A stretch of DNA of 64,000 nucleotides. Origin: Moorella sp. Hama-1 (GTDB taxonomy: Bacteria > Bacillota > DSM-521 > Neomoorellales > Neomoorellaceae). Within the stretch, counting starts at the first letter, position 1. Every line of letters begins with the position of its first letter. Below the pieces are notes generated by a model, which saw only the letters and a list, made by a program, of their open reading frames with translations, had not been told where the DNA came from and ran no database searches. A program made the translations under genes and the position numbers. Location: contig NZ_AP024620.1 of NCBI RefSeq assembly GCF_023734095.1, positions 1,050,501-1,114,500 on the forward strand, in the 5' to 3' direction. Below are positions 1 through 64,000 of the stretch, in pieces.

Positions 1-49
1 GCTGACCATCGCCCGGCGAGGTTTTCTTCCTCCAGCCCCGCCCTTTAAA

Positions 50-68
50 GCGCCCGCGAAGCGGGCGC
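50..68 (-). terminator. possible terminator hairpin after hicBA
   Basis: Perfect 8-bp stem (gcgcccgc / gcgggcgc) with a 3-nt loop, about 30 bases past the hicA stop. On the minus strand it is followed only by a short run (tttaaa), so it is a weak intrinsic terminator at best. Confidence 0.4.
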
Positions 69-100
69 ACAAGCTGGCCAACTTAAAGGTTTGGTAGTAG

Positions 101-325
101 CTAAAGCAGCTCAATTAATTCCTCGACTGTAAGCCCTGCCTGCCTCAGGATACTTTTAAGGGTCTTGGGCGGTAATGTCTCTTTAGCGTGGACAGGAACA
201 GTAACGAGCCCTTTTCCAGGGCGATACAGTTGGTAATGGCTGCCCTCAATATTTACCACTACAAACCCTGCTCTTTTTAGGGCAGCTACAACTTCTTTGC
301 CTCCGATACGTGGTAGCCTGGTCAC
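101..325 (-). CDS. hicA: HicA-family mRNA interferase toxin
   Basis: The 74-residue protein matches the small HicA/YcfA toxin fold: basic, with a central G-S-H-Y-Q-L-Y segment whose His is the family's catalytic residue, then a V-P-V-H-A-K-E-T-L-P-P-K-T-L motif and an I-L-R-Q-A-G-L C-terminal helix. HicA cleaves mRNA independently of ribosomes and is neutralised by HicB (family knowledge). It starts at GTG, and this codon overlaps the TGA of hicB (GTGA), so the two are translationally coupled. HicB comes first in the transcript, the reverse of the commonest hicAB order. Assignment is firm; activity in this host is untested. Confidence 0.9.
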   Translation of the reverse strand: MTRLPRIGGKEVVAALKRAGFVVVNIEGSHYQLYRPGKGLVTVPVHAKETLPPKTLKSILRQAGLTVEELIELL

Positions 326-549
326 GGGATGTTCACCATTATTTCGTCAATATCCACATCTCCTTCCGGCACGGGCTCACCAATCAGCTTCAGGCCCTTG
401 ATATGGCCCCGGATGGCCTCCTGCGCCCTCTCTAGCGCTACCACTCTGGTGTGACCATAGGTAAAGCACCCCGGTAGTGCCGGCACGGATACATGATAGG
501 CATTGGCCTCCCTGTCCCACTCCAGGATGACCTTAAACCCACGTTGCAT
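322..549 (-). CDS. hicB: HicB-family antitoxin
   Basis: The protein is 75 residues when started at the ATG at 549, which has an AGGAGGT Shine-Dalgarno 7 bases upstream; a longer in-frame reading back to 651 lacks such a site. It shows the partly degraded RNase-H-like HicB fold: a beta hairpin with W-D-R-E-A-N-A-Y-H-V-S-V-P-A-L-P-G-C-F-T-Y-G, then a helix with A-L-E-R-A-Q-E-A-I-R-G-H-I. There is no obvious C-terminal DNA-binding domain, so it probably works by binding HicA. It lies directly behind the unknown gene at 551-835 and overlaps hicA by 4 bases. Confidence 0.88.
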   Translation of the reverse strand: MQRGFKVILEWDREANAYHVSVPALPGCFTYGHTRVVALERAQEAIRGHIKGLKLIGEPVPEGDVDIDEIMVNIP

Positions 550-550
550 A

Positions 551-835
551 TTACGCACCTCCTCTCGCCCTGGCAGTACTACGGGTAGACGCCCCGTGAG
601 GGCAGTTATTTTTACCAGAAAAGGACTGGAGTTCCTTCCACGTGGCAGCATAGCGGCGGAGGGAGTTACTGAAAGTTTGAGGGGATTGCGGGTCCCGGTA
701 GTCTCGCAGAAGAAAACGGATCTCCCGCAGGGTGTACCCTTGCTCTAGGAGGGAGAAAACCTTCGACTTCAAACTCCCGGAGATGAGGTTGTATTTACGG
801 GCTACCGCTAAAAGCTGCTCATCAGTAAACTCCAT
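551..835 (-). CDS. small basic protein of unknown function, leads hicBA
   Basis: I do not recognise a named family. From the ATG at 835 the product is 94 residues. The N-terminal half (about residues 3-50) is helical with a pattern like a helix-turn-helix (L-E-Q-G-Y-T-L-R-E-I-R-F-L-L); the C-terminal 30 residues are polar and probably disordered. The stop lies one base before the hicB start, so the three genes look like one transcript. The palindromes at 873-900 just upstream could be its operator. A longer reading to 907 would place the palindromes inside the gene; the ATG at 835 is preferred although its ribosome site (aggggc, about 10 bases upstream) is only moderate. A regulatory role is inference. 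Confidence 0.6.
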   Translation of the reverse strand: MEFTDEQLLAVARKYNLISGSLKSKVFSLLEQGYTLREIRFLLRDYRDPQSPQTFSNSLRRYAATWKELQSFSGKNNCPHGASTRSTARARGGA

Positions 836-872
836 ACTATATATGCCCCTTTTTCTATAGAAACCGGACATA

Positions 873-900
873 ATCCCGGATACAATATCGGGATATCCCG
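873..900. promoter_or_regulatory. overlapping palindromes, candidate operator
   Basis: ATCCCG at 873-878, CGGGAT at 889-894 and ATCCCG at 895-900 form two overlapping inverted repeats; 889-900 is a perfect 12-bp palindrome (cgggatatcccg). They sit 38-65 bases upstream of the start of the first hicBA-operon gene, where an autorepressor would bind. The function is inferred. Confidence 0.4.
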
Positions 901-970
901 GACGCATATCGCCTTACCCTGATTCTAAGCGAATTCGACCGGGACTGCAAGTGGGATACGAACGAACCGG

Positions 971-1670
971 GTGGTCTACCGGAACGTGGCCGACGCGGTA
1001 GACTCTCCAAGGGTGACCCGGCAGGAGATGGTGCCGCTTACCGAGGAGGAGCTTGATCGCCTATTTGCGGCGGTAAAGGAGACCTACCTGTACATCCCCA
1101 CCTGCATAGTCGTGGCCACGGGCCTGCGGCTGGGAGAAGTGCTGGGTCTGCGTTGGCAGGACGTGGATCTGGAGCGTGGCATTATCACGGTGAGGCAGTC
1201 CCAGCAGATCAAGCGCAAGCGGGAGGGAGACCGCATTACCTACCAGTTAGCCGATGGCCCGCCCAAAAGCAAGACAGCAGGCGTAGTGTGGACATATCGC
1301 CCGCCCTAGTGGAACTTTTGAAGAGGCACAAGCTGGAGCAAAAAAAAGAAAAGATTGCCTTTGGTCCCGGTTATGAGGACAGTGGCCTGGTGTGCTGCCT
1401 TCAGGACGGCAGGCCAATAAGAAACGAAAGCTTCGACTCCTACTTCCTTAGCGTGGCAAGGCGGGCCGGGCTTGAAGTTTCCTTCCACGACTTGCGCCAC
1501 TGTCATGCCTCGTGGCTCGTCCGCATGGGCGAAAGCCTTAAGGTGGTCTCCGCCCGTCTGGGGCACAGCGGCATTGGTATAACCGCCGACTACAACGCCC
1601 ACCTGTTCCCCGACGCCCAAAAGAAGCGGCCAGGAAGATCGATTCCCTCCTGGCCAACAAGCTGACCTAA
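971..1670 (+). pseudogene. tyrosine recombinase (phage-type integrase), decayed
   Basis: Two reading frames together give the catalytic half of a phage integrase. Frame one (971 to about 1283) carries the first catalytic Arg in T-G-L-R-L-G-E; frame two (about 1284 to 1625) carries H-D-L-R-H and L-G-H-S. Adding one base near 1283 joins them in frame, and adding one base near 1627 changes the aberrant tail into an ordinary one ending I-D-S-L-L-A-N-K-L-T with a stop at 1668-1670. Upstream of 971 no SAM-like core-binding domain is found, so the 5' end is missing as well. The expected catalytic Tyr region reads D-Y-N-A-H-L rather than the usual x-Y-x-H-L spacing. The gene ends 92 bases from the 3' end of a tRNA, a classic integration arrangement. 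It is almost certainly inactive. Confidence 0.85.
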
Positions 1671-1761
1671 AAACATTTTCTCAAGTTTTTCTCAAACAGA
1701 CCCTTCACGGGCTAAATGGCAAGATCTTCCAACCCCGAAGCCTTGCCACATCTTATTTTCC

Positions 1762-1836
1762 TGGAGCTGATGGAGGGATTCGAACCCTCGACCTGCGCAT
1801 TACGAGTGCGCTGCTCTACCCCTGAGCCACATCAGC
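1762..1836 (-). tRNA. tRNA-Thr (anticodon CGU)
   Basis: A complete cloverleaf is readable on the minus strand. The acceptor GCTGATG pairs with CATCAGC, followed by discriminator T and an encoded CCA. The anticodon stem GCGCA/TGCGC closes the loop CTCGTAA (anticodon CGT), and the T arm contains GGTTCGAATCC. It decodes ACG. The 3' end faces the integrase pseudogene, so it is a plausible attachment site for a lost or decayed element. Confidence 0.95.
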
Positions 1837-1964
1837 ATTGATCACAAGTGATATTATAGCACCCTTAGAACCTGGAATCAACTGCTTACATGCAGGTGAT
1901 GACACGCGCAGGCCCGGCGGCTATGCCGGGGCGCCGACCCATTGAAAAGGTTGACTCCTTGCCA

Positions 1965-2639
1965 TCAAACCATCTTTTCAGCGTGTCCGGCGCCCGTTTT
2001 TCGGACCTGCAACCAGCCCCAGATGAAAACGGCTGCCGCCAGGGCCCAGGGGATCAGGGTAGCCGCCAGTTCACCGGTATAGTTGGGTAACCCCAGGCCG
2101 TGGTCCGCAAAGATCATAGCCAGGGAAGTATGGGCCAGGACGGCACCACCGATGTAAATAATAATTGGATAACGATTCATCATAGTCGCCAGCCAGCTGG
2201 CCCCCAGGACCAGGATGGGGATGCTAACTGCCAGGCCGAAGATCATTAAACCAACGTGCCCGTGGGCGGCACCGGCCACACCCATAATGTTATCAAAGGC
2301 CATAGAGAGGTCGGCGACGATAATGGTACCGACGGCCGACCAGAACTTATTGCTGGCTTTAACATTTTCTTCGCTATCTTCGCCGTTAAGAAGCTTCCAG
2401 GTGATCCAGATAAGAATGATGCCGCCGATGGCGTTTAAATAGGGGATGCGGAGCAGCAGGGTGGCCACGGCCGTGAGGGTGACCCGGAGGACGATAGCCC
2501 CGCCGGCACCGATGAAGGCCGCTATTTTTCTTTGTTGCAGGGGCAGGTTTTTAATGGCCAGCCCGATAACGGCGGCGTTATCCCCCGACAGGGCCAGATC
2601 GATAATGGTAATAGATAGAATAGCCCACAAAAAGCTCAA
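1965..2639 (-). CDS. TerC/YjbE-family integral membrane protein (probable metal exporter)
   Basis: The product is 224 residues with about seven hydrophobic helices. The two family motifs with membrane-embedded acidic residues are present: D-L-A-L-S-G-D-N-A near residues 13-21 and D-L-S-M-A-F-D-N near 109-116. TerC/YjbE proteins export or handle Mn2+ in many Firmicutes and are typical targets of the yybP-ykoY riboswitch (family knowledge); such a riboswitch lies on the same strand at 3168-3260. The start is a TTG (M-S-F-L-W, as in relatives) behind ggaggagg about 11 bases away. A segment at 2659-2685, just upstream, recurs almost perfectly at 59655-59681. The substrate is inferred from the riboswitch. 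Confidence 0.88.
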   Translation of the reverse strand: MSFLWAILSITIIDLALSGDNAAVIGLAIKNLPLQQRKIAAFIGAGGAIVLRVTLTAVATLLLRIPYLNAIGGIILIWITWKLLNGEDSEENVKASNKFWSAVGTIIVADLSMAFDNIMGVAGAAHGHVGLMIFGLAVSIPILVLGASWLATMMNRYPIIIYIGGAVLAHTSLAMIFADHGLGLPNYTGELAATLIPWALAAAVFIWGWLQVRKTGAGHAEKMV

Positions 2640-2685
2640 CCCGGAAGAGACCTCCTCCGAAAATAGGGTTCTGGCAAAAATGGTT

Positions 2686-3130
2686 GCAACTTACAGTAAC
2701 CGCTGCGGGGCTGGCGGTACAGGTCTCCAGGCTCCAGTGGTTCTCGGCGAGCAAACTTAGCGCTCAGTTGCTTAAGCGGCGGGAGTGGCTCCACTTTATC
2801 CCTTTGAATAACCGCAGCGGGGATTGACACTCTTAGTTCCTACACTTACGTTACGATCCCCATCCCGTTCACCGCCGCCTCACCTCGGCTTCGCTGAGTT
2901 TGCTTTACGCCTCGAACCAAGTCGCCTTCCGCCTGTACCAGCCAGCCCCTTCCCTCAGCCTGCATTTTTATGGTTCGTGGAGGGGGGCATTAGCCCCCCA
3001 TGAGGGGCTCCTTCTAATTTGCAAACCTGTGCTCTTTGTGTCTAAAAGTAAGGGGCTTGTACATCATGACGGTAATTATGGGGCACCTTGTTGCCTTCCT
3101 CCATGCCCGGTGGCAATCCCCACCTCCCCT
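2686..3130 (-). other. long gene-free leader between the Mn2+ riboswitch and terC
   Basis: I find no convincing gene here. Read on the minus strand it is G-rich and hairpin-rich: GGGGGGC/GCCCCCC arms pair at 2982-2999, and a 14-base sequence taaccgcNgcgggg occurs at 2697-2710 and 2809-2822, differing only in the central base. It may be an inserted non-coding repeat that pushed the riboswitch away from terC, or an extended structured leader. I cannot name the element. Confidence 0.35.
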
Positions 3131-3177
3131 AAAATAAAAAGACCTTTGCACTCCAAAACAATAGAGCGCAAAGGTCT
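3131..3177 (-). terminator. riboswitch-associated intrinsic terminator
   Basis: On the minus strand AGACCTTTGC pairs with GCAAAGGTCT across a 17-20 base loop and runs straight into TTTTTATTTT. The 5' arm reuses the CCTTT that closes helix P1 of the aptamer, so aptamer folding and termination are mutually exclusive. That is the layout expected of a metal-ON switch. Confidence 0.85.
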
Positions 3178-3260
3178 CGCCAACTTCATCAGAAGCCTGC
3201 AAAGCCGGGGTTGCCCCGTCTTGACGACTTTGCAGCCAGAGGTAGCTACTCCCCTTTACA
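3168..3260 (-). promoter_or_regulatory. yybP-ykoY (Mn2+) riboswitch aptamer
   Basis: Minus-strand hallmarks appear in order: TAAAGGGGAGTAGCT at the 5' side, an internal pairing ctgcaaag / ctttgcag bracketing the hairpin ggggcaacccc, and GTTGGCGAGACCTTT at the 3' side. AAAGG and CCTTT close P1. These correspond to the GGGGAGUA and GGCGAGACC segments of the yybP-ykoY family, which senses Mn2+ and controls exporters such as TerC/YjbE. Recognition is by eye; a covariance search would confirm it. Confidence 0.82.
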
Positions 3261-3266
3261 GGGACA

Positions 3267-3294
3267 AGTTTAGCATAATTGCTAAAAAAGTCAA
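3267..3294 (-). promoter_or_regulatory. promoter for the riboswitch transcript
   Basis: On the minus strand TTGACT (3294-3289) and TAAACT (3272-3267) are separated by 16 bases, placing the transcript start near 3260, right at the 5' edge of the aptamer. Confidence 0.65.
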
Positions 3295-3381
3295 GCCTTT
3301 TGGTCACCCTTCAGGGTCAGGAATATTAGAGTCCGGGTAGAGATTTCCAGGAGGAATTTTACCTTGCATTCTTGCTCTCCC

Positions 3382-3408
3382 TTGCATCCGAACCCAAAAG
3401 GCTATAAT
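3382..3408 (+). promoter_or_regulatory. probable promoter of the acyl-CoA ligase gene
   Basis: A perfect -10 TATAAT (3403-3408) is preceded by TTGCAT (3382-3387). The 15-base spacer is short, so the -35 assignment is uncertain. It lies about 55 bases before the GTG at 3464. Confidence 0.5.
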
Positions 3409-3463
3409 ATGGTATTATTACCTGCTAACAACTGCTAATAAGAAAGCGCAAGGGGGAGAAACT

Positions 3464-4993
3464 GTGTCGGTAGCTTCGTTTCTACGTAATGGGGCCAGGC
3501 GTTTCCCTGCTAAGGTGGCCCTTTATTTTGGTGAAGAAAGGATCACTTACAGCCAGCTGGACCGGGAGGTGGACAGCCTGGCCCGGGGCCTCCTGGACCT
3601 GGGGCTACAACACCAGCAAAGGGTAGCCGTTCTCCTGGGCAACTGCCCCGACTTTTTCCGGGCCTATTTTGCCATTACCCGGGCCGGTGGGACGGTAATT
3701 CCTTTGAACCCCCTGTTCAAGGGTGTAGAGATCAAGTATATCTTAAACGACGGGCAGGTGGCCATACTGATTACCACCCGGTCCTTCCTGCCGGTCATTG
3801 AGGGCGTCTGGAGCCAGATTTCCAGCCTGCAGAAAGTAATTGTCATCGGCGGGGAGACGGAAGGAGAAGTCGTCACCTGGGATGACCTCCTGGCCCGGCC
3901 GGCTGAACCTGTCGTAGTGGAGATAAAAGAAGATGATATCGCCGCCTGCCTGTATACCTCTGGTACAACCGGCAAACCCAAGGGGGCCATGCTCTCCCAC
4001 GGCAACCTGGTATTTGATACCCTGGCTACTGCCGAGCATATCGAAGTGGGCCCGGAAGAAAACCATCTCTGTGTCCTGCCCCTTTTCCATGCCTTTGCCC
4101 AGACGGTCTGCATGCTGCTGCCCATTTATACCGGGGCCAGTATTACCATCATGGCCCAGTTCCGGCCCGACAGCGTCTTAAAGGAGATCGGCGCCAAAGG
4201 AGTGACCCTCTTCGCCGGGGTACCGGCCATGTATGCTGCCATCCTCTCGACGATAACCGATCCCCGGGCCTTTGATTTGTCTTCCCTGCGCCTGTGCTTT
4301 TCTGGCGGCGCGCCAATGCCGGTGGAGATTATGCGCCTCTTTGAGGAACAATACGGTATTACCGTTATCGAAGGCAATGGTCCTACCGAGACGTCGCCGG
4401 TGGCCTACGCCAACCCCCTCCACGGGGTGCGCAAGCCTGGCTCGGTCGGGTTACCCCTGAAGGGCGTAAGGGTGAAGATTGTCGATGATAACGATCAGGA
4501 ACTCCCGGTAGATACTGTGGGTGAGATTTGCGTCCAAGGTCCCAACGTGATGCAGGGGTATCTCAACCAGCCCGAGGCTACGGCCGAGGCCATGAAGGGA
4601 GGCTGGTTCCATACCGGCGACCTGGGTAAAATCGATGCCGATGGCTATGTCTATATCGTTGACCGCAAGAAGGACATGCTCATCATCGGCGGTCTCAATG
4701 TCTATCCCCGGGAGGTAGAGGAATGCCTGTACCAGCACCCGGCGGTGGCCGAGGCGGCGGTTATCGGTGTGCGGGATGCTTTGCGGGGTGAGATTCCCAA
4801 GGCATTTATCGTCCTGCGACCAGGACGGAAGGCCACACCGCGAGAGTTTATTACCTTTTGCCGGGAGCGCCTGGCCAACTACAAATGCCCTCGGCAGGTA
4901 GCCCTGGTGGAAAGCCTGCCCAAGACCGTTACGGGTAAGATTGACAAAAAGCAGCTCCGGGAAGCCAATAGCATGGGTCTGACCGGAGAATAA
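3464..4993 (+). CDS. AMP-forming acyl-CoA ligase (long-chain fatty acid type)
   Basis: The 509-residue protein is a full-length ANL-superfamily ligase. It has the P-loop-like Y-T-S-G-T-T-G-K-P-K-G (about 164-174), G-N-G-P-T-E-T-S (about 305), the H-T-G-D-L-G hinge (about 383) followed by D-R-K-K-D-M, and the C-terminal lysine in T-G-K-I-D near 490. Such enzymes adenylate a carboxylic acid with ATP and transfer it to CoA; overall similarity suggests a medium/long-chain fatty acid substrate, but the sequence alone does not fix it. The GTG start follows aagggggag. It is monocistronic, with its own promoter and a fresh promoter before priA. Confidence 0.9.
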   Translation: MSVASFLRNGARRFPAKVALYFGEERITYSQLDREVDSLARGLLDLGLQHQQRVAVLLGNCPDFFRAYFAITRAGGTVIPLNPLFKGVEIKYILNDGQVAILITTRSFLPVIEGVWSQISSLQKVIVIGGETEGEVVTWDDLLARPAEPVVVEIKEDDIAACLYTSGTTGKPKGAMLSHGNLVFDTLATAEHIEVGPEENHLCVLPLFHAFAQTVCMLLPIYTGASITIMAQFRPDSVLKEIGAKGVTLFAGVPAMYAAILSTITDPRAFDLSSLRLCFSGGAPMPVEIMRLFEEQYGITVIEGNGPTETSPVAYANPLHGVRKPGSVGLPLKGVRVKIVDDNDQELPVDTVGEICVQGPNVMQGYLNQPEATAEAMKGGWFHTGDLGKIDADGYVYIVDRKKDMLIIGGLNVYPREVEECLYQHPAVAEAAVIGVRDALRGEIPKAFIVLRPGRKATPREFITFCRERLANYKCPRQVALVESLPKTVTGKIDKKQLREANSMGLTGE

Positions 4994-5052
4994 ATGCCGG
5001 TCCGTTTCGGGGGAAGGGGAGGTTGTAGCGGCGACCCCAGAAATTATTCAGG

Positions 5053-5081
5053 TTCACTAATGCAACTGCATTTGGTATAAT
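5053..5081 (+). promoter_or_regulatory. promoter of the priA-def-fmt operon
   Basis: TTCACT (5053-5058), a 17-base spacer and TATAAT (5076-5081) lie about 42 bases ahead of the priA start. Confidence 0.7.
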
Positions 5082-5122
5082 ATAAATGGATAAGTCAACC
5101 AGGAGGGGGTTGAGTTGGGGAT

Positions 5123-7591
5123 TTGCTGATAGAGGTGGCAGTCAACTCGGCCCCCGGTGCTATAGATAAGACTTTAACCTACCGGGTGCCACCAGAAATG
5201 GTTCAGGCAGTACGGGTTGGGTCCCTGGTCCTGGTAACCCTGGGGAAAAGGCCGGTTACCGGGCTGGTGGTGGCGCTGTCGGAGGAAGCAAAGCGGGCCG
5301 GGCTAAAGGAGATCAGGACCGTCCTGGAGGCCGATTTCCTGCCGCCCCAGCTGGTGGATCTCGGCCGTTACCTGGCCGAGCGTTACTTCTGTCCACTAGC
5401 TGTGGCTCTGAGGGTGATGCTGCCGCCGGTAACGGCCCGGCGCCTGGAACGGCGCTGGCGCTGGTTGCCCCCTGCAGGTGAGGAAACGGCGGCGGCCCTC
5501 AACCTGGCTGCCTACCTGCCGCCGCCGGCCAGGGAGATCGCCGCCTGCCTGGCGGAAGCAGCTGCAGCCGGGGTGAGCCGGATGCACAAGTTTGGCCGGG
5601 GGCGGGAGCTGGAGCATGCCCTGGCAGTTTTAAAAAACCACGGCCTGATCCAGGAGGAGTGGTGCTGGCGTGAGGTGCCCGGCAGCCGCCGGTCCCCCTG
5701 GGTAGTACCCCGTACCGGGGCGGCGGCAGCCCTGGCTGCTATCAGCCGGAGGGCCCCCCGCCAGGCGGCGATGCTTAAAACCCTTTTAGAGGCCGGACCG
5801 CAGCCGGCGTCTGTCCTGGCGTCCGGAGGCAGCTATGCCGCCCTGCATCGTTTAGAACAGCTGGGGTTAGTTGAATTTACTTTGACACCGCCGGCCGGGG
5901 CGGGAGGAACGGACCCCCGGGGCCTTAAACACTCTAATCTTGTGGAGGCCGGGGAAACTGGGAACCATGGGGGGGCGGCTAATGTAGGTGCTCCCCTGCA
6001 GCTTAATAGTGATCAGGAACAGGCCTTGCAGGCAATCGAGGGCGCCCTGGGACGTGGGGGCACCTTTTTACTCCACGGGGTAACCGGCAGCGGCAAAACC
6101 GAGGTTTACCTGCGGGCAACGGGGGTAGCCCTGGCCCGGGGCTACCGGGCCCTCTTCCTGGTACCCGAGCACGCCCTGATACCCCAGATAGTGACCAGGT
6201 TACGCCAGAACCTGGGGGCCAGGGTGGCCGTCATCCACGGGGACCTGTCCCCGGGGGAAAGGGCGGCTACCTGGGAGCGGGTTCGCCGGGGGGAAATCCA
6301 GGTTGTTGCCGGCAGCCGCGCGGCCCTTTTTGCACCCCTGCCCGCTCTGGGGTTGATAGTAGTCGACGAAGAACATGCCGGCAGCTATAAGCAGGATGCA
6401 GCCCCGCGCTATGATGCCCGGGAGGTAGCCATCAAACGGGGCCACCTGGAGGGGGCGGTGGTCGTCCTGGGGAGCGCCACTCCCAGCACCGAGACCTTTT
6501 ACCTGGCCCGGCAGGGGAAGATTAACCTGTTGCCCTTACCCCGCCGGGTGGCCGGTTTAAACCTCCCGGCCGTGGAGATTATCGACCTGCGGGAAGAGTA
6601 CCGGGCCGGTCACCAGGGCTATCTGAGCCGCCGCCTGCGGCGGGAGATAGATGCGGTCCTGGCGGTGGGGAAGCAGGCTATCCTTTTCTTGAACCGCCGC
6701 GGTTATGCCCCCCATATCCTCTGCCGCAACTGCGGCTATGTACCTGTATGCCGCCACTGCGATGTGGCCCTGACCTTTCACCAGGAGGGAACCCTGCGCT
6801 GCCATTATTGTGGTTATGCGGAACCGGCAGGGAGTGCCTGCCCGGTATGCGGCGGGCCCCTGGTCCACCTGGGAGCGGGTACCCAGAGGGTGGAAACCGA
6901 GGCCCGGGCCCTATGGCCGGAGGCAAGAATTATCCGGGCCGATGGAGATACTACTGCCAGGAAGGGTCGCTGGGAAGAAATCTACCGGACCTTTGCCGGG
7001 GGAGGGGCCGACATTCTCATTGGTACCCAGACCATTACCCGGGGCCTGGATTTCCCCGGGGTTACCCTGGTGGGGGTCGTTAATGCCGACCTGTCCCTGT
7101 ACCAGCCGGATTTCCGGGCCCGGGAGCGGACCTTCCAGCTCTTAACCCAGGTGGCCGGGCGGGCCGGTCGTAAAACACCTGGTAAGGTAATCATTCAGAC
7201 CTATAACCCTGGCGACCCGGCTATTACCCTGGCGGCGGCCCAGGACTATCGGCGCTTCTACGAGCAGGAGATCGCCAACCGCCGGGCCGGTGGTTATCCC
7301 CCCTTTATTAAGCTGGTACGGATCGGCTTCAGCGGCCGGGACGAGGCCGGGGTTATTGCCGCCGCCCATGAGCTGGCGGGTTTAATCCAGCGTGATGCCG
7401 GAGGCATGACCGTCCTGGGGCCTGCTCCCGGTTTTCCCGTCCGGGTGCAGGATAATTACCGCTGGCAGCTGATGTTGAAGGTTCCAAACTGGTCCCGGAA
7501 GAAGGAACGGCTGGCCGGTTGCCTGGCCGCCTACCGTCTCCGGCAGGGCCTGCGGCTAATGGTGGATGTCGGGCCGGTTAATCCCTGGTAG
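5123..7591 (+). CDS. priA: primosomal helicase PriA
   Basis: At 822 residues this is a normal-length PriA, the superfamily-2 helicase that recognises stalled forks and reloads the replicative helicase. The Walker A is G-V-T-G-S-G-K-T-E-V-Y-L near residue 320 and the Walker B is D-E-E-H near 414. Two zinc sites follow (C-R-N-C-G-Y...C-R-H-C, then C-H-Y-C...C-P-V-C, about 534-575). The N-terminal 3'-DNA-binding region is present. The start is a TTG at 5123: an in-frame stop at 5111 forbids longer versions, and the aggagggggt site is 13 bases away, rather far. It is the first gene of a priA-def-fmt-DUF116 run with tiny gaps or overlaps. Confidence 0.95.
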   Translation: MLIEVAVNSAPGAIDKTLTYRVPPEMVQAVRVGSLVLVTLGKRPVTGLVVALSEEAKRAGLKEIRTVLEADFLPPQLVDLGRYLAERYFCPLAVALRVMLPPVTARRLERRWRWLPPAGEETAAALNLAAYLPPPAREIAACLAEAAAAGVSRMHKFGRGRELEHALAVLKNHGLIQEEWCWREVPGSRRSPWVVPRTGAAAALAAISRRAPRQAAMLKTLLEAGPQPASVLASGGSYAALHRLEQLGLVEFTLTPPAGAGGTDPRGLKHSNLVEAGETGNHGGAANVGAPLQLNSDQEQALQAIEGALGRGGTFLLHGVTGSGKTEVYLRATGVALARGYRALFLVPEHALIPQIVTRLRQNLGARVAVIHGDLSPGERAATWERVRRGEIQVVAGSRAALFAPLPALGLIVVDEEHAGSYKQDAAPRYDAREVAIKRGHLEGAVVVLGSATPSTETFYLARQGKINLLPLPRRVAGLNLPAVEIIDLREEYRAGHQGYLSRRLRREIDAVLAVGKQAILFLNRRGYAPHILCRNCGYVPVCRHCDVALTFHQEGTLRCHYCGYAEPAGSACPVCGGPLVHLGAGTQRVETEARALWPEARIIRADGDTTARKGRWEEIYRTFAGGGADILIGTQTITRGLDFPGVTLVGVVNADLSLYQPDFRARERTFQLLTQVAGRAGRKTPGKVIIQTYNPGDPAITLAAAQDYRRFYEQEIANRRAGGYPPFIKLVRIGFSGRDEAGVIAAAHELAGLIQRDAGGMTVLGPAPGFPVRVQDNYRWQLMLKVPNWSRKKERLAGCLAAYRLRQGLRLMVDVGPVNPW

Positions 7592-7611
7592 CACTTTAGG
7601 AGGCAGATTCT

Positions 7612-8079
7612 GTGGCTATTCATAAGATCCTAACCCTGGGGGACCCCATCTTGCGTGAAAAGTCCCAGCCGGTAAAGAAGATAACACCCCATATATTAAA
7701 ACTCCTGGATAACCTGGCGGATACCATGTATGAGGCCCCTGGAGTAGGGTTGGCCGCGCCCCAGATCGGGGTTTTGAAACGGGTGATAGTCGTCGACGTC
7801 GGCGAGGGACTGACCGAACTCATTAACCCGGAGATAATAGCGGCCACCGGGCAGGAGGTGGGCCCAGAGGGCTGCTTGAGTATCCCCGGTACCCAGGGGG
7901 AGGTACCCCGGGCGGCCGAAGTTACAGTCAGGGGGCTGGACCGCCACGGCAAGCTGCGGGAGATTGCGGCCGAGGGCCTGTACGCCAGGGCCCTGCAGCA
8001 TGAAATTGACCACCTGGATGGGATTCTCTTTATCGACAAGGTTGTCCGCTGGTTGGAGAATAAGCCCGAGGAGCGGTAG
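7612..8079 (+). CDS. def: peptide deformylase
   Basis: The 155-residue enzyme removes the N-formyl group from nascent proteins. All three metal-site motifs are visible: [10 protein letters not shown] (about 44-53), E-G-C-L-S (about 86-90, Cys ligand) and H-E-I-D-H (about 130-134, two His ligands and the catalytic Glu). The GTG start follows aggaggcag at ideal spacing. The stop sits against the fmt start, the usual def-fmt pairing that links deformylation with Met-tRNA formylation. Confidence 0.96.
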
Positions 8080-8081
8080 TG

Positions 8082-9017
8082 ATGCGGGTAGTATTTATGG
8101 GAACCCCGGATTTTGCCGTCCCTTCCCTGCAGGCCATGGTGGCCGCCGGCCACGAAGTTGCCGCCGTCATCACCCAGCCTGATCGCCCCCGGGGGCGGGG
8201 GAAGAAGTTCCTGCCCCCACCCGTTAAGGAAACAGCCCTTAAGGCCGGGTTACCGGTGTGGCAGCCGGCTAGGATGCAGGATGAGGGACTGCTCCACGGC
8301 CTGCGGCAGTTAGATCCGGAGCTCATCGTCGTCGTGGCCTTCGGTCGCATCCTCCCCCGGGAGATCCTGGACCTGCCGGGGCAGGGATGTGTGAACCTCC
8401 ATGCCTCCCTGCTGCCGCGCTACCGGGGCGCGGCGCCCATCCACCGGGCCGTGATGAACGGTGAGACGGAAACCGGGGTGACCACCATGTGGATGGCCCC
8501 CAGGCTGGATGCCGGTGACATCATCCTCCAGGAGAAACTACCTATCTCACCGGCGGCTACCACGGGGGAAATTCATGACCGCCTGGCTGAGATGGGGGCC
8601 GGCCTCCTGGTACATACCCTGGAATTGATAGCGACCGGCCGGGCGCCGCGCCGCCCCCAGGATGAAACCCTGGTGACCTATGCGCCGCCCCTGCGGCCCG
8701 AAGAGGAAGAGATCGACTGGCAGCAACCGGCAGAGGTTATATATAACCAGATCCGGGGTTTAAACCCCTGGCCGGGGGCTTATACCCGGCGTTCCGGGGA
8801 ACGGCTGAAGATCTACGGCGCCCAGGTAGCAGAGCCAACGGCGGCCGGGCGGCCCGGAGAGGTTGTACAGTTAACGAAGGACGGTTTTGTGGTCCAGACG
8901 GGGAGGGGGCAGGTTTTGATTACCAACGTGCAACCGGCAGGTAAAAGGGCGATGGCGGCCGGCGCCTACCTGCAGGGTTATCCCTTGGCCCCCGGGGAGA
9001 TGCTGGGATGCGGATAA
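8082..9017 (+). CDS. fmt: methionyl-tRNA formyltransferase
   Basis: The enzyme transfers formyl from 10-formyl-THF to initiator Met-tRNA. The N-terminal Rossmann domain has M-G-T-P-D-F-A-V-P and the loop S-L-L-P-R-Y-R-G-A-A-P-I-H-R-A, with a conserved D-A-G-D-I; the C-terminal OB-fold contains G-L-N-P-W-P-G-A. I start it at the ATG at 8082, 8 bases from gaggag; a GTG one codon earlier (8079, overlapping the def stop) is the alternative. The 3' end overlaps the next gene by 10 bases. Confidence 0.95.
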   Translation: MRVVFMGTPDFAVPSLQAMVAAGHEVAAVITQPDRPRGRGKKFLPPPVKETALKAGLPVWQPARMQDEGLLHGLRQLDPELIVVVAFGRILPREILDLPGQGCVNLHASLLPRYRGAAPIHRAVMNGETETGVTTMWMAPRLDAGDIILQEKLPISPAATTGEIHDRLAEMGAGLLVHTLELIATGRAPRRPQDETLVTYAPPLRPEEEEIDWQQPAEVIYNQIRGLNPWPGAYTRRSGERLKIYGAQVAEPTAAGRPGEVVQLTKDGFVVQTGRGQVLITNVQPAGKRAMAAGAYLQGYPLAPGEMLGCG

Positions 9018-9817
9018 AAAAACGTCTCTTCATCGGCCTTCTGGCCCTGAGCCTCCTGTTTATAACGGCGGTCCTGGCCGGTAGCTGGTACCTGCTAATG
9101 AACCATGGCAGCCTTTTTAACCAGGTCCTGCTGGGTCTGGGGTTTTTAACCCTGGTGGTACTCTTCCTAATCATTGCCCTGGGGATCTTCAGCCTGGTGA
9201 TCATGCTCTGGCAGGGCCACAGCCGCCCCTTCTTGCAGCACCTGGGGCTGATGGCGGTTAATCTCCTCTTCCCGGTGGCCCTGGCCTTGGGCCGGCGCCT
9301 GGGGGTAGAGGCGGCCACCATCAAGGCTTCCTTCATTGAGATGAACAACCAGCTCGTGCGCCTGCAGCAACTGCGCATAACCCCGGAACAGATCCTGCTC
9401 CTGGCTCCCCACTGCTTGCAATGGAGCGGCTGCCTTCACAAAATTACCATTGATGTCAATAACTGCCGCCGTTGCGGGCACTGCCCCATTGATGCCCTCC
9501 ATGCCCTGGCGGCGAAGTATGGTGTACGCCTGGCAGTGGCCACCGGGGGTACCCTGGCCCGCCACTTTGTCAAGGAATACCGCCCCCGGGCGGTGGTGGC
9601 CATAGCCTGCGAGCGCGACCTGACCAGTGGTATCCAGGATACCCAACCCCTACCTGTCCTGGGGGTTTTAAACCTCAGGCCCCACGGGCCCTGCCTTAAC
9701 ACCCAGGTTAATATGGACCAGGTCGAACAGGCCATCCGGTTTTTCCTGGCGGGTAAGGCCGCCACCCGGTCCCTGGTATGCAGTGAAGGCCTGGTTGAAG
9801 CAACCCGCGGGAGTTAA
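9008..9817 (+). CDS. DUF116 membrane-anchored cysteine-rich protein
   Basis: This 269-residue protein of the DUF116 family has two or three N-terminal hydrophobic helices (about residues 7-75), then a cytosolic domain with a dense cysteine pattern: C-L-Q-W-S-G-C, C-R-R-C-G-H-C (about 155-161), C-E-R-D and G-P-C-L-N-T. The pattern suggests metal or Fe-S binding, but no function is established. It overlaps fmt by 10 bases and is the last gene of the priA-def-fmt run. Relatives often sit beside fmt and rsmB in Clostridia (from memory). Confidence 0.85.
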   Translation: MRIKKRLFIGLLALSLLFITAVLAGSWYLLMNHGSLFNQVLLGLGFLTLVVLFLIIALGIFSLVIMLWQGHSRPFLQHLGLMAVNLLFPVALALGRRLGVEAATIKASFIEMNNQLVRLQQLRITPEQILLLAPHCLQWSGCLHKITIDVNNCRRCGHCPIDALHALAAKYGVRLAVATGGTLARHFVKEYRPRAVVAIACERDLTSGIQDTQPLPVLGVLNLRPHGPCLNTQVNMDQVEQAIRFFLAGKAATRSLVCSEGLVEATRGS

Positions 9818-9932
9818 AACCGGTGAGCTGCGCTAAAAGTACCCCTCCGAAGTCGTGGCAAGATAGCGCCTTATTTTTGTGGGGTCCGGATCACTAAAGA
9901 ACGCTAAATAAACGCTAAAATGGAGGTCACAG

Positions 9933-11306
9933 ATGGCTAAACTTAAAACCCCCGCTTCCGCCCGGGAGGCGGCCCTGCAGGTCATTTACCGGGTAACCGA
10001 GGAAGGAGCCTACGCCAGCCTGGCCCTGGATGAGGTTTTAAGGGCAACCGGCCTGGAAGGCCGCGACAGGGCCCTGGCTACAGAATTGGCTTACAGTGCC
10101 ATTAAGGCCTGGGAGACCCTGGATTGGGCCCTGGGCCTTTTTTTACGGCAACCCCTGGCGAAACTCCCGCCCTGGATTCGTTCCCTCCTCCGCCTGGGAG
10201 CGGCCCAGCTACTCTATCTACCCCGCATACCATCCCGGGCAGCCCTTTACGAAACCGTAGAACTGGCCAAGAGATACGGCCACCGGGGGACGGTAGGCCT
10301 GGTTAACGGCGTCCTGCGCCACCTGGACCGGCGCAAGGACAGCCTGCCTTACCCCGATGCCCGGGAGGATCCGGCCGGTTACCTGGCGCGGCGTTACTAC
10401 CATCCCCGTTGGCTGGTAGAGCGCTGGCTGGGTGAATTCGGTTACCAGGAGACGGAGGCCCTCTGCCGGGCGGATAACGAACCCGCCCCTGCAGTTATCA
10501 GGGTGAACACCCTGAAGACGACCGGGGCTGCCCTGGCCGGACGTCTGCAGAATGAAGGGGCAACCGCCAGGCCGGCCCGTTATGCCCCGGAGGGACTGGT
10601 GGTTGAGGGCCTGGGGGCGGTGGAGAACAGCCCTTCCTTCCAGGAAGGGCTGTTCTACGTTCAGGATGAAGGCTCCCAGCTGGTCAGCCATGCTCTGCAC
10701 CCGGACCCGGGGGCCCGGGTAATTGATGCCAGTGCCGCCCCTGGTGGGAAGACGACCCACCTGGCCCAGTTAATGGGAAACCAGGGCCTTATCCTGGCCA
10801 GCGATGTCCATCCCCACCGCCTGGAACTGATCACCGCCAACTGCCTCCGCCTGGGGGTTACTTGTGTCCATACCATCCTGGCGGATGCCCGGGAGCTGGG
10901 GGAGGAATACCCGGAAACAGCCGATTACATACTCATCGATGCCCCTTGCTCCGGGTCAGGCGTCCTGCGCCGGCGGCCGGACGCCCGCTGGCGTAAGGAA
11001 CTCCCCCGCACCCGGGAACTGGCCCGGTTGCAGCTGGCCATCCTCAAGGGGGCCTGCCGGGCCTTAAAGCCGGGAGGGGTCCTGGTCTATAGCACCTGCT
11101 CCCTGCTGCCGGAAGAAAACCAGGAAGTAGTACGAGAGTTTTTACAACAGGCAAGGGAGTTTCAGGCGGATTCCCTGGCGCCATGGCTGCCGGGGCTGCC
11201 CCCGGATCTCCAGATGTCCGCCCGCCAAGGCCAGGTTCAATTTTTACCCCAGCGCCACGGGACAGACGGTTTCTTCATGGCCAGGCTAAAAAAACGAGTA
11301 AAATAA
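9933..11306 (+). CDS. rsmB: 16S rRNA m5C967 methyltransferase RsmB
   Basis: The 457-residue protein has an N-terminal NusB-like RNA-binding domain (about 1-140) and a C-terminal SAM methyltransferase. D-A-S-A-A-P-G-G-K-T-T-H-L-A (about 270-283) binds SAM. The two cysteines of m5C enzymes are in D-A-P-C-S-G-S-G-V-L (about 330) and Y-S-T-C-S-L (about 387). The ATG follows tggaggtcacag. The 115-base gap before it carries no gene. Confidence 0.94.
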   Translation: MAKLKTPASAREAALQVIYRVTEEGAYASLALDEVLRATGLEGRDRALATELAYSAIKAWETLDWALGLFLRQPLAKLPPWIRSLLRLGAAQLLYLPRIPSRAALYETVELAKRYGHRGTVGLVNGVLRHLDRRKDSLPYPDAREDPAGYLARRYYHPRWLVERWLGEFGYQETEALCRADNEPAPAVIRVNTLKTTGAALAGRLQNEGATARPARYAPEGLVVEGLGAVENSPSFQEGLFYVQDEGSQLVSHALHPDPGARVIDASAAPGGKTTHLAQLMGNQGLILASDVHPHRLELITANCLRLGVTCVHTILADARELGEEYPETADYILIDAPCSGSGVLRRRPDARWRKELPRTRELARLQLAILKGACRALKPGGVLVYSTCSLLPEENQEVVREFLQQAREFQADSLAPWLPGLPPDLQMSARQGQVQFLPQRHGTDGFFMARLKKRVK

Positions 11307-11372
11307 AGGATTTTGTCCTTGCATGCAGAATATGGTTGGAGGGATGTTCGGTAAACTGGGGGGAAGATATAG

Positions 11373-11879
11373 ATGGATATCATGCCCTGGACGGCCCTGG
11401 TTTTTCAGTCCATACCGGAAAGTATTATTTTAATTACCATGGGCCTTGGCCTAATTGGTCAATACCCCGGGATGAAGGGGATTATAGCAGTAGGGGTAGC
11501 AGGAGCTGTATTTTCTTATTTCTTCCGGCGTTTACCCCTTGACTTTGGGGTTCATACCCTGGCGCAAATGATGTGTTTAAGTTTACTTTTGTATTTTATT
11601 ATCAGGGTAAATTTTTTTGAAGCGATCCTGGCGGCTTTTTTGGGGATGTTGGCCGTGGGGATTGTTGAGGGCATATCCATACCTATAGTGTCATACATAA
11701 CGGGTATTAGTTTCGAAATAGCACTCCATGATCCATGGCTGAGGGTGCTCTTTCCTATCCCTGATGAATTAATCCTTGGAGTTGCGGCTTATCTCTGTCG
11801 AAGGTGGCGCTTTTCCCTCATCCCGGATGGTAGCTCACTGGTGAAACACTCCCGAAAGGAAAAGGAAGATGAAAAGTAA
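11373..11879 (+). CDS. multi-pass membrane protein, first gene of the agr-like locus
   Basis: I do not recognise a named family. The 168-residue protein has four or five hydrophobic helices (about 5-27, 33-51, 61-80, 82-108 and a weaker one at 131-146) and a very charged C-terminal tail (K-H-S-R-K-E-K-E-D-E-K). The ATG has a gggggaag site. It overlaps the sensor kinase gene by 11 bases, so the two are translationally coupled. Classical AgrC receptors carry six or so N-terminal helices in one chain, whereas the kinase here has only two. This protein could therefore be the detached sensing part of a split receptor. That is inference from size, topology and position. Confidence 0.7.
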   Translation: MDIMPWTALVFQSIPESIILITMGLGLIGQYPGMKGIIAVGVAGAVFSYFFRRLPLDFGVHTLAQMMCLSLLLYFIIRVNFFEAILAAFLGMLAVGIVEGISIPIVSYITGISFEIALHDPWLRVLFPIPDELILGVAAYLCRRWRFSLIPDGSSLVKHSRKEKEDEK

Positions 11880-12369
11880 AAGCTTCATCATGGTTATCCT
11901 AATTCTGGTTTTATTCCAGACCTTTTTAATCTGTTTGCTAAATCTTAGCTATTACGCTCAAAGCGTTTTCCCTATCTATCCCCTGGAAAAAACGCCAACG
12001 GCTATTTTAATTCTGTCATCCCTTCTATTATTAACTTCCCTGGGTATGATTTATGTTTTATTTACGGCCAGCAGCCGGGAGATGCAGCTCCTGCGCCAAG
12101 AAGTCTACATAACTAACCTGAAGGAGAGTATGAAGAGCCTGCGTGCCCAGCGTCACGATTTCATCAGCCACCTGCAAACGGTCTATGGCCTGTTGCAGCT
12201 GGGCATGCACGAGGCCGGACTGGAGTATATCGCCTCGGTATGTAAAGAAGTCCGCCAACCTACCCGGGTCATCGAGGTCAGCCAACCGGCCCTGGCCGGG
12301 CTTTTCCAGGCCAAGGCGGCGGCCATCGAGGCCCAGGGCGTCAGCTTCCAGTACGAGATCAACAGTGAC

Positions 12370-12374
12370 CTGAA
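12370..12374. repeat. target-site duplication, left copy
   Basis: ctgaa directly before the left end of the IS; the same five bases follow the right end at 14316-14320. Confidence 0.85.
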
Positions 12375-12399
12375 CCCGAGTTCGACAGTCCGAGGGCAC
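12375..12399. repeat. IS left terminal inverted repeat
   Basis: Outer 15 bases match the right end with one mismatch (position 3); positions 21-25 (ggcac) match again. Confidence 0.8.
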
Positions 12400-12465
12400 A
12401 TAAAAGTGCCTCAAATGTAGGCGCCAGAAGGCTTTTCGGTTCGTTCTGTGAAACATACCGTGTAA

Positions 12466-14160
12466 CTACATCGCCTGGCGTGGGTCCAGCTTGAAGAAGC
12501 GCGGGGGCTCTTCCACGCCCAGGGCGGAAAGGATCTGCCGCTGGAAGGTGGTGGTTTCGGTACGCTGCCAGACGGTGCCGGCAGGGCCAGCGAAGATGCC
12601 AAGGTGCATTCTATTCAGCTCATCCCTCAGCCGGGGCCAGGTGTAACGCTGGCCCAGCCTTCCTTCCACCCGCGTCTCGGCTACGCGGATGAGCAGGAGG
12701 GCCAGCCAGCATAAGAGGACGTGCGCCTCGATGCGCCGCGAGAGGCGGTGGTAGATAGGCCGCAATTCCAAGGCTTGCTTGAGGGTACGGAAGGCGGCTT
12801 CCACTTCCAGGAGTTGCTTGTAGCCCAGGGCGACGTCCGCGGGACTCAAGGTGTCATCGGAAGTGCGCAGCAGGTACTTGCCATCCAGGCGCTCATCCGC
12901 CTTGACCTTGGCCCGGTCGATCTGTGGCCAGCCTCTCTTGTCGAGCTTTAAGTAGCGGCCGTAGGTGGGGTGGGAGACCAGGCGGCAGACGGCCTTGCCG
13001 TGTTCTTTTTTATCCAGGCGGGCGAGCCCTTGCAGTTCCTGTTCCAGTTCTTTGAGCATCCGTTCCCGCTGTTCCCGGTCCCTGGCTTCTTCGTAAGGGT
13101 TGCGGACCAGGATATAACGCTTTCTGGCTTCCCCGTCGCCGACGATGATCTCTTTAACTTCCACGTTATCCTTGACCTTCTGGTAGCGGCCGGGACGGGA
13201 AAGAGCTTCTTCCACAGACGGTTTGCCAGATTGCATGCGTTCCCCGGCGATGTAATGGCCACCTGCCCGCTGCAGGGTGCGCAGGTTGTCCTCGGAGACG
13301 AAGCCCCGGTCCAGGACAGTGATTACCCGTCCCAGTTTCCAGCCCACCAGGTCCTTTTTCACCTGGTCGATGCGGGTGACGTCCGCCGTGTTGCCGGGCC
13401 AGACCCAGCAGCGGATGGGGATGCCTTCCCGGGTGACGGCCAGGCCAATCACTATCTGGGCAAGATCCGGCCGGTGGTCCTTGGAGTGCCCCCGCCGGCG
13501 GAGGAAGTACGCGGCGTCTCCTTCCTCCGGGTCCTCCCCCTCGACTTCGAAATAGGTACTGGTGGTGTCAAAGAACAACAGGTCAACCTCCAGGTTCAAG
13601 AGATGGGCCACGGAGAAGAAGACCTCTTCTTGCAAGGCGTCGCCGGCTTCCATGAGGACGTCCATGGCCCGGTAGAGCTGCTGCACTGCGATGCTTTCCA
13701 GACCAGGGATGGCGACGTCTCGTTCCACCCATGTCTCCACCGCCAGCTTGCTCTGCGGGTCCAGCGCCCGGTTGGCCGCCATGGCGAAGATGGCCCGCTC
13801 TACGGGGGTACGGAAGGCGCGGTCCTTGATCACCTTCCCGATGGCCCGGTCAATCCCAAGTTCGCACCAGAGAGCATCCAAAACCCAGGCGCCGCCCAGG
13901 GGACGACTCTCCTTGAAAAGGAGTGGAGCATCACCCACCTTGGCCTGCTGCTGCAGCACGTCCTCCGGCCCCAGGAAGCGGTTGATGCTGTCCACCAGCC
14001 GGCGCAAGGAATCCTTGTCTATCTCCTCTTCCCGGCCGAAGGACCAGAGGACCTGCGCCTGGGGCTTACGGGTTTCGGGGTCGCGGAAGTTGTGGGCCAA
14101 CTGCACATAGCGGACGACAGACCCGTCCTTGTTCTTGCGTTGCACGATTCGGATGTACAT
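12466..14160 (-). CDS. IS1634-family DDE transposase
   Basis: The 564-residue protein begins M-Y-I-R-I-V-Q-R-K-N-K-D-G, the typical N-terminus of IS1634 transposases, followed by W-S-F-G-R. Putative DDE residues: the first Asp in L-L-F-F-D-T-T-S (about residue 200), the second in V-I-T-V-L-D-R-G-F (about 285) and the Glu in L-E-V-E-A-A-F-R-T-L-K (about 455) before R-P-I-Y-H. The reading frame is intact. Long open frames on the opposite strand are shadows of this gene. Confidence 0.93.
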   Translation of the reverse strand: MYIRIVQRKNKDGSVVRYVQLAHNFRDPETRKPQAQVLWSFGREEEIDKDSLRRLVDSINRFLGPEDVLQQQAKVGDAPLLFKESRPLGGAWVLDALWCELGIDRAIGKVIKDRAFRTPVERAIFAMAANRALDPQSKLAVETWVERDVAIPGLESIAVQQLYRAMDVLMEAGDALQEEVFFSVAHLLNLEVDLLFFDTTSTYFEVEGEDPEEGDAAYFLRRRGHSKDHRPDLAQIVIGLAVTREGIPIRCWVWPGNTADVTRIDQVKKDLVGWKLGRVITVLDRGFVSEDNLRTLQRAGGHYIAGERMQSGKPSVEEALSRPGRYQKVKDNVEVKEIIVGDGEARKRYILVRNPYEEARDREQRERMLKELEQELQGLARLDKKEHGKAVCRLVSHPTYGRYLKLDKRGWPQIDRAKVKADERLDGKYLLRTSDDTLSPADVALGYKQLLEVEAAFRTLKQALELRPIYHRLSRRIEAHVLLCWLALLLIRVAETRVEGRLGQRYTWPRLRDELNRMHLGIFAGPAGTVWQRTETTTFQRQILSALGVEEPPRFFKLDPRQAM

Positions 14161-14290
14161 GCTTACGTTATTCGACGTATATTAGTTAATTCCTGCTATA
14201 ACATCCAAAATCGTGTGCCTACGGATTTTTGCATTTTCTCTACTTTTAAGCCCGGAAAGCCTTGATATTGCTAGATCGGGGTCCTGGCAT

Positions 14291-14315
14291 GTGCCTCAAA
14301 ACTGTCGAACTCCGG
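14291..14315. repeat. IS right terminal inverted repeat
   Basis: Reverse complement of this segment matches the left end, see the mobile element entry. Confidence 0.8.
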
Positions 14316-14320
14316 CTGAA
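14316..14320. repeat. target-site duplication, right copy
   Basis: ctgaa, identical to 12370-12374; in the kinase frame it provides codons L-K together with the next base. Confidence 0.85.
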
Positions 14321-14758
14321 GGACCTGCTACTGTCACCTCCGGATGCCACCAGCATCTTCGGCAACCTCCTGGATAACGCCCTGGAAGCTACCCTGGCGG
14401 GAAATCCGGGCGGAGAAAGGCGTATCTGGCTGCGGATTTTTAATGAGGGCAACTACCACTGCTTCGAGGTGGGCAATACCGGACCGGTCATCCCTTTAGA
14501 GCTGCAAAAAAAGATCTTCGCCCGGGGCTTTACCACCAAAAAAGTCGACCGGGAGAGCCACGGCCAGGGCCTCTACATAGTCCAGCAGCTGATAAAGGCT
14601 AATAACGGTAGGATTGAGGTTCATAGCAGCGACCAGGGTACCGTGTTTACCGTAAAATTTCCCATTTCTACAACTTAATTGGCGATACAAGCAGGAATTT
14701 CGGGAACCATGTAGAATAATATGGTAGAGTTAACAAAGTCTTATGGAGCAGGTAAGCC

Positions 14759-15403
14759 TTGCTAAGCATCCACCACCTCGCTCGCGACGGTGCTGTTTAC
14801 CTGGTGACCAGGTTACCGGCCGGTAGGAACAATAAGCCGGAGGTAGAAGTCGTAGCCTTCGGCCTGGAGGTCGCTCTGGGGGGCCTTCTCCAACTGGCCG
14901 TTTTCATCATTGTCGCCTGGTGCCTGGGTCTGGTACCGGAGATGCTGGTCGCCCTGGTGACCATGGCCGGCTATCGCCTCCCGGCCGGTGGCGTCCACTG
15001 TAGCGCTTATTACCGCTGCCTGCTTTTATCGCTGCTGACGTTGATCCTGCTGGCCCTGCTGGGCCGGGAGTTAGCCCTGGCGGCAGGGAAATACCTGCCG
15101 GTCCTGGCCCTGGCTGTGTTTGTCGTCAATTTGGTGATCGCCCGCAAGTGGGCCCCAGCGGCCGTGCCGGCAGCGCCCATCATCAATCCCCGGCGCCGCT
15201 CCCGGTTAAAGCAAATAGCTTATCTATGGTTAGCCGGGTGGTTGCTGGTCATGCTGGCCGGTTTCTACCTGCAATGGCCCCCGAGCCTTCTGGCCAGCAG
15301 CCTCCTGGCCCTGGTGGTCCAGGGGCTGGCCCTGACGCCAGCCGGTTTTGCCGTCATCGGACGGGCGGACTCCTTATTAAAGCGACTCCTACCTTTAGGA
15401 TAA
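14759..15403 (+). CDS. agrB: AgrB-like prepeptide-processing membrane protease
   Basis: The 214-residue protein has about six hydrophobic helices and the AgrB signature R-L-P-A-G-G-V-H-C-S-A-Y-Y-R-C. His80 and Cys87 are seven residues apart, as are the catalytic His and Cys of Staphylococcus AgrB (family knowledge). AgrB removes the C-terminal tail of the AgrD prepeptide and forms the (thio)lactone ring. The start is a TTG about 10 bases after ggag. It follows the kinase by 80 bases and precedes the agrD-like gene by 157 bases. Unlike the kinase, it is intact. Confidence 0.88.
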   Translation: MLSIHHLARDGAVYLVTRLPAGRNNKPEVEVVAFGLEVALGGLLQLAVFIIVAWCLGLVPEMLVALVTMAGYRLPAGGVHCSAYYRCLLLSLLTLILLALLGRELALAAGKYLPVLALAVFVVNLVIARKWAPAAVPAAPIINPRRRSRLKQIAYLWLAGWLLVMLAGFYLQWPPSLLASSLLALVVQGLALTPAGFAVIGRADSLLKRLLPLG

Positions 15404-15476
15404 AAAGACGAGAGAAGTCGCCTATGATGGCGGGCCGCAACCAGCGAACGGGAGAAATGAGAGGCAGGGCTTTTAT

Positions 15477-15501
15477 TTGAAACCGGCGTAGCCAGTTTCA
15501 A
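15477..15501. other. stem-loop in the agrB-agrD gap
   Basis: TTGAAAC / GTTTCAA (7 bp) plus GGC/GCC around a GTA loop, with one c-a mismatch between the two helices. No T run follows, so it is probably an RNA-stability or processing hairpin rather than a terminator. Confidence 0.45.
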
Positions 15502-15560
15502 CAAGCATCCCACCTCTCGCATCTCACTTCTCACATCTCATTTGAGGGGAGGTGATGCGG

Positions 15561-15695
15561 ATGTTTAAAAAGTTGACGGCGACCATGGTGACCCTGGGCG
15601 TCGCCCTGGCGGTCCTGGTGGCCAATGGCAGCGTTCTGCCGGCCAGTATCTGGCTCTGGCACCAGCCGGAGGTCCCGCCGAGCCTGCGTAGATAA
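15561..15695 (+). CDS. agrD: AgrD-like cyclic lactone autoinducer prepeptide
   Basis: This 44-codon gene is too short for routine ORF calling. The ATG at 15561 is 8 bases after gggagg; an ATG two codons earlier is too close to the site. The product has three parts. Residues 1-23 are a basic-hydrophobic membrane helix (M-F-K-K-L ...). Residues 24-34 are a core with S29-I-W-L-W33 then His. The C-terminal tail is P-E-V-P-P-S-L-R-R, the conserved P-x-V-P-x-x-L pattern cut by AgrB. The layout parallels clostridial AgrD peptides such as C-L-W-F-T followed by H-E-P-E-M-P (from memory). The ring nucleophile would be Ser instead of Cys, giving a lactone. It lies directly downstream of agrB and before a strong terminator. 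Confidence 0.82.
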   Translation: MFKKLTATMVTLGVALAVLVANGSVLPASIWLWHQPEVPPSLRR

Positions 15696-15721
15696 ATAAT
15701 GAGGTGAATGGCTATATAGAG

Positions 15722-15748
15722 AAGGGGAGAGATAACTCCCCTTTTTTT
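15722..15748 (+). terminator. terminator of the agr-like operon
   Basis: AGGGGAG / CTCCCCT around a 6-base loop, then TTTTTTT. Confidence 0.9.
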
Positions 15749-15835
15749 CATCCCATGGTGCCGGCGGGCCGGGATTGTGGTATATTATGGTATAGCTTCT
15801 TTTAGAAATAAGTATAATAAAGCCAGGAGATGGCG

Positions 15836-16900
15836 ATGACTACCAGAATCGATTTACGGGGGATGCTGCCTGCCGAACTGGAGGAACTGGCAGCCGGCCT
15901 GGGGGAGAAGCCCTACCGCGGCCGGCAGGTCTTTCGCTGGCTCCATGCCCGCCGGGCCAGGGAGATAGAGGCCATGTCCGATCTGCCCCGGGCCTTCCGG
16001 GCGCAGCTGGCTGCCAGGGCGGAACTACCCCCGGTCCAGGTCCTGGACCGCCAGGTGGCGGCCGATGGCCAGACGCGCAAATTACTCCTTGGCCTGGCCG
16101 ACGGTCAGAGTATCGAATGCGTGCTTATGGTTTATACCGGAGAACGCCGGCGCCATACTATTTGCCTGTCCAGCCAGGTGGGCTGCGCCATGGGCTGCAG
16201 CTTTTGCGCCACCGGCCAGGGGGGGATCCAGCGTAACCTGACCACCGGAGAGATTATCCTCCAGGCCCTGGCCCTGGATGCCGAACTGGAAGAGCAGGAA
16301 TCCGGGGGGTGCATCACTAATATCGTTTTTATGGGCATGGGGGAACCCCTCCTCAACTATGCGGCCGTTTTAAAAGCAGTCCGCATCTTTGAAGAACCGG
16401 CCGGGTGGGGGATAAGTCACCGGCGGCTGACCATTTCCACCTGTGGCATTGTGCCCGGCATCGAGCGCTTGGCGGGGGAAAAGCCACCCCTGGAGCTGGC
16501 TGTTTCCCTCCATGCCGTTACCAATGAACTCCGGACCCGCCTGATGCCTGTTAACCGGCGTTACCCCCTGGAGAGGTTGATTCCGGCCTGCCGCCGCTAT
16601 GCTGAAGTTACCGGGCGGCGGGTAACCTTCGAGTATGCCCTGGTGGCGGGGATTAACGACCGCCGGGAAGACGCCCGGGGTTTGGCCGGGCTGCTGGGGG
16701 GGATGCTGGCCTTTGTCAACGTTATCCCTTTAAACCCGGTGTCCGGTAGTGGGTTGCGGGGGGTCCCCCTGCCTGCAGCCCGGCGATTTGTGGCCTGGCT
16801 GCAGGGGGCCGGCCTGGAAGCAGCCATCCGGGAGAGCCGGGGAGCGGACATTGCCGCCGCCTGCGGCCAGCTACGCTACGCGTCCAGGGAGGTGTTATAG
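15836..16900 (+). CDS. rlmN: dual-specificity RNA methyltransferase RlmN (23S A2503 / tRNA A37)
   Basis: The radical-SAM enzyme methylates C2 of adenosine. The CxxxCxxC cluster motif is C-A-M-G-C-S-F-C (about 116-123). The C-terminal methyl-carrying Cys lies in I-A-A-A-C-G-Q-L. F-M-G-M-G-E-P-L-L-N is also present. I place the start at the ATG at 15836, 7 bases from aggag; an ATG six bases earlier overlaps the site. It opens a gene run through rpe with very short gaps or overlaps. Confidence 0.95.
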   Translation: MTTRIDLRGMLPAELEELAAGLGEKPYRGRQVFRWLHARRAREIEAMSDLPRAFRAQLAARAELPPVQVLDRQVAADGQTRKLLLGLADGQSIECVLMVYTGERRRHTICLSSQVGCAMGCSFCATGQGGIQRNLTTGEIILQALALDAELEEQESGGCITNIVFMGMGEPLLNYAAVLKAVRIFEEPAGWGISHRRLTISTCGIVPGIERLAGEKPPLELAVSLHAVTNELRTRLMPVNRRYPLERLIPACRRYAEVTGRRVTFEYALVAGINDRREDARGLAGLLGGMLAFVNVIPLNPVSGSGLRGVPLPAARRFVAWLQGAGLEAAIRESRGADIAAACGQLRYASREVL

Positions 16901-16906
16901 TCTATT

Positions 16907-17668
16907 ATGGACTTGCTGGAAAAAAACGAGCACTTCTGGCAGCGACTCTTTGACGGTCTTTTCCGTCATGGCGGGGCCGTTTCCCTGCAGCCGGTGGAGA
17001 TTGCCAAAAAGCTGGCCAAAATCATGGTCAGCCAGCGGACGGTCAGCGTCAACCATGTTTATGTACCCAACGTCTACCTGGTAAATTTGAACCCCGGGGA
17101 CTTTGAACGCCTGTCGGTCTTTGAGCATTCCCTGGCCAGGGAACTGGAGGATTACGTCGCCAAAAAGGCAGCCGAGCAAAACTATACCCTGGTAGGCGCG
17201 CCCCGGGTAGAACTGGAGGTCGAAGACGAGCTGGCCCCCGGGGAGATGCGGGTAGTGGCGCGGATGGAGGAGGAAGAACCGGAGGTGGTCGACGCTAAGG
17301 CGGCCGCATCGGCAGCCGGGGATGGCGATACCCTGATTTACCAGGCGATTAATGAAGCCCCTGCTCCTCTGGAGGAACCAGCGTTTAAATTAACGGTACT
17401 AGAAGGACCGGATGCCGGCCGTACTTTTCTTCTTAAAAACGGCCGGCAGGTTCTGGGCCGCCAGCCGGCCTGCGATTTTGTCCTCACCGATGAGCAGGTT
17501 TCCCGGCGCCACTGCCAGGTTGAGGAGAGCCATGACCGTGTCCTGGTGACGGACCTGGGCAGCCGCAATGGCACCATGGTTAACGGGGTCAGGGTGGAAC
17601 GTATCTTCCTGAAACCGGGTGACCGGCTCCAGGTAGGCCGGAGCGTGCTGGAGTTGCAGGTAAGTTGA
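16907..17668 (+). CDS. FhaA-like protein (DUF3662 plus FHA domain)
   Basis: The 253-residue protein has an N-terminal DUF3662 domain (about 1-120: F-D-G-L-F-R...V-Y-V-P-N-V-Y-L-V-N-L), an acidic linker (about 120-155) and a C-terminal FHA domain (about 163-253). The FHA domain shows the phosphothreonine-binding features G-R-Q, S-R-R-H-C and N-G-T-x-V-N-G. In Actinobacteria FhaA is a substrate and partner of the PASTA kinase and controls cell-wall synthesis. The gene order here matches that system (see the findings). Confidence 0.88.
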   Translation: MDLLEKNEHFWQRLFDGLFRHGGAVSLQPVEIAKKLAKIMVSQRTVSVNHVYVPNVYLVNLNPGDFERLSVFEHSLARELEDYVAKKAAEQNYTLVGAPRVELEVEDELAPGEMRVVARMEEEEPEVVDAKAAASAAGDGDTLIYQAINEAPAPLEEPAFKLTVLEGPDAGRTFLLKNGRQVLGRQPACDFVLTDEQVSRRHCQVEESHDRVLVTDLGSRNGTMVNGVRVERIFLKPGDRLQVGRSVLELQVS

Positions 17669-17678
17669 ACAGGAACGG

Positions 17679-18158
17679 GTGATTGCTGTGGGCGAGATCC
17701 TGCTGGTAGGGTTACGGTTTGTCTTTGTGTTTTTTATCTATATCTTTGTCTGGCATGTCCTCAAGTTGATGTACCTGGAACTGGGATTTTCCCCGGCGGT
17801 ACGGGCCAGGCGACGCCCGGTTCTGGTGGTCCTGGATGCAAAAAATGGGGGCCTAAAAAGAGGAGAAAGCTACTCCCTCGGCGAAAATATTAGCATCGGT
17901 CGCGATAACCATAACGATATTATTATTAACGACAGCCACGTTTCCGCCCGCCATGCTGTGATCAACCAGCAAGGGGGAGAATGGCAACTCCTTGATCTGG
18001 ACAGCACCAATGGAACTTATCTCAATGGCCAGCGGCTGACCGGTCCGCATAGTTTACGGCCCGGCGATAAAATATCTATCGGCGGCGTGACTTTTAAAGT
18101 GGGGTGGGAAGATGCAAGCCGAAGCCCTGTCCCATACCGGACTGGTGCGGCCCGGTAA
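17679..18158 (+). CDS. FhaB-like membrane-anchored FHA protein
   Basis: The 159-residue protein has one N-terminal membrane helix (about 5-27) and a C-terminal FHA domain with I-G-R-D-N, S-H-V-S-A-R-H-A and N-G-T-Y-L-N-G. It is a likely phosphorylation-dependent adaptor for the downstream kinase and shape proteins. The start is ambiguous between GTG 17679 and GTG 17688; neither ribosome site is strong. Its last 47 bases overlap the phosphatase gene. Confidence 0.85.
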   Translation: MIAVGEILLVGLRFVFVFFIYIFVWHVLKLMYLELGFSPAVRARRRPVLVVLDAKNGGLKRGESYSLGENISIGRDNHNDIIINDSHVSARHAVINQQGGEWQLLDLDSTNGTYLNGQRLTGPHSLRPGDKISIGGVTFKVGWEDASRSPVPYRTGAAR

Positions 18159-18822
18159 TGAAGACTACTATATCCTGGATATCGAACGGGGACTTTTAGC
18201 AGTAGCCGACGGCATGGGCGGCCACCAGGCAGGGGAGGTGGCCAGTCACCTGGCCCTGCGGGCCCTGGCAGATAAACTCTTTAACGGACCTCCAGGGGAG
18301 CCCCTGCCCCGGCTCCTGGCAGCCGCCGCCTTTGCCAATGAAGTAGTTTACCGGTCTTCTTTGGATAGCCAGGAGCGGGAAGGAATGGGCACAACTATGA
18401 CGGCCGTCTGGATTACCGGCTCCCGGGCCTACCTGACCCATATAGGCGACAGCCGCGCCTATCTCTTCCGGGACGGACAGTTACAGGCTTTGACAGACGA
18501 TCATTCTTATGTGGGCGAATTGGTTCGCAGCGGTGGCCTGACGGCGGAGGAGGCCCGCCTGCATCCCCGGCGGAATATCCTTACCCGGGCCCTGGGAACC
18601 GAAACCCGGGTGGAGATCGATAGCCGGGAACTGGAACTGCAAAAGGGGGACCGCCTCCTCCTTTGTACCGACGGCCTTTATGAAGTCATCCCGGACCCGG
18701 AGCTGGCTGCGGTCCTGGGGAAAAATCTGTCCCTGGCACAGGCAGCCAGGGAACTGCTGGACCTGGCCCTGGAACGGGGGGGCCCAGATAATATAACGGT
18801 GGTGTTGGGCCTCTATGATTAG
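18112..18822 (+). CDS. PP2C-family protein serine/threonine phosphatase
   Basis: The 236-residue, metal-dependent phosphatase has all core motifs: R-P-G-N-E-D-Y, A-D-G-M-G-G-H, G-D-S-R-A-Y-L and G-G-P-D-N-I-T-V-V-L. It is expected to reverse phosphorylation by the PASTA kinase encoded four genes downstream (PrkC/Stp pairing). The start overlaps the upstream FHA gene by 47 bases and the end overlaps the SEDS gene by 8. Confidence 0.93.
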   Translation: MQAEALSHTGLVRPGNEDYYILDIERGLLAVADGMGGHQAGEVASHLALRALADKLFNGPPGEPLPRLLAAAAFANEVVYRSSLDSQEREGMGTTMTAVWITGSRAYLTHIGDSRAYLFRDGQLQALTDDHSYVGELVRSGGLTAEEARLHPRRNILTRALGTETRVEIDSRELELQKGDRLLLCTDGLYEVIPDPELAAVLGKNLSLAQAARELLDLALERGGPDNITVVLGLYD

Positions 18823-20068
18823 TGCCGGTAGTGTCAACCGCAGGCGGGAAATGGCCCTCCTGATCTGGCCGTCCTTGATTCTGATAGCGGGGTATGGCTA
18901 TATGGCTAGTTCCGGCCTGCAACACCCCGGCTGGCAACCGGCTTATGCCCTCATTCTCCTCCTGGCTGGTTTCTGGGGAACGCACCTGGTTTTGCGGGTT
19001 ACCCGCCATGGGGGCGATGAATTCCTGTTACCCCTGGCAGCTGTCTTGACCGCCCTGGGCTTGACCTTTTTATTTCGCCTCGACCCCGCCCTGGCCTACC
19101 GCCAGATTATCTGGACTATGATCGGTCTGCTGGTCCTGGTAGCCGTAACTACCGGTTTCCGGGATTACCAGCGCCTGGAACAGTATCCCTATCTCTTTTT
19201 ATCCCTGGGCCTGTTTTTCCTGTTAATCACCGTCCTGGTCGGGACGCGTATCGGTGGCGCCAAGAGCTGGCTGACCCTGGGAGAATTCCAGATGCAGCCG
19301 GTGGAAGCAGTGAAAGTCCTCATGGTTATGTATTTAGCCGGGTACCTGAGCGATAAGCGGGAATTGCTGGTCCAGGGGACCGGGCGGGCTACCTGGGGTC
19401 CCCTGTTGGCAGCCACGGCCCTGGCTGTTTTGCTCCTGGTTATTCAAAGGGATCTGGGCTCGGCCTTAATCCTGCTGGCCACCTTCCTAGCTATGCTCTA
19501 CCTGGCTACTGGTAAGGGGCGCTATGTGGCCCTGGGCGGGGGGCTCTTTAGCCTGGGTGCCCTGCTGGCCTACCGGCTCTTTCCCTATCTGCGGGTGCGG
19601 ATTGCCATCTGGATTAACCCGTGGGCGGACGCGGCCGGGGCCGGCTACCAGATTGTCCAGGCGCTAATTGCCCTGGGGAGTGGTGGCGTTTTTGGTACCG
19701 GTCTGGGTCTGGGTCAGTCCCAGGTAATCCCCGTGGTGGCCAGGGATTTTATCTTTGTTACCATGGGGGAAGAAATGGGGTTGTTTGGCAGTATTGGCAT
19801 CGCCCTCCTCTATCTTTTACTGGCTTTGCGGGGTTTCCGGGCCGCTGTGGCTGCCAGGGAAGAGCAGGGAATTCTCCTGGCCGGGGGGCTGACGGTCCTG
19901 GTTACCTTTCAGGCCTTTATAATTATGGCCGGCGTCAGCAAGCTCCTGCCCCTGACGGGGGTAACCCTGCCCTTTGTCAGTTACGGTGGCAGTTCCCTGG
20001 TCATCAGTTATTTGATCCTGGGGCTACTCCTTAATGTCAGCGCTTCCCCCAGGGGGATAAGACCATGA
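18815..20068 (+). CDS. ftsW: SEDS-family peptidoglycan glycosyltransferase (FtsW/RodA/SpoVE)
   Basis: The 417-residue polytopic membrane protein (about ten helices) polymerises lipid II glycan strands together with a class B penicillin-binding protein, here the next gene. Typical SEDS stretches are V-G-T-R-I-G-G-A-K-S-W-L, Q-R-D-L-G-S-A, G-L-G-L-G-Q-S and the C-terminal T-G-V-T-L-P-F-V-S-Y-G-G-S-S. It cannot be split reliably between FtsW and RodA by eye; the context favours the RodA/FtsW found with PbpA in fhaAB clusters. Confidence 0.88.
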   Translation: MISAGSVNRRREMALLIWPSLILIAGYGYMASSGLQHPGWQPAYALILLLAGFWGTHLVLRVTRHGGDEFLLPLAAVLTALGLTFLFRLDPALAYRQIIWTMIGLLVLVAVTTGFRDYQRLEQYPYLFLSLGLFFLLITVLVGTRIGGAKSWLTLGEFQMQPVEAVKVLMVMYLAGYLSDKRELLVQGTGRATWGPLLAATALAVLLLVIQRDLGSALILLATFLAMLYLATGKGRYVALGGGLFSLGALLAYRLFPYLRVRIAIWINPWADAAGAGYQIVQALIALGSGGVFGTGLGLGQSQVIPVVARDFIFVTMGEEMGLFGSIGIALLYLLLALRGFRAAVAAREEQGILLAGGLTVLVTFQAFIIMAGVSKLLPLTGVTLPFVSYGGSSLVISYLILGLLLNVSASPRGIRP

Positions 20069-21450
20069 GGAACGAAGTACGCCGCCTGGCCATGGTTACC
20101 GGGGCTGTCTTCCTGGTCCTGGTGCTGTACCTGACTTACGTCCAGGCGGTGACCGGGGAAAGGCTTTACCTCAATCCCTTAAACCCCCGCCTGGCGGCTG
20201 TCGAACAGCAAACCGAGCGGGGTACCATCTATGACCGCTCAGGGCGCATCCTGGCCCGTACGGTTACTAACGGCGGCCAGTTGCGGCGGGAATACCCCTA
20301 CGGCGGGGCCGCGGCCCCGGTGGTGGGTTATGTATCCTCACGTTACGGCAGTACCGGCCTGGAAGCCAGCCGGGATGGTGACCTCCTGGGTCTGGGGGGG
20401 TGGCAGCGCTTCCTTAACGAGGGTTTGCGCCTGGCCGGTAAACAGGCCCGGGGTAATGATCTCCACCTGACCCTGGATGCCGATTTACAGCGCCTGGCAA
20501 CCAATCTCCTGGCCGGCCGGAAGGGAGCTGTTGTAGCCCTGGACCCGCAGAGCGGCGCCGTCCTGGTCCTGGCCAGCAGCCCGACCTTTGACCCCAACCG
20601 TTTGGATGAAGAGTGGTCCTGGATTAACGACCCTGCTGCCGGTAGCCCCCTTTTAAACCGGGCCCTGCAGGGCCTTTACCCGCCGGGTTCAGTGATGAAA
20701 CTGGTAACAGCCACTGCGGCCCTGGAACAAGATCCGGCCGTTCTCCAGCGCCAGTTTTACTGCCCCGGTTACCTGGAGGTCCAGGGGTGGAAGCTGACCT
20801 GTCCCCGGGCCCATGGCTACCTTGATTTTCAGGAAGCCATGATGTATTCCTGCAATGTCACCTTTGCCACCCTGGCCCTGGAAGCCGGGGCTGACAAATT
20901 CAAGAGCACGGCAGCCCTCTACGGATTTAACAAACCGGTGAACTTTGATTTACCCGTCAAGGAGTCCCAGGTGCCGGCGCACCTGGATGCCAACGGCCTG
21001 GCGGAAAGCTCCATCGGCCAGGGCGCCGTCCTGGCGACCCCCCTGCAGATGGCCCTGGTGACGGCAGCCGTAGCCAACCGGGGCATCATGATGCAGCCCT
21101 ATCTGGTAGCCCGAGTGACCTCCCCTGGCGGGCAAACCCTCTGGCAGTCCCAGCCCCGGCCCCTGCAGGTGGTGACGGGCGCCGCGGTAGCTGAGGAAAT
21201 CAAAAACGCCATGGTAGCTACCGTAAAGGGAGGTACGGCTACGGCGGCAGCCCTGCCCGGTGTCCAGGTGGCTGCCAAAACAGGTTCAGCCCAGAACCCC
21301 AGGGGCCTGGCCCATGCCTGGCTGGTGGCCATGGCACCGGCTGAGAATCCAGCCATTGTCGTTGCCGTCGTAGTCGAAAACGCCGGCGCCGGCGGGGTGG
21401 CGGCAGCACCCATAGCCAGGGAAATAATGGCGGCAGCCTTGAGGCGGTGA
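20065..21450 (+). CDS. pbpA: class B penicillin-binding protein (peptidoglycan transpeptidase)
   Basis: The 461-residue protein has one N-terminal membrane helix (about 8-28), a dimerisation domain beginning R-G-T-I-Y-D-R-S-G, and the transpeptidase domain with active-site S-V-M-K (about 212), S-C-N (about 273) and K-T-G-S-A (about 405). It cross-links peptidoglycan in partnership with the SEDS protein, whose gene it overlaps by 4 bases. It is short for an FtsI, which suits PbpA. Confidence 0.92.
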   Translation: MRNEVRRLAMVTGAVFLVLVLYLTYVQAVTGERLYLNPLNPRLAAVEQQTERGTIYDRSGRILARTVTNGGQLRREYPYGGAAAPVVGYVSSRYGSTGLEASRDGDLLGLGGWQRFLNEGLRLAGKQARGNDLHLTLDADLQRLATNLLAGRKGAVVALDPQSGAVLVLASSPTFDPNRLDEEWSWINDPAAGSPLLNRALQGLYPPGSVMKLVTATAALEQDPAVLQRQFYCPGYLEVQGWKLTCPRAHGYLDFQEAMMYSCNVTFATLALEAGADKFKSTAALYGFNKPVNFDLPVKESQVPAHLDANGLAESSIGQGAVLATPLQMALVTAAVANRGIMMQPYLVARVTSPGGQTLWQSQPRPLQVVTGAAVAEEIKNAMVATVKGGTATAAALPGVQVAAKTGSAQNPRGLAHAWLVAMAPAENPAIVVAVVVENAGAGGVAAAPIAREIMAAALRR

Positions 21451-21454
21451 GAAG

Positions 21455-23296
21455 ATGATTGGGAAAATCCTTGAAGGTCGTTATGAGATAATTAGTGAGC
21501 TCGGGGGCGGCGGTATGGCCCGGGTCTACCGCGGCCAGGACCGCCTGCTGAACCGGAGCGTAACGATTAAGATTCTGCGGGAACAGTATGCCAGCGATAA
21601 AGAATTTTTAACCCGTTTCCAGCGGGAAGCCCAGGCTGTAGCCAGCCTGTCCCATCCCAATGTGGTCAGCATTTACGACGTTGGTCAGGACGACGGCCTG
21701 CATTATTTAATTATGGAGTATGTCGAGGGTAGGTCCCTCAAGGATCTCATCTCCGAACGGGCTCCCCTGCCGCCCCTGGAAGCCATCGATATTGCCCTGC
21801 AGATCTGTGACGCCCTGGAGCATGCCCACGAAAACGGGGTCATCCATCGCGATATCAAGCCCCATAATATCCTCATTACCCGTAATGGCCGGGTTAAGGT
21901 AACTGATTTCGGGATTGCCCAGGCCGTCAGCGAAGTTACCATGTCCCAGAGCGGGAATATGATCGGTTCTGTTCATTACCTGGCGCCGGAACAAGCCCGG
22001 GGTGGAGTTGTCGGGGCTACGGCCGATATTTATTCCCTGGGTATTGTCCTCTATGAAATGCTGACTGGCGTTCTCCCCTTTCAGGGGGAAACACCGGTGG
22101 CTGTCGCCATCAAGCACCTTCAGGAAAGCCCCCGGCCTTTACGGGACTTGAACCCCAATGTCCCCCCGGCCCTGGAACGCATTGTCATGCGCTCCCTGGA
22201 AAAAGACCCGTCCCGGCGCTACCCATCGGCGGCGGCTTTGCGTTCCGACCTGCGGGCGGTTAAGAACGCCCTGGCGGACGCCTCCTTCGCCACCCAGGTT
22301 TTGCCGGCCGTTGAGGCCCCTGACCCGCCCCCCGCTACCACCCCCAAACCCCGCCGGCGGCCCCGGGTCTGGGCCTGGGTGCTGGTGGCCCTACTATTCC
22401 TGGGCCTGGCGGCGGCCGGGTTGTGGTCCGGTTTTCGTTACTACCTGGCCGTTGGCGAGACCCAGGTGCCTTCCGTCGTCGGCCTACCCGAGGGCCAGGC
22501 CCTGGACCAGCTGGCGGCCGCCGGTTTGCGTGGCCAGGTTGGTGACCGGCAGTATGATGCCAGCATACCCGCCGGCCAGGTGATGGCCCAGGATCCTGCC
22601 GCCAACGCGCGGGTGCGCCGGGGCCGGGTCGTTACCCTGACCGTCAGCCAGGGAAAGAAACTGGTCCGGGTCCCCAGTGTCGTAGGTCAAACAGAGCGTA
22701 ACGCTCGTTTAATGCTGGAAAACGCCAATTTCAAGGTGGCGGCCGATACCTTGAAGGTATATCACCCTACTATTCCAGCCGGCTCGGTAGTCGACCAGAA
22801 TCCCCCGGCTGACAGCCAGCAACCGGAGGGGACCGAGGTCAGGCTGATCCTCAGCAAAGGCCCGGAACCCCAGTTTACCACCGTCCCCAAGCTGGTAGGC
22901 TCTACCCTGGCCGAGGCCCAGCAAAAACTCCAGGAGGCCAAATTGACCCAGGGTACCCTGACCTACCAGCGCAGCGAGGATCAGTTCCAGGATATCATCA
23001 TCGCCCAGGACCCCCGCGAGGGAACCAGTGTCCTGCAGGGGAGCGCCATAAATTTAGTGGTCAGCCAGGGCCCGGGCCCGGTGCAGAAACAGGTGGCCGT
23101 GACCATTGACCCGGCACCGGATGATAAGGACCACGAGGTACGGGTAGTAGTTACCGATGCCCAGGGAACCAATGAGGTGCTGAAAAAGAAGCAGAAGAAG
23201 GGTCAGCAGATCCAGGCCGTGGTGAACTATTTTGGCAAGGGTAAGCTGCAGGTATTCCGGGACGGTAATGTTATTTTTCAACAGGATTTGCAGTAG
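21455..23296 (+). CDS. prkC: PASTA-domain serine/threonine protein kinase PrkC
   Basis: The 613-residue receptor kinase has an N-terminal Hanks-type kinase domain (G-G-G-G-M-A-R-V-Y, then H-R-D-I-K-P-H-N, D-F-G-I-A and A-P-E-Q-A), one membrane helix at about 305-325, and three extracellular PASTA repeats at about 335-400, 402-468 and 470-540. A further 70-residue C-terminal domain follows. PASTA repeats sense muropeptides or lipid II; in spore formers PrkC triggers germination. It sits with its phosphatase, two FHA proteins and two wall synthases. Confidence 0.95.
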   Translation: MIGKILEGRYEIISELGGGGMARVYRGQDRLLNRSVTIKILREQYASDKEFLTRFQREAQAVASLSHPNVVSIYDVGQDDGLHYLIMEYVEGRSLKDLISERAPLPPLEAIDIALQICDALEHAHENGVIHRDIKPHNILITRNGRVKVTDFGIAQAVSEVTMSQSGNMIGSVHYLAPEQARGGVVGATADIYSLGIVLYEMLTGVLPFQGETPVAVAIKHLQESPRPLRDLNPNVPPALERIVMRSLEKDPSRRYPSAAALRSDLRAVKNALADASFATQVLPAVEAPDPPPATTPKPRRRPRVWAWVLVALLFLGLAAAGLWSGFRYYLAVGETQVPSVVGLPEGQALDQLAAAGLRGQVGDRQYDASIPAGQVMAQDPAANARVRRGRVVTLTVSQGKKLVRVPSVVGQTERNARLMLENANFKVAADTLKVYHPTIPAGSVVDQNPPADSQQPEGTEVRLILSKGPEPQFTTVPKLVGSTLAEAQQKLQEAKLTQGTLTYQRSEDQFQDIIIAQDPREGTSVLQGSAINLVVSQGPGPVQKQVAVTIDPAPDDKDHEVRVVVTDAQGTNEVLKKKQKKGQQIQAVVNYFGKGKLQVFRDGNVIFQQDLQ

Positions 23297-23307
23297 GGGA
23301 GGCAGGG

Positions 23308-24177
23308 ATGGAAGGCACCCTTGTGCGACGTTATGGCGGCTTTTATTATGTTGAGAGTGACGGCCAGGTCTGGACCTGTCGCCTGCGCGGCCGCTTCCGG
23401 CTCCAGGATGCTGCTTTTCTGCCTGGTGACCGGGTGATTATAAAACCTGTGGGACCGGGGGAGGGGGTAATCGAAGACCTGCTCCCCCGGCGCACCTGCC
23501 TGGAAAGGCCGGCCGTGGCCAATGTGGAACAGGCCATTATTGTTTTTGCCCTGGGTGAACCTCCTCCCGACCTGGAATTACTGGATCGCCTGCTTTTTTT
23601 GAGCGGGGTCAAAGACCTCGAGACCGCTATCATCTGGAATAAAGCCGATATAATTAAAAAGGAATTCCAGGACCTACCCGGGATTTACCGGCAGATTGGT
23701 TACCGGAGTTTAGTAACCAGCGCTCGTACCGGGGAGGGTATCGATGAACTCAAAGCCTTCCTGGCCGGCAGGCTTAGTACCTTTGCCGGTCCCTCCGGGG
23801 TGGGGAAGTCTTCCCTGTTAAACGCCATCCAGCCCGGCCTTAACCTGCGAACCGGGGAAGTTAGCTCCAAAAGTAGGCGGGGTCGCCACACCACCCGCCA
23901 GGCGGAACTAATCCGGATCCCTGAGGGTGGCTGGGTAGCCGACACCCCCGGTTTCAGCCGCCTGGACCTGCCGTCGCTAACCAGGGAGGAAGTAGCCGGC
24001 TATTTCCCTGAAATGCTCCCCCTGCAGGGTCAATGCCGCTTTACCTCCTGTTTGCACCGGCGGGAACCCGGTTGCGCCGTTAAAGCCGCCCTGGACGCCG
24101 GACGGATTCTACCACATCGTTATGAACATTACCTCGCTTTCCTGGCCGAGGTCATTGCCGGGGAAAGGAGTTTTTAA
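23308..24177 (+). CDS. rsgA: ribosome small-subunit GTPase RsgA
   Basis: The 289-residue, circularly permuted GTPase assists late 30S maturation. An N-terminal OB fold precedes N-K-A-D (G4), then G-P-S-G-V-G-K-S-S-L (G1) and D-T-P-G-F (G3), the permuted order. A C-terminal zinc knuckle reads C-R-F-T-S-C-L-H-R-R-E-P-G-C. It follows prkC at 11 bases, as in many Firmicutes. Confidence 0.95.
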   Translation: MEGTLVRRYGGFYYVESDGQVWTCRLRGRFRLQDAAFLPGDRVIIKPVGPGEGVIEDLLPRRTCLERPAVANVEQAIIVFALGEPPPDLELLDRLLFLSGVKDLETAIIWNKADIIKKEFQDLPGIYRQIGYRSLVTSARTGEGIDELKAFLAGRLSTFAGPSGVGKSSLLNAIQPGLNLRTGEVSSKSRRGRHTTRQAELIRIPEGGWVADTPGFSRLDLPSLTREEVAGYFPEMLPLQGQCRFTSCLHRREPGCAVKAALDAGRILPHRYEHYLAFLAEVIAGERSF

Positions 24178-24178
24178 A

Positions 24179-24850
24179 TTGCCGATTATCGCTCCCTCAT
24201 TACTGGCCGCAGACTTTGGCAACCTGCAGGCGGAGGTCGAGGCCATCGCCAGGGCCGGGGCCGACTGGCTGCACCTGGATATTATGGACGGCCACTTTGT
24301 ACCCAACCTGACCTTTGGCCCGGACATGGTAGCCGCCCTGCGGCCTCACAGCCACCTGATGTTTGATGTGCACCTTATGTTGTCGCGGCCGGAGGCTTTT
24401 ATTAAACCCTTCGCCCGGGCGGGAGCTGATTACATCAGCGTTCATGCAGAGGCCTGTACCCACCTGCACCGGACCCTGCAGCAGATCCGGGAGGCCGGTT
24501 GCCGGCCGGCCGTAGCCCTAAACCCCGCGACTCCCCTGACCGTCCTCGATCACATCCTGGGGGAAGTGGAGATGATCCTTTTAATGACGGTCAACCCGGG
24601 GTTCGGCGGCCAGGAGTTTATCCCGGCTATGCTGCCCAAGATCGCCTCCCTGGCGGCCCGGTTGCGGGAAAGCAAGCTGGATATCCTCCTGGCCGTTGAT
24701 GGCGGCATTACCCCGGAGACGGCCCCGGCCGTCTGTCAGGCCGGGGCCAGGGTCCTGGTGGCCGGGTCGGCCGTCTTCGGCAGCAGCGACCGGGAAAAAG
24801 CCATCAGGGATCTGCGCCAGGCCGGGGCGGTAAACAGAATCCAGGTTTAA
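24179..24850 (+). CDS. rpe: ribulose-phosphate 3-epimerase
   Basis: This TIM-barrel enzyme interconverts Ru5P and Xu5P. The motifs are I-A-P-S-L-L-A-A-D, H-L-D-I-M-D-G-H-F-V-P-N, M-T-V-N-P-G-F-G-G-Q and V-D-G-G-I. I choose the TTG at 24179 (M-P-I-I-A-P), one base after the rsgA stop and just behind ggaaaggag. A longer in-frame reading from 24122 would overlap rsgA and adds a non-homologous tail. Confidence 0.94.
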   Translation: MPIIAPSLLAADFGNLQAEVEAIARAGADWLHLDIMDGHFVPNLTFGPDMVAALRPHSHLMFDVHLMLSRPEAFIKPFARAGADYISVHAEACTHLHRTLQQIREAGCRPAVALNPATPLTVLDHILGEVEMILLMTVNPGFGGQEFIPAMLPKIASLAARLRESKLDILLAVDGGITPETAPAVCQAGARVLVAGSAVFGSSDREKAIRDLRQAGAVNRIQV

Positions 24851-24887
24851 CCCTTAAAAAAGCAGCTCTACCCAAGAGGCAGGTACC

Positions 24888-24916
24888 TTGACGCCAGTAT
24901 AGTAGAGCGCTATAAT
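24888..24916 (+). promoter_or_regulatory. promoter of the riboflavin operon
   Basis: TTGACG (24888-24893), 17 bases, TATAAT (24911-24916), just before the FMN aptamer. Confidence 0.85.
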
Positions 24917-24923
24917 GTCAGTA

Positions 24924-25034
24924 ACATCCTTCGGGGTTAGGTGCAATTCCTTACCGGCGGTAAAGCCCGCGAGCCGCAAGGCAGATCCGGTGTAATTCCG
25001 GGGCCGACAGTAAAAGTCTGGAGGGGAGAAGGAG
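24924..25034 (+). promoter_or_regulatory. FMN riboswitch (RFN element)
   Basis: The conserved RFN blocks appear in order: catccttcggggttaggtg, caattccttaccggcggta, aagcccgcgagccgc, cagatccggtg and gggccgacagtaaaagtctgg, ending gaaggag. FMN binding is expected to favour the terminator at 25056-25084 and switch off the rib operon. Confidence 0.95.
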
Positions 25035-25055
25035 AGTAGTATTTTCTGCCTGTCC

Positions 25056-25084
25056 AACCCCGGAGCGTGTCCGGGGTTTTTTTG
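25056..25084 (+). terminator. riboswitch-controlled terminator before ribD
   Basis: AACCCCGGA / TCCGGGGTT with a 5-base loop followed by a T run, about 30 bases before the ribD start. Confidence 0.9.
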
Positions 25085-25112
25085 TTGCCCCAATCTTTAC
25101 GGAGGCGTGCTA

Positions 25113-26243
25113 ATGCAACCACAGGATACCATCTTTATGCGCCGGGCCCTGGACCTGGCCCGGCGGGGCCTGGGCCGGACCAGCCCCAACCCGGCCGTGG
25201 GGGCCGTCATCGTTAAAGACGGCCGGGTAATAGGAGAGGGTTACCACCAGAAGGCCGGCACCCCCCACGCTGAAATCCACGCCCTGCAGGCCGCCGGGCC
25301 AGCGGCCCGGGGTTCTACCCTTTATGTCACCCTGGAGCCCTGCTGCCACTACGGCCGTACTCCCCCGTGCACGGAGGCCATCATCGCCGCCGGCATTCGC
25401 CGGGTGGTAGCCGCCATGGCCGATCCCAACCCCAGGGTGGCCGGAGGTGGTTTTCAGGCCTTGCGGCAGGCCGGTATTGAGGTAGAGACGGGCCTGCTGG
25501 CGGAGGAAGCCCGGCAATTAAATGAAGCCTTTATCAAGTATATTACCACCGGGAATCCCTGGGTGACCCTGAAGATGGCCCTGACTCTGGACGGCAAGAT
25601 TGCCACCCGCACCGGCGCCGCCCGCTGGATTACCGGCCCGGAAGCCAGGGAACGGGCCCACGAGTTACGGGATACCCATGACGCCATCCTGGTGGGTATC
25701 GGTACTGTCCTGGCCGATGACCCGGAATTAACTACCCGCCTGCCCGGCGTCCGGGGCCGGGATGCCGTCAGGGTAATCCTGGACAGCCACCTCAGGTTAC
25801 CGCTAACGGCCAGGGTAGTTAGTCTCCGGTCCGCAGCCCCCACCCTGGTAGCCACGACGGCTGCAGCCCCGGCAGAGGCCCGGGAAGAGCTGGCCGCCCG
25901 GGGCGTCCAGGTCCTGGTCCTGCCGGCGGAAGCAGGCCGGGTAGCCTGGCAGCCCCTCCTGGCAGAACTCGCCCGGCGCCAGATTACCAGTATCCTGGTA
26001 GAAGGCGGGAGCGGGGTCAACGCCACCGCCCTGGCGGCCGGGGTGGTAGATAAAGTAATAGCTTTTATTGCCCCGAAGATCTTCGGGGGGGTGGAGGCTC
26101 CGGGGCCGGTCGGTGGTTTGGGCGTCGCCGACCCTGGAGCCGCCTGGCAGCTGGAGAGGCTAGCTGTAAAACGCTGTGGTGAGGATCTCATGCTCAGCGG
26201 CTACCTGGGTAAAAGGGAGGGAAGTCCATGTTTACCGGATTAG
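25113..26243 (+). CDS. ribD: bifunctional riboflavin deaminase/reductase RibD
   Basis: This two-domain enzyme deaminates the pyrimidine product of GTP cyclohydrolase II and then reduces its ribosyl side chain. The N-terminal deaminase has the zinc motifs H-A-E-I-H-A-L and P-C-C-H-Y-G-R-T-P-P-C. The C-terminal reductase starts near residue 150 with T-L-K-M-A-L-T-L-D-G-K-I-A and contains V-E-G-G-S. The ATG at 25113 is 7 bases from ggagg; a GTG at 25107 is too close to it. Confidence 0.95.
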   Translation: MQPQDTIFMRRALDLARRGLGRTSPNPAVGAVIVKDGRVIGEGYHQKAGTPHAEIHALQAAGPAARGSTLYVTLEPCCHYGRTPPCTEAIIAAGIRRVVAAMADPNPRVAGGGFQALRQAGIEVETGLLAEEARQLNEAFIKYITTGNPWVTLKMALTLDGKIATRTGAARWITGPEARERAHELRDTHDAILVGIGTVLADDPELTTRLPGVRGRDAVRVILDSHLRLPLTARVVSLRSAAPTLVATTAAAPAEAREELAARGVQVLVLPAEAGRVAWQPLLAELARRQITSILVEGGSGVNATALAAGVVDKVIAFIAPKIFGGVEAPGPVGGLGVADPGAAWQLERLAVKRCGEDLMLSGYLGKREGSPCLPD

Positions 26244-26881
26244 TAGAGGAGATAGGTACTGTCCGGGATATCGCTACCGTTTCCCAGGGCTCCCGGCTGA
26301 CCATAGCCGCCCGGAAGGTGCTGGCGGGTACCCGGAGGGGTGACAGTATCGCCGTCAACGGCGCCTGCCTGACGGTGGTGGACCTGACGCCGGCCTCCTT
26401 GGTGGCCGAAGTCATGGCCGAAACCCTGCGGGTGACCACCCTGGGTTCCTTAAAAGCGGGAGATAAGGTCAACCTGGAACGGGCCCTGCAGTTAGGGGAG
26501 CGCCTGGGGGGCCACCTGGTCAGCGGCCATATCGACGGCGTGGGCGAGATTAAGGCCCGGCAGCAGGTAGGCATCGCCTGGGAATTGACCCTGGCCGTGC
26601 CATCGGGCCTGACCCGCTATATTGCCCCCAAAGGCTCCCTGGCCGTAGATGGCACCAGCCTGACGGTGATAGGTGTCACGGGGGACCAGGTCACCATCGG
26701 CCTCATTCCCCACACGGCCGGGAATACTATCCTGGGGGGCAAAGGACCCGGAGACCGGGTCAATATCGAGGTCGACCTCCTGGCCCGTTACCTGGAAAGG
26801 CTTTTACTCCGCCCCCGGGAAGAACCAGAACAGAAAGGCCTGACCATGGAATTCCTGGCCGCCAACGGCTTCCTTAAGTAA
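26228..26881 (+). CDS. ribE: riboflavin synthase alpha subunit
   Basis: The 217-residue protein has two homologous lumazine-binding halves. It starts with the canonical M-F-T-G-L-V-E-E-I-G, and G-A-C-L-T-V and G-H-I-D-G-V-G are also seen. It dismutates two 6,7-dimethyl-8-ribityllumazine molecules into riboflavin. It overlaps ribD by 16 bases. Confidence 0.95.
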   Translation: MFTGLVEEIGTVRDIATVSQGSRLTIAARKVLAGTRRGDSIAVNGACLTVVDLTPASLVAEVMAETLRVTTLGSLKAGDKVNLERALQLGERLGGHLVSGHIDGVGEIKARQQVGIAWELTLAVPSGLTRYIAPKGSLAVDGTSLTVIGVTGDQVTIGLIPHTAGNTILGGKGPGDRVNIEVDLLARYLERLLLRPREEPEQKGLTMEFLAANGFLK

Positions 26882-27023
26882 CAGAAATAGCCTCTCGTAG
26901 GGCCAGCGCTCCCGGCGCAACTTGAAAGGCTCCCTGCATAGAGGATGGGGGCCGGCTACAGGCGAGGGGGCCATAACTTATAATCTCAGCCAAATAAAAA
27001 AGGTAAAAGGAAAGCAGGTGTAA

Positions 27024-28238
27024 ATGATGGGGGAAAGGGTAGTTTTTAATACCATTGAAGAGGCCATTGACGCTATCAAAGCCGGGCAGATGGTCGTCGT
27101 CGTCGATGATGAAGACCGGGAGAATGAGGGCGACCTAGTAATGGCCGCCGCCCGGGTGACACCGGAGGCCATTAATTTCATGGCCACCCACGGCCGCGGT
27201 CTCATTTGCGTACCCATGGAAGGACGGCGCCTGGATGAACTGGAACTGAATCCCATGGTTACCCAGAATACCGAGTCCATGGGTACGGCCTTTACCGTCT
27301 CGGTAGACGCCGCCGAGGTTACTACCGGTATCTCCGCCTTCGAACGGGCCGCCACCATCAAAAAGCTCCTTGATCCCGCGACCAGGCCCGAGGACCTGCG
27401 CCGGCCCGGTCATATCTTTCCCCTGCGGGCGAAGCCGGACGGGGTCCTGCGCCGCGCCGGCCATACCGAGGCAGCCGTCGACCTGGCGCGCCTGGCCGGC
27501 CTGTATCCGGCCGGGGTTATCTGCGAGATTATGAACCCCGACGGGACCATGGCCCGGGTGCCCCAGTTATATAACTTCTGCCGGGAACACGACCTGAAGT
27601 TGGTTACAGTGGCCGACCTGATTGAATATCGCCGCCGGACGGAGAAACTGGTACGCCGGGTGGCTGAAGCCGACCTGCCTACCAGGTATGGCCACTTTAA
27701 GGCCCTGGCCTACGAAGAGGTTATGAGCGGCAAGGGGCATCTGGCCCTGGTCAAGGGCGATATTGCCACCGGTGGTCCGGTCCTGGTGCGGGTCCATTCG
27801 GAGTGCCTGACGGGTGATGTCTTTGGTTCTGAACGCTGTGACTGCGGCGACCAACTGCAGCAGGCCATGAAGATGATTGAAGATGAGGGGGCCGGGGTAG
27901 TCCTTTACATGCGTCAGGAAGGCAGGGGCATCGGCCTCCTCAACAAGATTAAGGCTTACAAGCTGCAGGAGGAAGGTAAGGATACAGTGGAAGCCAACGA
28001 GGCCCTGGGCTTCCCCCCGGATCTCCGGGACTACGGCATCGGCGCCCAGATCCTGGCCGACCTGGGGGTGCGCCAGATCCGCCTCCTGACCAATAACCCG
28101 AAAAAGATCGCCGGCCTGGAAGGATACGGCCTCCAGGTTGTCGAAAGGGTACCCATTGAGGTCTGTCCCAACAGGGTCAACCGGCGTTACCTTAAGACTA
28201 AAAAGGAAAAAATGGGCCACCTGTTGCATATCAGCTGA
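27024..28238 (+). CDS. ribBA: DHBP synthase / GTP cyclohydrolase II fusion RibBA
   Basis: The 404-residue fusion supplies both riboflavin precursors. The N-terminal DHBP synthase has [10 protein letters not shown] (about 27-36). The C-terminal cyclohydrolase II has the zinc site [11 protein letters not shown] and R-Q-E-G-R-G-I-G-L. It is preceded by a 142-base gap that contains a possible extra -10 (TATAAT, 26979-26984) without a clear -35. Starts at 27024 or 27027 (ATG ATG) are equivalent. Confidence 0.95.
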
Positions 28239-28253
28239 AAGGGAGGAATAATT

Positions 28254-28721
28254 ATGCCCAACATCCTTGAAGGACAACTCCAAGCCCGGGGACTTAAGTT
28301 TGGCATCGTCATCAGCCGCTTCAACGAGTTTATTACCTCCCGGCTCCTGGAGGGAGCCCTGGATGCCCTGAACCGTCACGGTGCCGACCCGGCCGCCATT
28401 GATATCGCCTGGGTGCCGGGGGCCTTTGAGATACCCCTGGCAGCCCAAAAAATGACGGCCAGGGGTTACGACGCTATTATCTGCCTGGGGGCGGTTATTC
28501 GCGGCGCCACCCCCCATTTTGAGTATGTAGCCGCCGAGGTAACCAAGGGAATTGCCCAGGTAAGCTTGAGTACCGGCATACCGGTAATCTACGGCTTAAT
28601 TACGGCCGACAATATTGAACAGGCCATCGAAAGGGCCGGGACCAAGGCCGGCAATAAAGGCTTTGACGCCGCTATGGCGGCCATGGAGATGGTCAACCTA
28701 TTCAAGGGGATGGCGAGGTAG
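28254..28721 (+). CDS. ribH: 6,7-dimethyl-8-ribityllumazine synthase
   Basis: The 155-residue enzyme forms 60-mer capsids in many bacteria. Signature stretches are [15 protein letters not shown] and [14 protein letters not shown]. It follows ribBA by 15 bases with a gggaggaataatt ribosome site and completes the operon. Confidence 0.96.
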
Positions 28722-28728
28722 ATCGGGA

Positions 28729-29301
28729 ATGCGCATCGGCATTATCAGCGATACCCACGGTGACGGCGCTGCCTGGGAGCAGGCCCTGGCGAACTGCTTT
28801 CAAGGGTGTGAGATGATTATCCACGCCGGCGATGTCCTCTACCACGGGCCCCGGAATCCCATTAGCGCCGCCTATGCCCCTAAAGATCTGGCCGAACTCC
28901 TGCGGCAGTCGCCGGTGCCGCTGCTTATCGCCCGCGGTAACTGCGACGCCGAGGTCGATGCTATGGTATTAAACCTCCCCCTGCCCGAGCAGGTAGTCTT
29001 TCAGATGGGCAAACATCGCCTCATAGCCCAGCATGGTCACCGCCTGGCTGAGGGCGAAGCCCCTGTCCTGGCAGCTTATTACCGGGCCGACCTTTGGATC
29101 ACCGGTCATACCCATGTGCCGGTTCTGAGAGCCAGGGAAGGCCGTATCTTCTTAAATCCCGGCAGTCCCAGCCTGCCCCATAGCGGCCCCCTGGGCCAGC
29201 TAAAAACAGTAGCCTTAGCTGATGACCGGGGGGTGCAACTCCTGGCCCTGGCCACGGGGGAAGTGCTGCAGGAGCTGCCCTGGCCGGCCAGGGAGGGTTA
29301 A
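28729..29301 (+). CDS. YfcE/MJ0936-type metallophosphodiesterase
   Basis: The 190-residue calcineurin-like phosphoesterase has the metal motifs S-D-T-H-G-D (7-12), H-A-G-D-V, R-G-N-C-D and H-G-H-R...T-G-H-T-H. The ATG at 28729 (M-R-I-G-I-I-S-D-T-H) is the family start; an in-frame extension back to 28615 overlaps ribH and is not conserved in type. The substrate is unknown. It is probably co-transcribed with ribH. Confidence 0.9.
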   Translation: MRIGIISDTHGDGAAWEQALANCFQGCEMIIHAGDVLYHGPRNPISAAYAPKDLAELLRQSPVPLLIARGNCDAEVDAMVLNLPLPEQVVFQMGKHRLIAQHGHRLAEGEAPVLAAYYRADLWITGHTHVPVLRAREGRIFLNPGSPSLPHSGPLGQLKTVALADDRGVQLLALATGEVLQELPWPAREG

Positions 29302-29309
29302 AAAGTCAA

Positions 29310-29337
29310 AACCCGGGGTTTCATTTAACCCCGGGTT
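29310..29337. terminator. bidirectional terminator between phosphodiesterase and rpmB
   Basis: A perfect 11-bp stem AACCCGGGGTT / AACCCCGGGTT with a 6-base loop lies between two convergent genes. T-richness is modest on both sides (attaaat on plus, tttgacttttt on minus). Confidence 0.75.
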
Positions 29338-29429
29338 ATTAAATACTCATTTACCTGTTATTAGCCTCTGTATCCCAAACTGGCAGAGGTGTACTTTACC
29401 GTTATTAGAGCAGCCTCTTTTTAGGGACC

Positions 29430-29618
29430 TTATATGGCCCGTTGAACCTTACCGGAACGGAGGCAGCGGGTACAGACGTAGACCCGGCGGGGGGTACCAT
29501 TGACCAGGATTTTTACCCGCTGCAGGTTGGGAGTCCAGGTACGTTTGGTTTTAATGTTAGAGTGGCTGACCAGATGGCCGGTAACCGCCTTTTTGCCGCA
29601 AACGCTGCAGATAGCCAT
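29430..29618 (-). CDS. rpmB: 50S ribosomal protein L28
   Basis: The 62-residue protein has C-S-V-C-G-K-K at the N-terminus and C-T-R-C near the C-terminus, a zinc-ribbon (C+) L28, with V-S-H-S-N-I-K-T-K-R. The ATG at 29618 has GAGGTG six bases upstream; a GTG three codons earlier overlaps that site. A dedicated promoter lies upstream on the minus strand. Confidence 0.95.
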   Translation of the reverse strand: MAICSVCGKKAVTGHLVSHSNIKTKRTWTPNLQRVKILVNGTPRRVYVCTRCLRSGKVQRAI

Positions 29619-29651
29619 AATTTTCACCTCGCTTTAAACCCTACGAGGGCT

Positions 29652-29680
29652 ATTTTACCAGAGAAGTGGGCAAAACGCAA
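29652..29680 (-). promoter_or_regulatory. rpmB promoter
   Basis: Minus strand TTGCGT (29680-29675), 17 bases, TAAAAT (29657-29652). Confidence 0.65.
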
Positions 29681-29792
29681 GGATATTATATTTTAATGAC
29701 TTCAGCGCCGCCCCGTATGGGAATAAATTTATGCCGTCAGGCAGGGAGTTGCCGGCGAATGTTGAAAATATACAGGGAAGGGGGCGAGGTGG

Positions 29793-30035
29793 ATGGCAGG
29801 TAATCCCCAGAAAGGGGTCATACCGTTACAGATTACCCAAGACCTGTCCATAATGGAGGTCCTGCAGGCCTATCCCCAGGTACGCTCAGTCTTTATTCGC
29901 CACGGTATGGGTTGCCTGGAGTGTATGGGAGCTATGGCTGAGACCATAGCCAGTGGCGCCCGGATGCACGGCCTTAACCTGGAGGAGCTCCTGCAGGATT
30001 TAAATGCGGCCATCAAAAACCAGGAGCAGGAATGA
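29793..30035 (+). CDS. DUF1858 small redox-disulfide-type protein
   Basis: The 80-residue protein of the DUF1858 family often accompanies hybrid-cluster or redox proteins. The core I-M-E-V-L-Q-A-Y-P-Q-V-R-S-V-F-I-R-H-G-M-G-C-L-E-C-M-G contains the C-x-x-C pair. The role is unknown; a redox or metal-binding function is inferred from the CxxC. The ATG follows gaggtgg; the stop overlaps the recG start by 4 bases (ATGA). Confidence 0.85.
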   Translation: MAGNPQKGVIPLQITQDLSIMEVLQAYPQVRSVFIRHGMGCLECMGAMAETIASGARMHGLNLEELLQDLNAAIKNQEQE

Positions 30036-32074
30036 TACTTGACCGTCCAGTAGCAACTTTAAAATACGTCGGCAGCCAGAAGGCTGCCAGGCTGCACCGG
30101 CTGGGCATTGCGACGGTGGGGGATTTGTTGTGGCACTTTCCCCGGCGCTATGAAGACCGGCGCCAGCTAAAGGACCTGGCGGCAGTTAAGCCTGGAGAAA
30201 CGGTAACGGTTCAGGTGACCATCAGGGCCTGGGAAGAGAAGGAAGTGCGCCCGCGCCTGCGGCTGTTCCGGGCCCTCATCCAGGGCCGGCAGGGAACAGG
30301 TTTTGCCGTATGGTTTAACCAGCCCTATTTGCAGCGCCAGTTACCGGTCGGTACGACGGTAATCATCACCGGCCGGGTCAACTACCGGGGTTACCAGCCG
30401 GAGATCCAGGTCAGCGATTATGAGGTCCTGGGCGGGGGGGATCTCCAGCTCCACACGGGCCGGATTGTCCCCTTTTACCCTCTGACGGCCGGCCTCAGCC
30501 AGCGCTGGCTGCGCCTGGTAATCCACCTGGCCCTGGAGGCAGCCGGGAAGGAACTGCCGGAGGTCTTACCGCCGGACCTCAGCCGCCGTTACCGCCTTCT
30601 GCCGCGCCTTCAGGCCCTGCACTATATCCACTTTCCTCCCGATGCCGCGGGCCTGCACCAGGCCCGGCGGCGCCTGAAATACGAAGAACTTTTGCTCTGG
30701 GAACTGGGGCTAAACCTGCACCGGGTGCAACAGGTAGGGAACCGGCAGGGTATAGCCCATAGCGGGAATAATGAACTCATAACCGAGTTTATTGCTAGTT
30801 TGCCTTTTAAATTGACCGCGGCCCAGGAGAGGGTCCTGGCAGAAATCCTGGCCGATATGGAAGCCCCCCGGCCCATGGCCCGTTTACTCCAGGGGGATGT
30901 CGGTTCCGGCAAGACGGTAGTCGCCGCTGCCGCCATGCTCAAGGCGTTAGCCGGCGGCTGGCAGGCGGCCCTGATGGCGCCCACGGAAGTCCTGGCCGAA
31001 CAGCATGGCCGCACCCTAGGTGAGCTGCTGGCCCCCCTGGGGGTGCCGGTGGCCACCCTGACGGGCAATACCCCCCGGGCGGAGCGGGAAACAATCCTCA
31101 GGGGCCTGGCCGGGGGCCAGCTGCCCCTGGTGGTAGGTACCCATGCCCTGATCCAGGCAGAGGTAAGTTTTAAAGCCCTGGGCCTGGCGGTTATCGACGA
31201 GCAACACCGTTTCGGCGTTGACCAGCGGGCTGCCCTCCAGGCCAAGGGTGAGGACCCCGATTTACTGGTCATGACGGCGACGCCCATCCCCAGGACTCTG
31301 GCCCTGGCCGTCTATGGTGACCTGGATATCTCGACCCTGGATGAATTGCCCCCGGGTCGACAACCGGTTACGACGTATGTGATTACGGAAAAACAGCGGC
31401 GCCGGGCCTACCACTTAATTGACCGGGAGATTCGAGCCGGCCATCAGGCCTATGTCATCTGCCCCCTTATTGACGAGAGTGAAACCGTGGCGGCCGAGGC
31501 CGCCATTGCTATGGCCCGGAAGTTGCAGGAGGAGGTTTTCCCGGCGTACCCGGTCGGGCTGGTTCACGGCCGCCTGCGGCCGGCAGAAAAGGAAGGGGTT
31601 ATGGCGGATTTCCGGGAAGGACGCCTGGCCATCCTGGTGGCGACTACGGTAGTTGAGGTGGGGGTGGATGTACCCAATGCTACGGTGATGTTGATTGAAG
31701 GCGCAGAAAGGCTGGGCCTGGCCCAATTACACCAGTTGCGTGGCCGGGTGGGCCGGGGTACGGCACCATCTTATTGTTTCCTTATAGCCGGTGACAGCCA
31801 GACCTCCCGGGAGAGGTTGGCGGTGCTGGCTAACAGCCAGGATGGTTTTGCTATCGCCGAGGCCGACCTGCGCCTGCGGGGCCCGGGGGAGTTTTTCGGC
31901 ACCCGCCAGCACGGTTTACCCGAATTTCGCCTGGCCCGGCTCCCGGAGGATGGGCGTATTTTAGAACAGGCCCGCCTGGATGCCCGGCAAATCTGCCAGC
32001 AGGGGGTCTCCCAGCCCTGGTACCAGGATCTCTACCGGGCCGCCAGGGGGAAAATGGAAAGTTTACATTTTTAA
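30032..32074 (+). CDS. recG: ATP-dependent DNA helicase RecG
   Basis: The 680-residue fork-regression helicase has an N-terminal wedge/OB domain (about 1-220), then helicase motifs G-D-V-G-S-G-K-T-V-V (about 289-298), D-E-Q-H, T-A-T-P-I-P-R-T and G-R-V-G-R-G. The C-terminal R-x-P-G-E-F-F-G-T-R-Q-H-G motif is characteristic. Confidence 0.96.
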   Translation: MILDRPVATLKYVGSQKAARLHRLGIATVGDLLWHFPRRYEDRRQLKDLAAVKPGETVTVQVTIRAWEEKEVRPRLRLFRALIQGRQGTGFAVWFNQPYLQRQLPVGTTVIITGRVNYRGYQPEIQVSDYEVLGGGDLQLHTGRIVPFYPLTAGLSQRWLRLVIHLALEAAGKELPEVLPPDLSRRYRLLPRLQALHYIHFPPDAAGLHQARRRLKYEELLLWELGLNLHRVQQVGNRQGIAHSGNNELITEFIASLPFKLTAAQERVLAEILADMEAPRPMARLLQGDVGSGKTVVAAAAMLKALAGGWQAALMAPTEVLAEQHGRTLGELLAPLGVPVATLTGNTPRAERETILRGLAGGQLPLVVGTHALIQAEVSFKALGLAVIDEQHRFGVDQRAALQAKGEDPDLLVMTATPIPRTLALAVYGDLDISTLDELPPGRQPVTTYVITEKQRRRAYHLIDREIRAGHQAYVICPLIDESETVAAEAAIAMARKLQEEVFPAYPVGLVHGRLRPAEKEGVMADFREGRLAILVATTVVEVGVDVPNATVMLIEGAERLGLAQLHQLRGRVGRGTAPSYCFLIAGDSQTSRERLAVLANSQDGFAIAEADLRLRGPGEFFGTRQHGLPEFRLARLPEDGRILEQARLDARQICQQGVSQPWYQDLYRAARGKMESLHF

Positions 32075-32159
32075 TTTGTTTTTCCAGCAATAACGAGCAT
32101 GATCAAAAACCATTTAAGCCACACTAACACTAAAATTATGTGGCGAAGGTGGTTTTCTC

Positions 32160-32555
32160 ATGCGTCTGGAAAGGGAGGAACGCTCCTTGCTGGCCTACTT
32201 TCCCAGCAGCACCCGGGCCCAGGAGGCCATCAATGCTCTGAAAGAGGCCGGCATCAGCGAAGTCCAGTTTGACCGGGTGGGACGTTTCGGTGCCCGCTAT
32301 AACGACCAGTATAACAATCCCCTGGCCAACCAGGCCAATACTATTACCGGTTTGAGCCTCTATTCGGCCGATATTAACCCCCTGGTCAAAACTGAGACCC
32401 GGGCCTTACTGGCAGCGGACCCCTCGGTCAGTGGAGTCGGTTTAAAAAATTACGGCGTGGCCGGCAACGAGGGCTTCCTGGTGACTATTGTTACCAGCCC
32501 GGACCGGGTCGATACGGCCCGGGAGATTGTAGAGACCCACGGTGGTCGGTTCTAA
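32160..32555 (+). CDS. conserved hypothetical protein, 131 aa
   Basis: I do not recognise the family. The protein is soluble and mixed alpha/beta, with a ferredoxin-like two-half layout: A-Y-F-P-S-S-T-R-A-Q-E-A-I-N-A-L-K-E-A-G-I at the front, and V-T-I-V-T-S-P-D-R-V-D-T-A-R-E-I-V at the back. The repeated helix-strand pattern resembles small proteins that manage surface or stress functions in Bacilli/Clostridia. It lies between recG and a spore-protein gene and has its own strong terminator. Function unknown. Confidence 0.7.
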   Translation: MRLEREERSLLAYFPSSTRAQEAINALKEAGISEVQFDRVGRFGARYNDQYNNPLANQANTITGLSLYSADINPLVKTETRALLAADPSVSGVGLKNYGVAGNEGFLVTIVTSPDRVDTAREIVETHGGRF

Positions 32556-32561
32556 AAGAGA

Positions 32562-32589
32562 AAGGCCTGTTGCAGGCCTTTATTTTTTT
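32562..32589 (+). terminator. intrinsic terminator
   Basis: AAGGCCTG / CAGGCCTT stem with a 3-base loop, then TATTTTTTT. Confidence 0.92.
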
Positions 32590-32658
32590 GGCATTCCCGG
32601 CATGGTTTTTCCTTTTTTGTAGTATAACTGTAAAATTACGCTAGCCAAATAATGCTAA

Positions 32659-32687
32659 GCATAAAAAGAGGCTACCGGAACATACTA
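32659..32687 (+). promoter_or_regulatory. sigma-G-like forespore promoter of the SASP gene
   Basis: GCATA (32659-32663) and CATACTA (32681-32687) are separated by 17 bases, the recognition pattern of the late-forespore sigma factor (known consensus). The promoter lies 33 bases before the SASP start. Confidence 0.75.
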
Positions 32688-32719
32688 GGACTAGACAAGG
32701 ACAAAGGAGGTGAAACTAA

Positions 32720-33085
32720 ATGCCGCAAGGTGGAAGGACCAATCGTCTCCTGATCCCCCAGGCTCGCGGCCAGATGGAAAGGTTCAAGCAGGAAGTTGCG
32801 ACCGAGCTGGGAATCTCCAATTACGACGGTTACCTGGGCGACCTGCCCTCCAAGGTTAACGGCTCTGTCGGGGGGCTGATGGTCAAAAAGATGATCGCTG
32901 CTTACGAATCGACCCTGAGTGGTCAGGCGGCTGGCGGCCTTGGTGGTACTGATGTGGAACTGGGTGCCGCCCAGAACGTTACCGGGCGTATTAGCGGTCC
33001 CAACCCCGCTTTTACCGCCGGTGGCCAGAAGTTAAACCTCAACGCTCAGCAGTTTAATGCTCAGTCGAGTGGTTTGACCCAGTAA
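32720..33085 (+). CDS. alpha/beta-type small acid-soluble spore protein, long form
   Basis: The N-terminal 70 residues carry the SASP pattern: R-L-L-I-P-Q-A-R, then F-K-Q-E-V-A-T-E-L-G-I (with the GPR cleavage Glu) and V-N-G-S-V-G-G-L-M-V-K-K-M-I. SASPs coat and protect spore DNA. At 121 residues it is much longer than the usual 60-75: the extra C-terminal 50 residues are Gly/Asn/Gln-rich and unlike the family. The aaaggaggtg ribosome site is very strong. The next gene is the protease that degrades SASPs. Confidence 0.88.
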   Translation: MPQGGRTNRLLIPQARGQMERFKQEVATELGISNYDGYLGDLPSKVNGSVGGLMVKKMIAAYESTLSGQAAGGLGGTDVELGAAQNVTGRISGPNPAFTAGGQKLNLNAQQFNAQSSGLTQ

Positions 33086-33096
33086 CAGTGAACCCC

Positions 33097-33128
33097 GGAT
33101 GGCGGGTGTCGAACCCGCCATCCTTTTT
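33097..33128 (+). terminator. SASP gene terminator
   Basis: GGATGGCGGGT / ACCCGCCATCC (11 bp) around GTCGA, then TTTTT. It abuts the end of the convergent gpr gene. Confidence 0.92.
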
Positions 33129-34107
33129 AATGTAAAGGTATGGCCGCGTGGGTACGCAGCAGGTTGGCATGCAGGGTCCGGTTCAGGGCGTTGCCGATAA
33201 CCCAGGCCAGGTTGTGGACCAGGTCGTCAACCTCTTTAGGCGTAACCGTGAGATTACCGCCAAAGGGTGAAAGGACATTCCGGGAGAGATGCTGGGCCAG
33301 GGCCTGGTTAAATGGTAAATTGACATTGGGAAAGGCCTCTTGCAACCGGTTGATGGCCTCAAAGATAATAACTCCAGCGTGAACAACAGTGGGAATGCCA
33401 ATAGCGATGACAGGCACACCCATAGTCTGCAAGTTGATGCCCAGGCGCTGGTTCCCGACCCCCGAACCGGGATTGATTCCGGTGTCGCTGATCTGGATGC
33501 TACTACCGACGCGGTTTAAATCACCAGCGGCCAGGGCATCAATGGCAATAATTACCCGAGGTTTGATTTTCTCAACCACCCCGCGGATAATTTCCGCTGT
33601 TTCAATACCGGTGGTACCCAGGACACCCGGAGCCAGGGCGCTAACGGGCCTGGCTCCTGGCGGCATACTCTGGGGGGCGTATTTAAACAAGTGCCGGGTA
33701 ACGGTAAATTGATTGATTACCTTGGGCCCCAGGGAATCCGGGGTAGCTTCCCAGTTACCCAGGCCTACTACCAGTACCGGATCGGTCGGCCCAACCTGTA
33801 AATTCTGCAACAGGAGGTTGAGTTTCTGGGATAATAATCCGGCTATCTCTTCATGGACGGGGGGATCTTCAACCAGGAGACCAGGCGCATCAATGGTTAT
33901 GTAAATACCGCGGGGTTTCCCCATGGCTTGCTCGCCTGCTTGATTCATAATGGTAATGGTGGTGACGTTGGCATGAGGGAGTTTTTCTTTATCCTCCCGT
34001 ACGCCTGGTACCTCCTGGCGGGTAGCCCCGCGCAGGAGATCATGGGCCTCTACTGCCAGGTCCAGGACGACGCCGGCCAACTGGTAGAATTCTGCTCGTT
34101 GTAACAA
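33127..34107 (-). CDS. gpr: germination protease GPR
   Basis: The 326-residue aspartic-type endopeptidase degrades SASPs at germination. It contains E-D-K-E-K-L-P-H-A-N, a family-like stretch with V-V-G-L-G-N-W-E-A-T-P-D-S-L-G-P, and T-G-I-E-T-A-E-I-I-R-G-V. The start is a TTG (M-L-Q-R-A-E-F) behind ggaggagaggt. Convergent placement next to a SASP gene pairs enzyme and substrate. Confidence 0.95.
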   Translation of the reverse strand: MLQRAEFYQLAGVVLDLAVEAHDLLRGATRQEVPGVREDKEKLPHANVTTITIMNQAGEQAMGKPRGIYITIDAPGLLVEDPPVHEEIAGLLSQKLNLLLQNLQVGPTDPVLVVGLGNWEATPDSLGPKVINQFTVTRHLFKYAPQSMPPGARPVSALAPGVLGTTGIETAEIIRGVVEKIKPRVIIAIDALAAGDLNRVGSSIQISDTGINPGSGVGNQRLGINLQTMGVPVIAIGIPTVVHAGVIIFEAINRLQEAFPNVNLPFNQALAQHLSRNVLSPFGGNLTVTPKEVDDLVHNLAWVIGNALNRTLHANLLRTHAAIPLH

Positions 34108-34227
34108 GTTTACCTCTCCTCCACTGGTAACCTGCCTTCAGGTTTTCCTGGATGAAAAAAAATATACACCGGGAGGAAAAATTTTTTTCATGTGGAATAC
34201 TAGGGTCAGGGAGGGAGAATAAGTTTA

Positions 34228-34395
34228 ATGGAAGTAAAATGCGCCCTCTGCGGCCGTAAAGAAGAGATTACCAAAGTACATAAAGATTACCGGAAACTGG
34301 CGCGGGATAAAAACGCTGTCTATACCTGCGAAATTTGCCGGGCCAGGCTCCGCTATCAGGCTACCCAGCAGCAAAAACCGGAGCGTCCAATTTAA
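34228..34395 (+). CDS. YlaI-like (DUF2197) zinc-ribbon protein
   Basis: This 55-residue protein is missed by length-limited ORF calling. It starts M-E-V-K-C-A-L-C-G-R-K-E and has a second pair C-E-I-C-R-A-R-L, giving CxxC...CxxC zinc binding as in YlaI/DUF2197 proteins. The ATG is 10 bases after gggaggg. It sits between gpr and the selenoprotein promoter. Function unknown. Confidence 0.78.
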   Translation: MEVKCALCGRKEEITKVHKDYRKLARDKNAVYTCEICRARLRYQATQQQKPERPI

Positions 34396-34402
34396 AAACC
34401 TA

Positions 34403-34431
34403 TTGACAGCGAAAAAATAGTAAAGTATAAT
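34403..34431 (+). promoter_or_regulatory. consensus promoter of the selenoprotein-trxA operon
   Basis: Perfect TTGACA (34403-34408), 17-base spacer, perfect TATAAT (34426-34431). It lies 23 bases before the TTG start of the selenoprotein. Confidence 0.92.
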
Positions 34432-34454
34432 CTTATGCGAGAGGAGGGTTGAAA

Positions 34455-34736
34455 TTGGAAATTCGTATTTCACCTAAAGCCATGGAATACATCAAGGAAA
34501 AAGCGGAAGCCATCACCATTAAGCTGGAGGTATGTGGTGGTTGAGCTGGTCTATCAGTTCGCCCTGCCGTGTATGCAGGCGCACCGTCCGATTCAAAGAA
34601 CTTTATCCAAAACCAGATTAATGGTTTAAAGGTTTACCTGCAAAAGGGCCTCAAGGCTTCCCGTGGTGTTGACGTTGATCTGGTTGGTTTTGGACCCTTC
34701 AAGCAACTGGTAGTTGATGGTGTACAAAATTACTAG
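34455..34736 (+). CDS. CC/Se-motif (HesB-like) selenoprotein with in-frame UGA
   Basis: The gene reads through a TGA at 34542-34544 (codon 30) and stops at TAG 34734-34736, giving 93 residues. The context is L-E-V-C-G-G-U-A-G-L-S, the C-G-G-U redox motif of CC/Se (seleno)proteins related to HesB. Downstream of the UGA the frame stays open and family-like (N-Q-I-N-G-L-K-V-Y-L-Q-K-G, then L-V-V-D-G-V at the end). A hairpin cgcCCTGC / GCAGGcg about 15-40 bases after the UGA is a plausible bacterial SECIS. The TTG start has gaggaggg 7 bases away. Thioredoxin follows after 12 bases. The motif, continuation and trx linkage make recoding far likelier than a nonsense mutation. Confidence 0.88.
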
Positions 34737-34748
34737 GAGGGGAAAAAG

Positions 34749-35075
34749 ATGGTCAAACCCATAAATGTTGATCATAGCGACTTTGAAGCTGAAGTTCTCT
34801 CGGCTCCCTTGCCGGTGGTAGTTGATTTCTGGGCCGTATGGTGCGGCCCCTGCCGGATGATGGCCCCTGTCCTGGAACAACTGGCCGCTGATTATGACGG
34901 CAACGTAAAATTCGCCAAGGTTAATGTGGATGAAAACCAGGAACTGGCTGCCCGCTATGGCATTATGAGTATTCCCACCCTGGTGATCTTTAAGGATGGC
35001 CAGGAAGCGGGACGCATCGTCGGCTATATGCCCAGGGAGAAGTTAAAGGAGCAGGTTGACGCCGCCATCCAGTAA
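34749..35075 (+). CDS. trxA: thioredoxin
   Basis: The 108-residue classical thioredoxin has active site W-C-G-P-C (about residues 33-37), the cis-Pro in S-I-P-T-L, and a buried Asp in V-V-V-D-F-W-A. The gene is 12 bases downstream of the selenoprotein gene with a ctaggagggg site and no promoter between, so the two are co-transcribed. It may reduce the selenenylsulfide formed by its neighbour (inference). Confidence 0.96.
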   Translation: MVKPINVDHSDFEAEVLSAPLPVVVDFWAVWCGPCRMMAPVLEQLAADYDGNVKFAKVNVDENQELAARYGIMSIPTLVIFKDGQEAGRIVGYMPREKLKEQVDAAIQ

Positions 35076-35081
35076 GATAAA

Positions 35082-35115
35082 CAGCAGGGAACCGGAGATA
35101 ACCGGTTCCCTGCTG
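35082..35115 (+). terminator. long hairpin after trxA
   Basis: Perfect 14-bp stem cagcagggaaccgg / ccggttccctgctg with a 6-base loop. No T run follows, so termination may be partial or rho-dependent, or the hairpin may protect the mRNA 3' end. Confidence 0.6.
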
Positions 35116-35137
35116 GCATATAGGGGGAGTGTTTATC

Positions 35138-35326
35138 ATGAAAAGGCAGGCCTTTATTGACCCGGCTCTCTGCGACGGCCTGGCTACCTGCCCGGCCAGA
35201 CTGGCTTGTACCACCCGGTCTTTTACCAGGGAAGAAGACGACGAACCCTGGTATATTGGTTCCACCTGCCTGGGCTGCGGCCGGTGCCTCCTGGCCTGCG
35301 ACCGCCGGGCTATCAAGTTAATCTAA
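35138..35326 (+). CDS. small ferredoxin-like protein
   Basis: The 62-residue protein has a C-L-G-C-G-R-C-L-L-A-C motif (one 4Fe-4S site with an extended spacing) and three further cysteines (A-L-C, A-T-C, L-A-C) in the N-terminal half, enough for a second but irregular cluster. I start it at the ATG at 35138, 8 bases after gggggag; a GTG three codons earlier overlaps that site. It is probably an electron carrier for a neighbouring redox system; the partner is unknown. Confidence 0.8.
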   Translation: MKRQAFIDPALCDGLATCPARLACTTRSFTREEDDEPWYIGSTCLGCGRCLLACDRRAIKLI

Positions 35327-35510
35327 CCCCGAGGAAAATTATTTAATTAAGATTAAAAGCAGGAGGCATTTTGCCAGTTGTGGCGAATTACCTGGTAGAG
35401 GATTTCTAAAGGGCTAACACCCGCTCCATCGAAATATAAAAAAACTGTCTGAGAGCAATGGACTGGATGGTACAGGCTAAACTATCCAATAGGAGGAGGA
35501 GCGTAGATAT

Positions 35511-36545
35511 ATGCTAAGGAAGGTCAGGGTGGAGGAGAGTGTCGGCCAGGTCCTGGCCCATGATCACACTAAGATCGTCCCCGGGGAGTTCAAGGGAAGG
35601 CGCTTTAAAAAGGGCCATATTATCCAACCCGAGGACGTAGCCGAATTACTCCAGATGGGTAAAGAACATATCTACGTCCTGAATCTCGGCCCCGACGAGG
35701 TCCACGAGGATGAAGCGGCCCTGCGCCTGGCCCGGGCGGCAGCAGGTGACGGGGACCACGGCCTGAGTTTCAGTGAACCCAAAGAGGGTAAGGTCAACCT
35801 GGAAGCAACCCGGAACGGCCTGTTAAAAATCCATCTGGAGGCCTTAAAGCAGGTTAACGAGGTCGCCGATATCATGCTGGCTACCCTGCATAACAACTAC
35901 CCGGTGGCTGCCGGTCAGGTGGTGGCCGGGACCAGGTTGATTCCTCTGGTAGCACCCCGGGGAATAATCGAGAGGGTAGAGGCCATTTGCCGGGAGGCGG
36001 GAGGGATAATCCGCATCGCCCCCTACCGGCGGTTGCAGGTGGGTCTGATTACTACCGGAAGCGAGGTTTATAAGGGCCGGATTAAGGACGCTTTCGGGCC
36101 GGTTGTCCGGGCCAAGATAGCCGCCTACGGTTCTGAGGTCGCCCTGGAAAAGGTTGTTCCCGACGACGCCGGGGCCATCCAGGAGGCCATAGAAGAAATG
36201 CTGGCGGAAGGGATGGAGATGGTGGTTCTTACCGGTGGGATGTCGGTGGACCCGGATGATGTGACGCCGGAAGGTATCCGGCGCTCCGGGGCGGAAGTAG
36301 TCACCTACGGGGCCCCGGTATTGCCCGGGGCGATGTTCATGCTGGCTTACCGGAATGAAGTACCCATTATGGGTCTGCCGGGGTGCGTTATGTACTACCG
36401 GGCCACGGTTTTCGACCTGGTACTACCCCGCATCCTGGTGGGGGAGAGGCCGACCAGGGGCGACATAGCCAGGTTGGCGGCTGGGGGCCTCTGCCAGAAC
36501 TGTCCCGAGTGCCGCTACCCGGCCTGTTCCTTTGGCAAGGGATGA
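35511..36545 (+). CDS. molybdopterin-binding protein (MoeA/MogA-like)
   Basis: The 344-residue protein carries a MoCF/MogA-type molybdopterin-binding domain (about 175-315): V-G-L-I-T-T-G-S-E-V-Y-K-G, V-V-P-D-D, V-L-T-G-G-M-S-V-D-P-D-D and G-L-P-G-C. The N-terminal half resembles the MoeA-like receiver region. The C-terminus ends in four cysteines (C-Q-N-C-P-E-C-R-Y-P-A-C), unusual for MoeA and suggestive of a metal or Fe-S site. Likely role: molybdenum/tungsten cofactor handling for the organism's Mo/W enzymes (inference). Confidence 0.85.
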   Translation: MLRKVRVEESVGQVLAHDHTKIVPGEFKGRRFKKGHIIQPEDVAELLQMGKEHIYVLNLGPDEVHEDEAALRLARAAAGDGDHGLSFSEPKEGKVNLEATRNGLLKIHLEALKQVNEVADIMLATLHNNYPVAAGQVVAGTRLIPLVAPRGIIERVEAICREAGGIIRIAPYRRLQVGLITTGSEVYKGRIKDAFGPVVRAKIAAYGSEVALEKVVPDDAGAIQEAIEEMLAEGMEMVVLTGGMSVDPDDVTPEGIRRSGAEVVTYGAPVLPGAMFMLAYRNEVPIMGLPGCVMYYRATVFDLVLPRILVGERPTRGDIARLAAGGLCQNCPECRYPACSFGKG

Positions 36546-36565
36546 AGGGGCTTACGTCCTGTTCC

Positions 36566-37864
36566 TCAATTCTCCCGGTAGTCATAGACGCGCCGGGTTT
36601 TCTTTTCGCTGCGGGGCAGGGTACCCTGGGGTACGGCTTCAACGTCGGCCAGGATGCCGATCCGGGCCTTGATCTGGTGGCGGCATGCGGCGGCCACCGC
36701 TGAACCATCATGCCCGGGGAGATACTCCATCTTGACCAGCAGCCGGTCTTTACCCTGGTCCCGCGTTAAGATTAGCTGGTACTCGCTGCCGGCCCCCGGG
36801 GTAAGATGGAGGACGTTATCCACCTGGCCCGGGAAGATATTGACCCCCTTGACCTTGACCATATCATCGGTACGGCCCAGGACGCGTTCGATCATGGGAT
36901 AGGGCGAGCCGCAGGAGCAGGCTGCCGCTTTCAGGCAGGTCAGATCATGGGTGCGGTAACGCAGGAGGGGCATGCCTTCCTTGGTCAGGGTGGTGATTAC
37001 CAGTTCCCCGGTGGCACCTGGAGGTAACTGTTTGCCCGTCGCCGGGTCAATAATCTCCAGCAGCAGGTGGTCCGTCCACATATGGATGCCTTCATGGGCC
37101 GGGCAGTCCAGGCCAATGCCAGGGCCGTAGATCTCCGTGAGGCCATAAATATCGAAAGCTTCAATTCCCAGGAGCTCCTCAATCCGCCGGCGCATTTTTT
37201 CGCCCCAGCGCTCAGAGCCGATGAGGCCGACCCGCAGGGCGATTTTTTCCCGTAAGCCCCGGCGCTCGATTTCTTCCCCCAGGAAGAGGGCATAGGAAGC
37301 AGTAGCTGTGAGAACGGTGGCCTGGAGATCGACCATCATCTCCAGTTGTTTTTCTGTATTACCGGCCCCGGTGGGAATGGCCATGGCCCCCAGGTATTCT
37401 ACTCCGGCCTGGAAGCCGATGCCGGCCGTCCAGAGACCGTAGCCGGGGGTTATCTGCACCCGGTCGCGGTTAGTAACGCCGGCCAAGGCAAAGCAGCGGG
37501 CCATCATCTGCGCCCAGGCAGCCACATCACCGGCCGTATAGGGAATAATGATGGGTTTCCCGGTAGTCCCCGAGGAGGAGTGGATGCGGACGACTTTTTC
37601 TTCGGGAACAGCCATGAGGTCCAGGGGCTTACCGTTACGCAGCTCCCCTTTATCGGTGAGGGGGACGTATTCCAGGTCGGCCGCTGTCCGGATGTCCCCC
37701 GGGGTAATGCCGGCGGCCGTCAGTTTCTCCCGGTAGTAGGGTGAGTGGTCAAAGAGGCGCCGCACCAGGGCCTGGAGAGCTGGCTCCTGCTGCCGGTATA
37801 GGCCCTCATAGTCGAAGTCGCGTTCCAATTCATGGCGGGAGATTTCTGTTGCAGGCAGGCTCAT
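36566..37864 (-). CDS. paaK: phenylacetate-CoA ligase (aryl-CoA ligase)
   Basis: The 432-residue AMP-forming ligase of the PaaK branch has S-S-S-G-T-T-G-K-P (about 91-99), D-I-Y-G-L-T-E and Y-R-T-H-D-L-T, then R-T-D-D-M-V-K-V-K-G-V-N. It joins arylacetic acids to CoA. It follows iorB by two bases, so it belongs to the iorAB transcript, which makes or uses arylacetyl-CoA from arylpyruvates. The combination suggests reversible aromatic amino acid metabolism. Confidence 0.93.
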   Translation of the reverse strand: MSLPATEISRHELERDFDYEGLYRQQEPALQALVRRLFDHSPYYREKLTAAGITPGDIRTAADLEYVPLTDKGELRNGKPLDLMAVPEEKVVRIHSSSGTTGKPIIIPYTAGDVAAWAQMMARCFALAGVTNRDRVQITPGYGLWTAGIGFQAGVEYLGAMAIPTGAGNTEKQLEMMVDLQATVLTATASYALFLGEEIERRGLREKIALRVGLIGSERWGEKMRRRIEELLGIEAFDIYGLTEIYGPGIGLDCPAHEGIHMWTDHLLLEIIDPATGKQLPPGATGELVITTLTKEGMPLLRYRTHDLTCLKAAACSCGSPYPMIERVLGRTDDMVKVKGVNIFPGQVDNVLHLTPGAGSEYQLILTRDQGKDRLLVKMEYLPGHDGSAVAAACRHQIKARIGILADVEAVPQGTLPRSEKKTRRVYDYREN

Positions 37865-37866
37865 AA

Positions 37867-38445
37867 TTACACCTCCAGGGCTTGTTTTCCCAGTTCAAAG
37901 GCCCGCCGGTTCAGCTCGTGGAGCCGGGCCGGCAGGAGCTGCAGGGCCGCGGCCAGCAGGGTATCCCCGGGAAAGGGGAGCTCCATCCCCGTCAGGGCGC
38001 CCAGCATCACCATGTTGAGGGCCCGGTGGCTCCCGGCCTGGACGGCCAGGGCCGGAGCATCAAGAAGATGGCAGTGGGCGACGTTGTTTTGCAGGTAAGC
38101 CAGGATCTCCTCCCGGGGATAAGGAGTAGTACCCAGGGCGGCTGTGACGGGCACGACCGGCGTTGTGGAAATCAGGGCGCTACCGCCCGGTTTTAAATAA
38201 CCCAGGTAGCGGCAGGCCTCGGCCGGTTCCAGGGCCAGGAGGATATCGGCCCCGCCGGTGGGGATGAGGGGTCCGACCCCGTCCTGCCCCAGGCGGACGT
38301 GGCTGACGACGCTGCCCTCCCGCTGGGCCATGCCGATGGTCTCGGCCGTACGCACCGGCAGGCCGGCGGCCAGGGCCGCGGCCCCGATAGCCCGGGAAGC
38401 GAGAATGATGCCTTGCCCGCCTACTCCGACAATAAGAATATCCAC
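37867..38445 (-). CDS. iorB: indolepyruvate:ferredoxin oxidoreductase beta subunit
   Basis: The 192-residue gamma-type domain of 2-ketoacid oxidoreductases opens D-I-L-I-V-G-V-G-G-Q-G and has T-A-E-T-I-G-M-A-Q-R-E-G-S-V-V-S-H-V-R-L-G. It pairs with IorA to decarboxylate aryl pyruvates oxidatively, reducing ferredoxin. The GTG start follows the iorA TAG directly, with ggaggt inside the end of iorA. Confidence 0.94.
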   Translation of the reverse strand: MDILIVGVGGQGIILASRAIGAAALAAGLPVRTAETIGMAQREGSVVSHVRLGQDGVGPLIPTGGADILLALEPAEACRYLGYLKPGGSALISTTPVVPVTAALGTTPYPREEILAYLQNNVAHCHLLDAPALAVQAGSHRALNMVMLGALTGMELPFPGDTLLAAALQLLPARLHELNRRAFELGKQALEV

Positions 38446-40224
38446 CTAGACCACCTCCTCAATGGCTGCTACCGGACAGACCTGGCGGCAGAGGCCGCAG
38501 CCGGTGCAGGTGGCCGTTATTTGCACGGCGTCGCCGGCCGGCATCAGGGCCGGGCAACCCAGTTCGTTAATACAGGTCTGGCAGCCGGTACAGGCAGTTG
38601 TGTCCACCTGGTACCGCCCGGTGGGTTTAACTATTTGGGGGCAGGGGTGGCGGAGGATGACCAGGGCCGGTCCCGGGGCCGCCAGGGCCTGTCGGGCTAC
38701 AGCCAGAGTTTCTTCCAGGTTCAGGGGGTCGGCAGTGAGGACGGTTTCCACCCCGCAGGCCCGGGCCACACCATCGATATCCACCTTCCTGCGGCCGGCG
38801 TCTTCGGCCAGGCCCGGGTGGGGCTGGTGGCCGGTCATGGCCGTAGTCTCATTATCCAGGACGACCACGACCATGGGCGTCTGCTGGTGGACGGCGTTGA
38901 CCAGGGGCGGCAAACCGGCGTGGAAAAAGGTGGAGTCGCCGACAAAGGCCACCAGCCGGGTGTCGGGCTGGACCCGCACCAGGCCCTGGGCCAGGCCCAG
39001 GCCGGCCCCCATGCACAGGCAGGTGTCCATGGCGGCCAGGGGCGGTGCCGCCCCCAGGGTATAACAGCCGATATCGCCGGTGAAGATGACCTTGCGTTCC
39101 CCGGCGGCTTTCTTAAAGGCATAGAAGGAGCCCCGGTGAGGACAGCCGGCGCAGAAGAGGGGCGGCCGCGCCGGCAGGGGCGGCGCCCCGGTCCGGGAAG
39201 GTCTACCCTCCGGTTCGATGTCCAGGAACCTGGCCAGGGCGGCGGTCACGATAGGAACGTTAAACTCCCCCTCCCGGCGCAGGTAGCCGTTGTGCTTGCC
39301 GGCTACCTGCACCGGCAGGTGGTGGCGCCAGGCCAGGTTAATAACCTGGTCCTCAACGATGGGCTCCTGCTCTTCGACAACGAGGACCTTCTCAACCCGG
39401 CTTAAATAGTCCAGGACTAGCTCTTCCGGCAGGGGGTAGGGAGTGCCGATCTTTAGTAAAGACAGTTTAACCCCCAGGTTTTCCAGGGCCTCGGTGACGT
39501 AGTAATAGGAGAGACCGCTGGTGATAACGCCAGCAGGCCCCTGCAGCTGGACTTCGTTAAAGGGGCTACCGGCCAGCTCCGCCGCGGCGCGGCGTTGCTG
39601 TTCATTTAACCAGACATGCTGTTTGGCCGCCAGGGAAGGCATAATGACCCAGCGGGGGTCTTTGACAAACCCCGGTACCGGCGGCCGGGGGGGAATAGAG
39701 CCCACGGCGACATCCTGGCAGGCGTGACAGGTACGGGTGGTGGGGCGCAGGATGACAGGCAGGTTCAGCCTTTCCGAAAGCTCAAAGGCGTATTTGGTCA
39801 TTTCATAAGCTTCCCGGGGACAGGAGGGATCGAGGACGGGAAGTTTGGCGAAACGGGCAAAGAGACGGGTATCCTGTTCCGTCTGGGAACTGTGGGGGCC
39901 TGGGTCGTCGGCCACCACCAGGACCAGGCCGCCCCGGACGCCGATGTAAGCCAGGCTCATGACGGCATCGGCGGCCACATTGAGACCCATCTGCTTCATA
40001 CTGGCCATGGCCCGAGCGCCGGCGTAGGCGGCGCCGGCAGCGATTTCCACGGCCACTTTTTCGTTCACGGACCATTCCGTATAGACCCCGGCCCCGGGCC
40101 CCAGGCGCATCAGGGTAGTCATGATCTCTGAAGCCGGTGTTCCGGGATAAGCAGTAGCCACCCGGATACCGGCCTCCAAGGCACCCCGGGCAATGGCCTC
40201 GTTGCCCATTAATAATTCCGGCAC
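38446..40224 (-). CDS. iorA: indolepyruvate:ferredoxin oxidoreductase alpha subunit
   Basis: The 592-residue subunit has the N-terminal pyrimidine domain (A-Y-P-G-T-P-A-S-E), the TPP-binding G-D-I-G-C-Y-T-L-G region, and a C-terminal two-cluster ferredoxin domain with C-T-G-C-Q-T-C and C-T-G-C-G-L-C-R-Q-V-C-P. Long frames on the plus strand across this gene are shadows. The GTG start follows gggagag. Upstream lies a hairpin-rich leader with two terminators. Confidence 0.95.
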   Translation of the reverse strand: MPELLMGNEAIARGALEAGIRVATAYPGTPASEIMTTLMRLGPGAGVYTEWSVNEKVAVEIAAGAAYAGARAMASMKQMGLNVAADAVMSLAYIGVRGGLVLVVADDPGPHSSQTEQDTRLFARFAKLPVLDPSCPREAYEMTKYAFELSERLNLPVILRPTTRTCHACQDVAVGSIPPRPPVPGFVKDPRWVIMPSLAAKQHVWLNEQQRRAAAELAGSPFNEVQLQGPAGVITSGLSYYYVTEALENLGVKLSLLKIGTPYPLPEELVLDYLSRVEKVLVVEEQEPIVEDQVINLAWRHHLPVQVAGKHNGYLRREGEFNVPIVTAALARFLDIEPEGRPSRTGAPPLPARPPLFCAGCPHRGSFYAFKKAAGERKVIFTGDIGCYTLGAAPPLAAMDTCLCMGAGLGLAQGLVRVQPDTRLVAFVGDSTFFHAGLPPLVNAVHQQTPMVVVVLDNETTAMTGHQPHPGLAEDAGRRKVDIDGVARACGVETVLTADPLNLEETLAVARQALAAPGPALVILRHPCPQIVKPTGRYQVDTTACTGCQTCINELGCPALMPAGDAVQITATCTGCGLCRQVCPVAAIEEVV

Positions 40225-40288
40225 GGTTTCACTCTCCCGTTAAATTAAAGACCACTCAGGTGGGATTATCAGAAGGGGTTCGAGATAA

Positions 40289-40312
40289 CCAAAAACCGGG
40301 CTGCAGCCCGGT
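40289..40312 (-). terminator. terminator/attenuator just upstream of iorA
   Basis: On the minus strand ACCGGGC-TGCA-GCCCGGT runs into TTTTT. It lies 65 bases before the iorA start, which suggests attenuation of the operon. Confidence 0.7.
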
Positions 40313-40331
40313 AATAGCCCCTCGTGCTATC

Positions 40332-40374
40332 CTCGGCTCTGCTCGCAGGTAACTCGGCATAAACTTGACTCGGC
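40332..40374 (-). repeat. three GCCGAG repeats in the iorA leader
   Basis: Minus strand GCCGAG at 40374-40369, 40358-40353 and 40337-40332, spaced 16 and 21 bases, directly before the attenuator hairpin. They could be a regulatory RNA or protein site; unassigned. Confidence 0.4.
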
Positions 40375-40463
40375 TTAAGGCTTAAGATATTTCCTTATTC
40401 TTAAACGAAAGTATACCATAATACCCGGCGGTGATCCAGAAAAATTTTCTGGGCTGGCGGGCA

Positions 40464-40620
40464 AAAAAAGGGCCGCTCCCTGAGGAACGGCTAAGTTTAG
40501 CCGCCGGCGGGGACCGGCGGCTTGGGAGAGGAGAAACCGGAGGAAGAGCTCATGGGGGAGGGTTAATAATAACCCTAAGCTCTTCTTGGTAAATCTGGTT
40601 AGCAGATTTACCGGTATTAT
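40464..40620 (-). ncRNA. candidate structured RNA ending in an intrinsic terminator
   Basis: Read on the minus strand there are successive hairpins: GGTAAATCTG/CAGATTTACC (40612-40588), GAAGAGCT...AGCTCTTC with an inner GGGTT/AACCC (40585-40543), a GC-rich hairpin around 40500-40521, then GCCGTTCC/GGAGCGGC followed by TTTTTTT (40492-40464). No open frame is present. It is either an upstream part of the iorA leader or a separate small RNA. I could not match it to a known family. Confidence 0.5.
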
Positions 40621-40702
40621 TATGGACACCGGTGGAAAAGCTTATACCTGCCTCGAGAAAAATTTTTCAGATGCCTATCACGGCAAAATTTCGTGGTTTT
40701 TG

Positions 40703-40732
40703 TTCTTTTTTCCGGGGGTTTCATGCTATAAT
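40703..40732 (+). promoter_or_regulatory. probable rsmD promoter
   Basis: TATAAT at 40727-40732; the best -35 is TTCTTT (40703-40708) at 18 bases. Confidence 0.55.
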
Positions 40733-40749
40733 ACCGGGAGGGAAGCTTT

Positions 40750-41328
40750 ATGTTGCGGATTATAGCCGGCGCGGCCCGGGGCCGCCGCCTGGTGACCCCC
40801 AGGGGCCGGACGACCAGACCTACCAGCGACCGGGTACGGGAAGCCCTCTTTAATATTATTGGTACCCTGGTGCCGGATAGCCTTTTCCTGGACCTATTTG
40901 CCGGTTCGGGAGCGGTGGGTCTTGAGGCCCTGAGCCGGGGCGCCCGCAGGGCCGTTTTTGTCGAGAATAACCGCCAGGCCCTGGCCTGCCTGGCGGCCAA
41001 TATGCGGGCTACCGGCTTTGCGGCCAGGGGGCGCATTATCGCCCTGGAGGCCCGGCGGGCCCTGGCGACCCTGGCCGGAGAGGGTGAGAGCTTTGACCTC
41101 GTGTTTTGCGATCCGCCCTACCGCCAGGACTGGGGCGAGGCGATCCTGCCGGCAGTTATCCCCTTACTGGCGCCCGGCGGCCTGGTTGTTCTGGAGACAG
41201 CCAGCTCAGAAGTGGGGCCGGCTATACCGGGATTAGAAATAACTACTACCAGGGTTTACGGCGATACGGCACTAAATTTCTACGAAAGGGCAGGTGGGCT
41301 GGCCGGTGGAGTTTATGACCTTGATTGA
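40750..41328 (+). CDS. rsmD: 16S rRNA m2G966 methyltransferase RsmD
   Basis: The 192-residue SAM enzyme has I-I-A-G-A-A-R-G-R-R-L, R-P-T-S-D-R-V-R-E-A-L-F, D-L-F-A-G-S-G-A-V-G-L-E-A and the catalytic D-P-P-Y. In most Firmicutes coaD follows; here the next gene is a coiled-coil protein and no coaD is present nearby. Confidence 0.94.
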   Translation: MLRIIAGAARGRRLVTPRGRTTRPTSDRVREALFNIIGTLVPDSLFLDLFAGSGAVGLEALSRGARRAVFVENNRQALACLAANMRATGFAARGRIIALEARRALATLAGEGESFDLVFCDPPYRQDWGEAILPAVIPLLAPGGLVVLETASSEVGPAIPGLEITTTRVYGDTALNFYERAGGLAGGVYDLD

Positions 41329-41854
41329 AGAAATGGAAAAGATGGTAGAAAAAGCACCCCACATTCCCCTCTCAGGTAAAGTTTTTCTTGATGGCGATCT
41401 CCTCCTGGATTACCTCGATCGTTTAAGAACGGCCCTACCTGAGGAAGTGCGCCAGGCCCAGTGGATCCGCCAGGAAAAGGACCGCTTGCTGGAGGAAGCC
41501 CGCCTGAAAGCCCGGAGCATCCTGGAGGATGCCGAAAAACGCTCGGAAATAATGGCCCAGGAAAACGAACTGGTTCGTAAAGCCCGGGCCCAGGCCAATG
41601 AGATTCTCAATAAAGCCCGGGACCTGGCCGAAGAAATGAAGGCTGGGGCTTTAGGCTATGCCGACGGCCTGCTGGCCCAGCTGGAGACCGGCTTAAAACA
41701 GGCCCTGGCCCAGGTGGACCGGGGGCGCCAGGAATTGCGGGCCTACCCGGCGGCAGCCGCCGGCAAGGAAGCAGCTGCTGCGGCCGAGGAGGAAAAGGCC
41801 AACCCTAAAGCCGGCGGTAAAGAAGCAGGCGGGCGAAGAGCCCTAACCCGGTGA
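41315..41854 (+). CDS. coiled-coil protein resembling an ATP synthase E/DivIVA-like stalk
   Basis: The 179-residue protein is almost wholly helical. A long heptad region runs from about residue 45 to 140 (E-K-D-R-L-L-E-E-A-R-L-K-A-R...A-R-A-Q-A-N-E-I-L-N-K-A-R), with a low-complexity Ala/Glu/Lys tail. Such proteins are found near rsmD and ylbJ in Clostridia and are often labelled ATPase without proof. The ATG at 41315 follows ggtggag; a GTG at 41294 is possible. Its last 50 bases overlap the end of the convergent ylbJ gene. Confidence 0.75.
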   Translation: MTLIEEMEKMVEKAPHIPLSGKVFLDGDLLLDYLDRLRTALPEEVRQAQWIRQEKDRLLEEARLKARSILEDAEKRSEIMAQENELVRKARAQANEILNKARDLAEEMKAGALGYADGLLAQLETGLKQALAQVDRGRQELRAYPAAAAGKEAAAAAEEEKANPKAGGKEAGGRRALTR

Positions 41855-43037
41855 GTACCAGTAAACAGCTTACCAGGGTAATGGTGAAACCGGTATAATA
41901 CATACCCAGGGTAAGCCAGGAGACCGGCGGCGTAAAGAAGTCATTACCTGCCAGCCAGGCCAGGACCGGCCAGGCCGGTCCCTGGAATAACTGCACCAGG
42001 AAGGCTGCCAGGAAACCATGGAGCAGACGGGCAACGATAAAGGGTCCCAGGCGCAGGTCGGTTTTACTGATCATGGCTGCTACCTGGCCCAGGATGGAGA
42101 GCCCGGCCCAACCCATGATCAGGCTGATGGCTATTAATTTTTCTCCCAGGGGTACAGCTACCTCGCTGGCGAACTTGGCCCCCATGGTCATTTCAAAGAG
42201 CCCTCCGGCCAGGGCCCGGGTCGTAGCCGGGCGCAAACTAAAGGGGTGGCCAGCATAAAGGAGCGGCCCGGCCAGGAGATCCAGGAGGCCGAGCATGTCG
42301 GCTACCTGGATAATGACACTGAAGAGAATAATGAAGCCGCCGATGGTTATCAGGGTCTGGAAGGACTGGCTGGCGGCATCCCCCAGGAGCTGGCCCAGGG
42401 GGCGGCCGTCTTTTTGTTGCGCCTGGAGCATGGCCCGCCAGGCCCGCCGGGGTAGGGAAAGTAGAGGGTAATTTGCCGGTGGCGAGGCTGGACCCCGGCG
42501 GCCATAGAAACGAAAGAGGATCCCTAAGCAGAGGTTGGCCCCGTAATGGGCCCCGGCCAGGATGGGCCCCAGGGCGGGATTATGCAGCATGCCCACGGCT
42601 ACGGCCCCCAGCATAAAGAGGGGGCTGGCGTTGTTAGTAAAGGAGATTAAACGTTCACCTTCAACCCTGGTGACCAGCCGTTGCTGGCGCAGCTGGGCGG
42701 TAAGCATGGCACTGATGGGCGACCCGGAGGTATAGCCCATGGCCATTACAAAGGCGCCACTCCCCGGGACATTGAAGAGGGGCCGCATTACCGGTTCCAG
42801 AAGCACCCCCAGGAAGTGGACGATACCCAGCCCCATAAAGAGCTGGGAGATGATAAAAAAGGGCAGCAGGGCCGGGACGACGATCTCCCACCAGGCCCGG
42901 AGGCCGCGCAGGGCGGCCTGAAAAACAGGCTGGGGGAAAAGGATAATGGCCAGAGCCAGGATGACGACGGCCATAATGGTTATAATGGTCAGGAGGGGGG
43001 CTATGCCCCGGCCAATTATGACTACCGGGTGGCGCAT
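41805..43037 (-). CDS. ylbJ: sporulation integral membrane protein YlbJ
   Basis: The polytopic protein of about 410 residues belongs to the nucleoside-transporter-like (gate domain) family. It has G-Y-T-S-G-S-P-I-S-A, F-T-N-N-A-S-P-L-F and a repeat half with I-G-G-F-I-I-L-F-S-V. It is needed for spore cortex formation in Bacillus (family knowledge). I place the start at the ATG at 43037, 6 bases after gaggtg; a GTG at 43046 sits inside that site. It is divergent from the patatin-ackA unit. Confidence 0.88.
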   Translation of the reverse strand: MRHPVVIIGRGIAPLLTIITIMAVVILALAIILFPQPVFQAALRGLRAWWEIVVPALLPFFIISQLFMGLGIVHFLGVLLEPVMRPLFNVPGSGAFVMAMGYTSGSPISAMLTAQLRQQRLVTRVEGERLISFTNNASPLFMLGAVAVGMLHNPALGPILAGAHYGANLCLGILFRFYGRRGPASPPANYPLLSLPRRAWRAMLQAQQKDGRPLGQLLGDAASQSFQTLITIGGFIILFSVIIQVADMLGLLDLLAGPLLYAGHPFSLRPATTRALAGGLFEMTMGAKFASEVAVPLGEKLIAISLIMGWAGLSILGQVAAMISKTDLRLGPFIVARLLHGFLAAFLVQLFQGPAWPVLAWLAGNDFFTPPVSWLTLGMYYTGFTITLVSCLLVLTGLGLFARLLLYRRL

Positions 43038-43118
43038 GGTGGTCACCTCATAGGGGACATCCTATTCTGGAATATACGCGTTCCCGGTAGTGTTTAGACG
43101 TAAGAATGGTGGTTATCT

Positions 43119-43907
43119 ATGACGGGAAAGGGGAAGATTGGCCTGGCCCTGGGTGCCGGTGCTACCAGGGGCCTGGCCCACCTGGGTGTTCTGCAGGTGC
43201 TGAATGAATATGGCTTTCATTTTAATTGTGTGGCCGGCACCAGCGCCGGCGCCCTCTTCGGCGCCCTGTACGCCGCCGGTAGCGACCTGAACCTCCTGGA
43301 AAAGTTAGCACGGGAACTGAAGGAAGGGCAACTCCTTGACCTGGCCGTCCCCCGCTGGGGCCTGATCCGGGGTGACCGAATTGAGGCGCTTGTGCGAACT
43401 TTAACAAGGGGGTTGACTTTTACCGAACTGAAAGTACCATTATATGTAGTGGCCGTCGACGTCGAAAATGGCGAACTGGTAGTACTGGAAAGGGGCCGGG
43501 TTGCCGACGCCGTCCGGGCAAGTATCGCCATGCCGGGCCTTTTTGTACCCAAAAGGCTGGATGGACGCCTGCTGGTTGACGGCGCCGTCCTGGCCCCGGT
43601 GCCGGTAGAAGTCCTGCGCCAGCGGGGTGCTGATAAAGTCGTGGCGGTGGATGTCCATTATAGTGTAACGGAGCAAGAAAAGGTGCAAGTTAACAACCTG
43701 TTTGAACTCTTTTTCCGTTCCCAGGCCCTGACCGGGAGGGCCGTCTGTTGCCAGGCCCTGGCCCAGGCCGACCTGGTGATCCGGCCCGCTGTCGGTCACC
43801 TTAGCCCGGCCCGCCTGCTGAACGCCGGCGAATACATTGAGCAGGGCCGTAAAGCCGCCCTGGCAGCCTTACCGCAACTGAAAACTATTTTCGGAGGAGG
43901 ATCTTGA
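43119..43907 (+). CDS. patatin-like phospholipase (RssA/YchK type)
   Basis: The 262-residue protein has oxyanion G-A-G-A-T-R-G, nucleophile Ser in G-T-S-A-G and the catalytic Asp in D-G-A-V. These are the catalytic elements of bacterial patatins, which hydrolyse acyl lipids. The physiological substrate is unknown. The stop shares one base with the ackA ATG. Confidence 0.9.
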   Translation: MTGKGKIGLALGAGATRGLAHLGVLQVLNEYGFHFNCVAGTSAGALFGALYAAGSDLNLLEKLARELKEGQLLDLAVPRWGLIRGDRIEALVRTLTRGLTFTELKVPLYVVAVDVENGELVVLERGRVADAVRASIAMPGLFVPKRLDGRLLVDGAVLAPVPVEVLRQRGADKVVAVDVHYSVTEQEKVQVNNLFELFFRSQALTGRAVCCQALAQADLVIRPAVGHLSPARLLNAGEYIEQGRKAALAALPQLKTIFGGGS

Positions 43908-45103
43908 TGAAAATCCTGGTTTTAAATTGCGGCAGTTCCTCAGTCAAGTACCAGCTTTTTAACATGGAGGACGAGAGTGTCCTGGCCAAGGGGCTGGTCG
44001 AAAGAATCGGCATCGACGGTTCGGTCCTGACCCACCGGCCGGCGGGTAAAGACAAGATGGTCCGGGAAACAGAGATTCCCGACCATAAAGTAGCCATCGG
44101 CCTCTGCCTGGAGGCCCTGACCGATCCCCATTACGGTGTTATTAAAGACTATGGCGAAATAGGCGCCATCGGCCACCGCATCGTCCACGGCGGGACCTTC
44201 CCCCACTCAGTCCTGGTTGATGCTTCTACCAAAGAGGCTATCGGTGAACTCGAAGCCCTAGCCCCCCTGCACAACGGCGCTGCCCTCCGGGGTATCGAGG
44301 CCTGTGAAGCCATCCTGCCCGGCACCCCCCAGGTAACGGCCTTTGATACAGCCTTTCACCAGGGCATGCCTGATTCTGCCTATACTTACAGCCTGCCCTA
44401 TGAGCTTTGCCAGAAGCACCTCATTCGCCGTTACGGCGCCCATGGCACCTCCCACCAGTACGTAGCCCTGCGGGCGGCGGCCCTGGTAGGCAAGCCCCTG
44501 GAGGAACTAAAGGTCATCACCTGTCACTTGGGTAACGGTTCCAGTATCACCGCCATTAAGAACGCCAAATCCTACGACACCAGCATGGGCTTTACCCCCC
44601 TGGCCGGTTTAACCATGGGTTCGCGGTGCGGGGATATCGACCCGGCCATTGTCCCCTTCCTGATGGAAAAGGAGGGTTATACTCCGGCAGAAATGGATCG
44701 GGTCATGAACCGCCAGTCCGGGGTCCTGGGGGTTTCCGGCATCAGCAGCGACTTCCGGGATATTGAAGCTGCCATGGCTAAGGGTAATGACCGGGCGCGC
44801 CTGGCGTGGGAGGTCTTTGTCCACAGTGCCAAGAAATACATCGGCGCCTACGTGGCCCTGTTGAATGGCCTGGATGTTCTGATCTTCACTGCCGGCCTGG
44901 GCGAGAACTCCATCGCCGCCCGGGAGGCCATCTGCCGGGATATGGATTACCTGGGCATCAGGATTGACCGGGAAAAGAACCAGATCCGGGGCCAGGAGAG
45001 GGAAATCACCGCCCCCGGGGCCAGGGTACGGACCTTTGTCATTCCCACCAATGAAGAGTTGATGATCGCCCGGGACACCATGGCCCTCGTCCAGGCCGGT
45101 TGA
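43907..45103 (+). CDS. ackA: acetate kinase
   Basis: The 398-residue ASKHA-fold kinase has N-C-G-S-S-S-V-K-Y, G-H-R-I-V-H-G-G, H-G-T-S-H-Q-Y and G-L-G-E-N-S. It makes ATP from acetyl phosphate, the substrate-level step of acetogenesis. No phosphotransacetylase gene is adjacent; Moorella uses PduL-type enzymes encoded elsewhere (established knowledge). The ATG at 43907 is 6 bases after ggaggagg. Confidence 0.97.
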   Translation: MKILVLNCGSSSVKYQLFNMEDESVLAKGLVERIGIDGSVLTHRPAGKDKMVRETEIPDHKVAIGLCLEALTDPHYGVIKDYGEIGAIGHRIVHGGTFPHSVLVDASTKEAIGELEALAPLHNGAALRGIEACEAILPGTPQVTAFDTAFHQGMPDSAYTYSLPYELCQKHLIRRYGAHGTSHQYVALRAAALVGKPLEELKVITCHLGNGSSITAIKNAKSYDTSMGFTPLAGLTMGSRCGDIDPAIVPFLMEKEGYTPAEMDRVMNRQSGVLGVSGISSDFRDIEAAMAKGNDRARLAWEVFVHSAKKYIGAYVALLNGLDVLIFTAGLGENSIAAREAICRDMDYLGIRIDREKNQIRGQEREITAPGARVRTFVIPTNEELMIARDTMALVQAG

Positions 45104-45128
45104 CACCAGCCTGGCCTTTCGCTATAAT
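45100..45128 (+). promoter_or_regulatory. consensus promoter for DUF177-rpmF
   Basis: TTGACA (45100-45105), 17 bases, TATAAT (45123-45128). The -35 overlaps the ackA stop codon. The transcript would start near 45135, which excludes a DUF177 start at 45100. Confidence 0.9.
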
Positions 45129-45141
45129 CATCGGGGTGAAT

Positions 45142-45729
45142 GTGGTGAAAATTGGTGTCGGCGATTTAAAAACCAGGCCTGGAGACGAGCTGGAGTTCAG
45201 TTTTAAAGCCAGCTGGTCCCACCTGGCCACGGCTACCGCCAGGATCCCCATTTTAGCGCCGATCCTGGTCCGGGGCAAGGTTACCAATACCGGACCGGTA
45301 CTGGTGGTTCAAGGCCAGGTGGCCACGACCCTGGAATTAACCTGCGATCGCTGCCTGGCCAGGTTTAGTTACCCGGTTATAGCGCCACTGGAGGAAGAAT
45401 ACGTCAGTACAGCAAACCGGGGCCTGGGTGAGGACGAGAAGGAAGAAAAGGACCGGGAAACCCGCCCCCTGGAAGATGATGTCCTGGATCTCCAGCTGGC
45501 GGTGACGGAGGCCCTGATCCTGGCTTTACCAATGAAGTGGCTCTGTCAGGAGAACTGCCGCGGCCTTTGTCCCCAGTGTGGCCAGAATCTCAATGAGGGC
45601 CAGTGCCGCTGCCAGACCGAAACAGTAGACCCCCGCCTGGCGACGTTAAAACAATTACTTGGTAGATTGGAAGGAGAGGATACCCTTGGGCGTACCCAAA
45701 AGAAGAACTTCAAAATCCCGGAAGAATAA
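45142..45729 (+). CDS. YceD/DUF177 family protein
   Basis: The protein of about 195 residues is usually encoded with rpmF and implicated in 23S rRNA processing/ribosome assembly (family knowledge). C-D-R-C-L and C-R-G-L-C-P-Q-C-G-Q...C-R-C supply cysteine pairs, more than in E. coli YceD and suggestive of zinc. Start GTG 45142 or 45145 (M-K-I-G-V-G-D-L), behind cggggtga and after the mapped promoter. Confidence 0.88.
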   Translation: MVKIGVGDLKTRPGDELEFSFKASWSHLATATARIPILAPILVRGKVTNTGPVLVVQGQVATTLELTCDRCLARFSYPVIAPLEEEYVSTANRGLGEDEKEEKDRETRPLEDDVLDLQLAVTEALILALPMKWLCQENCRGLCPQCGQNLNEGQCRCQTETVDPRLATLKQLLGRLEGEDTLGRTQKKNFKIPEE

Positions 45730-45868
45730 GCGCCGTTCCATCTGGGGCCAGAAGGCTGCCCCCAGCCTGGTGGAGTGCCCCCAGTGCCATCAGCTTAAAT
45801 TAAACCACCGGGTTTGCCCCAAATGTGGCTACTATAAAGGGCGGGCAGCCGTTCAGGTAGCCGAGTAA
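45686..45868 (+). CDS. rpmF: 50S ribosomal protein L32
   Basis: The 60-residue protein M-G-V-P-K-R-R-T-S-K-S... has a zinc ribbon C-P-Q-C...C-P-K-C. It starts at TTG 45686 behind ggaaggagagg and overlaps DUF177 by 44 bases. A strong terminator follows. Confidence 0.95.
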   Translation: MGVPKRRTSKSRKNKRRSIWGQKAAPSLVECPQCHQLKLNHRVCPKCGYYKGRAAVQVAE

Positions 45869-45877
45869 ACCCGCCGG

Positions 45878-45904
45878 CCGGCAGTATCTGCCGGTTATTT
45901 TTTT
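45878..45904 (+). terminator. rpmF terminator
   Basis: CCGGCA / TGCCGG with a 5-base loop followed by TTATTTTTTT. Confidence 0.9.
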
Positions 45905-45906
45905 AC

Positions 45907-45935
45907 TTGCATAAATATGACAGGGCCATTATACT
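45907..45935 (+). promoter_or_regulatory. promoter of the fapR-fab operon
   Basis: TTGCAT (45907-45912), 17 bases, TATACT (45930-45935). Confidence 0.8.
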
Positions 45936-45955
45936 ATTACTATGGCCTGGTAATA
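45935..45955. promoter_or_regulatory. inverted repeat over the fapR transcription start
   Basis: TATTAC at 45935-45940 and GTAATA at 45950-45955 flank nine bases. The position, over the expected start site, suits an autoregulatory FapR operator, but spacing and sequence differ from the Bacillus FapR box, so assignment is tentative. Confidence 0.45.
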
Positions 45956-45987
45956 TTATTTGGTACCAGGGATTCGGGGTGACATTA

Positions 45988-46572
45988 GTGGTACGCCAGA
46001 AGGGTCATAAGGAAGAGCGCCAGGAGGCCCTGCGCCGTTACCTACGCAACAATCCCTTCGCCACTGATGAAGAACTGGCGGCGAAGTTCAAAGTCAGCGT
46101 GCCCACCATTCGCCTGGACCGCCTGGCCTTGGGGATCCCTGAGGTCAGGGAACGCATCATGAACATGGCCCAGGAAGCCCGGAGTCGTATGCGCGGGGTG
46201 ACGGAGGAAGAGCTGGTAGGGGAACTGGTAGAGTTACAGCCGGGCGTTTTAGGCATTTCAATTCTGGAGATTACCCCTCAGATGCTGGTCCAGCCTGCCG
46301 GTGTGGCCCGAGGTTACCACCTTTTTGCCCAGGCCCATTCCCTGGCCCTGGCAACCGTAGGCGCCGAAGTGGTTCTTACCAGTAGCGCCCGGGTGCGCTA
46401 TCGTCGGCCGGTTTATGCCGGTGAACGCGTTATTGCCAGGGCCATGGTCAAAGTAGTTAAGGATTCCACCTGCCTGGTATCGGTCCATTCCCGGGTCAAC
46501 GGGGAGATTGTCTTTAAAGGCCAGTACATTATCATCACACCCGAGACTGCAGCTGGAGGCGGAACTACTTGA
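45988..46572 (+). CDS. fapR: fatty acid biosynthesis repressor FapR
   Basis: The 194-residue DeoR-type regulator has an N-terminal HTH (T-D-E-E-L-A-A-K-F-K-V-S-V-P-T-I-R-L-D-R) and a C-terminal hot-dog effector domain that binds malonyl-CoA (G-V-A-R-G-Y-H-L-F-A-Q-A...V-Y-A-G-E-R-V). It is the global lipid-synthesis repressor of Firmicutes. The GTG at 45988 lies after the promoter and a ggggtga site; an open frame from 45907 would start inside the promoter. Confidence 0.94.
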   Translation: MVRQKGHKEERQEALRRYLRNNPFATDEELAAKFKVSVPTIRLDRLALGIPEVRERIMNMAQEARSRMRGVTEEELVGELVELQPGVLGISILEITPQMLVQPAGVARGYHLFAQAHSLALATVGAEVVLTSSARVRYRRPVYAGERVIARAMVKVVKDSTCLVSVHSRVNGEIVFKGQYIIITPETAAGGGTT

Positions 46573-47588
46573 GAATTGCCATTGATGCCATGGGAGGCGA
46601 CCTGGCACCCCGGGAGATTGTCCGGGGGGCCGTGGCTGCTGCCGGGGAGGGAAAGGCTGAGATTATCCTGGTGGGCGATAAGGCACGCCTGGAGGAAGAA
46701 CTCACCCTCCTGCACCCCAGCGGTAATTTAGAAATATACCACACCGATCAGGTAATTGGCATGGACGAACAACCGGCCCTGGGCCTGCGGCGGAAACAGG
46801 AGGCCTCCATTGTCGTGGCTACCAGGCTGGTGAAGGAGGGGCGAGCAGCGGCCGTGGTTTCCGCCGGCAGTACCGGAGCGCAAATGGCCGCAGCCCTCCT
46901 CATTCTGGGACGGAGTGGTAAGATCCAGCGGCCGGCCATTGCCACCCTGATGCCCACCCTGAAGGGCCCCAAACTCCTGCTGGATGCCGGGGCCAACGTT
47001 GATTGCCGGCCCGAGCACCTCTACGAGTTTGCCCTGATGGGTAACCTGTACGCCAATCGGGTAATGGGGATTGCTAACCCCCGGGTGGGGTTGCTGAATA
47101 TCGGCACCGAGGCCTGCAAGGGTAACGAACAAACCCTGGGGGCCTACAGCCTTTTAAAAGAGGCCCCTTTAAATTTTGTTGGCAATGTCGAGGCCCGGGA
47201 TATTTTATTCGGTGAAACCGATGTCATCGTCTGCGACGGCTTTGTCGGCAATGCCATCCTGAAGTTCGGCGAGGGCTTAGGCCAGGCCCTCTTCACCATG
47301 ATCAGCCGGGAGGTTAAAAGCAGTCTCCGGACCCGCATCGGGGCGGCCCTCCTTTTACCGGCCCTGCGGGGGGTAAAGAAACAGGTTGATTATACCGAGT
47401 ACGGGGGTGCCCCCCTGCTGGGGGTTCAAGGAATTAGCATTATCTGCCACGGCAGTTCCAACGCCCGGGCGATTAAGAATGCCATTAAGGTTGCCGTTCG
47501 TTGTGCCAATGAGGGGCTGGTAACCGCCCTGGGGGACCTGCCGGTAATCAGTCGCGAAGGGAAGATGCGGGAGTGCCAGTCCCATTGA
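46569..47588 (+). CDS. plsX: phosphate acyltransferase PlsX
   Basis: The 339-residue enzyme makes acyl-phosphate from acyl-ACP for phospholipid synthesis. It opens R-I-A-I-D-A-M-G-G-D and has S-A-G-S-T-G-A, D-A-G-A-N-V-D and D-G-F-V-G-N. It starts at TTG overlapping the fapR stop (TTGA). Confidence 0.95.
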   Translation: MRIAIDAMGGDLAPREIVRGAVAAAGEGKAEIILVGDKARLEEELTLLHPSGNLEIYHTDQVIGMDEQPALGLRRKQEASIVVATRLVKEGRAAAVVSAGSTGAQMAAALLILGRSGKIQRPAIATLMPTLKGPKLLLDAGANVDCRPEHLYEFALMGNLYANRVMGIANPRVGLLNIGTEACKGNEQTLGAYSLLKEAPLNFVGNVEARDILFGETDVIVCDGFVGNAILKFGEGLGQALFTMISREVKSSLRTRIGAALLLPALRGVKKQVDYTEYGGAPLLGVQGISIICHGSSNARAIKNAIKVAVRCANEGLVTALGDLPVISREGKMRECQSH

Positions 47589-48589
47589 GTTCAGCCGCTA
47601 TTATAGGTACCGGTTCCTGCCTGCCGGAGCGTGTCCTGACCAATCACGATCTGGAAAAGATGGTTGATACCAGTGATGAGTGGATCCGCACCCGGACCGG
47701 CATCCGGGAGCGCCGCCTGGCCGACCCGGGGACGGCGGCTTCCGACCTGGCGGTGCCGGCGGCCACCAGGGCCCTGGCTGCCGCGGGTATTCCGGCGACA
47801 GAACTCGATTTAATCATCGTCGCCACTGTCACGCCGGACACCCTTTTCCCGGCTACCGCCTGCCTGGTCCAGGAACGCCTGGGAGCCCGGGGGGCGGCGG
47901 CCTTTGACCTCTCGGCCGGTTGCAGCGGCTTCGTCTATGCCCTGGGAGTTGCCGGCCAGTTTCTGGCTACCGGGGTTTACCGGACGGCCCTGGTAATTGG
48001 TGTGGAGGTCCTCAGCAAGATTATTAATTGGCAGGATCGTAACACCTGCGTTCTTTTTGGCGATGGCGCCGGGGCAGCGGTCCTCCAGTCCGTCCCGGCC
48101 GGCCGGGGAATCCTGGGCCTGCACCTGGGGGCCGATGGCAGCGGCGGTTCCCTTTTAACTTTACCGGCCGGTGGTTCCCGCCTGCCGGCCAGTTCCACCA
48201 CCGTCCAGGAACAGCTGCATACCATCCATATGAGCGGGGCCGAGGTTTTTAAATTCGCCGTCCGGGTCATGGGTGAGGCCTCCCTGAAGGCTTTAGAAAA
48301 GGCCGGTTTAAAGAAAGAAGATGTGGACTTTTTAATCCCCCACCAGGCTAACATCCGGATTATTGAAGCGGCCACCAAACGCCTGGGCCTGCCGCCAAAA
48401 AAGGTTTACGTCAACCTGGATCGTTACGGCAATATGTCCAGCGCCTCTATTCCGGTGGCCCTGGATGAAGCCTACCGGGCCGGCCTGTTGCTGCGGGACC
48501 ATAAAGTGGTCATGGTGGCCTTTGGCGCCGGGTTGACCTGGGGGGCGGCCGTAGTTAACTGGGAACTGGACCCGCCGAAAGGAGCTTGA
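47585..48589 (+). CDS. fabH: beta-ketoacyl-ACP synthase III
   Basis: The 334-residue enzyme condenses acetyl-CoA with malonyl-ACP, the initiating step. The catalytic Cys is in D-L-S-A-G-C-S-G-F, His in H-Q-A-N-I-R, and Asn in N-L-D-R-Y-G-N. I prefer the TTG at 47585 (TTGA overlap with plsX, as at fapR-plsX), which gives a normal N-terminus M-S-S-A-A-I-I-G-T-G; a GTG at 47573 is the alternative. Confidence 0.93.
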   Translation: MSSAAIIGTGSCLPERVLTNHDLEKMVDTSDEWIRTRTGIRERRLADPGTAASDLAVPAATRALAAAGIPATELDLIIVATVTPDTLFPATACLVQERLGARGAAAFDLSAGCSGFVYALGVAGQFLATGVYRTALVIGVEVLSKIINWQDRNTCVLFGDGAGAAVLQSVPAGRGILGLHLGADGSGGSLLTLPAGGSRLPASSTTVQEQLHTIHMSGAEVFKFAVRVMGEASLKALEKAGLKKEDVDFLIPHQANIRIIEAATKRLGLPPKKVYVNLDRYGNMSSASIPVALDEAYRAGLLLRDHKVVMVAFGAGLTWGAAVVNWELDPPKGA

Positions 48590-48594
48590 TAGCT

Positions 48595-49542
48595 ATGTTG
48601 CGGACACCCCTTTGCGATCTCCTTGGGATTATCTACCCCATAATTCAGGGCGGTATGGCCTGGGTGGCCACCGGGGAGCTGGCAGCGGCCGTTTCGGCTG
48701 CTGGGGGTTTAGGTATCATCGGTGCGGGGAGCGCGCCGCCGGAAGTGGTCCGCCAGGAGATCCGCAAGGTCCGGGAGCGGACGGACCGGCCCTTTGGCGT
48801 AAATATTTACTATATGTCGCCCTATGTGGAAGAATTGGTGGACCTGGTCTGCGCGGAAAAGGTGCCGGTGGTCACCACTGGGGCCGGCAACCCGGGCAAG
48901 CACCTACCCCGCTTTAAAGAAGCGGGGGTAAAGGTAATCCCGGTGGTAGCCTCGGTGGCCCTGGCTAAGAGACTGGAACACCTGGGCGTGGATGCCCTGG
49001 TGGCAGAAGGTATGGAGTGTGGCGGCCATATTGGCGAGATTGCCACCATGCCCCTGGTACCCCAGATTGTGGATGCCGTACATATACCCGTGATTGCGGC
49101 CGGGGGGTTCGCCGACGGCCGCGGCCTGGCCGCCGCCCTGGCCCTGGGCGCCGTCGGTGTTCAGATGGGGACCAGGTTTATCTGCGCCACCGAGTGTACT
49201 GTCCACGAACGTTACAAAAAAGCTGTCTTGAAGGCTGGCGACCGGGATGCCGTCGTCACCGGCATGGCCGGCCACTATGTCCGGGTGTTAAAGAATAAGC
49301 TAACCCGGCAGTTTGAAGAGCTGGCCGCCAGGGGTGCTACCTGGGAGGAAATGGACCGCCTGGGCAGCGGGAAACTGCGGGCGGCGGTGATTGATGGCGA
49401 TGTAGAGTACGGCTCGGTAATGGCCGGCCAGAGCGCCGCCATGGTGCGGGAGATCAAGCCGGCGGCAGCCATTATCGCCGAAGTAATGGCCGAAGCTGAG
49501 GCGGTCATTACCCGCCTGGGTCGGCTGTTAGGTAACGCATAG
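48595..49542 (+). CDS. fabK: enoyl-ACP reductase II (flavoprotein)
   Basis: The 315-residue FMN-dependent TIM-barrel enzyme has P-I-I-Q-G-G-M-A-W-V-A, G-A-G-N-P-G, E-G-M-E-C-G-G-H-I-G and A-A-G-G-F-A-D-G-R-G. FabK replaces the SDR-type FabI in some Clostridia and streptococci and confers triclosan tolerance. The ATG at 48595 is 10 bases from ggag; a TTG at 48586 is too close. Confidence 0.94.
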   Translation: MLRTPLCDLLGIIYPIIQGGMAWVATGELAAAVSAAGGLGIIGAGSAPPEVVRQEIRKVRERTDRPFGVNIYYMSPYVEELVDLVCAEKVPVVTTGAGNPGKHLPRFKEAGVKVIPVVASVALAKRLEHLGVDALVAEGMECGGHIGEIATMPLVPQIVDAVHIPVIAAGGFADGRGLAAALALGAVGVQMGTRFICATECTVHERYKKAVLKAGDRDAVVTGMAGHYVRVLKNKLTRQFEELAARGATWEEMDRLGSGKLRAAVIDGDVEYGSVMAGQSAAMVREIKPAAAIIAEVMAEAEAVITRLGRLLGNA

Positions 49543-49557
49543 GAGGTGGCAGCCATA

Positions 49558-50496
49558 ATGCCAGGAATCGTCTTCCTTTTCCCCGGCCAGGGTTCCCAGT
49601 ACGTCGGCATGGGACGGGAACTGGCCGAGCGCTACCCCGAAGCAGCCGCCGTTTTTACCGCGGCCCGGGAGGAACTGGGCTGGCCGGTGGATCAACTCTG
49701 TTTTAATGGCCCGGAGGAGGAACTCGTCCGTACCGAAAACACCCAGCCGGCCCTGCTCACCGTCAGCACGGCCTGTTTCCGGGTCCTGGAGGCCCGGGGC
49801 ATCCGCCCGGCGGCTGTAGCGGGCCATAGCCTGGGGGAATACAGCGCCCTGGTGGCCGCCGGCAGCCTTGCCTTCCGGGACGCCCTCCAGGTGGTAGCCC
49901 GGCGGGGCCGCCTCATGGCCAACGCCTTCCCCGCCGGCCAGGGGGGGATGGTGGCCGTCCTCGGCCTGCCGGCCGGCCGGGTCGTCGCCCTCTGCCGGGA
50001 GGTAAAAGATGGCGTGGCCGAGGCGGCGAACTTCAACTCCCCGGGGCAGGTGGTAGTCGCCGGCGACCGGGCCGGACTGGAGGCCATTACGGCCCTGGCC
50101 CGGGCCGCAGGGGCTAAAAGGGTTGTACCCCTCCAGGTGAGCGGGCCTTTTCACTCCAGCCTCATGGAGCCCGTAGCCCGGGAGCTGGCAACCCTTTTAA
50201 ACCAGGTCACCCTGGCTGATCCAGCCGTACCGGTAGTGGCCAACGTGACGGCCGACTACGCCCACACAGCAGCTGCCGTCCGGGAGAATCTCCGTCAACA
50301 GGTGGCCAGCCCGGTGCGCTGGGAGGAAAGCATGGGTCGTCTCCTGGCTGATGGTTACCGCGCCTTTGTGGAAGTCGGTCCAGGCAATGTCCTGAGCGGG
50401 CTTCTGAGGCGCCTGGATCGCCAGGTAACTATTGGACAGGCAGAAAATATCCAGGCCCTGGGAAAAACCCTTGCTTTATTGCAGGAGGCCCAGTAA
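49558..50496 (+). CDS. fabD: malonyl-CoA:ACP transacylase
   Basis: The 312-residue enzyme has nucleophile Ser in G-H-S-L-G-E, and F-P-G-Q-G-S-Q-Y and Q-V-S-G-P-F-H-S-S-L-M are canonical. It loads malonyl onto ACP. The ATG at 49558 is 11 bases after aggagg. Confidence 0.95.
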   Translation: MPGIVFLFPGQGSQYVGMGRELAERYPEAAAVFTAAREELGWPVDQLCFNGPEEELVRTENTQPALLTVSTACFRVLEARGIRPAAVAGHSLGEYSALVAAGSLAFRDALQVVARRGRLMANAFPAGQGGMVAVLGLPAGRVVALCREVKDGVAEAANFNSPGQVVVAGDRAGLEAITALARAAGAKRVVPLQVSGPFHSSLMEPVARELATLLNQVTLADPAVPVVANVTADYAHTAAAVRENLRQQVASPVRWEESMGRLLADGYRAFVEVGPGNVLSGLLRRLDRQVTIGQAENIQALGKTLALLQEAQ

Positions 50497-50497
50497 A

Positions 50498-51247
50498 ATG
50501 ATCCTCAAAGGACAGGTAGCCGTTGTCACCGGTGCATCCCGGGGGATTGGCCGGGCTACAGCCGTGGCCCTGGCCCGGGCCGGGGCCAGGGTGGTAGTCA
50601 ATTACACCCGGCAGAAAGAGGCCGCCGACCAGGTGGTGGCCACCATCCGGGAGGAGGGCGGCCAGGCCATAGCCATTAAGGCTGATGTCGCCGATCATGA
50701 CGCTGCCCGGGAATTAATCCAGGCAGCAGTCCAGGAGTTCGGCCGGCTGGATATCCTGGTCAACAACGCCGGTATCGCCAGGGATAACCTGGCAGCCAGG
50801 TTAAAGCCTGAGGATTGGGAAGCCGTCCTGCAGACCAATCTCACCGGGGTTTTTAATTGTTGCCAGGCGGCCTTGAAACCCATGCTGCGCCAGCGCCAGG
50901 GCCGGATAATCAATCTGGCCTCGGTAGTCGGCCTGCGGGGTAATGCCGGCCAGGTCAACTACGCCGCCGCTAAAGCCGGGGTTACGGGCCTGACCATGGC
51001 TCTGGCTAAAGAAGTGGCTTCCCGGGGTATCCTGGTTAATGCTGTGGCCCCCGGTTTTATTGCCACCGAGATGACGGCAGCCCTGGCGGGAGAGGCGCGG
51101 GAAGAATTTTACCGCCATATCCCCCTGGGCCGGCCGGGCGAACCGGAGGATGTCGCCGCAGTTATCCTTTTCCTGGCTTCGCCGGGAGCCAGGTATATCA
51201 CCGGTCAGGTAATCGTCGTTGACGGCGGCCTGACCCTGGCTTTGTAA
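50498..51247 (+). CDS. fabG: 3-oxoacyl-ACP reductase
   Basis: The 249-residue SDR enzyme has the NADP motif [13 protein letters not shown], catalytic Ser (N-L-A-S-V-V) and Y-A-A-A-K-A-G, and C-terminal G-G-L-T. The ATG at 50498 is one base past the fabD stop. Confidence 0.96.
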
Positions 51248-51259
51248 GCCGGACAAAAG

Positions 51260-51295
51260 GAGAGGTGGTAATACCGCTATCACTTACCACCTCTC
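51260..51295 (+). other. perfect 12-bp hairpin in the fabG-acpP gap
   Basis: GAGAGGTGGTAA pairs exactly with TTACCACCTCTC across a 12-base loop. No T run follows. It sits directly upstream of the acpP ribosome site and may set the high acpP expression relative to its neighbours (inference). Confidence 0.6.
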
Positions 51296-51324
51296 ACATC
51301 TCATGTTTGAAGGAGGTGAGGGCA

Positions 51325-51555
51325 GTGGACGTTTTCGAAAAGATCAAGGGGATCGTCGCTGAACAACTGGGGGTTGAGGAAGACAAAATCACCATGGAGA
51401 CTTCCTTTGAGGACCTGAATGCCGATTCCCTGGATATCGTAGAACTTATCATGGCCCTGGAAGAGGAATTCGACCTGGAAATTCCCGACGAGGACGCTGA
51501 AAAGCTGACAACGGTAGGGGCCGCAGTAGCTTATATCAAAGAACATACCAAGTAA
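51325..51555 (+). CDS. acpP: acyl carrier protein
   Basis: The 76-residue acidic protein has the phosphopantetheine Ser in D-A-D-S-L-D (written N-A-D-S-L-D here). It starts at GTG 51325, 8 bases after aaggaggtgag. A hairpin (51565-51590) follows. Confidence 0.97.
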
Positions 51556-51564
51556 ACCGGTAGG

Positions 51565-51590
51565 GAAGTCCCGTAAGCTTGCGGGACTTC
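51565..51590 (+). terminator. hairpin after acpP
   Basis: GAAGTCCCG / CGGGACTTC with an 8-base loop, followed by tcctt. Weak as a terminator; likely attenuates or protects the acpP message. Confidence 0.5.
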
Positions 51591-51613
51591 TCCTTCAGAA
51601 TGAGGGGGTAGCC

Positions 51614-52858
51614 TTGCAAAAGCGTGTAGTGATTACCGGCCTGGCGGCCATTTCTCCGGTCGGGACCGGTAAAGAAAAGTTCTGGCAGGCGCTGTTGAAC
51701 GGGCAGTCGGGTATTGGTCCCATTACGCGCTTTGACGCTGCGGCCATGCCCGTCCGCTTTGCCGGTGAGGTGCGGGACTTTGATCCAGGCCACTTCTTTG
51801 ACCGTAAAGAAGCCCGGCGCATGGATCGTTTTACCCAGTACGCTGTGGCGGGGGCGCGGATGGCCGTGGAAGATGCCGGCCTGGACCTGGAAAAGGAAGA
51901 CCGTGACCGGATTGGGGTGGTCTTTGCCACCGGCATCGGTGGCATGGAAACCTTCGAGGACCAGACCGGGGTTCTCCTGGAAAAGGGACCCAACCGGGTC
52001 AGCCCCTTCTTCGTACCCATGATGATTGCTAATATGGCCGCCGGGCAGATCTCCATTAACCTGGGCGCCCGGGGGATAAACTTTACCGTGGTTAATGCCT
52101 GTGCTTCGGGTACCAATGCTGTTGGGGAGGCCTTCCGGGTCCTGCAGAGGGGAGACGCGGAGGTGGTGATTACCGGCGGCAGCGAGGCCAGCGTGACCCC
52201 TTTGACGGTGGCCGGTTTTGCCGCTATGAAGGCTTTATCCATGCGTAATGACGACCCGACCCGAGCCAGCCGGCCCTTTGATCGCGGCCGGGATGGCTTT
52301 GTTCTGGGCGAGGGCGCCGGGGTCCTGGTCCTGGAGACCCTGGAACACGCCCGGGCCCGGGGGGCCCGCATCTACGCCGAGGTAGTGGGGTATGGCTGTA
52401 CGGCTGATGCCTACCATATTACAGCGCCGGCCCCCGATGGCAGCGCCGCAGCCAGGGCCATGGCCCTGGCCCTGGCTGATGCCGGTTTAAAACCCGGGGA
52501 TATTGCTTATATTAACGCCCATGGGACCTCCACCGAGCTAAATGACCGTCAGGAGACCCTGGCCATCAAAAACGTCTTCGGGACTGACGCCTCCAGGGTG
52601 GCCATTAGCTCCACCAAATCCATGACCGGCCATCTCCTGGGAGCCGCCGGGGCCATTGAATTAGTAGTTACGGCCCTGGTAATCGCCACCGGGGTAATCC
52701 CCCCGACTATTAACTATGAGGAGCCGGACCCCGATTGCGACTTGGATTATGTTCCCAATAAAGCCCGGGAACGGCAGGTAACGGCCGCTATGTCTAACTC
52801 CTTTGGCTTTGGCGGTCATAATGCCACCGTTGTCTTACGTAAACTTAAATACGAGTGA
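51614..52858 (+). CDS. fabF: beta-ketoacyl-ACP synthase II
   Basis: The 414-residue elongating condensing enzyme has Cys in V-N-A-C-A-S-G-T-N, and His in N-A-H-G-T-S-T and T-G-H-L-L-G-A-A-G. The TTG start follows gagggggt. Confidence 0.96.
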
Positions 52859-52890
52859 ACTTTAATGAGCGGGAAGGTAAACGGTAAACA

Positions 52891-53595
52891 GTGGATAGCA
52901 GCCAGCGCCAGGAACAGCTCCAGCACTTCTGGCAACAATTTCATCTCCCGGCTATTGACCTGGAGGTTTTAAATCAAGCCCTCATTCACCCCACCTACGC
53001 CTTTGAACACCGGCTGAACGGCGATAACCAGCGCCTGGAGTTCCTGGGGGACGCCGTCCTGGGCCTGGTTATTGCCGCTTACCTCTATCAGGAATTCCCT
53101 CACCTGCCGGAGGGGGATCTGACCCGGATGCGGGCGGCCGTCGTGTGTGAAGCCAGCCTGGTCAAGGTAGCCCGGGGAATCCGGGTAGGAGAATTATTAC
53201 TTCTAGGGCAGGGGGAAGAGCATAACGGTGGCCGGGAACGCCCCTCCAACCTGGCCGATGCCATGGAAGCAATTATTGGCAGCGTTTACCTGGCCGGGGG
53301 TTATGACCTGGCCCGGGATTTTATCCTCCGGATCTTTACCCCGACCCTGGCTATATTAAAGGAGACCAGCACCATTGATAGCAAATCAGCCCTGCAGGAA
53401 TTCGTTCAGCAACAGGGGACGGAAAATGTTACTTATAAGATCCTGGAGGAATGGGGCCCGGACCACGCCAAACAATATAAAGCCGGTGTCTTTTTAAAAA
53501 ACCGCATGCTGGCTACCGGCGAGGGGCATAGCAAGAAAGAAGCCGAAAGGGAGGCCGCCCGGGCGGCCCTGGCCCTCCTCAGGGTACAGAACTAA
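52891..53595 (+). CDS. rnc: ribonuclease III
   Basis: The 234-residue dsRNA endonuclease has N-R-L-E-F-L-G-D-A-V-L (written Q-R-L-E-F-L-G-D-A-V-L) with the catalytic acidic residues, D-A-M-E-A-I-I-G-S-V, and a C-terminal dsRBD (K-S-A-L-Q-E-F...S-K-K-E-A-E-R-E-A-A). The start is GTG. It leads towards smc, a common Firmicute order. Confidence 0.95.
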   Translation: MDSSQRQEQLQHFWQQFHLPAIDLEVLNQALIHPTYAFEHRLNGDNQRLEFLGDAVLGLVIAAYLYQEFPHLPEGDLTRMRAAVVCEASLVKVARGIRVGELLLLGQGEEHNGGRERPSNLADAMEAIIGSVYLAGGYDLARDFILRIFTPTLAILKETSTIDSKSALQEFVQQQGTENVTYKILEEWGPDHAKQYKAGVFLKNRMLATGEGHSKKEAEREAARAALALLRVQN

Positions 53596-53707
53596 AACTA
53601 CCTTTCTCCTCAATTTAATCTTTTCAGTCATTTCCGGAAGGAATACTGCCTCCGACGTCGAATTAGTTATGGTTACAAAGATTGGCAGAGACAGGGAGGA
53701 GGAAGTA

Positions 53708-53968
53708 ATGGAAGTTCTAAAAGTTTCGGCGCAATCAAACCCTAAAGCCGTAGCTGGAGCCCTGGCCGCCGTTTTTCGCCAGTATGGTAAGGCGGAAGTC
53801 CAGGCAGTCGGGGCCGGGGCAGTTAACCAGGCTGTTAAGGCCATAGCCATCGCCCGCGGTTTTATCGCACCCAATGGCATTGACCTGGTCATGATTCCCG
53901 CTTTTGCCGAGATTAGCATCGACGGCGAAGAGAGAACGGCCATCAAGTTTATTGTTGAACCCCGCTGA
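53708..53968 (+). CDS. spoVS: stage V sporulation protein S
   Basis: The 86-residue Alba-like protein starts M-E-V-L-K-V-S-A-Q-S-N-P-K-A-V-A-G-A-L-A and includes G-A-G-A-V-N-Q-A-V-K-A-I-A-I-A-R. It is required for the transition through stage V in Bacillus. The ATG at 53708 is directly behind ggaggaagta; upstream in-frame extension to 53669 lacks support. Confidence 0.94.
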   Translation: MEVLKVSAQSNPKAVAGALAAVFRQYGKAEVQAVGAGAVNQAVKAIAIARGFIAPNGIDLVMIPAFAEISIDGEERTAIKFIVEPR

Positions 53969-53982
53969 AAACTAACAGCCAG

Positions 53983-54007
53983 ACTGCTCACCGAGCAGTT
54001 TTCTTTA
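53983..54007 (+). terminator. spoVS terminator
   Basis: ACTGCTC / GAGCAGT with a 3-base loop and TTTTCTTTA. Confidence 0.85.
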
Positions 54008-54034
54008 TGTAGAGCAATATTTATGGAGGCCAAC

Positions 54035-57000
54035 ATGTTTCTAAAGGGTATCGAGATCCAGGGTTTTAAAACCTTTGTCGACCGGGCCAGGCTGGAGCTG
54101 GGACCCGGGGTGACCGGCATTGTCGGTCCCAACGGCAGCGGCAAGAGTAACATTGCCGACGCCATCCTCTGGGTCCTGGGGGAGCAGAGCGCCAAGACCT
54201 TACGCGGGTCCAGGATGGACGACGTTATTTTTGCCGGCAGCGCCAAGCGCCGGCCGGTGGGTATGGCCGAGGTAACCCTGTACCTGGACAATAGCGATGG
54301 TAGCCTGCCCCTGGACTTCCAGGAGGTAGCCCTGACCAGGCGCTTCTTCCGTTCCGGGGAAGGGGAGTATTATATCAACAAGGTCCCCTGCCGCCTGCGG
54401 GACATCCAGGAGCTCCTCCTGGATACGGGTTCCGGCCGGGGGGGCCTGGCCATTGTCGGCCAGGGCCGCCTGGAGGAGATTCTCGCCGCCCGGCCGGAGG
54501 AACGGCGGGAGGTCCTGGAGGAAACGGCCGGCATCGCCCGCTATCGTTTGCGGAAAAGGGAGGCCCGGCAGCGCCTGGACGGAGTAGAGCAGGATTTAAC
54601 CCGCCTGCAGGATTTAATTGGGGAACTCAAGGAGCAGTTGGGCCCGGCCTCCCGTGAGGCCGGCCGGGCGCGCCGCCACCAGCGACTCACCCGGCTCCTC
54701 AGCCAGATCGAGTTAATCCTGAAGGCCAGGGAACTGGAGGATATTACAGAACGCCTGCGGCGCCACCAGGAACGCCGGCAGTCTATGGTTGACCAGGAAA
54801 CGGAGTTAAAGGCCGCTCTTGAGGAACTAGTCCAGCAGGCCAGGGAAATACAGGAAAAACAGTCCCGGCACCAGGATGCCAGGCAGCGTTGTCAGGGAGA
54901 ATTACAGAACCTCCGGGAGCAGCTGGTCCATACCCGGAGCCAGTTGCAAACAGTTGGCGAGAAACTGGCCGACCTGGCCAGGCAAAAGGAAGAGGACCGC
55001 CACCGGGAAAGCCAGCTGGTCGAGGAGGAGAATAATCTAACGGCCCTGGCTGCTGATTTAACCCGGCAGGGGCAGATCTATGCAGAAGAGGCCGCTGGCC
55101 TGGAAAGGGAACGCGACCAAAGCCAGGCTGCCCGGGAGAGGTTGCAGGCCGAGGGTAAAGAGTTATCCCAAAGGGTGGAGGAGATCAAGGAAGACCTCTT
55201 TCAGATGGCCCACGAGCGGGCCGGGTGCCATAACGAACTGGTGCGCCTGGAGGAGAAACAGGCCGGGATGGAGCGGGTGCTGGAGCAGAAGAGGAGCCAG
55301 CTCCAGGAACTGCAGGTGGATGCCGGGCAGCTGGAGACCCAGATCCAGACCGGGCAAGGGGAACTGGCAAGGCTGGAAGACGATTTAAAAACTCTGGAAG
55401 GGGAAAAAGCCGGCCTGGAAACCGGGTTACCCTTAAAGGAAGCCGATCTCGCCGCCCGGGAGAAAGAACTGGCCGGCTTAAAAGAACGGCAGAGGCTGCT
55501 GGTGGCCAGGTTGAAGATTTTACGCCAGGCCCAGGCTGATTATGAGGGCTTTGGTGAGGGCGTCAAGGCTATTCTCCAGGCCCGGAGCCAGGGTGAGGCC
55601 GCCTGCGCCGGGGTCCTGGGGGTGGTAGTCGAAAAAATCGCGGTGCCCGAAGAGCTTACCCGGGCCATCGAGGTGGCCCTGGGCGGGGCGGCCCAGCAGA
55701 TCCTGGTCCGGACGGCGCCGGAGGCGGAGAGGGTGATCGCGTTTCTCAAGGCGCGGCACCGGGGCCGGGCCACTATCCTGCCCCTGGCGTGGTTGGAGCA
55801 ACGGCGCTGGCCGGCCTGGGCCAACTGGGTCCTCCAGGAACCCGGGGTCCTGGGGGTGGCGGCCGGTCTGGTACAGTGCGGGGCCGAGGTGCGCCCGGCA
55901 GTCGACTACCTCCTGGGGCAGATCCTGGTGGTGGCCGACATCAAGCGCGCCCTGGCCCTGGGCGAACGCCTGCGGCCGCCGCTACGCCTGGTGACCCTGG
56001 AAGGTGAGGTTATCCAGCCCCGGGGACCGGTCACCGGGGGGAACGCCCGGCAGAGGGCCGGTTTTCTCCAGCGCCGCCTGGAGATCCAGCAGGGCGAAAA
56101 AGAACTGGCCAGCTTGGTGGCGCAAATAAATGACGGCCAGCAACGGGTTAAACAGCTCGCGCGAGGGCTGGAGAACGACCGCCGGGAGTTGCGCCGCTTA
56201 ACAGAGGAATTGATCGCCCGCCGGGGGCAGGTCCATAACCTGCTGCAACGCCTGGGTGAATATAAAGAACAGAAATCCCGCCTGGATGAGAAAAAAATGG
56301 TCCTGGAAGAGGAACTGGCCCGTCAGTCTAACGATACCCGGGAACTGGACGCAGGCCGGCGGGAACGGCGGGAACTCTTGACCCGCCTGGAGGCCAGGGA
56401 GAGGGAACTCCAGGGAGAGTTGTCCATCTGGCAGGAAAAGTTGGCCAGCACCCGCCAGGCCCTGACCTCCCTCCAGCAGGAGTTGGCTGTTAACGAAGCT
56501 CAGCGGCAATCCCTGATGGCCGCCAGGGAACTGCTGGCTGAGCGTGAAGGGGAACTGGCGCGGCGGCGGGAAAACTGGCAGCACCAGCAAGCCGAGCTGG
56601 CCGCCAGGATGGCAGCAGCAGCGGCCAGGGAACAGGAACTCCTGGCTACCCGCGCCAAGCTGGCCGGTGAAGAGGAATGGCTCCAGGGGGCCGTCGCCCA
56701 GGCCCGGGCCGGTCTGGAACGCCTGGGCGCTGAAGACTCGGCCCTGGCCGGGCGCCGGGAGGAACTGGAAAACCAGCTGGCCGCACTGCAGTCGAAAAAG
56801 GAGAAACTGGCCTCTCGCCGGCAGCAGGAGGAAATTAGTATCGCCCGCCTGGAAACGACCCGGGCTACCTGCCAGGAGGAGCTGGCAGAGCGTTTTGGTC
56901 CCGCCTGGGAGGAAAAATTACTCCAGGTGCCCTCCCGCCTGCCCGGGAAAGCCGCCCGGTTGCGGGAGCCCCTCCGGGAAAGGTTGGCCGGTTTGGGTGA

Positions 57001-57598
57001 GGTTAACCCGGGGGCCATCGCCGCCTATGAGCGTTTAAAGGAGCGCTATGACGAACTCGAAAAGCAAAGGCAGGACCTGGAGGCAGGCCGGGCGGCCCTG
57101 GAACAGGTAATTGCCGAGATGGATAAATTAATGGCCCGCCAGTTAAAAGCCACCCTGGCCGCCGTCCAGGAACACTTTGCCGCCATTTTCAGGGAACTCT
57201 TCGAGGGCGGCGAGGCCAGCCTGGAATTAACCGGTAGCGAGGATATTTTAGAAGCCGGCCTGGAGATTATCGCCCGGCCGCCGGGTAAGAAACCCCAGCA
57301 CCTGGCCCTCCTCTCCGGTGGGGAGAAGGCCCTGACGGCGGTGGCCTTTATCTTTGCCCTCCTTAAGGTCAAGCCCAGCGCCTTCTGCATCTTTGACGAG
57401 GTAGATACGGCCCTGGATGAGGCCAATGTGGAACGCTTCGCCCGCTTGTTACGCCAGTTTGCTACCCGCACCCAGTTTATCGTCATCTCCCACCGCCAGG
57501 GTACCATGGCCGCCGCCGATGTCCTCTATGGTGTGACCATGATGGAGCAGGGCGTCTCCCGCCTGGTTTCCGTCCGCCTGGAGCAACTGCCGGCGTAG
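54035..57598 (+). CDS. smc: chromosome segregation ATPase SMC
   Basis: The 1187-residue condensin ATPase has Walker A G-P-N-G-S-G-K-S-N (about 32-40), two long coiled coils (about 165-500 and 670-1010) around a hinge (about 510-665), then L-S-G-G-E-K-A-L-T and Walker B F-D-E-V-D-T-A-L-D-E. The ATG at 54035 follows tggagg; a Met four codons earlier is less well placed. ftsY, the usual next gene, is absent here. Confidence 0.96.
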   Translation: MFLKGIEIQGFKTFVDRARLELGPGVTGIVGPNGSGKSNIADAILWVLGEQSAKTLRGSRMDDVIFAGSAKRRPVGMAEVTLYLDNSDGSLPLDFQEVALTRRFFRSGEGEYYINKVPCRLRDIQELLLDTGSGRGGLAIVGQGRLEEILAARPEERREVLEETAGIARYRLRKREARQRLDGVEQDLTRLQDLIGELKEQLGPASREAGRARRHQRLTRLLSQIELILKARELEDITERLRRHQERRQSMVDQETELKAALEELVQQAREIQEKQSRHQDARQRCQGELQNLREQLVHTRSQLQTVGEKLADLARQKEEDRHRESQLVEEENNLTALAADLTRQGQIYAEEAAGLERERDQSQAARERLQAEGKELSQRVEEIKEDLFQMAHERAGCHNELVRLEEKQAGMERVLEQKRSQLQELQVDAGQLETQIQTGQGELARLEDDLKTLEGEKAGLETGLPLKEADLAAREKELAGLKERQRLLVARLKILRQAQADYEGFGEGVKAILQARSQGEAACAGVLGVVVEKIAVPEELTRAIEVALGGAAQQILVRTAPEAERVIAFLKARHRGRATILPLAWLEQRRWPAWANWVLQEPGVLGVAAGLVQCGAEVRPAVDYLLGQILVVADIKRALALGERLRPPLRLVTLEGEVIQPRGPVTGGNARQRAGFLQRRLEIQQGEKELASLVAQINDGQQRVKQLARGLENDRRELRRLTEELIARRGQVHNLLQRLGEYKEQKSRLDEKKMVLEEELARQSNDTRELDAGRRERRELLTRLEARERELQGELSIWQEKLASTRQALTSLQQELAVNEAQRQSLMAARELLAEREGELARRRENWQHQQAELAARMAAAAAREQELLATRAKLAGEEEWLQGAVAQARAGLERLGAEDSALAGRREELENQLAALQSKKEKLASRRQQEEISIARLETTRATCQEELAERFGPAWEEKLLQVPSRLPGKAARLREPLRERLAGLGEVNPGAIAAYERLKERYDELEKQRQDLEAGRAALEQVIAEMDKLMARQLKATLAAVQEHFAAIFRELFEGGEASLELTGSEDILEAGLEIIARPPGKKPQHLALLSGGEKALTAVAFIFALLKVKPSAFCIFDEVDTALDEANVERFARLLRQFATRTQFIVISHRQGTMAAADVLYGVTMMEQGVSRLVSVRLEQLPA

Positions 57599-57796
57599 GC
57601 CATTTCTTTGTTTTTCCTGCTCGCATCTGTAGGATTGGGGGATTCTCCTTTGCTTGCAGGTAGGGCGTTAATCCCTGGTAAGCTTTAGCGTAATTACTTT
57701 TTTCCCCTAGGGGCTTTCCGCACCGGTGGCCAGATGATAGAATGGTAACGTAGGGCCGGGCGGACCCGGCGGCTATCAAAACCGGGAGGTGTGCTC

Positions 57797-58201
57797 ATGC
57801 CGCCTTTATTATTTCAGCTGGAAGCTTCCCTCAGTTGCTTGCTGGTTACGACCTTCATGGTCTTATTAACCATCCTGGCCTTTACCAGGCTCACACCTTA
57901 CAACGACTGGCAGGAGATAGGCCAGGGCAACCTGGCGGCAGCCATGTCGTTAGGCGGGAAGATCTTTGGTGTTGCCAACATCATGCGCTTTGCCATAACT
58001 ACCAACAGCCACGCCCTGGATGTTATCTTCTGGGGAGCCATCGGACTGATCCTGCAAATACTGGTTTACCTGGCCTTTGAGTGGGTCACGCCCCGCCTGG
58101 ATGTCAGTAAAGAGATCGGCCGGGGTAACAACGCCGTGGGCTTCATGTCCCTGGCCTTCTCAGTGGCCTTCAGCTATCTTATCGGCGCCAGCATTTCCTA
58201 G
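57797..58201 (+). CDS. DUF350 membrane protein
   Basis: The 134-residue protein has four hydrophobic helices in two similar halves (R-L-T-P-Y-N-D-W-Q-E-I-G-Q-G-N-L-A-A-A and L-D-V-S-K-E-I-G-R-G-N-N-A-V-G), the DUF350/YjfL pattern. Function unknown; relatives are encoded with PspA. The ATG at 57797 follows gggaggtg. The 198 bases before it hold no gene. Confidence 0.88.
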   Translation: MPPLLFQLEASLSCLLVTTFMVLLTILAFTRLTPYNDWQEIGQGNLAAAMSLGGKIFGVANIMRFAITTNSHALDVIFWGAIGLILQILVYLAFEWVTPRLDVSKEIGRGNNAVGFMSLAFSVAFSYLIGASIS

Positions 58202-58220
58202 ATGCCAGGGGGTTAAATAA

Positions 58221-58895
58221 ATGAAGCAGGGACTGCTCGCAAGAATTAAAAACCTCCTGGGATCACCACCAGCCCCGGCCCGGGCGGAAGACCCGGAGAA
58301 GGCCCTGGACCTTTACCTGGAGAAGGTTACCGCTCAAATGACGGCCTTTAACCTGGAGATCAACCGTGCTGTCGGCGAGGAGATGACCCTGCGCCGGCAG
58401 GTAGGGGCCCGGGAAGAAGAGATAGCCTCCTGGGAGAAACAGGCCCAGGCCGCCGTAGCCCGGGGGAGGGACGATCTGGCCCGGGTCGCCCTGGAAAGGA
58501 AGTATGCTGCCGCCGCTGACCTGGTCGCCCTGAAGGGGCGCCTGAGCCAGCAACAGCAACTCCTGGCTGAATTACGGTCGAGCTACCGCCTCCTGGAAGA
58601 GCGGGTAGCCAGGTTGAAGGCCAGGCGGGATGAGTTAATTTTGCGCCTGCGCCAGGCCGAGGCTATGGAGACAGCCGGTGAGGCTATCGAGTCCCTGATC
58701 TTTGGTACCGGTGCTACCACCCTGGACCGCCTGGCAGACAAGGTCATTGAGGCCGAGGCCCGGGCCGAGGTCAACCAGATGGTGGCGGCCAACTCCCTGG
58801 AAGGTGAACTGACCCGCCGGCAGCAGGGAGCCGGCCGGGAGGATATCGAGGCCGAACTCCAGCGGCTTAAAGCCGGCGGGGGAGGGTCAAAGTAG
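58221..58895 (+). CDS. pspA: PspA/IM30 (Vipp1-like) membrane-stress protein
   Basis: The 224-residue protein is nearly all coiled coil (about 25-160), with an N-terminal amphipathic segment (L-L-A-R-I-K-N-L-L-G). PspA/IM30 proteins form ESCRT-III-like scaffolds on damaged membranes. It follows the DUF350 gene by 19 bases; the pair resembles the E. coli yjfJ-yjfL arrangement (established knowledge). Confidence 0.9.
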   Translation: MKQGLLARIKNLLGSPPAPARAEDPEKALDLYLEKVTAQMTAFNLEINRAVGEEMTLRRQVGAREEEIASWEKQAQAAVARGRDDLARVALERKYAAAADLVALKGRLSQQQQLLAELRSSYRLLEERVARLKARRDELILRLRQAEAMETAGEAIESLIFGTGATTLDRLADKVIEAEARAEVNQMVAANSLEGELTRRQQGAGREDIEAELQRLKAGGGGSK

Positions 58896-58898
58896 GCT

Positions 58899-59582
58899 AT
58901 GTCCAGAAAAAAGCTTGTCGCCCTTATCGTCTGCCTCTTTTTCACCCTGGGGTTGTGGCCGGCGCCGGCCTTGGCCAAAGGCTTTTCCGGCGGCCGTGCC
59001 AGTTTTTCCGGCGGTGGCCGCAGCTTTAGCGTCCGTTCTTCCGGCTTTGCCTCGAGCAAGTCCTTTAGTAGCCCTGGTAGTTCAAGTAAAGTAAGTATCC
59101 CGGCTGCCCCGGCCCCATCCAGCAGTAAAGGCTTCACCCCCCCGTCTGCCCCATCCAGTTCTAGCGGCAAAGGGTTCACCTCCGGCGGTCGCTCCTTTAG
59201 TACTCCCCGGCAGACGACTCCCCCGAGCCTGACCGGGGATTACCAGACTGGCCGTAAAGCCTTCGCCAGCCAGCGTTCGTCTTATACTACCAGCCGGCCT
59301 TCCTACACCGGCACCTGGGACCGTACTGCCGCTGCCGCCCAGGACAAATACCCCCGGCGGCCAACGGTGGAGGTTTACGGCTCACCGCCCCAACCACCGT
59401 ACTACTATCACAATTACTACTGGGGCTTGCCTTGGTGGCAGCACCTCCTCTTCGGACCCCAGTATTACTACGCCCCCTGGGGTTATCACTACTACGTGCC
59501 GCGGTTTCTGAACTGGTTTCTCCTATTAGCCCTGCTGGGTCTGGGTGGTTTTCTGCTGTTCCGCATACTGCGGCGCCGCTAG
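58899..59582 (+). CDS. secreted/anchored Ser-Gly-rich protein with C-terminal membrane helix
   Basis: The 227-residue protein has a signal peptide (residues 1-26, ending A-L-A-K), a long low-complexity Ser/Gly/Phe region (27-110), an aromatic-rich stretch (Y-Y-Y-H-N-Y-Y-W, about 167-200) and a C-terminal helix L-L-L-A-L-L-G-L-G-G-F-L-L followed by R-I-L-R-R-R. No family is recognised. The start lies 3 bases after pspA, so it is clearly in that operon. It is probably a surface partner of the PspA/DUF350 system (inference). Confidence 0.75.
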   Translation: MSRKKLVALIVCLFFTLGLWPAPALAKGFSGGRASFSGGGRSFSVRSSGFASSKSFSSPGSSSKVSIPAAPAPSSSKGFTPPSAPSSSSGKGFTSGGRSFSTPRQTTPPSLTGDYQTGRKAFASQRSSYTTSRPSYTGTWDRTAAAAQDKYPRRPTVEVYGSPPQPPYYYHNYYWGLPWWQHLLFGPQYYYAPWGYHYYVPRFLNWFLLLALLGLGGFLLFRILRRR

Positions 59583-59654
59583 AATTAACCTTGCGGTTGC
59601 GACGAACAAACTCTTCTCACTCCAGAAGCAGCCCGTACCACACATGCCAGCAGT

Positions 59655-59698
59655 AACCATTTTTGCCAGAACCATATTTTCACCAGAACCATATTTTT
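59655..59698 (+). repeat. 27-bp repeat shared with the terC leader, followed by a local near-tandem copy
   Basis: 59655-59681 matches the minus strand of 2685-2659 at 26 of 27 positions. The next bases repeat part of it again (ccagaaccatatttt occurs twice, 15 bases each). It sits in the leader of the small gene at 59724. Confidence 0.8.
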
Positions 59699-59723
59699 AA
59701 AGGAAGAAAGGGAGGGGAGAACC

Positions 59724-59909
59724 TTGGAATGGCTGCAGGGTAAAAGAGTCTTTATCCGTCGCGATGGGGAAGACCAGGGCTTCGACGGTGTGGTAACAGA
59801 GGAGCAGGGCAAGTGGATTTACGTTGCCGTCTCCGACCCCGACCCCTCGGGCTTTGACGGCATCTGGGTCAACACCGACCTGCAACGGGAAATAGGGGTA
59901 TTGAAGTAA
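59724..59909 (+). CDS. small hypothetical protein (61 aa)
   Basis: The product is a beta-rich, SH3-like small protein: G-K-R-V-F-I-R-R-D-G-E-D-Q-G-F-D-G-V-V-T-E-E-Q-G-K-W-I-Y-V-A-V. It starts at TTG behind gggaggggag, which supports real translation. I do not recognise a family. Its leader contains the repeat shared with terC. Confidence 0.65.
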   Translation: MEWLQGKRVFIRRDGEDQGFDGVVTEEQGKWIYVAVSDPDPSGFDGIWVNTDLQREIGVLK

Positions 59910-59980
59910 GATTTCCCTGTCACAAAACCTCCCCCGGCGGTGTTATAGTTATAGCAGGGGTTACAAGGGAGGGATGGGCC

Positions 59981-60505
59981 ATTAAACCTGCTGAATTCGA
60001 GGCCCTGTTTCAGAGCTACTACCCCCTGGTATACCGGCGGCTCTATTACCTCCTGGGGGAGCGGGCGGCCGCCGAGGACCTGACCCAGGAGGCCTTTTTG
60101 CGGCTCTACCGCCAGCCGCCCCGGGATAAAGGCAACCTGGGCGGCTGGCTCCTGCGGGTGGCGGCCAACCTGGCCTACAATTACCTGCGCGGCGAAGAGC
60201 GGCGCCGCCGCCGCGAGGAGGGCCAGTGCCGGGAGGAGGCCACCGTGATCCCCCTGGAAGAAACGGTCATCCGCAGCCAGGAAGCCCGGCAGGTCCATCA
60301 ATGCCTGGCAAAACTCCCGCCCCGGGACCGCATCTGCCTGCTCTTAAAGAATGCGGGCCACAGCTACGCCGAGATTGCCGCGGTCATCCAGGTGGATAAG
60401 AATTCAGTGGGCACCATCCTGGCCCGGGCGCGGCGGCACTTCGCCGCCCTGTACAGCGAACTGGAAGGGAGGGAAGACCATGTGTCCGGAAGAGGGTCTT
60501 CTTGA
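59981..60505 (+). CDS. ECF-type RNA polymerase sigma factor
   Basis: The 174-residue sigma factor has region 2 (F-E-A-L-F-Q-S-Y-Y-P-L-V-Y-R-R-L...A-A-E-D-L-T-Q-E-A-F-L-R-L-Y) and region 4 (L-P-P-R-D-R-I-C-L-L-L-K...S-Y-A-E-I-A-A-V-I-Q-V-D-K-N-S-V-G-T-I-L-A-R-A-R). No ATG, GTG or TTG fits the N-terminus: the nearest TTG (60098) would delete half of region 2. The best start is an ATT at 59981, 7 bases after aagggaggg. The stop lies 26 bases inside the anti-sigma gene. Confidence 0.85.
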   Translation: MKPAEFEALFQSYYPLVYRRLYYLLGERAAAEDLTQEAFLRLYRQPPRDKGNLGGWLLRVAANLAYNYLRGEERRRRREEGQCREEATVIPLEETVIRSQEARQVHQCLAKLPPRDRICLLLKNAGHSYAEIAAVIQVDKNSVGTILARARRHFAALYSELEGREDHVSGRGSS

Positions 60506-61631
60506 AGCTTTCCTTGATGGTGAATTGGATACTGAGATGACGGCCCGGGTGGCCGGCCACCTGGCAGGGTGCCTCGCCTGCCGGCGCCGCCTGCAGGACC
60601 TGGAAGGACTGGCAAAGGGCACATCTGAAGCCCTGGCGGCTTACCGGCGGGATATCGAGGCCGCCGGTCGTCCCTTAAGGGCGCCTGGTCCCGGCTCCCT
60701 GGCCTCCCGTTATCAGCCCCTGACTAAAGCAAGGAGGATCGGTGATATGATCCGGCAGCATAAATGGTTTTCCGGCGTGGCCGCGGCCGTTCTGGCCCTG
60801 GCGCTATTCTTAAGCTGGGCCCCGGGCCGCAGCCTGGCCGCCCAATTCCTGAACGTCTTCCGCATGGAAAAGATCCAGGTGGTGAAGATCACCCCCGAGG
60901 ATATGGCCCAGCTGGAACAGCTTTTCCAGGGCCAGGGGGGTGAGGTGGACATCAAGAACATCGGCCGGGTGGAGGTCAAAGATAAGGCAGAGTTCAAGGT
61001 GAAACAGGTGGAGCCTGACCAGGTGGCAGCCCTCAGCGGTTTACAATTTGACCTGCCTCCCACCCTGGCCGGGCGGGAGAGGATGGCCATCAACGTCGAG
61101 CAGTCGCCGACCGTCACCTTCACCCCCGATGTAGAGAAGCTCAACAGCTATCTCCAGAAGCACGGCGGCGTCCTGCTGCCGGCCGACCTGGCGGGCAAGT
61201 CCTTCACTTTAAGCATCCCGCCCCTGGTGCGGGCCGACTATGGCCGGCGGCCGTTCCAGCCGGGGCAGGGCTTTACCATCTACGCCGCCCGCGACCTGAC
61301 CATTGACGCGCCCCAGGGTGTTGATCTGGTAACCCTGCGCCAGGCCCTGCTGAACCTGCCCTTCCTGCCCGAAAATTTGCGCCGGCAACTGGCGGCCATC
61401 AACGACTGGCAGCGTACCCTGCCCATCCCGGAGACCCAGGGTATGGCGGCGCGGGAGATCACGGTCAACGGCAACCAGGGGGTCTACTTTACCAGCACAA
61501 CTCCAACCAACTACCCCAACGGGAAAGTACAGGATAGTGTCATCCTGGCCTGGCGCCAGGGTAACGGCTGGCGGGCCATCAGCGGCCTCTCCCTGGACGA
61601 AGCCCTGCGGGTAGCGGCGGAGGTCAAGTAA
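60480..61631 (+). CDS. zinc-finger anti-sigma factor, membrane anchored
   Basis: The 383-residue protein has an N-terminal ZAS-like motif H27-L-A-G-C31-L-A-C34, one membrane helix near 95-115 (A-A-A-V-L-A-L-A-L-F-L-S-W), and a long extracytoplasmic domain. It would hold the co-encoded ECF sigma at the membrane until an envelope signal releases it. The ATG at 60480 follows gggaggg. The stop overlaps the ABC gene by one base (TAATG). Confidence 0.88.
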   Translation: MCPEEGLLEAFLDGELDTEMTARVAGHLAGCLACRRRLQDLEGLAKGTSEALAAYRRDIEAAGRPLRAPGPGSLASRYQPLTKARRIGDMIRQHKWFSGVAAAVLALALFLSWAPGRSLAAQFLNVFRMEKIQVVKITPEDMAQLEQLFQGQGGEVDIKNIGRVEVKDKAEFKVKQVEPDQVAALSGLQFDLPPTLAGRERMAINVEQSPTVTFTPDVEKLNSYLQKHGGVLLPADLAGKSFTLSIPPLVRADYGRRPFQPGQGFTIYAARDLTIDAPQGVDLVTLRQALLNLPFLPENLRRQLAAINDWQRTLPIPETQGMAAREITVNGNQGVYFTSTTPTNYPNGKVQDSVILAWRQGNGWRAISGLSLDEALRVAAEVK

Positions 61632-62548
61632 TGGCTATTATTGAAGCCCGGAACCTGACGAAGGTCTATGGTCGCCAGGTAGCCTGCCGGGAGATCTGCC
61701 TTGCCATCGAGGAAGGGCAGATCTTTGGCCTCTTAGGGCCCAACGGCGCCGGCAAGAGCACCCTGCTGAAGATGCTGGTGGGCCTGGTCTACCCCACGGC
61801 GGGGGTGGCCCGGGTGGCCGGCTACTCGCCCCAGGACCTCAGGGGCCGGCGCCAGGTGGGCTTTTTACCGGAAAACTTCCGCCTCCACGGCTGGATGAAG
61901 GGGGCGGAATTGCTAACCTTCCACGCCCGCCTGGCCGGTCTGGACGGCAGGGCCGCCCGGCAGCGGACCGTCGAGGTCCTGGACCTGGTGGGCTTATCCG
62001 GTGAGGGCCAGAAGCTGGTGGCCAATTACAGCAAGGGGATGCAGCAGCGCCTGGGCCTGGCCGCCGCCCTGGTGGGCGACCCGCGGGTGGTCTTCCTGGA
62101 CGAGCCCACCTCAGCCCTGGACCCCCTGGGTCGGCGCCAGGTAAGGGAGATCCTCCTGGCCCTGAAGGAGGCCGGCAAGACCGTCTTCTTAAACAGCCAC
62201 CTCTTGAGCGAGGTCGAGCAGGTCTGCGATCAGGTGGCCGTAATCAACCGGGGCACGGTGGTGGCCGGCGGCAGGCTGGCCGAACTGCTGGCCGGGCCGG
62301 CGGAAGTGGTCGTAAGGGTTTCCGGCCTGGGAACAGAAATGGTGGAAGAGCTGCGCCGGTCTTACCCCGCCCTGGACCTGGAAGGGGACAGGCTGGTGGT
62401 GGCCGTGGCCGGACAGGAGGAGGTCCCCGATTTGATAGCCAGGCTGGTAGCCGGGGGCTGCCGCATCTACGAAGTGGTCCCCGGCCATAATTCCCTGGAG
62501 GACATCTTTGTCCACCTGGTGCGGGAGGGGGAGCAGGCATGTGGTTGA
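61631..62548 (+). CDS. ABC transporter ATP-binding protein
   Basis: The 305-residue protein has Walker A G-P-N-G-A-G-K-S-T, signature Y-S-K-G-M-Q-Q-R, Walker B V-V-F-L-D-E-P-T-S and a C-terminal exporter-type extension. It energises the permease encoded next. Coupling to a sigma/anti-sigma pair suggests export of a toxic compound or envelope maintenance (inference). Confidence 0.94.
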   Translation: MAIIEARNLTKVYGRQVACREICLAIEEGQIFGLLGPNGAGKSTLLKMLVGLVYPTAGVARVAGYSPQDLRGRRQVGFLPENFRLHGWMKGAELLTFHARLAGLDGRAARQRTVEVLDLVGLSGEGQKLVANYSKGMQQRLGLAAALVGDPRVVFLDEPTSALDPLGRRQVREILLALKEAGKTVFLNSHLLSEVEQVCDQVAVINRGTVVAGGRLAELLAGPAEVVVRVSGLGTEMVEELRRSYPALDLEGDRLVVAVAGQEEVPDLIARLVAGGCRIYEVVPGHNSLEDIFVHLVREGEQACG

Positions 62549-63417
62549 TGGCCCTCTTTACCTTCCGGGAGGCCTGGCGCAAGAAGGTCGTCCTGGTGGC
62601 CGGCGTCCTGACCCTGGCCTTCCTGGTCCTCTACGGCACTGGCCTGCACTTTATCACCAGGGATATGGTGAATACCGCCAATCCCGCCGCCACCGCCACC
62701 AGTTACTTTGCCATGATGCAGTCGATCCTGCTCTTTGTCATGGGGATCTACCTGGCCAGCTTCCTGGTGGCCGGCCTGGCCATCCTGGCCGCTGTGGGCA
62801 GCATCGCTGGCGAGATCGAGAATGGCAGCCTTTACACCCTGGCCGTCCGGCCCCTCAGCCGCCGCGACCTGCTCCTGGGTAAATTCCTGGGCCTGGCGGC
62901 CATGCTGGTGCTCTATGCCGCCATCTTTTTCCTGGCCCTGGCCGGCCTGGTCTACTGGCAAACAGGCCTGGTCATCCCCGGGCTGGGACCGGCCCTGGGC
63001 CTCTTTATCCTGGAGCCCCTGGTCCTCCTGGCCGTGACCATGCTGGGTACCACCAAGCTCAGCACCCTTGGTAACGGCGTCCTGGCCTTCGCCCTCTACG
63101 CCATCGCCGTCGTCGGCGGCATGATGGAGCAGATCGGTGCCCTGATAGAGAATACCACTGCCACGATCTATACCGGCGTAGTCACCAGCCTCATCCTGCC
63201 GGCGGACGCCATCTACCGGCGGCTGGTGGCGACGGTGGTGGACCGGCTCCCCGCCGGCAACGGCCAGGACATTCCCCGTTTTATAAACCCCCAGTCGATG
63301 CTGGGTCCTTTCGGCAGCCAGTCTACACCCAGCGATTGGATGCTCCTCTATACCCTGGTCTATATTGTCATCTTGCTGGCGGCGGCGGTTTACGTCTTTA
63401 ACCGGCGAGATGTTTAG
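62539..63417 (+). CDS. ABC-2 type transporter permease
   Basis: The 292-residue polytopic protein has about six helices, including long hydrophobic stretches near 17-33, 60-90, 115-140 and 270-288, and the conserved E-I-E-N-G-S-L-Y-T-L-A-V-R-P-L-S-R. Overlap with the ATPase gene is 10 bases. Confidence 0.9.
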   Translation: MWLMALFTFREAWRKKVVLVAGVLTLAFLVLYGTGLHFITRDMVNTANPAATATSYFAMMQSILLFVMGIYLASFLVAGLAILAAVGSIAGEIENGSLYTLAVRPLSRRDLLLGKFLGLAAMLVLYAAIFFLALAGLVYWQTGLVIPGLGPALGLFILEPLVLLAVTMLGTTKLSTLGNGVLAFALYAIAVVGGMMEQIGALIENTTATIYTGVVTSLILPADAIYRRLVATVVDRLPAGNGQDIPRFINPQSMLGPFGSQSTPSDWMLLYTLVYIVILLAAAVYVFNRRDV

Positions 63418-63573
63418 GCCAACAGCGGCGCTAAACCCTTTTCGCGCTCTAGACTACAGCAGCGTTAAAATAACAGTGCCTCTGTAAATTAGTTAAACCT
63501 ATGGATAACTACCCCCTAGTTGAAATACCGGCGACTTTTGTTAATGATACGAGTTCTAACTGCACAGCTCGAA
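63418..63573 (+). other. non-coding stretch after the ABC operon
   Basis: I see no credible gene, repeat or promoter in these bases. Confidence 0.4.
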
Positions 63574-63605
63574 AGCGTACCGAAAACCGGTGCGCTCCTT
63601 TTTAT
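63574..63605 (+). terminator. intrinsic terminator downstream of the ABC operon
   Basis: AGCGTACCG / CGGTGCGCT (one G-T pair) with a 5-base loop, then cctttttatt. Confidence 0.75.
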
Positions 63606-63689
63606 TATGAGGGATTTGGACCATTTCTGGAAATATTGAGCTATCTTATCTGGCAGACCCTGACGGTAGTAATGCCGCTTTCCAGCTCC

Positions 63690-63949
63690 GGCGAGATCAC
63701 CCAACCCGGCTCTCTCCGGCTTCCGGGTGCGCATCATCGTTTGGAGCAGCGGCTACGCGGAAGAAGCCGGGGTGAAGTTCCCCGACGATGCTTCCTTCCG
63801 GGGCGACGAGATCGTACTTACCCCTGCTGGTCCGGTTAGCGGCAGGAAAAAACCTGGCGAGACACCTACCTGACGGACGCTAAGACCCCGGACGTATTGT
63901 ACACCGTCAGGGTGCGGATCAGGGGTACCCGTGAGAGGAAAAAGGGGTG
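63690..63949 (+). pseudogene. frameshifted remnant of an unidentified gene
   Basis: One frame reads V-R-I-I-V-W-S-S-G-Y-A-E-E-A-G-V-K-F and continues to L-T-P-A-G-P-V-S-G near 63840. Another frame then continues W-R-D-T-Y-L-T-D-A-K-T-P-D-V-L-Y-T-V-R-V-R-I-R-G-T and stops at 63947-63949. The pieces look like consecutive parts of one beta-rich protein broken by a frameshift near 63845. There is no start codon or ribosome site. Family unknown. Confidence 0.45.
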
Positions 63950-63980
63950 ATAGCCGCCCACGCTGGCGTTATCACCCCTT
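63942..63980 (-). terminator. hairpin near the window end
   Basis: AAGGGGTGATA / TATCACCCCTT (11 bp) around a 17-base loop. The T run (TTTTT) lies on the minus-strand side, so it may terminate a minus-strand gene beyond the window. Confidence 0.55.
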
Positions 63981-64000
63981 GATTCTGCTATAGCTGGGGG

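Follow-up and report, generated by a model that had tools for sequence, protein, structure and literature searches.

A recent IS1634-family insertion splits the kinase gene of an agr-type locus with a predicted two-gene receptor in Moorella sp. Hama-1

We analysed a 64,000-nucleotide window of the complete 3.32-Mb genome of Moorella sp. Hama-1 (bases 1,050,501–1,114,500; positions below are those of the window unless given as genome positions), in which a reading of the sequence had predicted an agr-type quorum-sensing locus whose receptor kinase is split by an IS1634-type element. Between positions 11373 and 15695, the gene for a 168-amino-acid membrane protein comes first; it is followed by a kinase gene that a 1941-bp element divides into a 5′ and a 3′ part, and then by agrB and agrD. 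No Rfam match was found in 11200–15850.

Both signal genes are intact, and profile searches bore out their assignment to the agr type. The product of agrB (14759–15403, + strand), a membrane peptidase for peptide processing and export, scored 105.9 bits against the Pfam AgrB profile PF04647 (cut-off 23; E = 2.1e-30), as befits the peptidase of an agr system, and is 60–75% identical to its Moorella orthologues. Beside it, agrD (15552–15695, +; start candidates GTG 15552, ATG 15555 and ATG 15561) encodes a 47-amino-acid prepeptide that scored 28.2 bits against TIGR04223 (cut-off 19). Alignment with orthologues places a Ser at the ring position of its core, LPASIWLWHQPEVPPSLRR. This Ser was present in 13 of 13 orthologous AgrD peptides (SIWLW, STWLW, SVLLW and others) where many AgrDs have Cys, which suggests that the peptide ring may be a lactone; the residues following it differ between species. 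The two signal genes are separated by a strongly folded copy of a dispersed repeat (15412–15551). This repeat of ~120–150 bp has at least 41 matches in the genome at 76–100% identity and forms a strong hairpin (approximately −55 kcal/mol for a single strand of 157 nt). Its position between the two signal genes is peculiar to this genome, the gap being short in relatives, and the repeat may thus alter signal output.

Promoters were sought with the pattern RNAGGAWWW-N11/12-RNNGAATWW, the sigma-H consensus of Bacillus. One match, AAAGGATTTTGTCCTTGCATGCAGAATAT (11305–11333, +), lies 5′ of the gene for the 168-amino-acid protein, as it also does in 5 relatives; another, GCAGGAATTTCGGGAACCATGTAGAATAA (14691–14719, +), lies between the kinase gene and agrB, 3′ of the element, at a position conserved in Moorella relatives and beyond. 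Genome-wide, the pattern occurred 82 times, compared with 3 times for the reversed pattern that served as a control. It also precedes spoVS (window position 53637, +) and an S30AE/hibernation-factor gene, both members of the sigma-H regulon in B. subtilis. On the basis of a consensus taken from Bacillus and of these known regulon genes nearby, the conserved motifs, which are enriched 5′ of genes, were assigned as sigma-H-type promoters. As the one 5′ of agrB is located downstream of the element, the insertion did not remove the promoter belonging to agrBD, in line with the prediction that signal production is intact, and the signal genes are probably tied to the stationary-phase transition through it.

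The element (12375–14315, −) is exactly 1941 bp long, with ends CCCGAGTTCGACAG and CTGTCGAACTCCGG that form imperfect terminal inverted repeats and were fixed by comparison of five copies. It is flanked by a CTGAA direct repeat (left copy 12370–12374, right copy 14316–14320, both +) and carries an intact gene for a 564-amino-acid transposase (12466–14160, −), antisense to the kinase, whose product matched DDE_Tnp_1 and scored 413 bits against the NCBIfam IS1634 model NF033559 (cut-off 100; E = 1.7e-123). The transposase, the terminal inverted repeats and a target duplication within the 5–6 bp of the family place the element in the IS1634 family, and its coordinates, matching ends and duplication agree with those originally described. 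A perfect sigma-H-type motif was also observed within the element (14168–14196, −), just 5′ of the transposase start and with very short spacing to its ATG, in 5 of 5 copies.

A search of the genome returned four further near-identical copies, so that the element is present five times at ~100% identity. All five have the 14-bp ends and a 5-bp duplication, and the duplications are all different (CTGAA, TCCCA, TGCAG, TCGAT and TAGAT). Besides the kinase gene, the copies occupy rsmG (GidB, E = 3.4e-37), a DAHP synthase gene and an open reading frame for a 440-amino-acid membrane protein, while the fifth is intergenic. The near identity of the copies, each with its own 5-bp duplication and three of the others in open reading frames, indicates that the element spread in a recent, general and untargeted burst that was not aimed at the kinase. 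As an observation in its own right, the interruptions of rsmG (16S rRNA methyltransferase; genome position ~3.317 Mb) and of the DAHP synthase gene (~3.192 Mb) mean that this complete genome has lost rsmG and possibly an enzyme of the aromatic pathway. Among relatives, the element was found as one 98% copy in one genome and as two pieces (95–96%) in M. thermoacetica DSM 21394. None of the relatives with the agr-type locus carries it at the kinase site, let alone with kinase halves that are independently conserved. Together, the four further copies with their own duplications and the uninterrupted kinase at the same place in relatives exclude a chance arrangement.

Removing the element together with one CTGAA copy yields a single frame of 288 codons, coding for 287 residues and a stop, that reads ...INSDLKDLLLS..., which reproduces exactly the predicted length and the SDLKDLL across the join. 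The joined protein is a kinase of the SpoOB/GHKL type, as had been proposed, with the Pfam domain SPOB_a in its 5′ half and HATPase_c in its 3′ half, and its alignment retains all catalytic features: the RHDF phosphoacceptor motif, the N box (GNLLDNA) and the G-rich boxes. Alignment with intact kinases shows that the 5′ part (11869–12374, +; SPOB_a E = 4.8e-17) encodes two hydrophobic segments, corresponding to two transmembrane helices, the SPOB_a dimerization and phosphoacceptor domain with RHDF, and the first strand of the ATPase domain; its frame continues into the element up to a stop at 12418–12420. The 3′ part (14321–14678, +; HATPase_c E = 7.3e-20), recognized also by its conservation, encodes the portion of the GHKL-type ATPase that begins shortly ahead of the N box, without the first strand, and its open frame begins within the element at TTG 14262. 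The insertion therefore lies 3′ of the first ATPase-domain strand and 5′ of the N-box helix, according to the alignment and a low-confidence model of the intact kinase that was built without an alignment and used for strand and helix order only (mean pLDDT 49.8). This position leaves an upstream piece with the histidine but no ATPase, and a downstream piece with an incomplete ATPase. The locus thus has a membrane histidine kinase of the right type for an AgrC, but in split form. Loss of the kinase is well supported. It is most likely a null, since the 5′ product lacks the ATPase and the 3′ part lacks a promoter of its own, a good start and the first ATPase strand.

We then compared the locus with that of genus-mates, including M. 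thermoacetica DSM 21394 (G006), M. mulderi, M. stamsii and M. sulfitireducens. The kinase is intact at this locus in 11 relatives (7 other Moorella and 4 other Moorellaceae genomes). The expectation of an uninterrupted kinase in related Moorella therefore held with one exception, the closest complete genome (G005; one contig, 2,527,564 bp), which is probably M. thermoacetica and which we take to be strain DSM 521. In G005, the kinase is split at approximately codon 32 by an element of the IS3 type, which has orfA/orfB-like frames and a CAG duplication. This element is unrelated to the IS1634-family element, is present in five near-identical copies in G005 and is absent from the Hama-1 genome. 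In a tree of AgrB and kinase sequences, G005 pairs with the intact G006, with Hama-1 outside both, which indicates that the two kinase losses are independent events; a shared ancestral insertion was rejected given the different element, the different codon and the intact G006 beside G005. The joined Hama-1 kinase and its G006 counterpart share 86% identity, and their dN/dS is ~0.07 (0.060 and 0.079 for the two halves), whereas AgrB (75%) and the 168-amino-acid protein (72%) are less conserved, some dS values being near saturation. The low dN/dS, alike in both halves, suggests that selection maintained the kinase until recently. A further decayed kinase of the same type was observed in another genome, where it adjoins an intact gene of the 168-amino-acid protein's family, without agrB nearby.

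The 168-amino-acid polytopic membrane protein encoded by the first gene of the locus (11373–11879, +) is intact in both genomes with a broken kinase. No Pfam or NCBIfam family was matched in 24 homologues, save for one spurious, weak and isolated match. At seven loci of other families, homologues are fused N-terminally and colinearly to a kinase; these fusions are 447–496 amino acids long, the part after the sensor aligns over the whole kinase, and SPOB_a and HATPase_c were confirmed in two of them. These fusions identify the protein as the likely sensor half of an AgrC-like receptor, and, judged from such comparisons, the receptor in this group consists of two genes, one for a membrane sensor and one for a SpoOB/GHKL kinase. 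The original description of a split receptor kinase thus stands for the kinase but does not extend to the receptor as a whole, whose sensor domain is a separate, intact gene here and fused only elsewhere. An AlphaFold2 model of the sensor (mean pLDDT 88.2) contains six or more helices. Foldseek returned no significant match with this model, and the best VIA-align hit was MprF (Z 6.6 over 92 residues), a score that may be without significance when the protein is a helical membrane protein.

Of 299 genomes of the phylum searched with a profile of the sensor, 102 contained relatives. In a second survey, we inspected 39 distinct sensor loci picked among the weaker profile matches. AgrB was encoded in the retrieved stretch at 36 of them, the exceptions including the locus with the decayed kinase described above. 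A kinase of the same type was present at 6 of the 39, whereas no kinase was matched at 20 (one of which lies at a contig end), and most of the remainder had larger, different kinases. Sensor-family genes near large kinases (527–691 amino acids) of another type were seen at six loci. The sensor is distributed as if it could pair with different kinases.

Within the window, no match to a response regulator profile and no AgrA-type LytTR protein was found. The LytTR regulators of the genome comprise two LytS-type partners, the regulator of a second agr cassette and one truncated piece. Neither an adjacent response regulator nor an orphan LytTR protein could be identified as the partner, as each of the two LytTR regulators that lie outside the agr cassette has a LytS-type kinase as its partner. 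M. mulderi (G003) and M. sulfitireducens (G004) carry the locus but have only two LytTR genes each, presumably LytS partners. The lack of an adjacent regulator here, and of an agr-type LytTR protein in some relatives, implies a partner encoded elsewhere, which is more likely to be a regulator such as Spo0A than AgrA. The sigma-H-type promoters and the SpoOB-type domain both point towards the sporulation network, to which the kinase output may be directed.

The second cassette lies at 2.2567–2.2597 Mb of the same genome and is complete, in the order sensor, kinase, LytTR regulator, AgrB and AgrD. It resembles the locus in the window in that the sensor, the SpoOB/GHKL kinase, AgrB and AgrD are in one run, but differs in having a LytTR response regulator, a peptide core of TSWLAW and no interruption. 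A kinase-less sensor–AgrB–AgrD module is located at 251.5–252.7 kb. Separately, the region at 2.236–2.270 Mb was seen to contain agr debris around this complete cassette, made up of fragments of sensor, kinase and AgrB genes together with four AgrD-like genes with the core TSWLAW; an IS21-like pair lies close by. Such debris was also seen in G005.

Taken together, the data are best explained by an agr-type locus with a two-gene receptor in which a random and recent IS1634-family insertion, rather than a dedicated switch, has nulled the kinase while the signal is still made; we assign this reading a probability of roughly 0.78. The 5′ product would retain the membrane anchor and the phosphoacceptor histidine without an ATPase, and the insertion would be a chance event that did not target the kinase. 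Transcription of agrBD by sigma-H at the stationary-phase transition would continue, and the peptide would still be made. With a null kinase and a peptide still produced, the signal would no longer be relayed through this kinase. The cell had been called signal-blind, a term that is probably apt for this channel and does not carry over to the whole cell, as the second complete cassette remains and kinase-less modules are common. Whether the cell is wholly blind depends on whether the sensor acts with another kinase, as the frequency of kinase-less sensor–AgrB–AgrD modules suggests it may.

A possible but doubtful alternative is that the locus is on its way to becoming a kinase-less module, in which the sensor, AgrB and AgrD remain functional, either with a different kinase or with none. 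The 20 kinase-less loci of the survey, together with those beside quite different large kinases, would fit such a transition, as would the presence of a module of this kind in the Hama-1 genome itself, the intact sensor gene in both broken genomes and the C. difficile Agr1 system, which works with agrBD alone (PMC8534292). Yet the kinase-less modules form a distinct and more distant sensor subfamily, and in the orthologous group to which this locus belongs, the kinase shows the highest conservation among the compared genes and is present in nearly all genomes.

Equally tentative is the proposal that kinase loss was itself selected, as relief from a costly response or through laboratory domestication, in the manner of agr-defective staphylococci and comP-broken natto strains. 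Two independent losses, both in the kinase, among 9 Moorella genomes with the locus lend it some weight, and there are precedents in the convergent agr frameshifts of S. aureus (PMC8768832) and in the insertion of IS4Bsu1 into comP (cited in PMC13432125). The kinase, however, accounts for ~40% of the combined coding sequence of the four genes, and two random hits would both fall in it with a probability of ~0.16 from gene lengths alone, so that selection aimed at the kinase was rejected for want of a significant bias. Moreover, the case was chosen because it is broken, and the burst of the element struck unrelated open reading frames too.

A broader and rather speculative extension would see in the 168-amino-acid protein an undescribed and widespread agr sensor family that acts as a detachable receptor, whether fused to a kinase, paired with one or without any. 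Moorella would then repeatedly discard the kinase while keeping the sensor and the sigma-H-driven signal, and the module would persist independently of the kinase.

The two kinase halves could in principle work in trans, with the anchored SPOB_a/histidine piece phosphorylated by a separately translated ATPase piece. In favour of this, the insertion separates the phosphoacceptor domain from the ATPase core, an open 3′ frame starts at TTG 14262, and trans-phosphorylation between separated domains is known for other kinases. We nevertheless consider such cooperation improbable, as the ATPase piece lacks its first strand (by the alignment and the low-confidence model), TTG 14262 has no good ribosome site, the gene of the element is oriented oppositely and the insertion is too young for selection on the pieces to be readable.

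Finally, the idea of a rare and reversible phase switch, in which precise excision of the element would restore signal perception, seems very improbable: although the frame is exact once the element is removed, and the element, itself intact, has recently been active, an in-frame empty site arises on paper from any insertion with a target duplication, no relative has the element at this site, no invertible or otherwise regulated feature was seen, and the idea found no support in this one assembly, where the same element also sits in rsmG, the DAHP synthase gene and the membrane-protein open reading frame. The sister species was struck by another element at another codon, and its loss of the same kinase makes the Hama-1 case look like a repeat of a known kind of loss rather than an obvious switch.

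A random insertion of this kind has close parallels. One is comP::IS4Bsu1 of Bacillus subtilis natto, described by Nagai et al. (2000; cited in PMC13432125). It resembles the Moorella locus in that an element with a DDE transposase lies within the receptor kinase of a peptide quorum-sensing system, and differs in that the system is ComQXPA rather than agr and that the insertion was observed as spontaneous instability in culture with a known phenotype. Agr-defective S. aureus likewise shows recurrent, short-lived and independent loss of agr within a species; those losses are mostly frameshifts in a canonical agrBDCA operon (PMC8768832), whereas here an insertion sequence hit a split receptor without AgrA. 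Clostridial agr loci without agrA and/or agrC, as in the acetogen C. autoethanogenum, for which loci lacking agrA are known (PMC8748961), and in C. difficile Agr1 (PMC8534292), share with this locus AgrB and AgrD with incomplete two-component partners nearby. In those loci, the receptor genes are absent or single (PMC8748961, PMC8534292), in contrast to the two-gene receptor found here, one gene of which is newly broken. Our literature search found no paper on an agr system in Moorella, and the acetogen agr literature that it returned concerned Clostridium.

Insertion into a quorum-sensing kinase and recurrent loss of agr are thus already known, and the event itself is ordinary; the unnamed, detachable sensor family is a more interesting by-product than the insertion. 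Moorella sp. Hama-1 would represent a natural strain with its receptor kinase switched off, in a genus of model acetogens, in which the making and the reading of the signal are separable, and the locus reveals the receptor of this group as a probable two-gene device with an unnamed sensor family.
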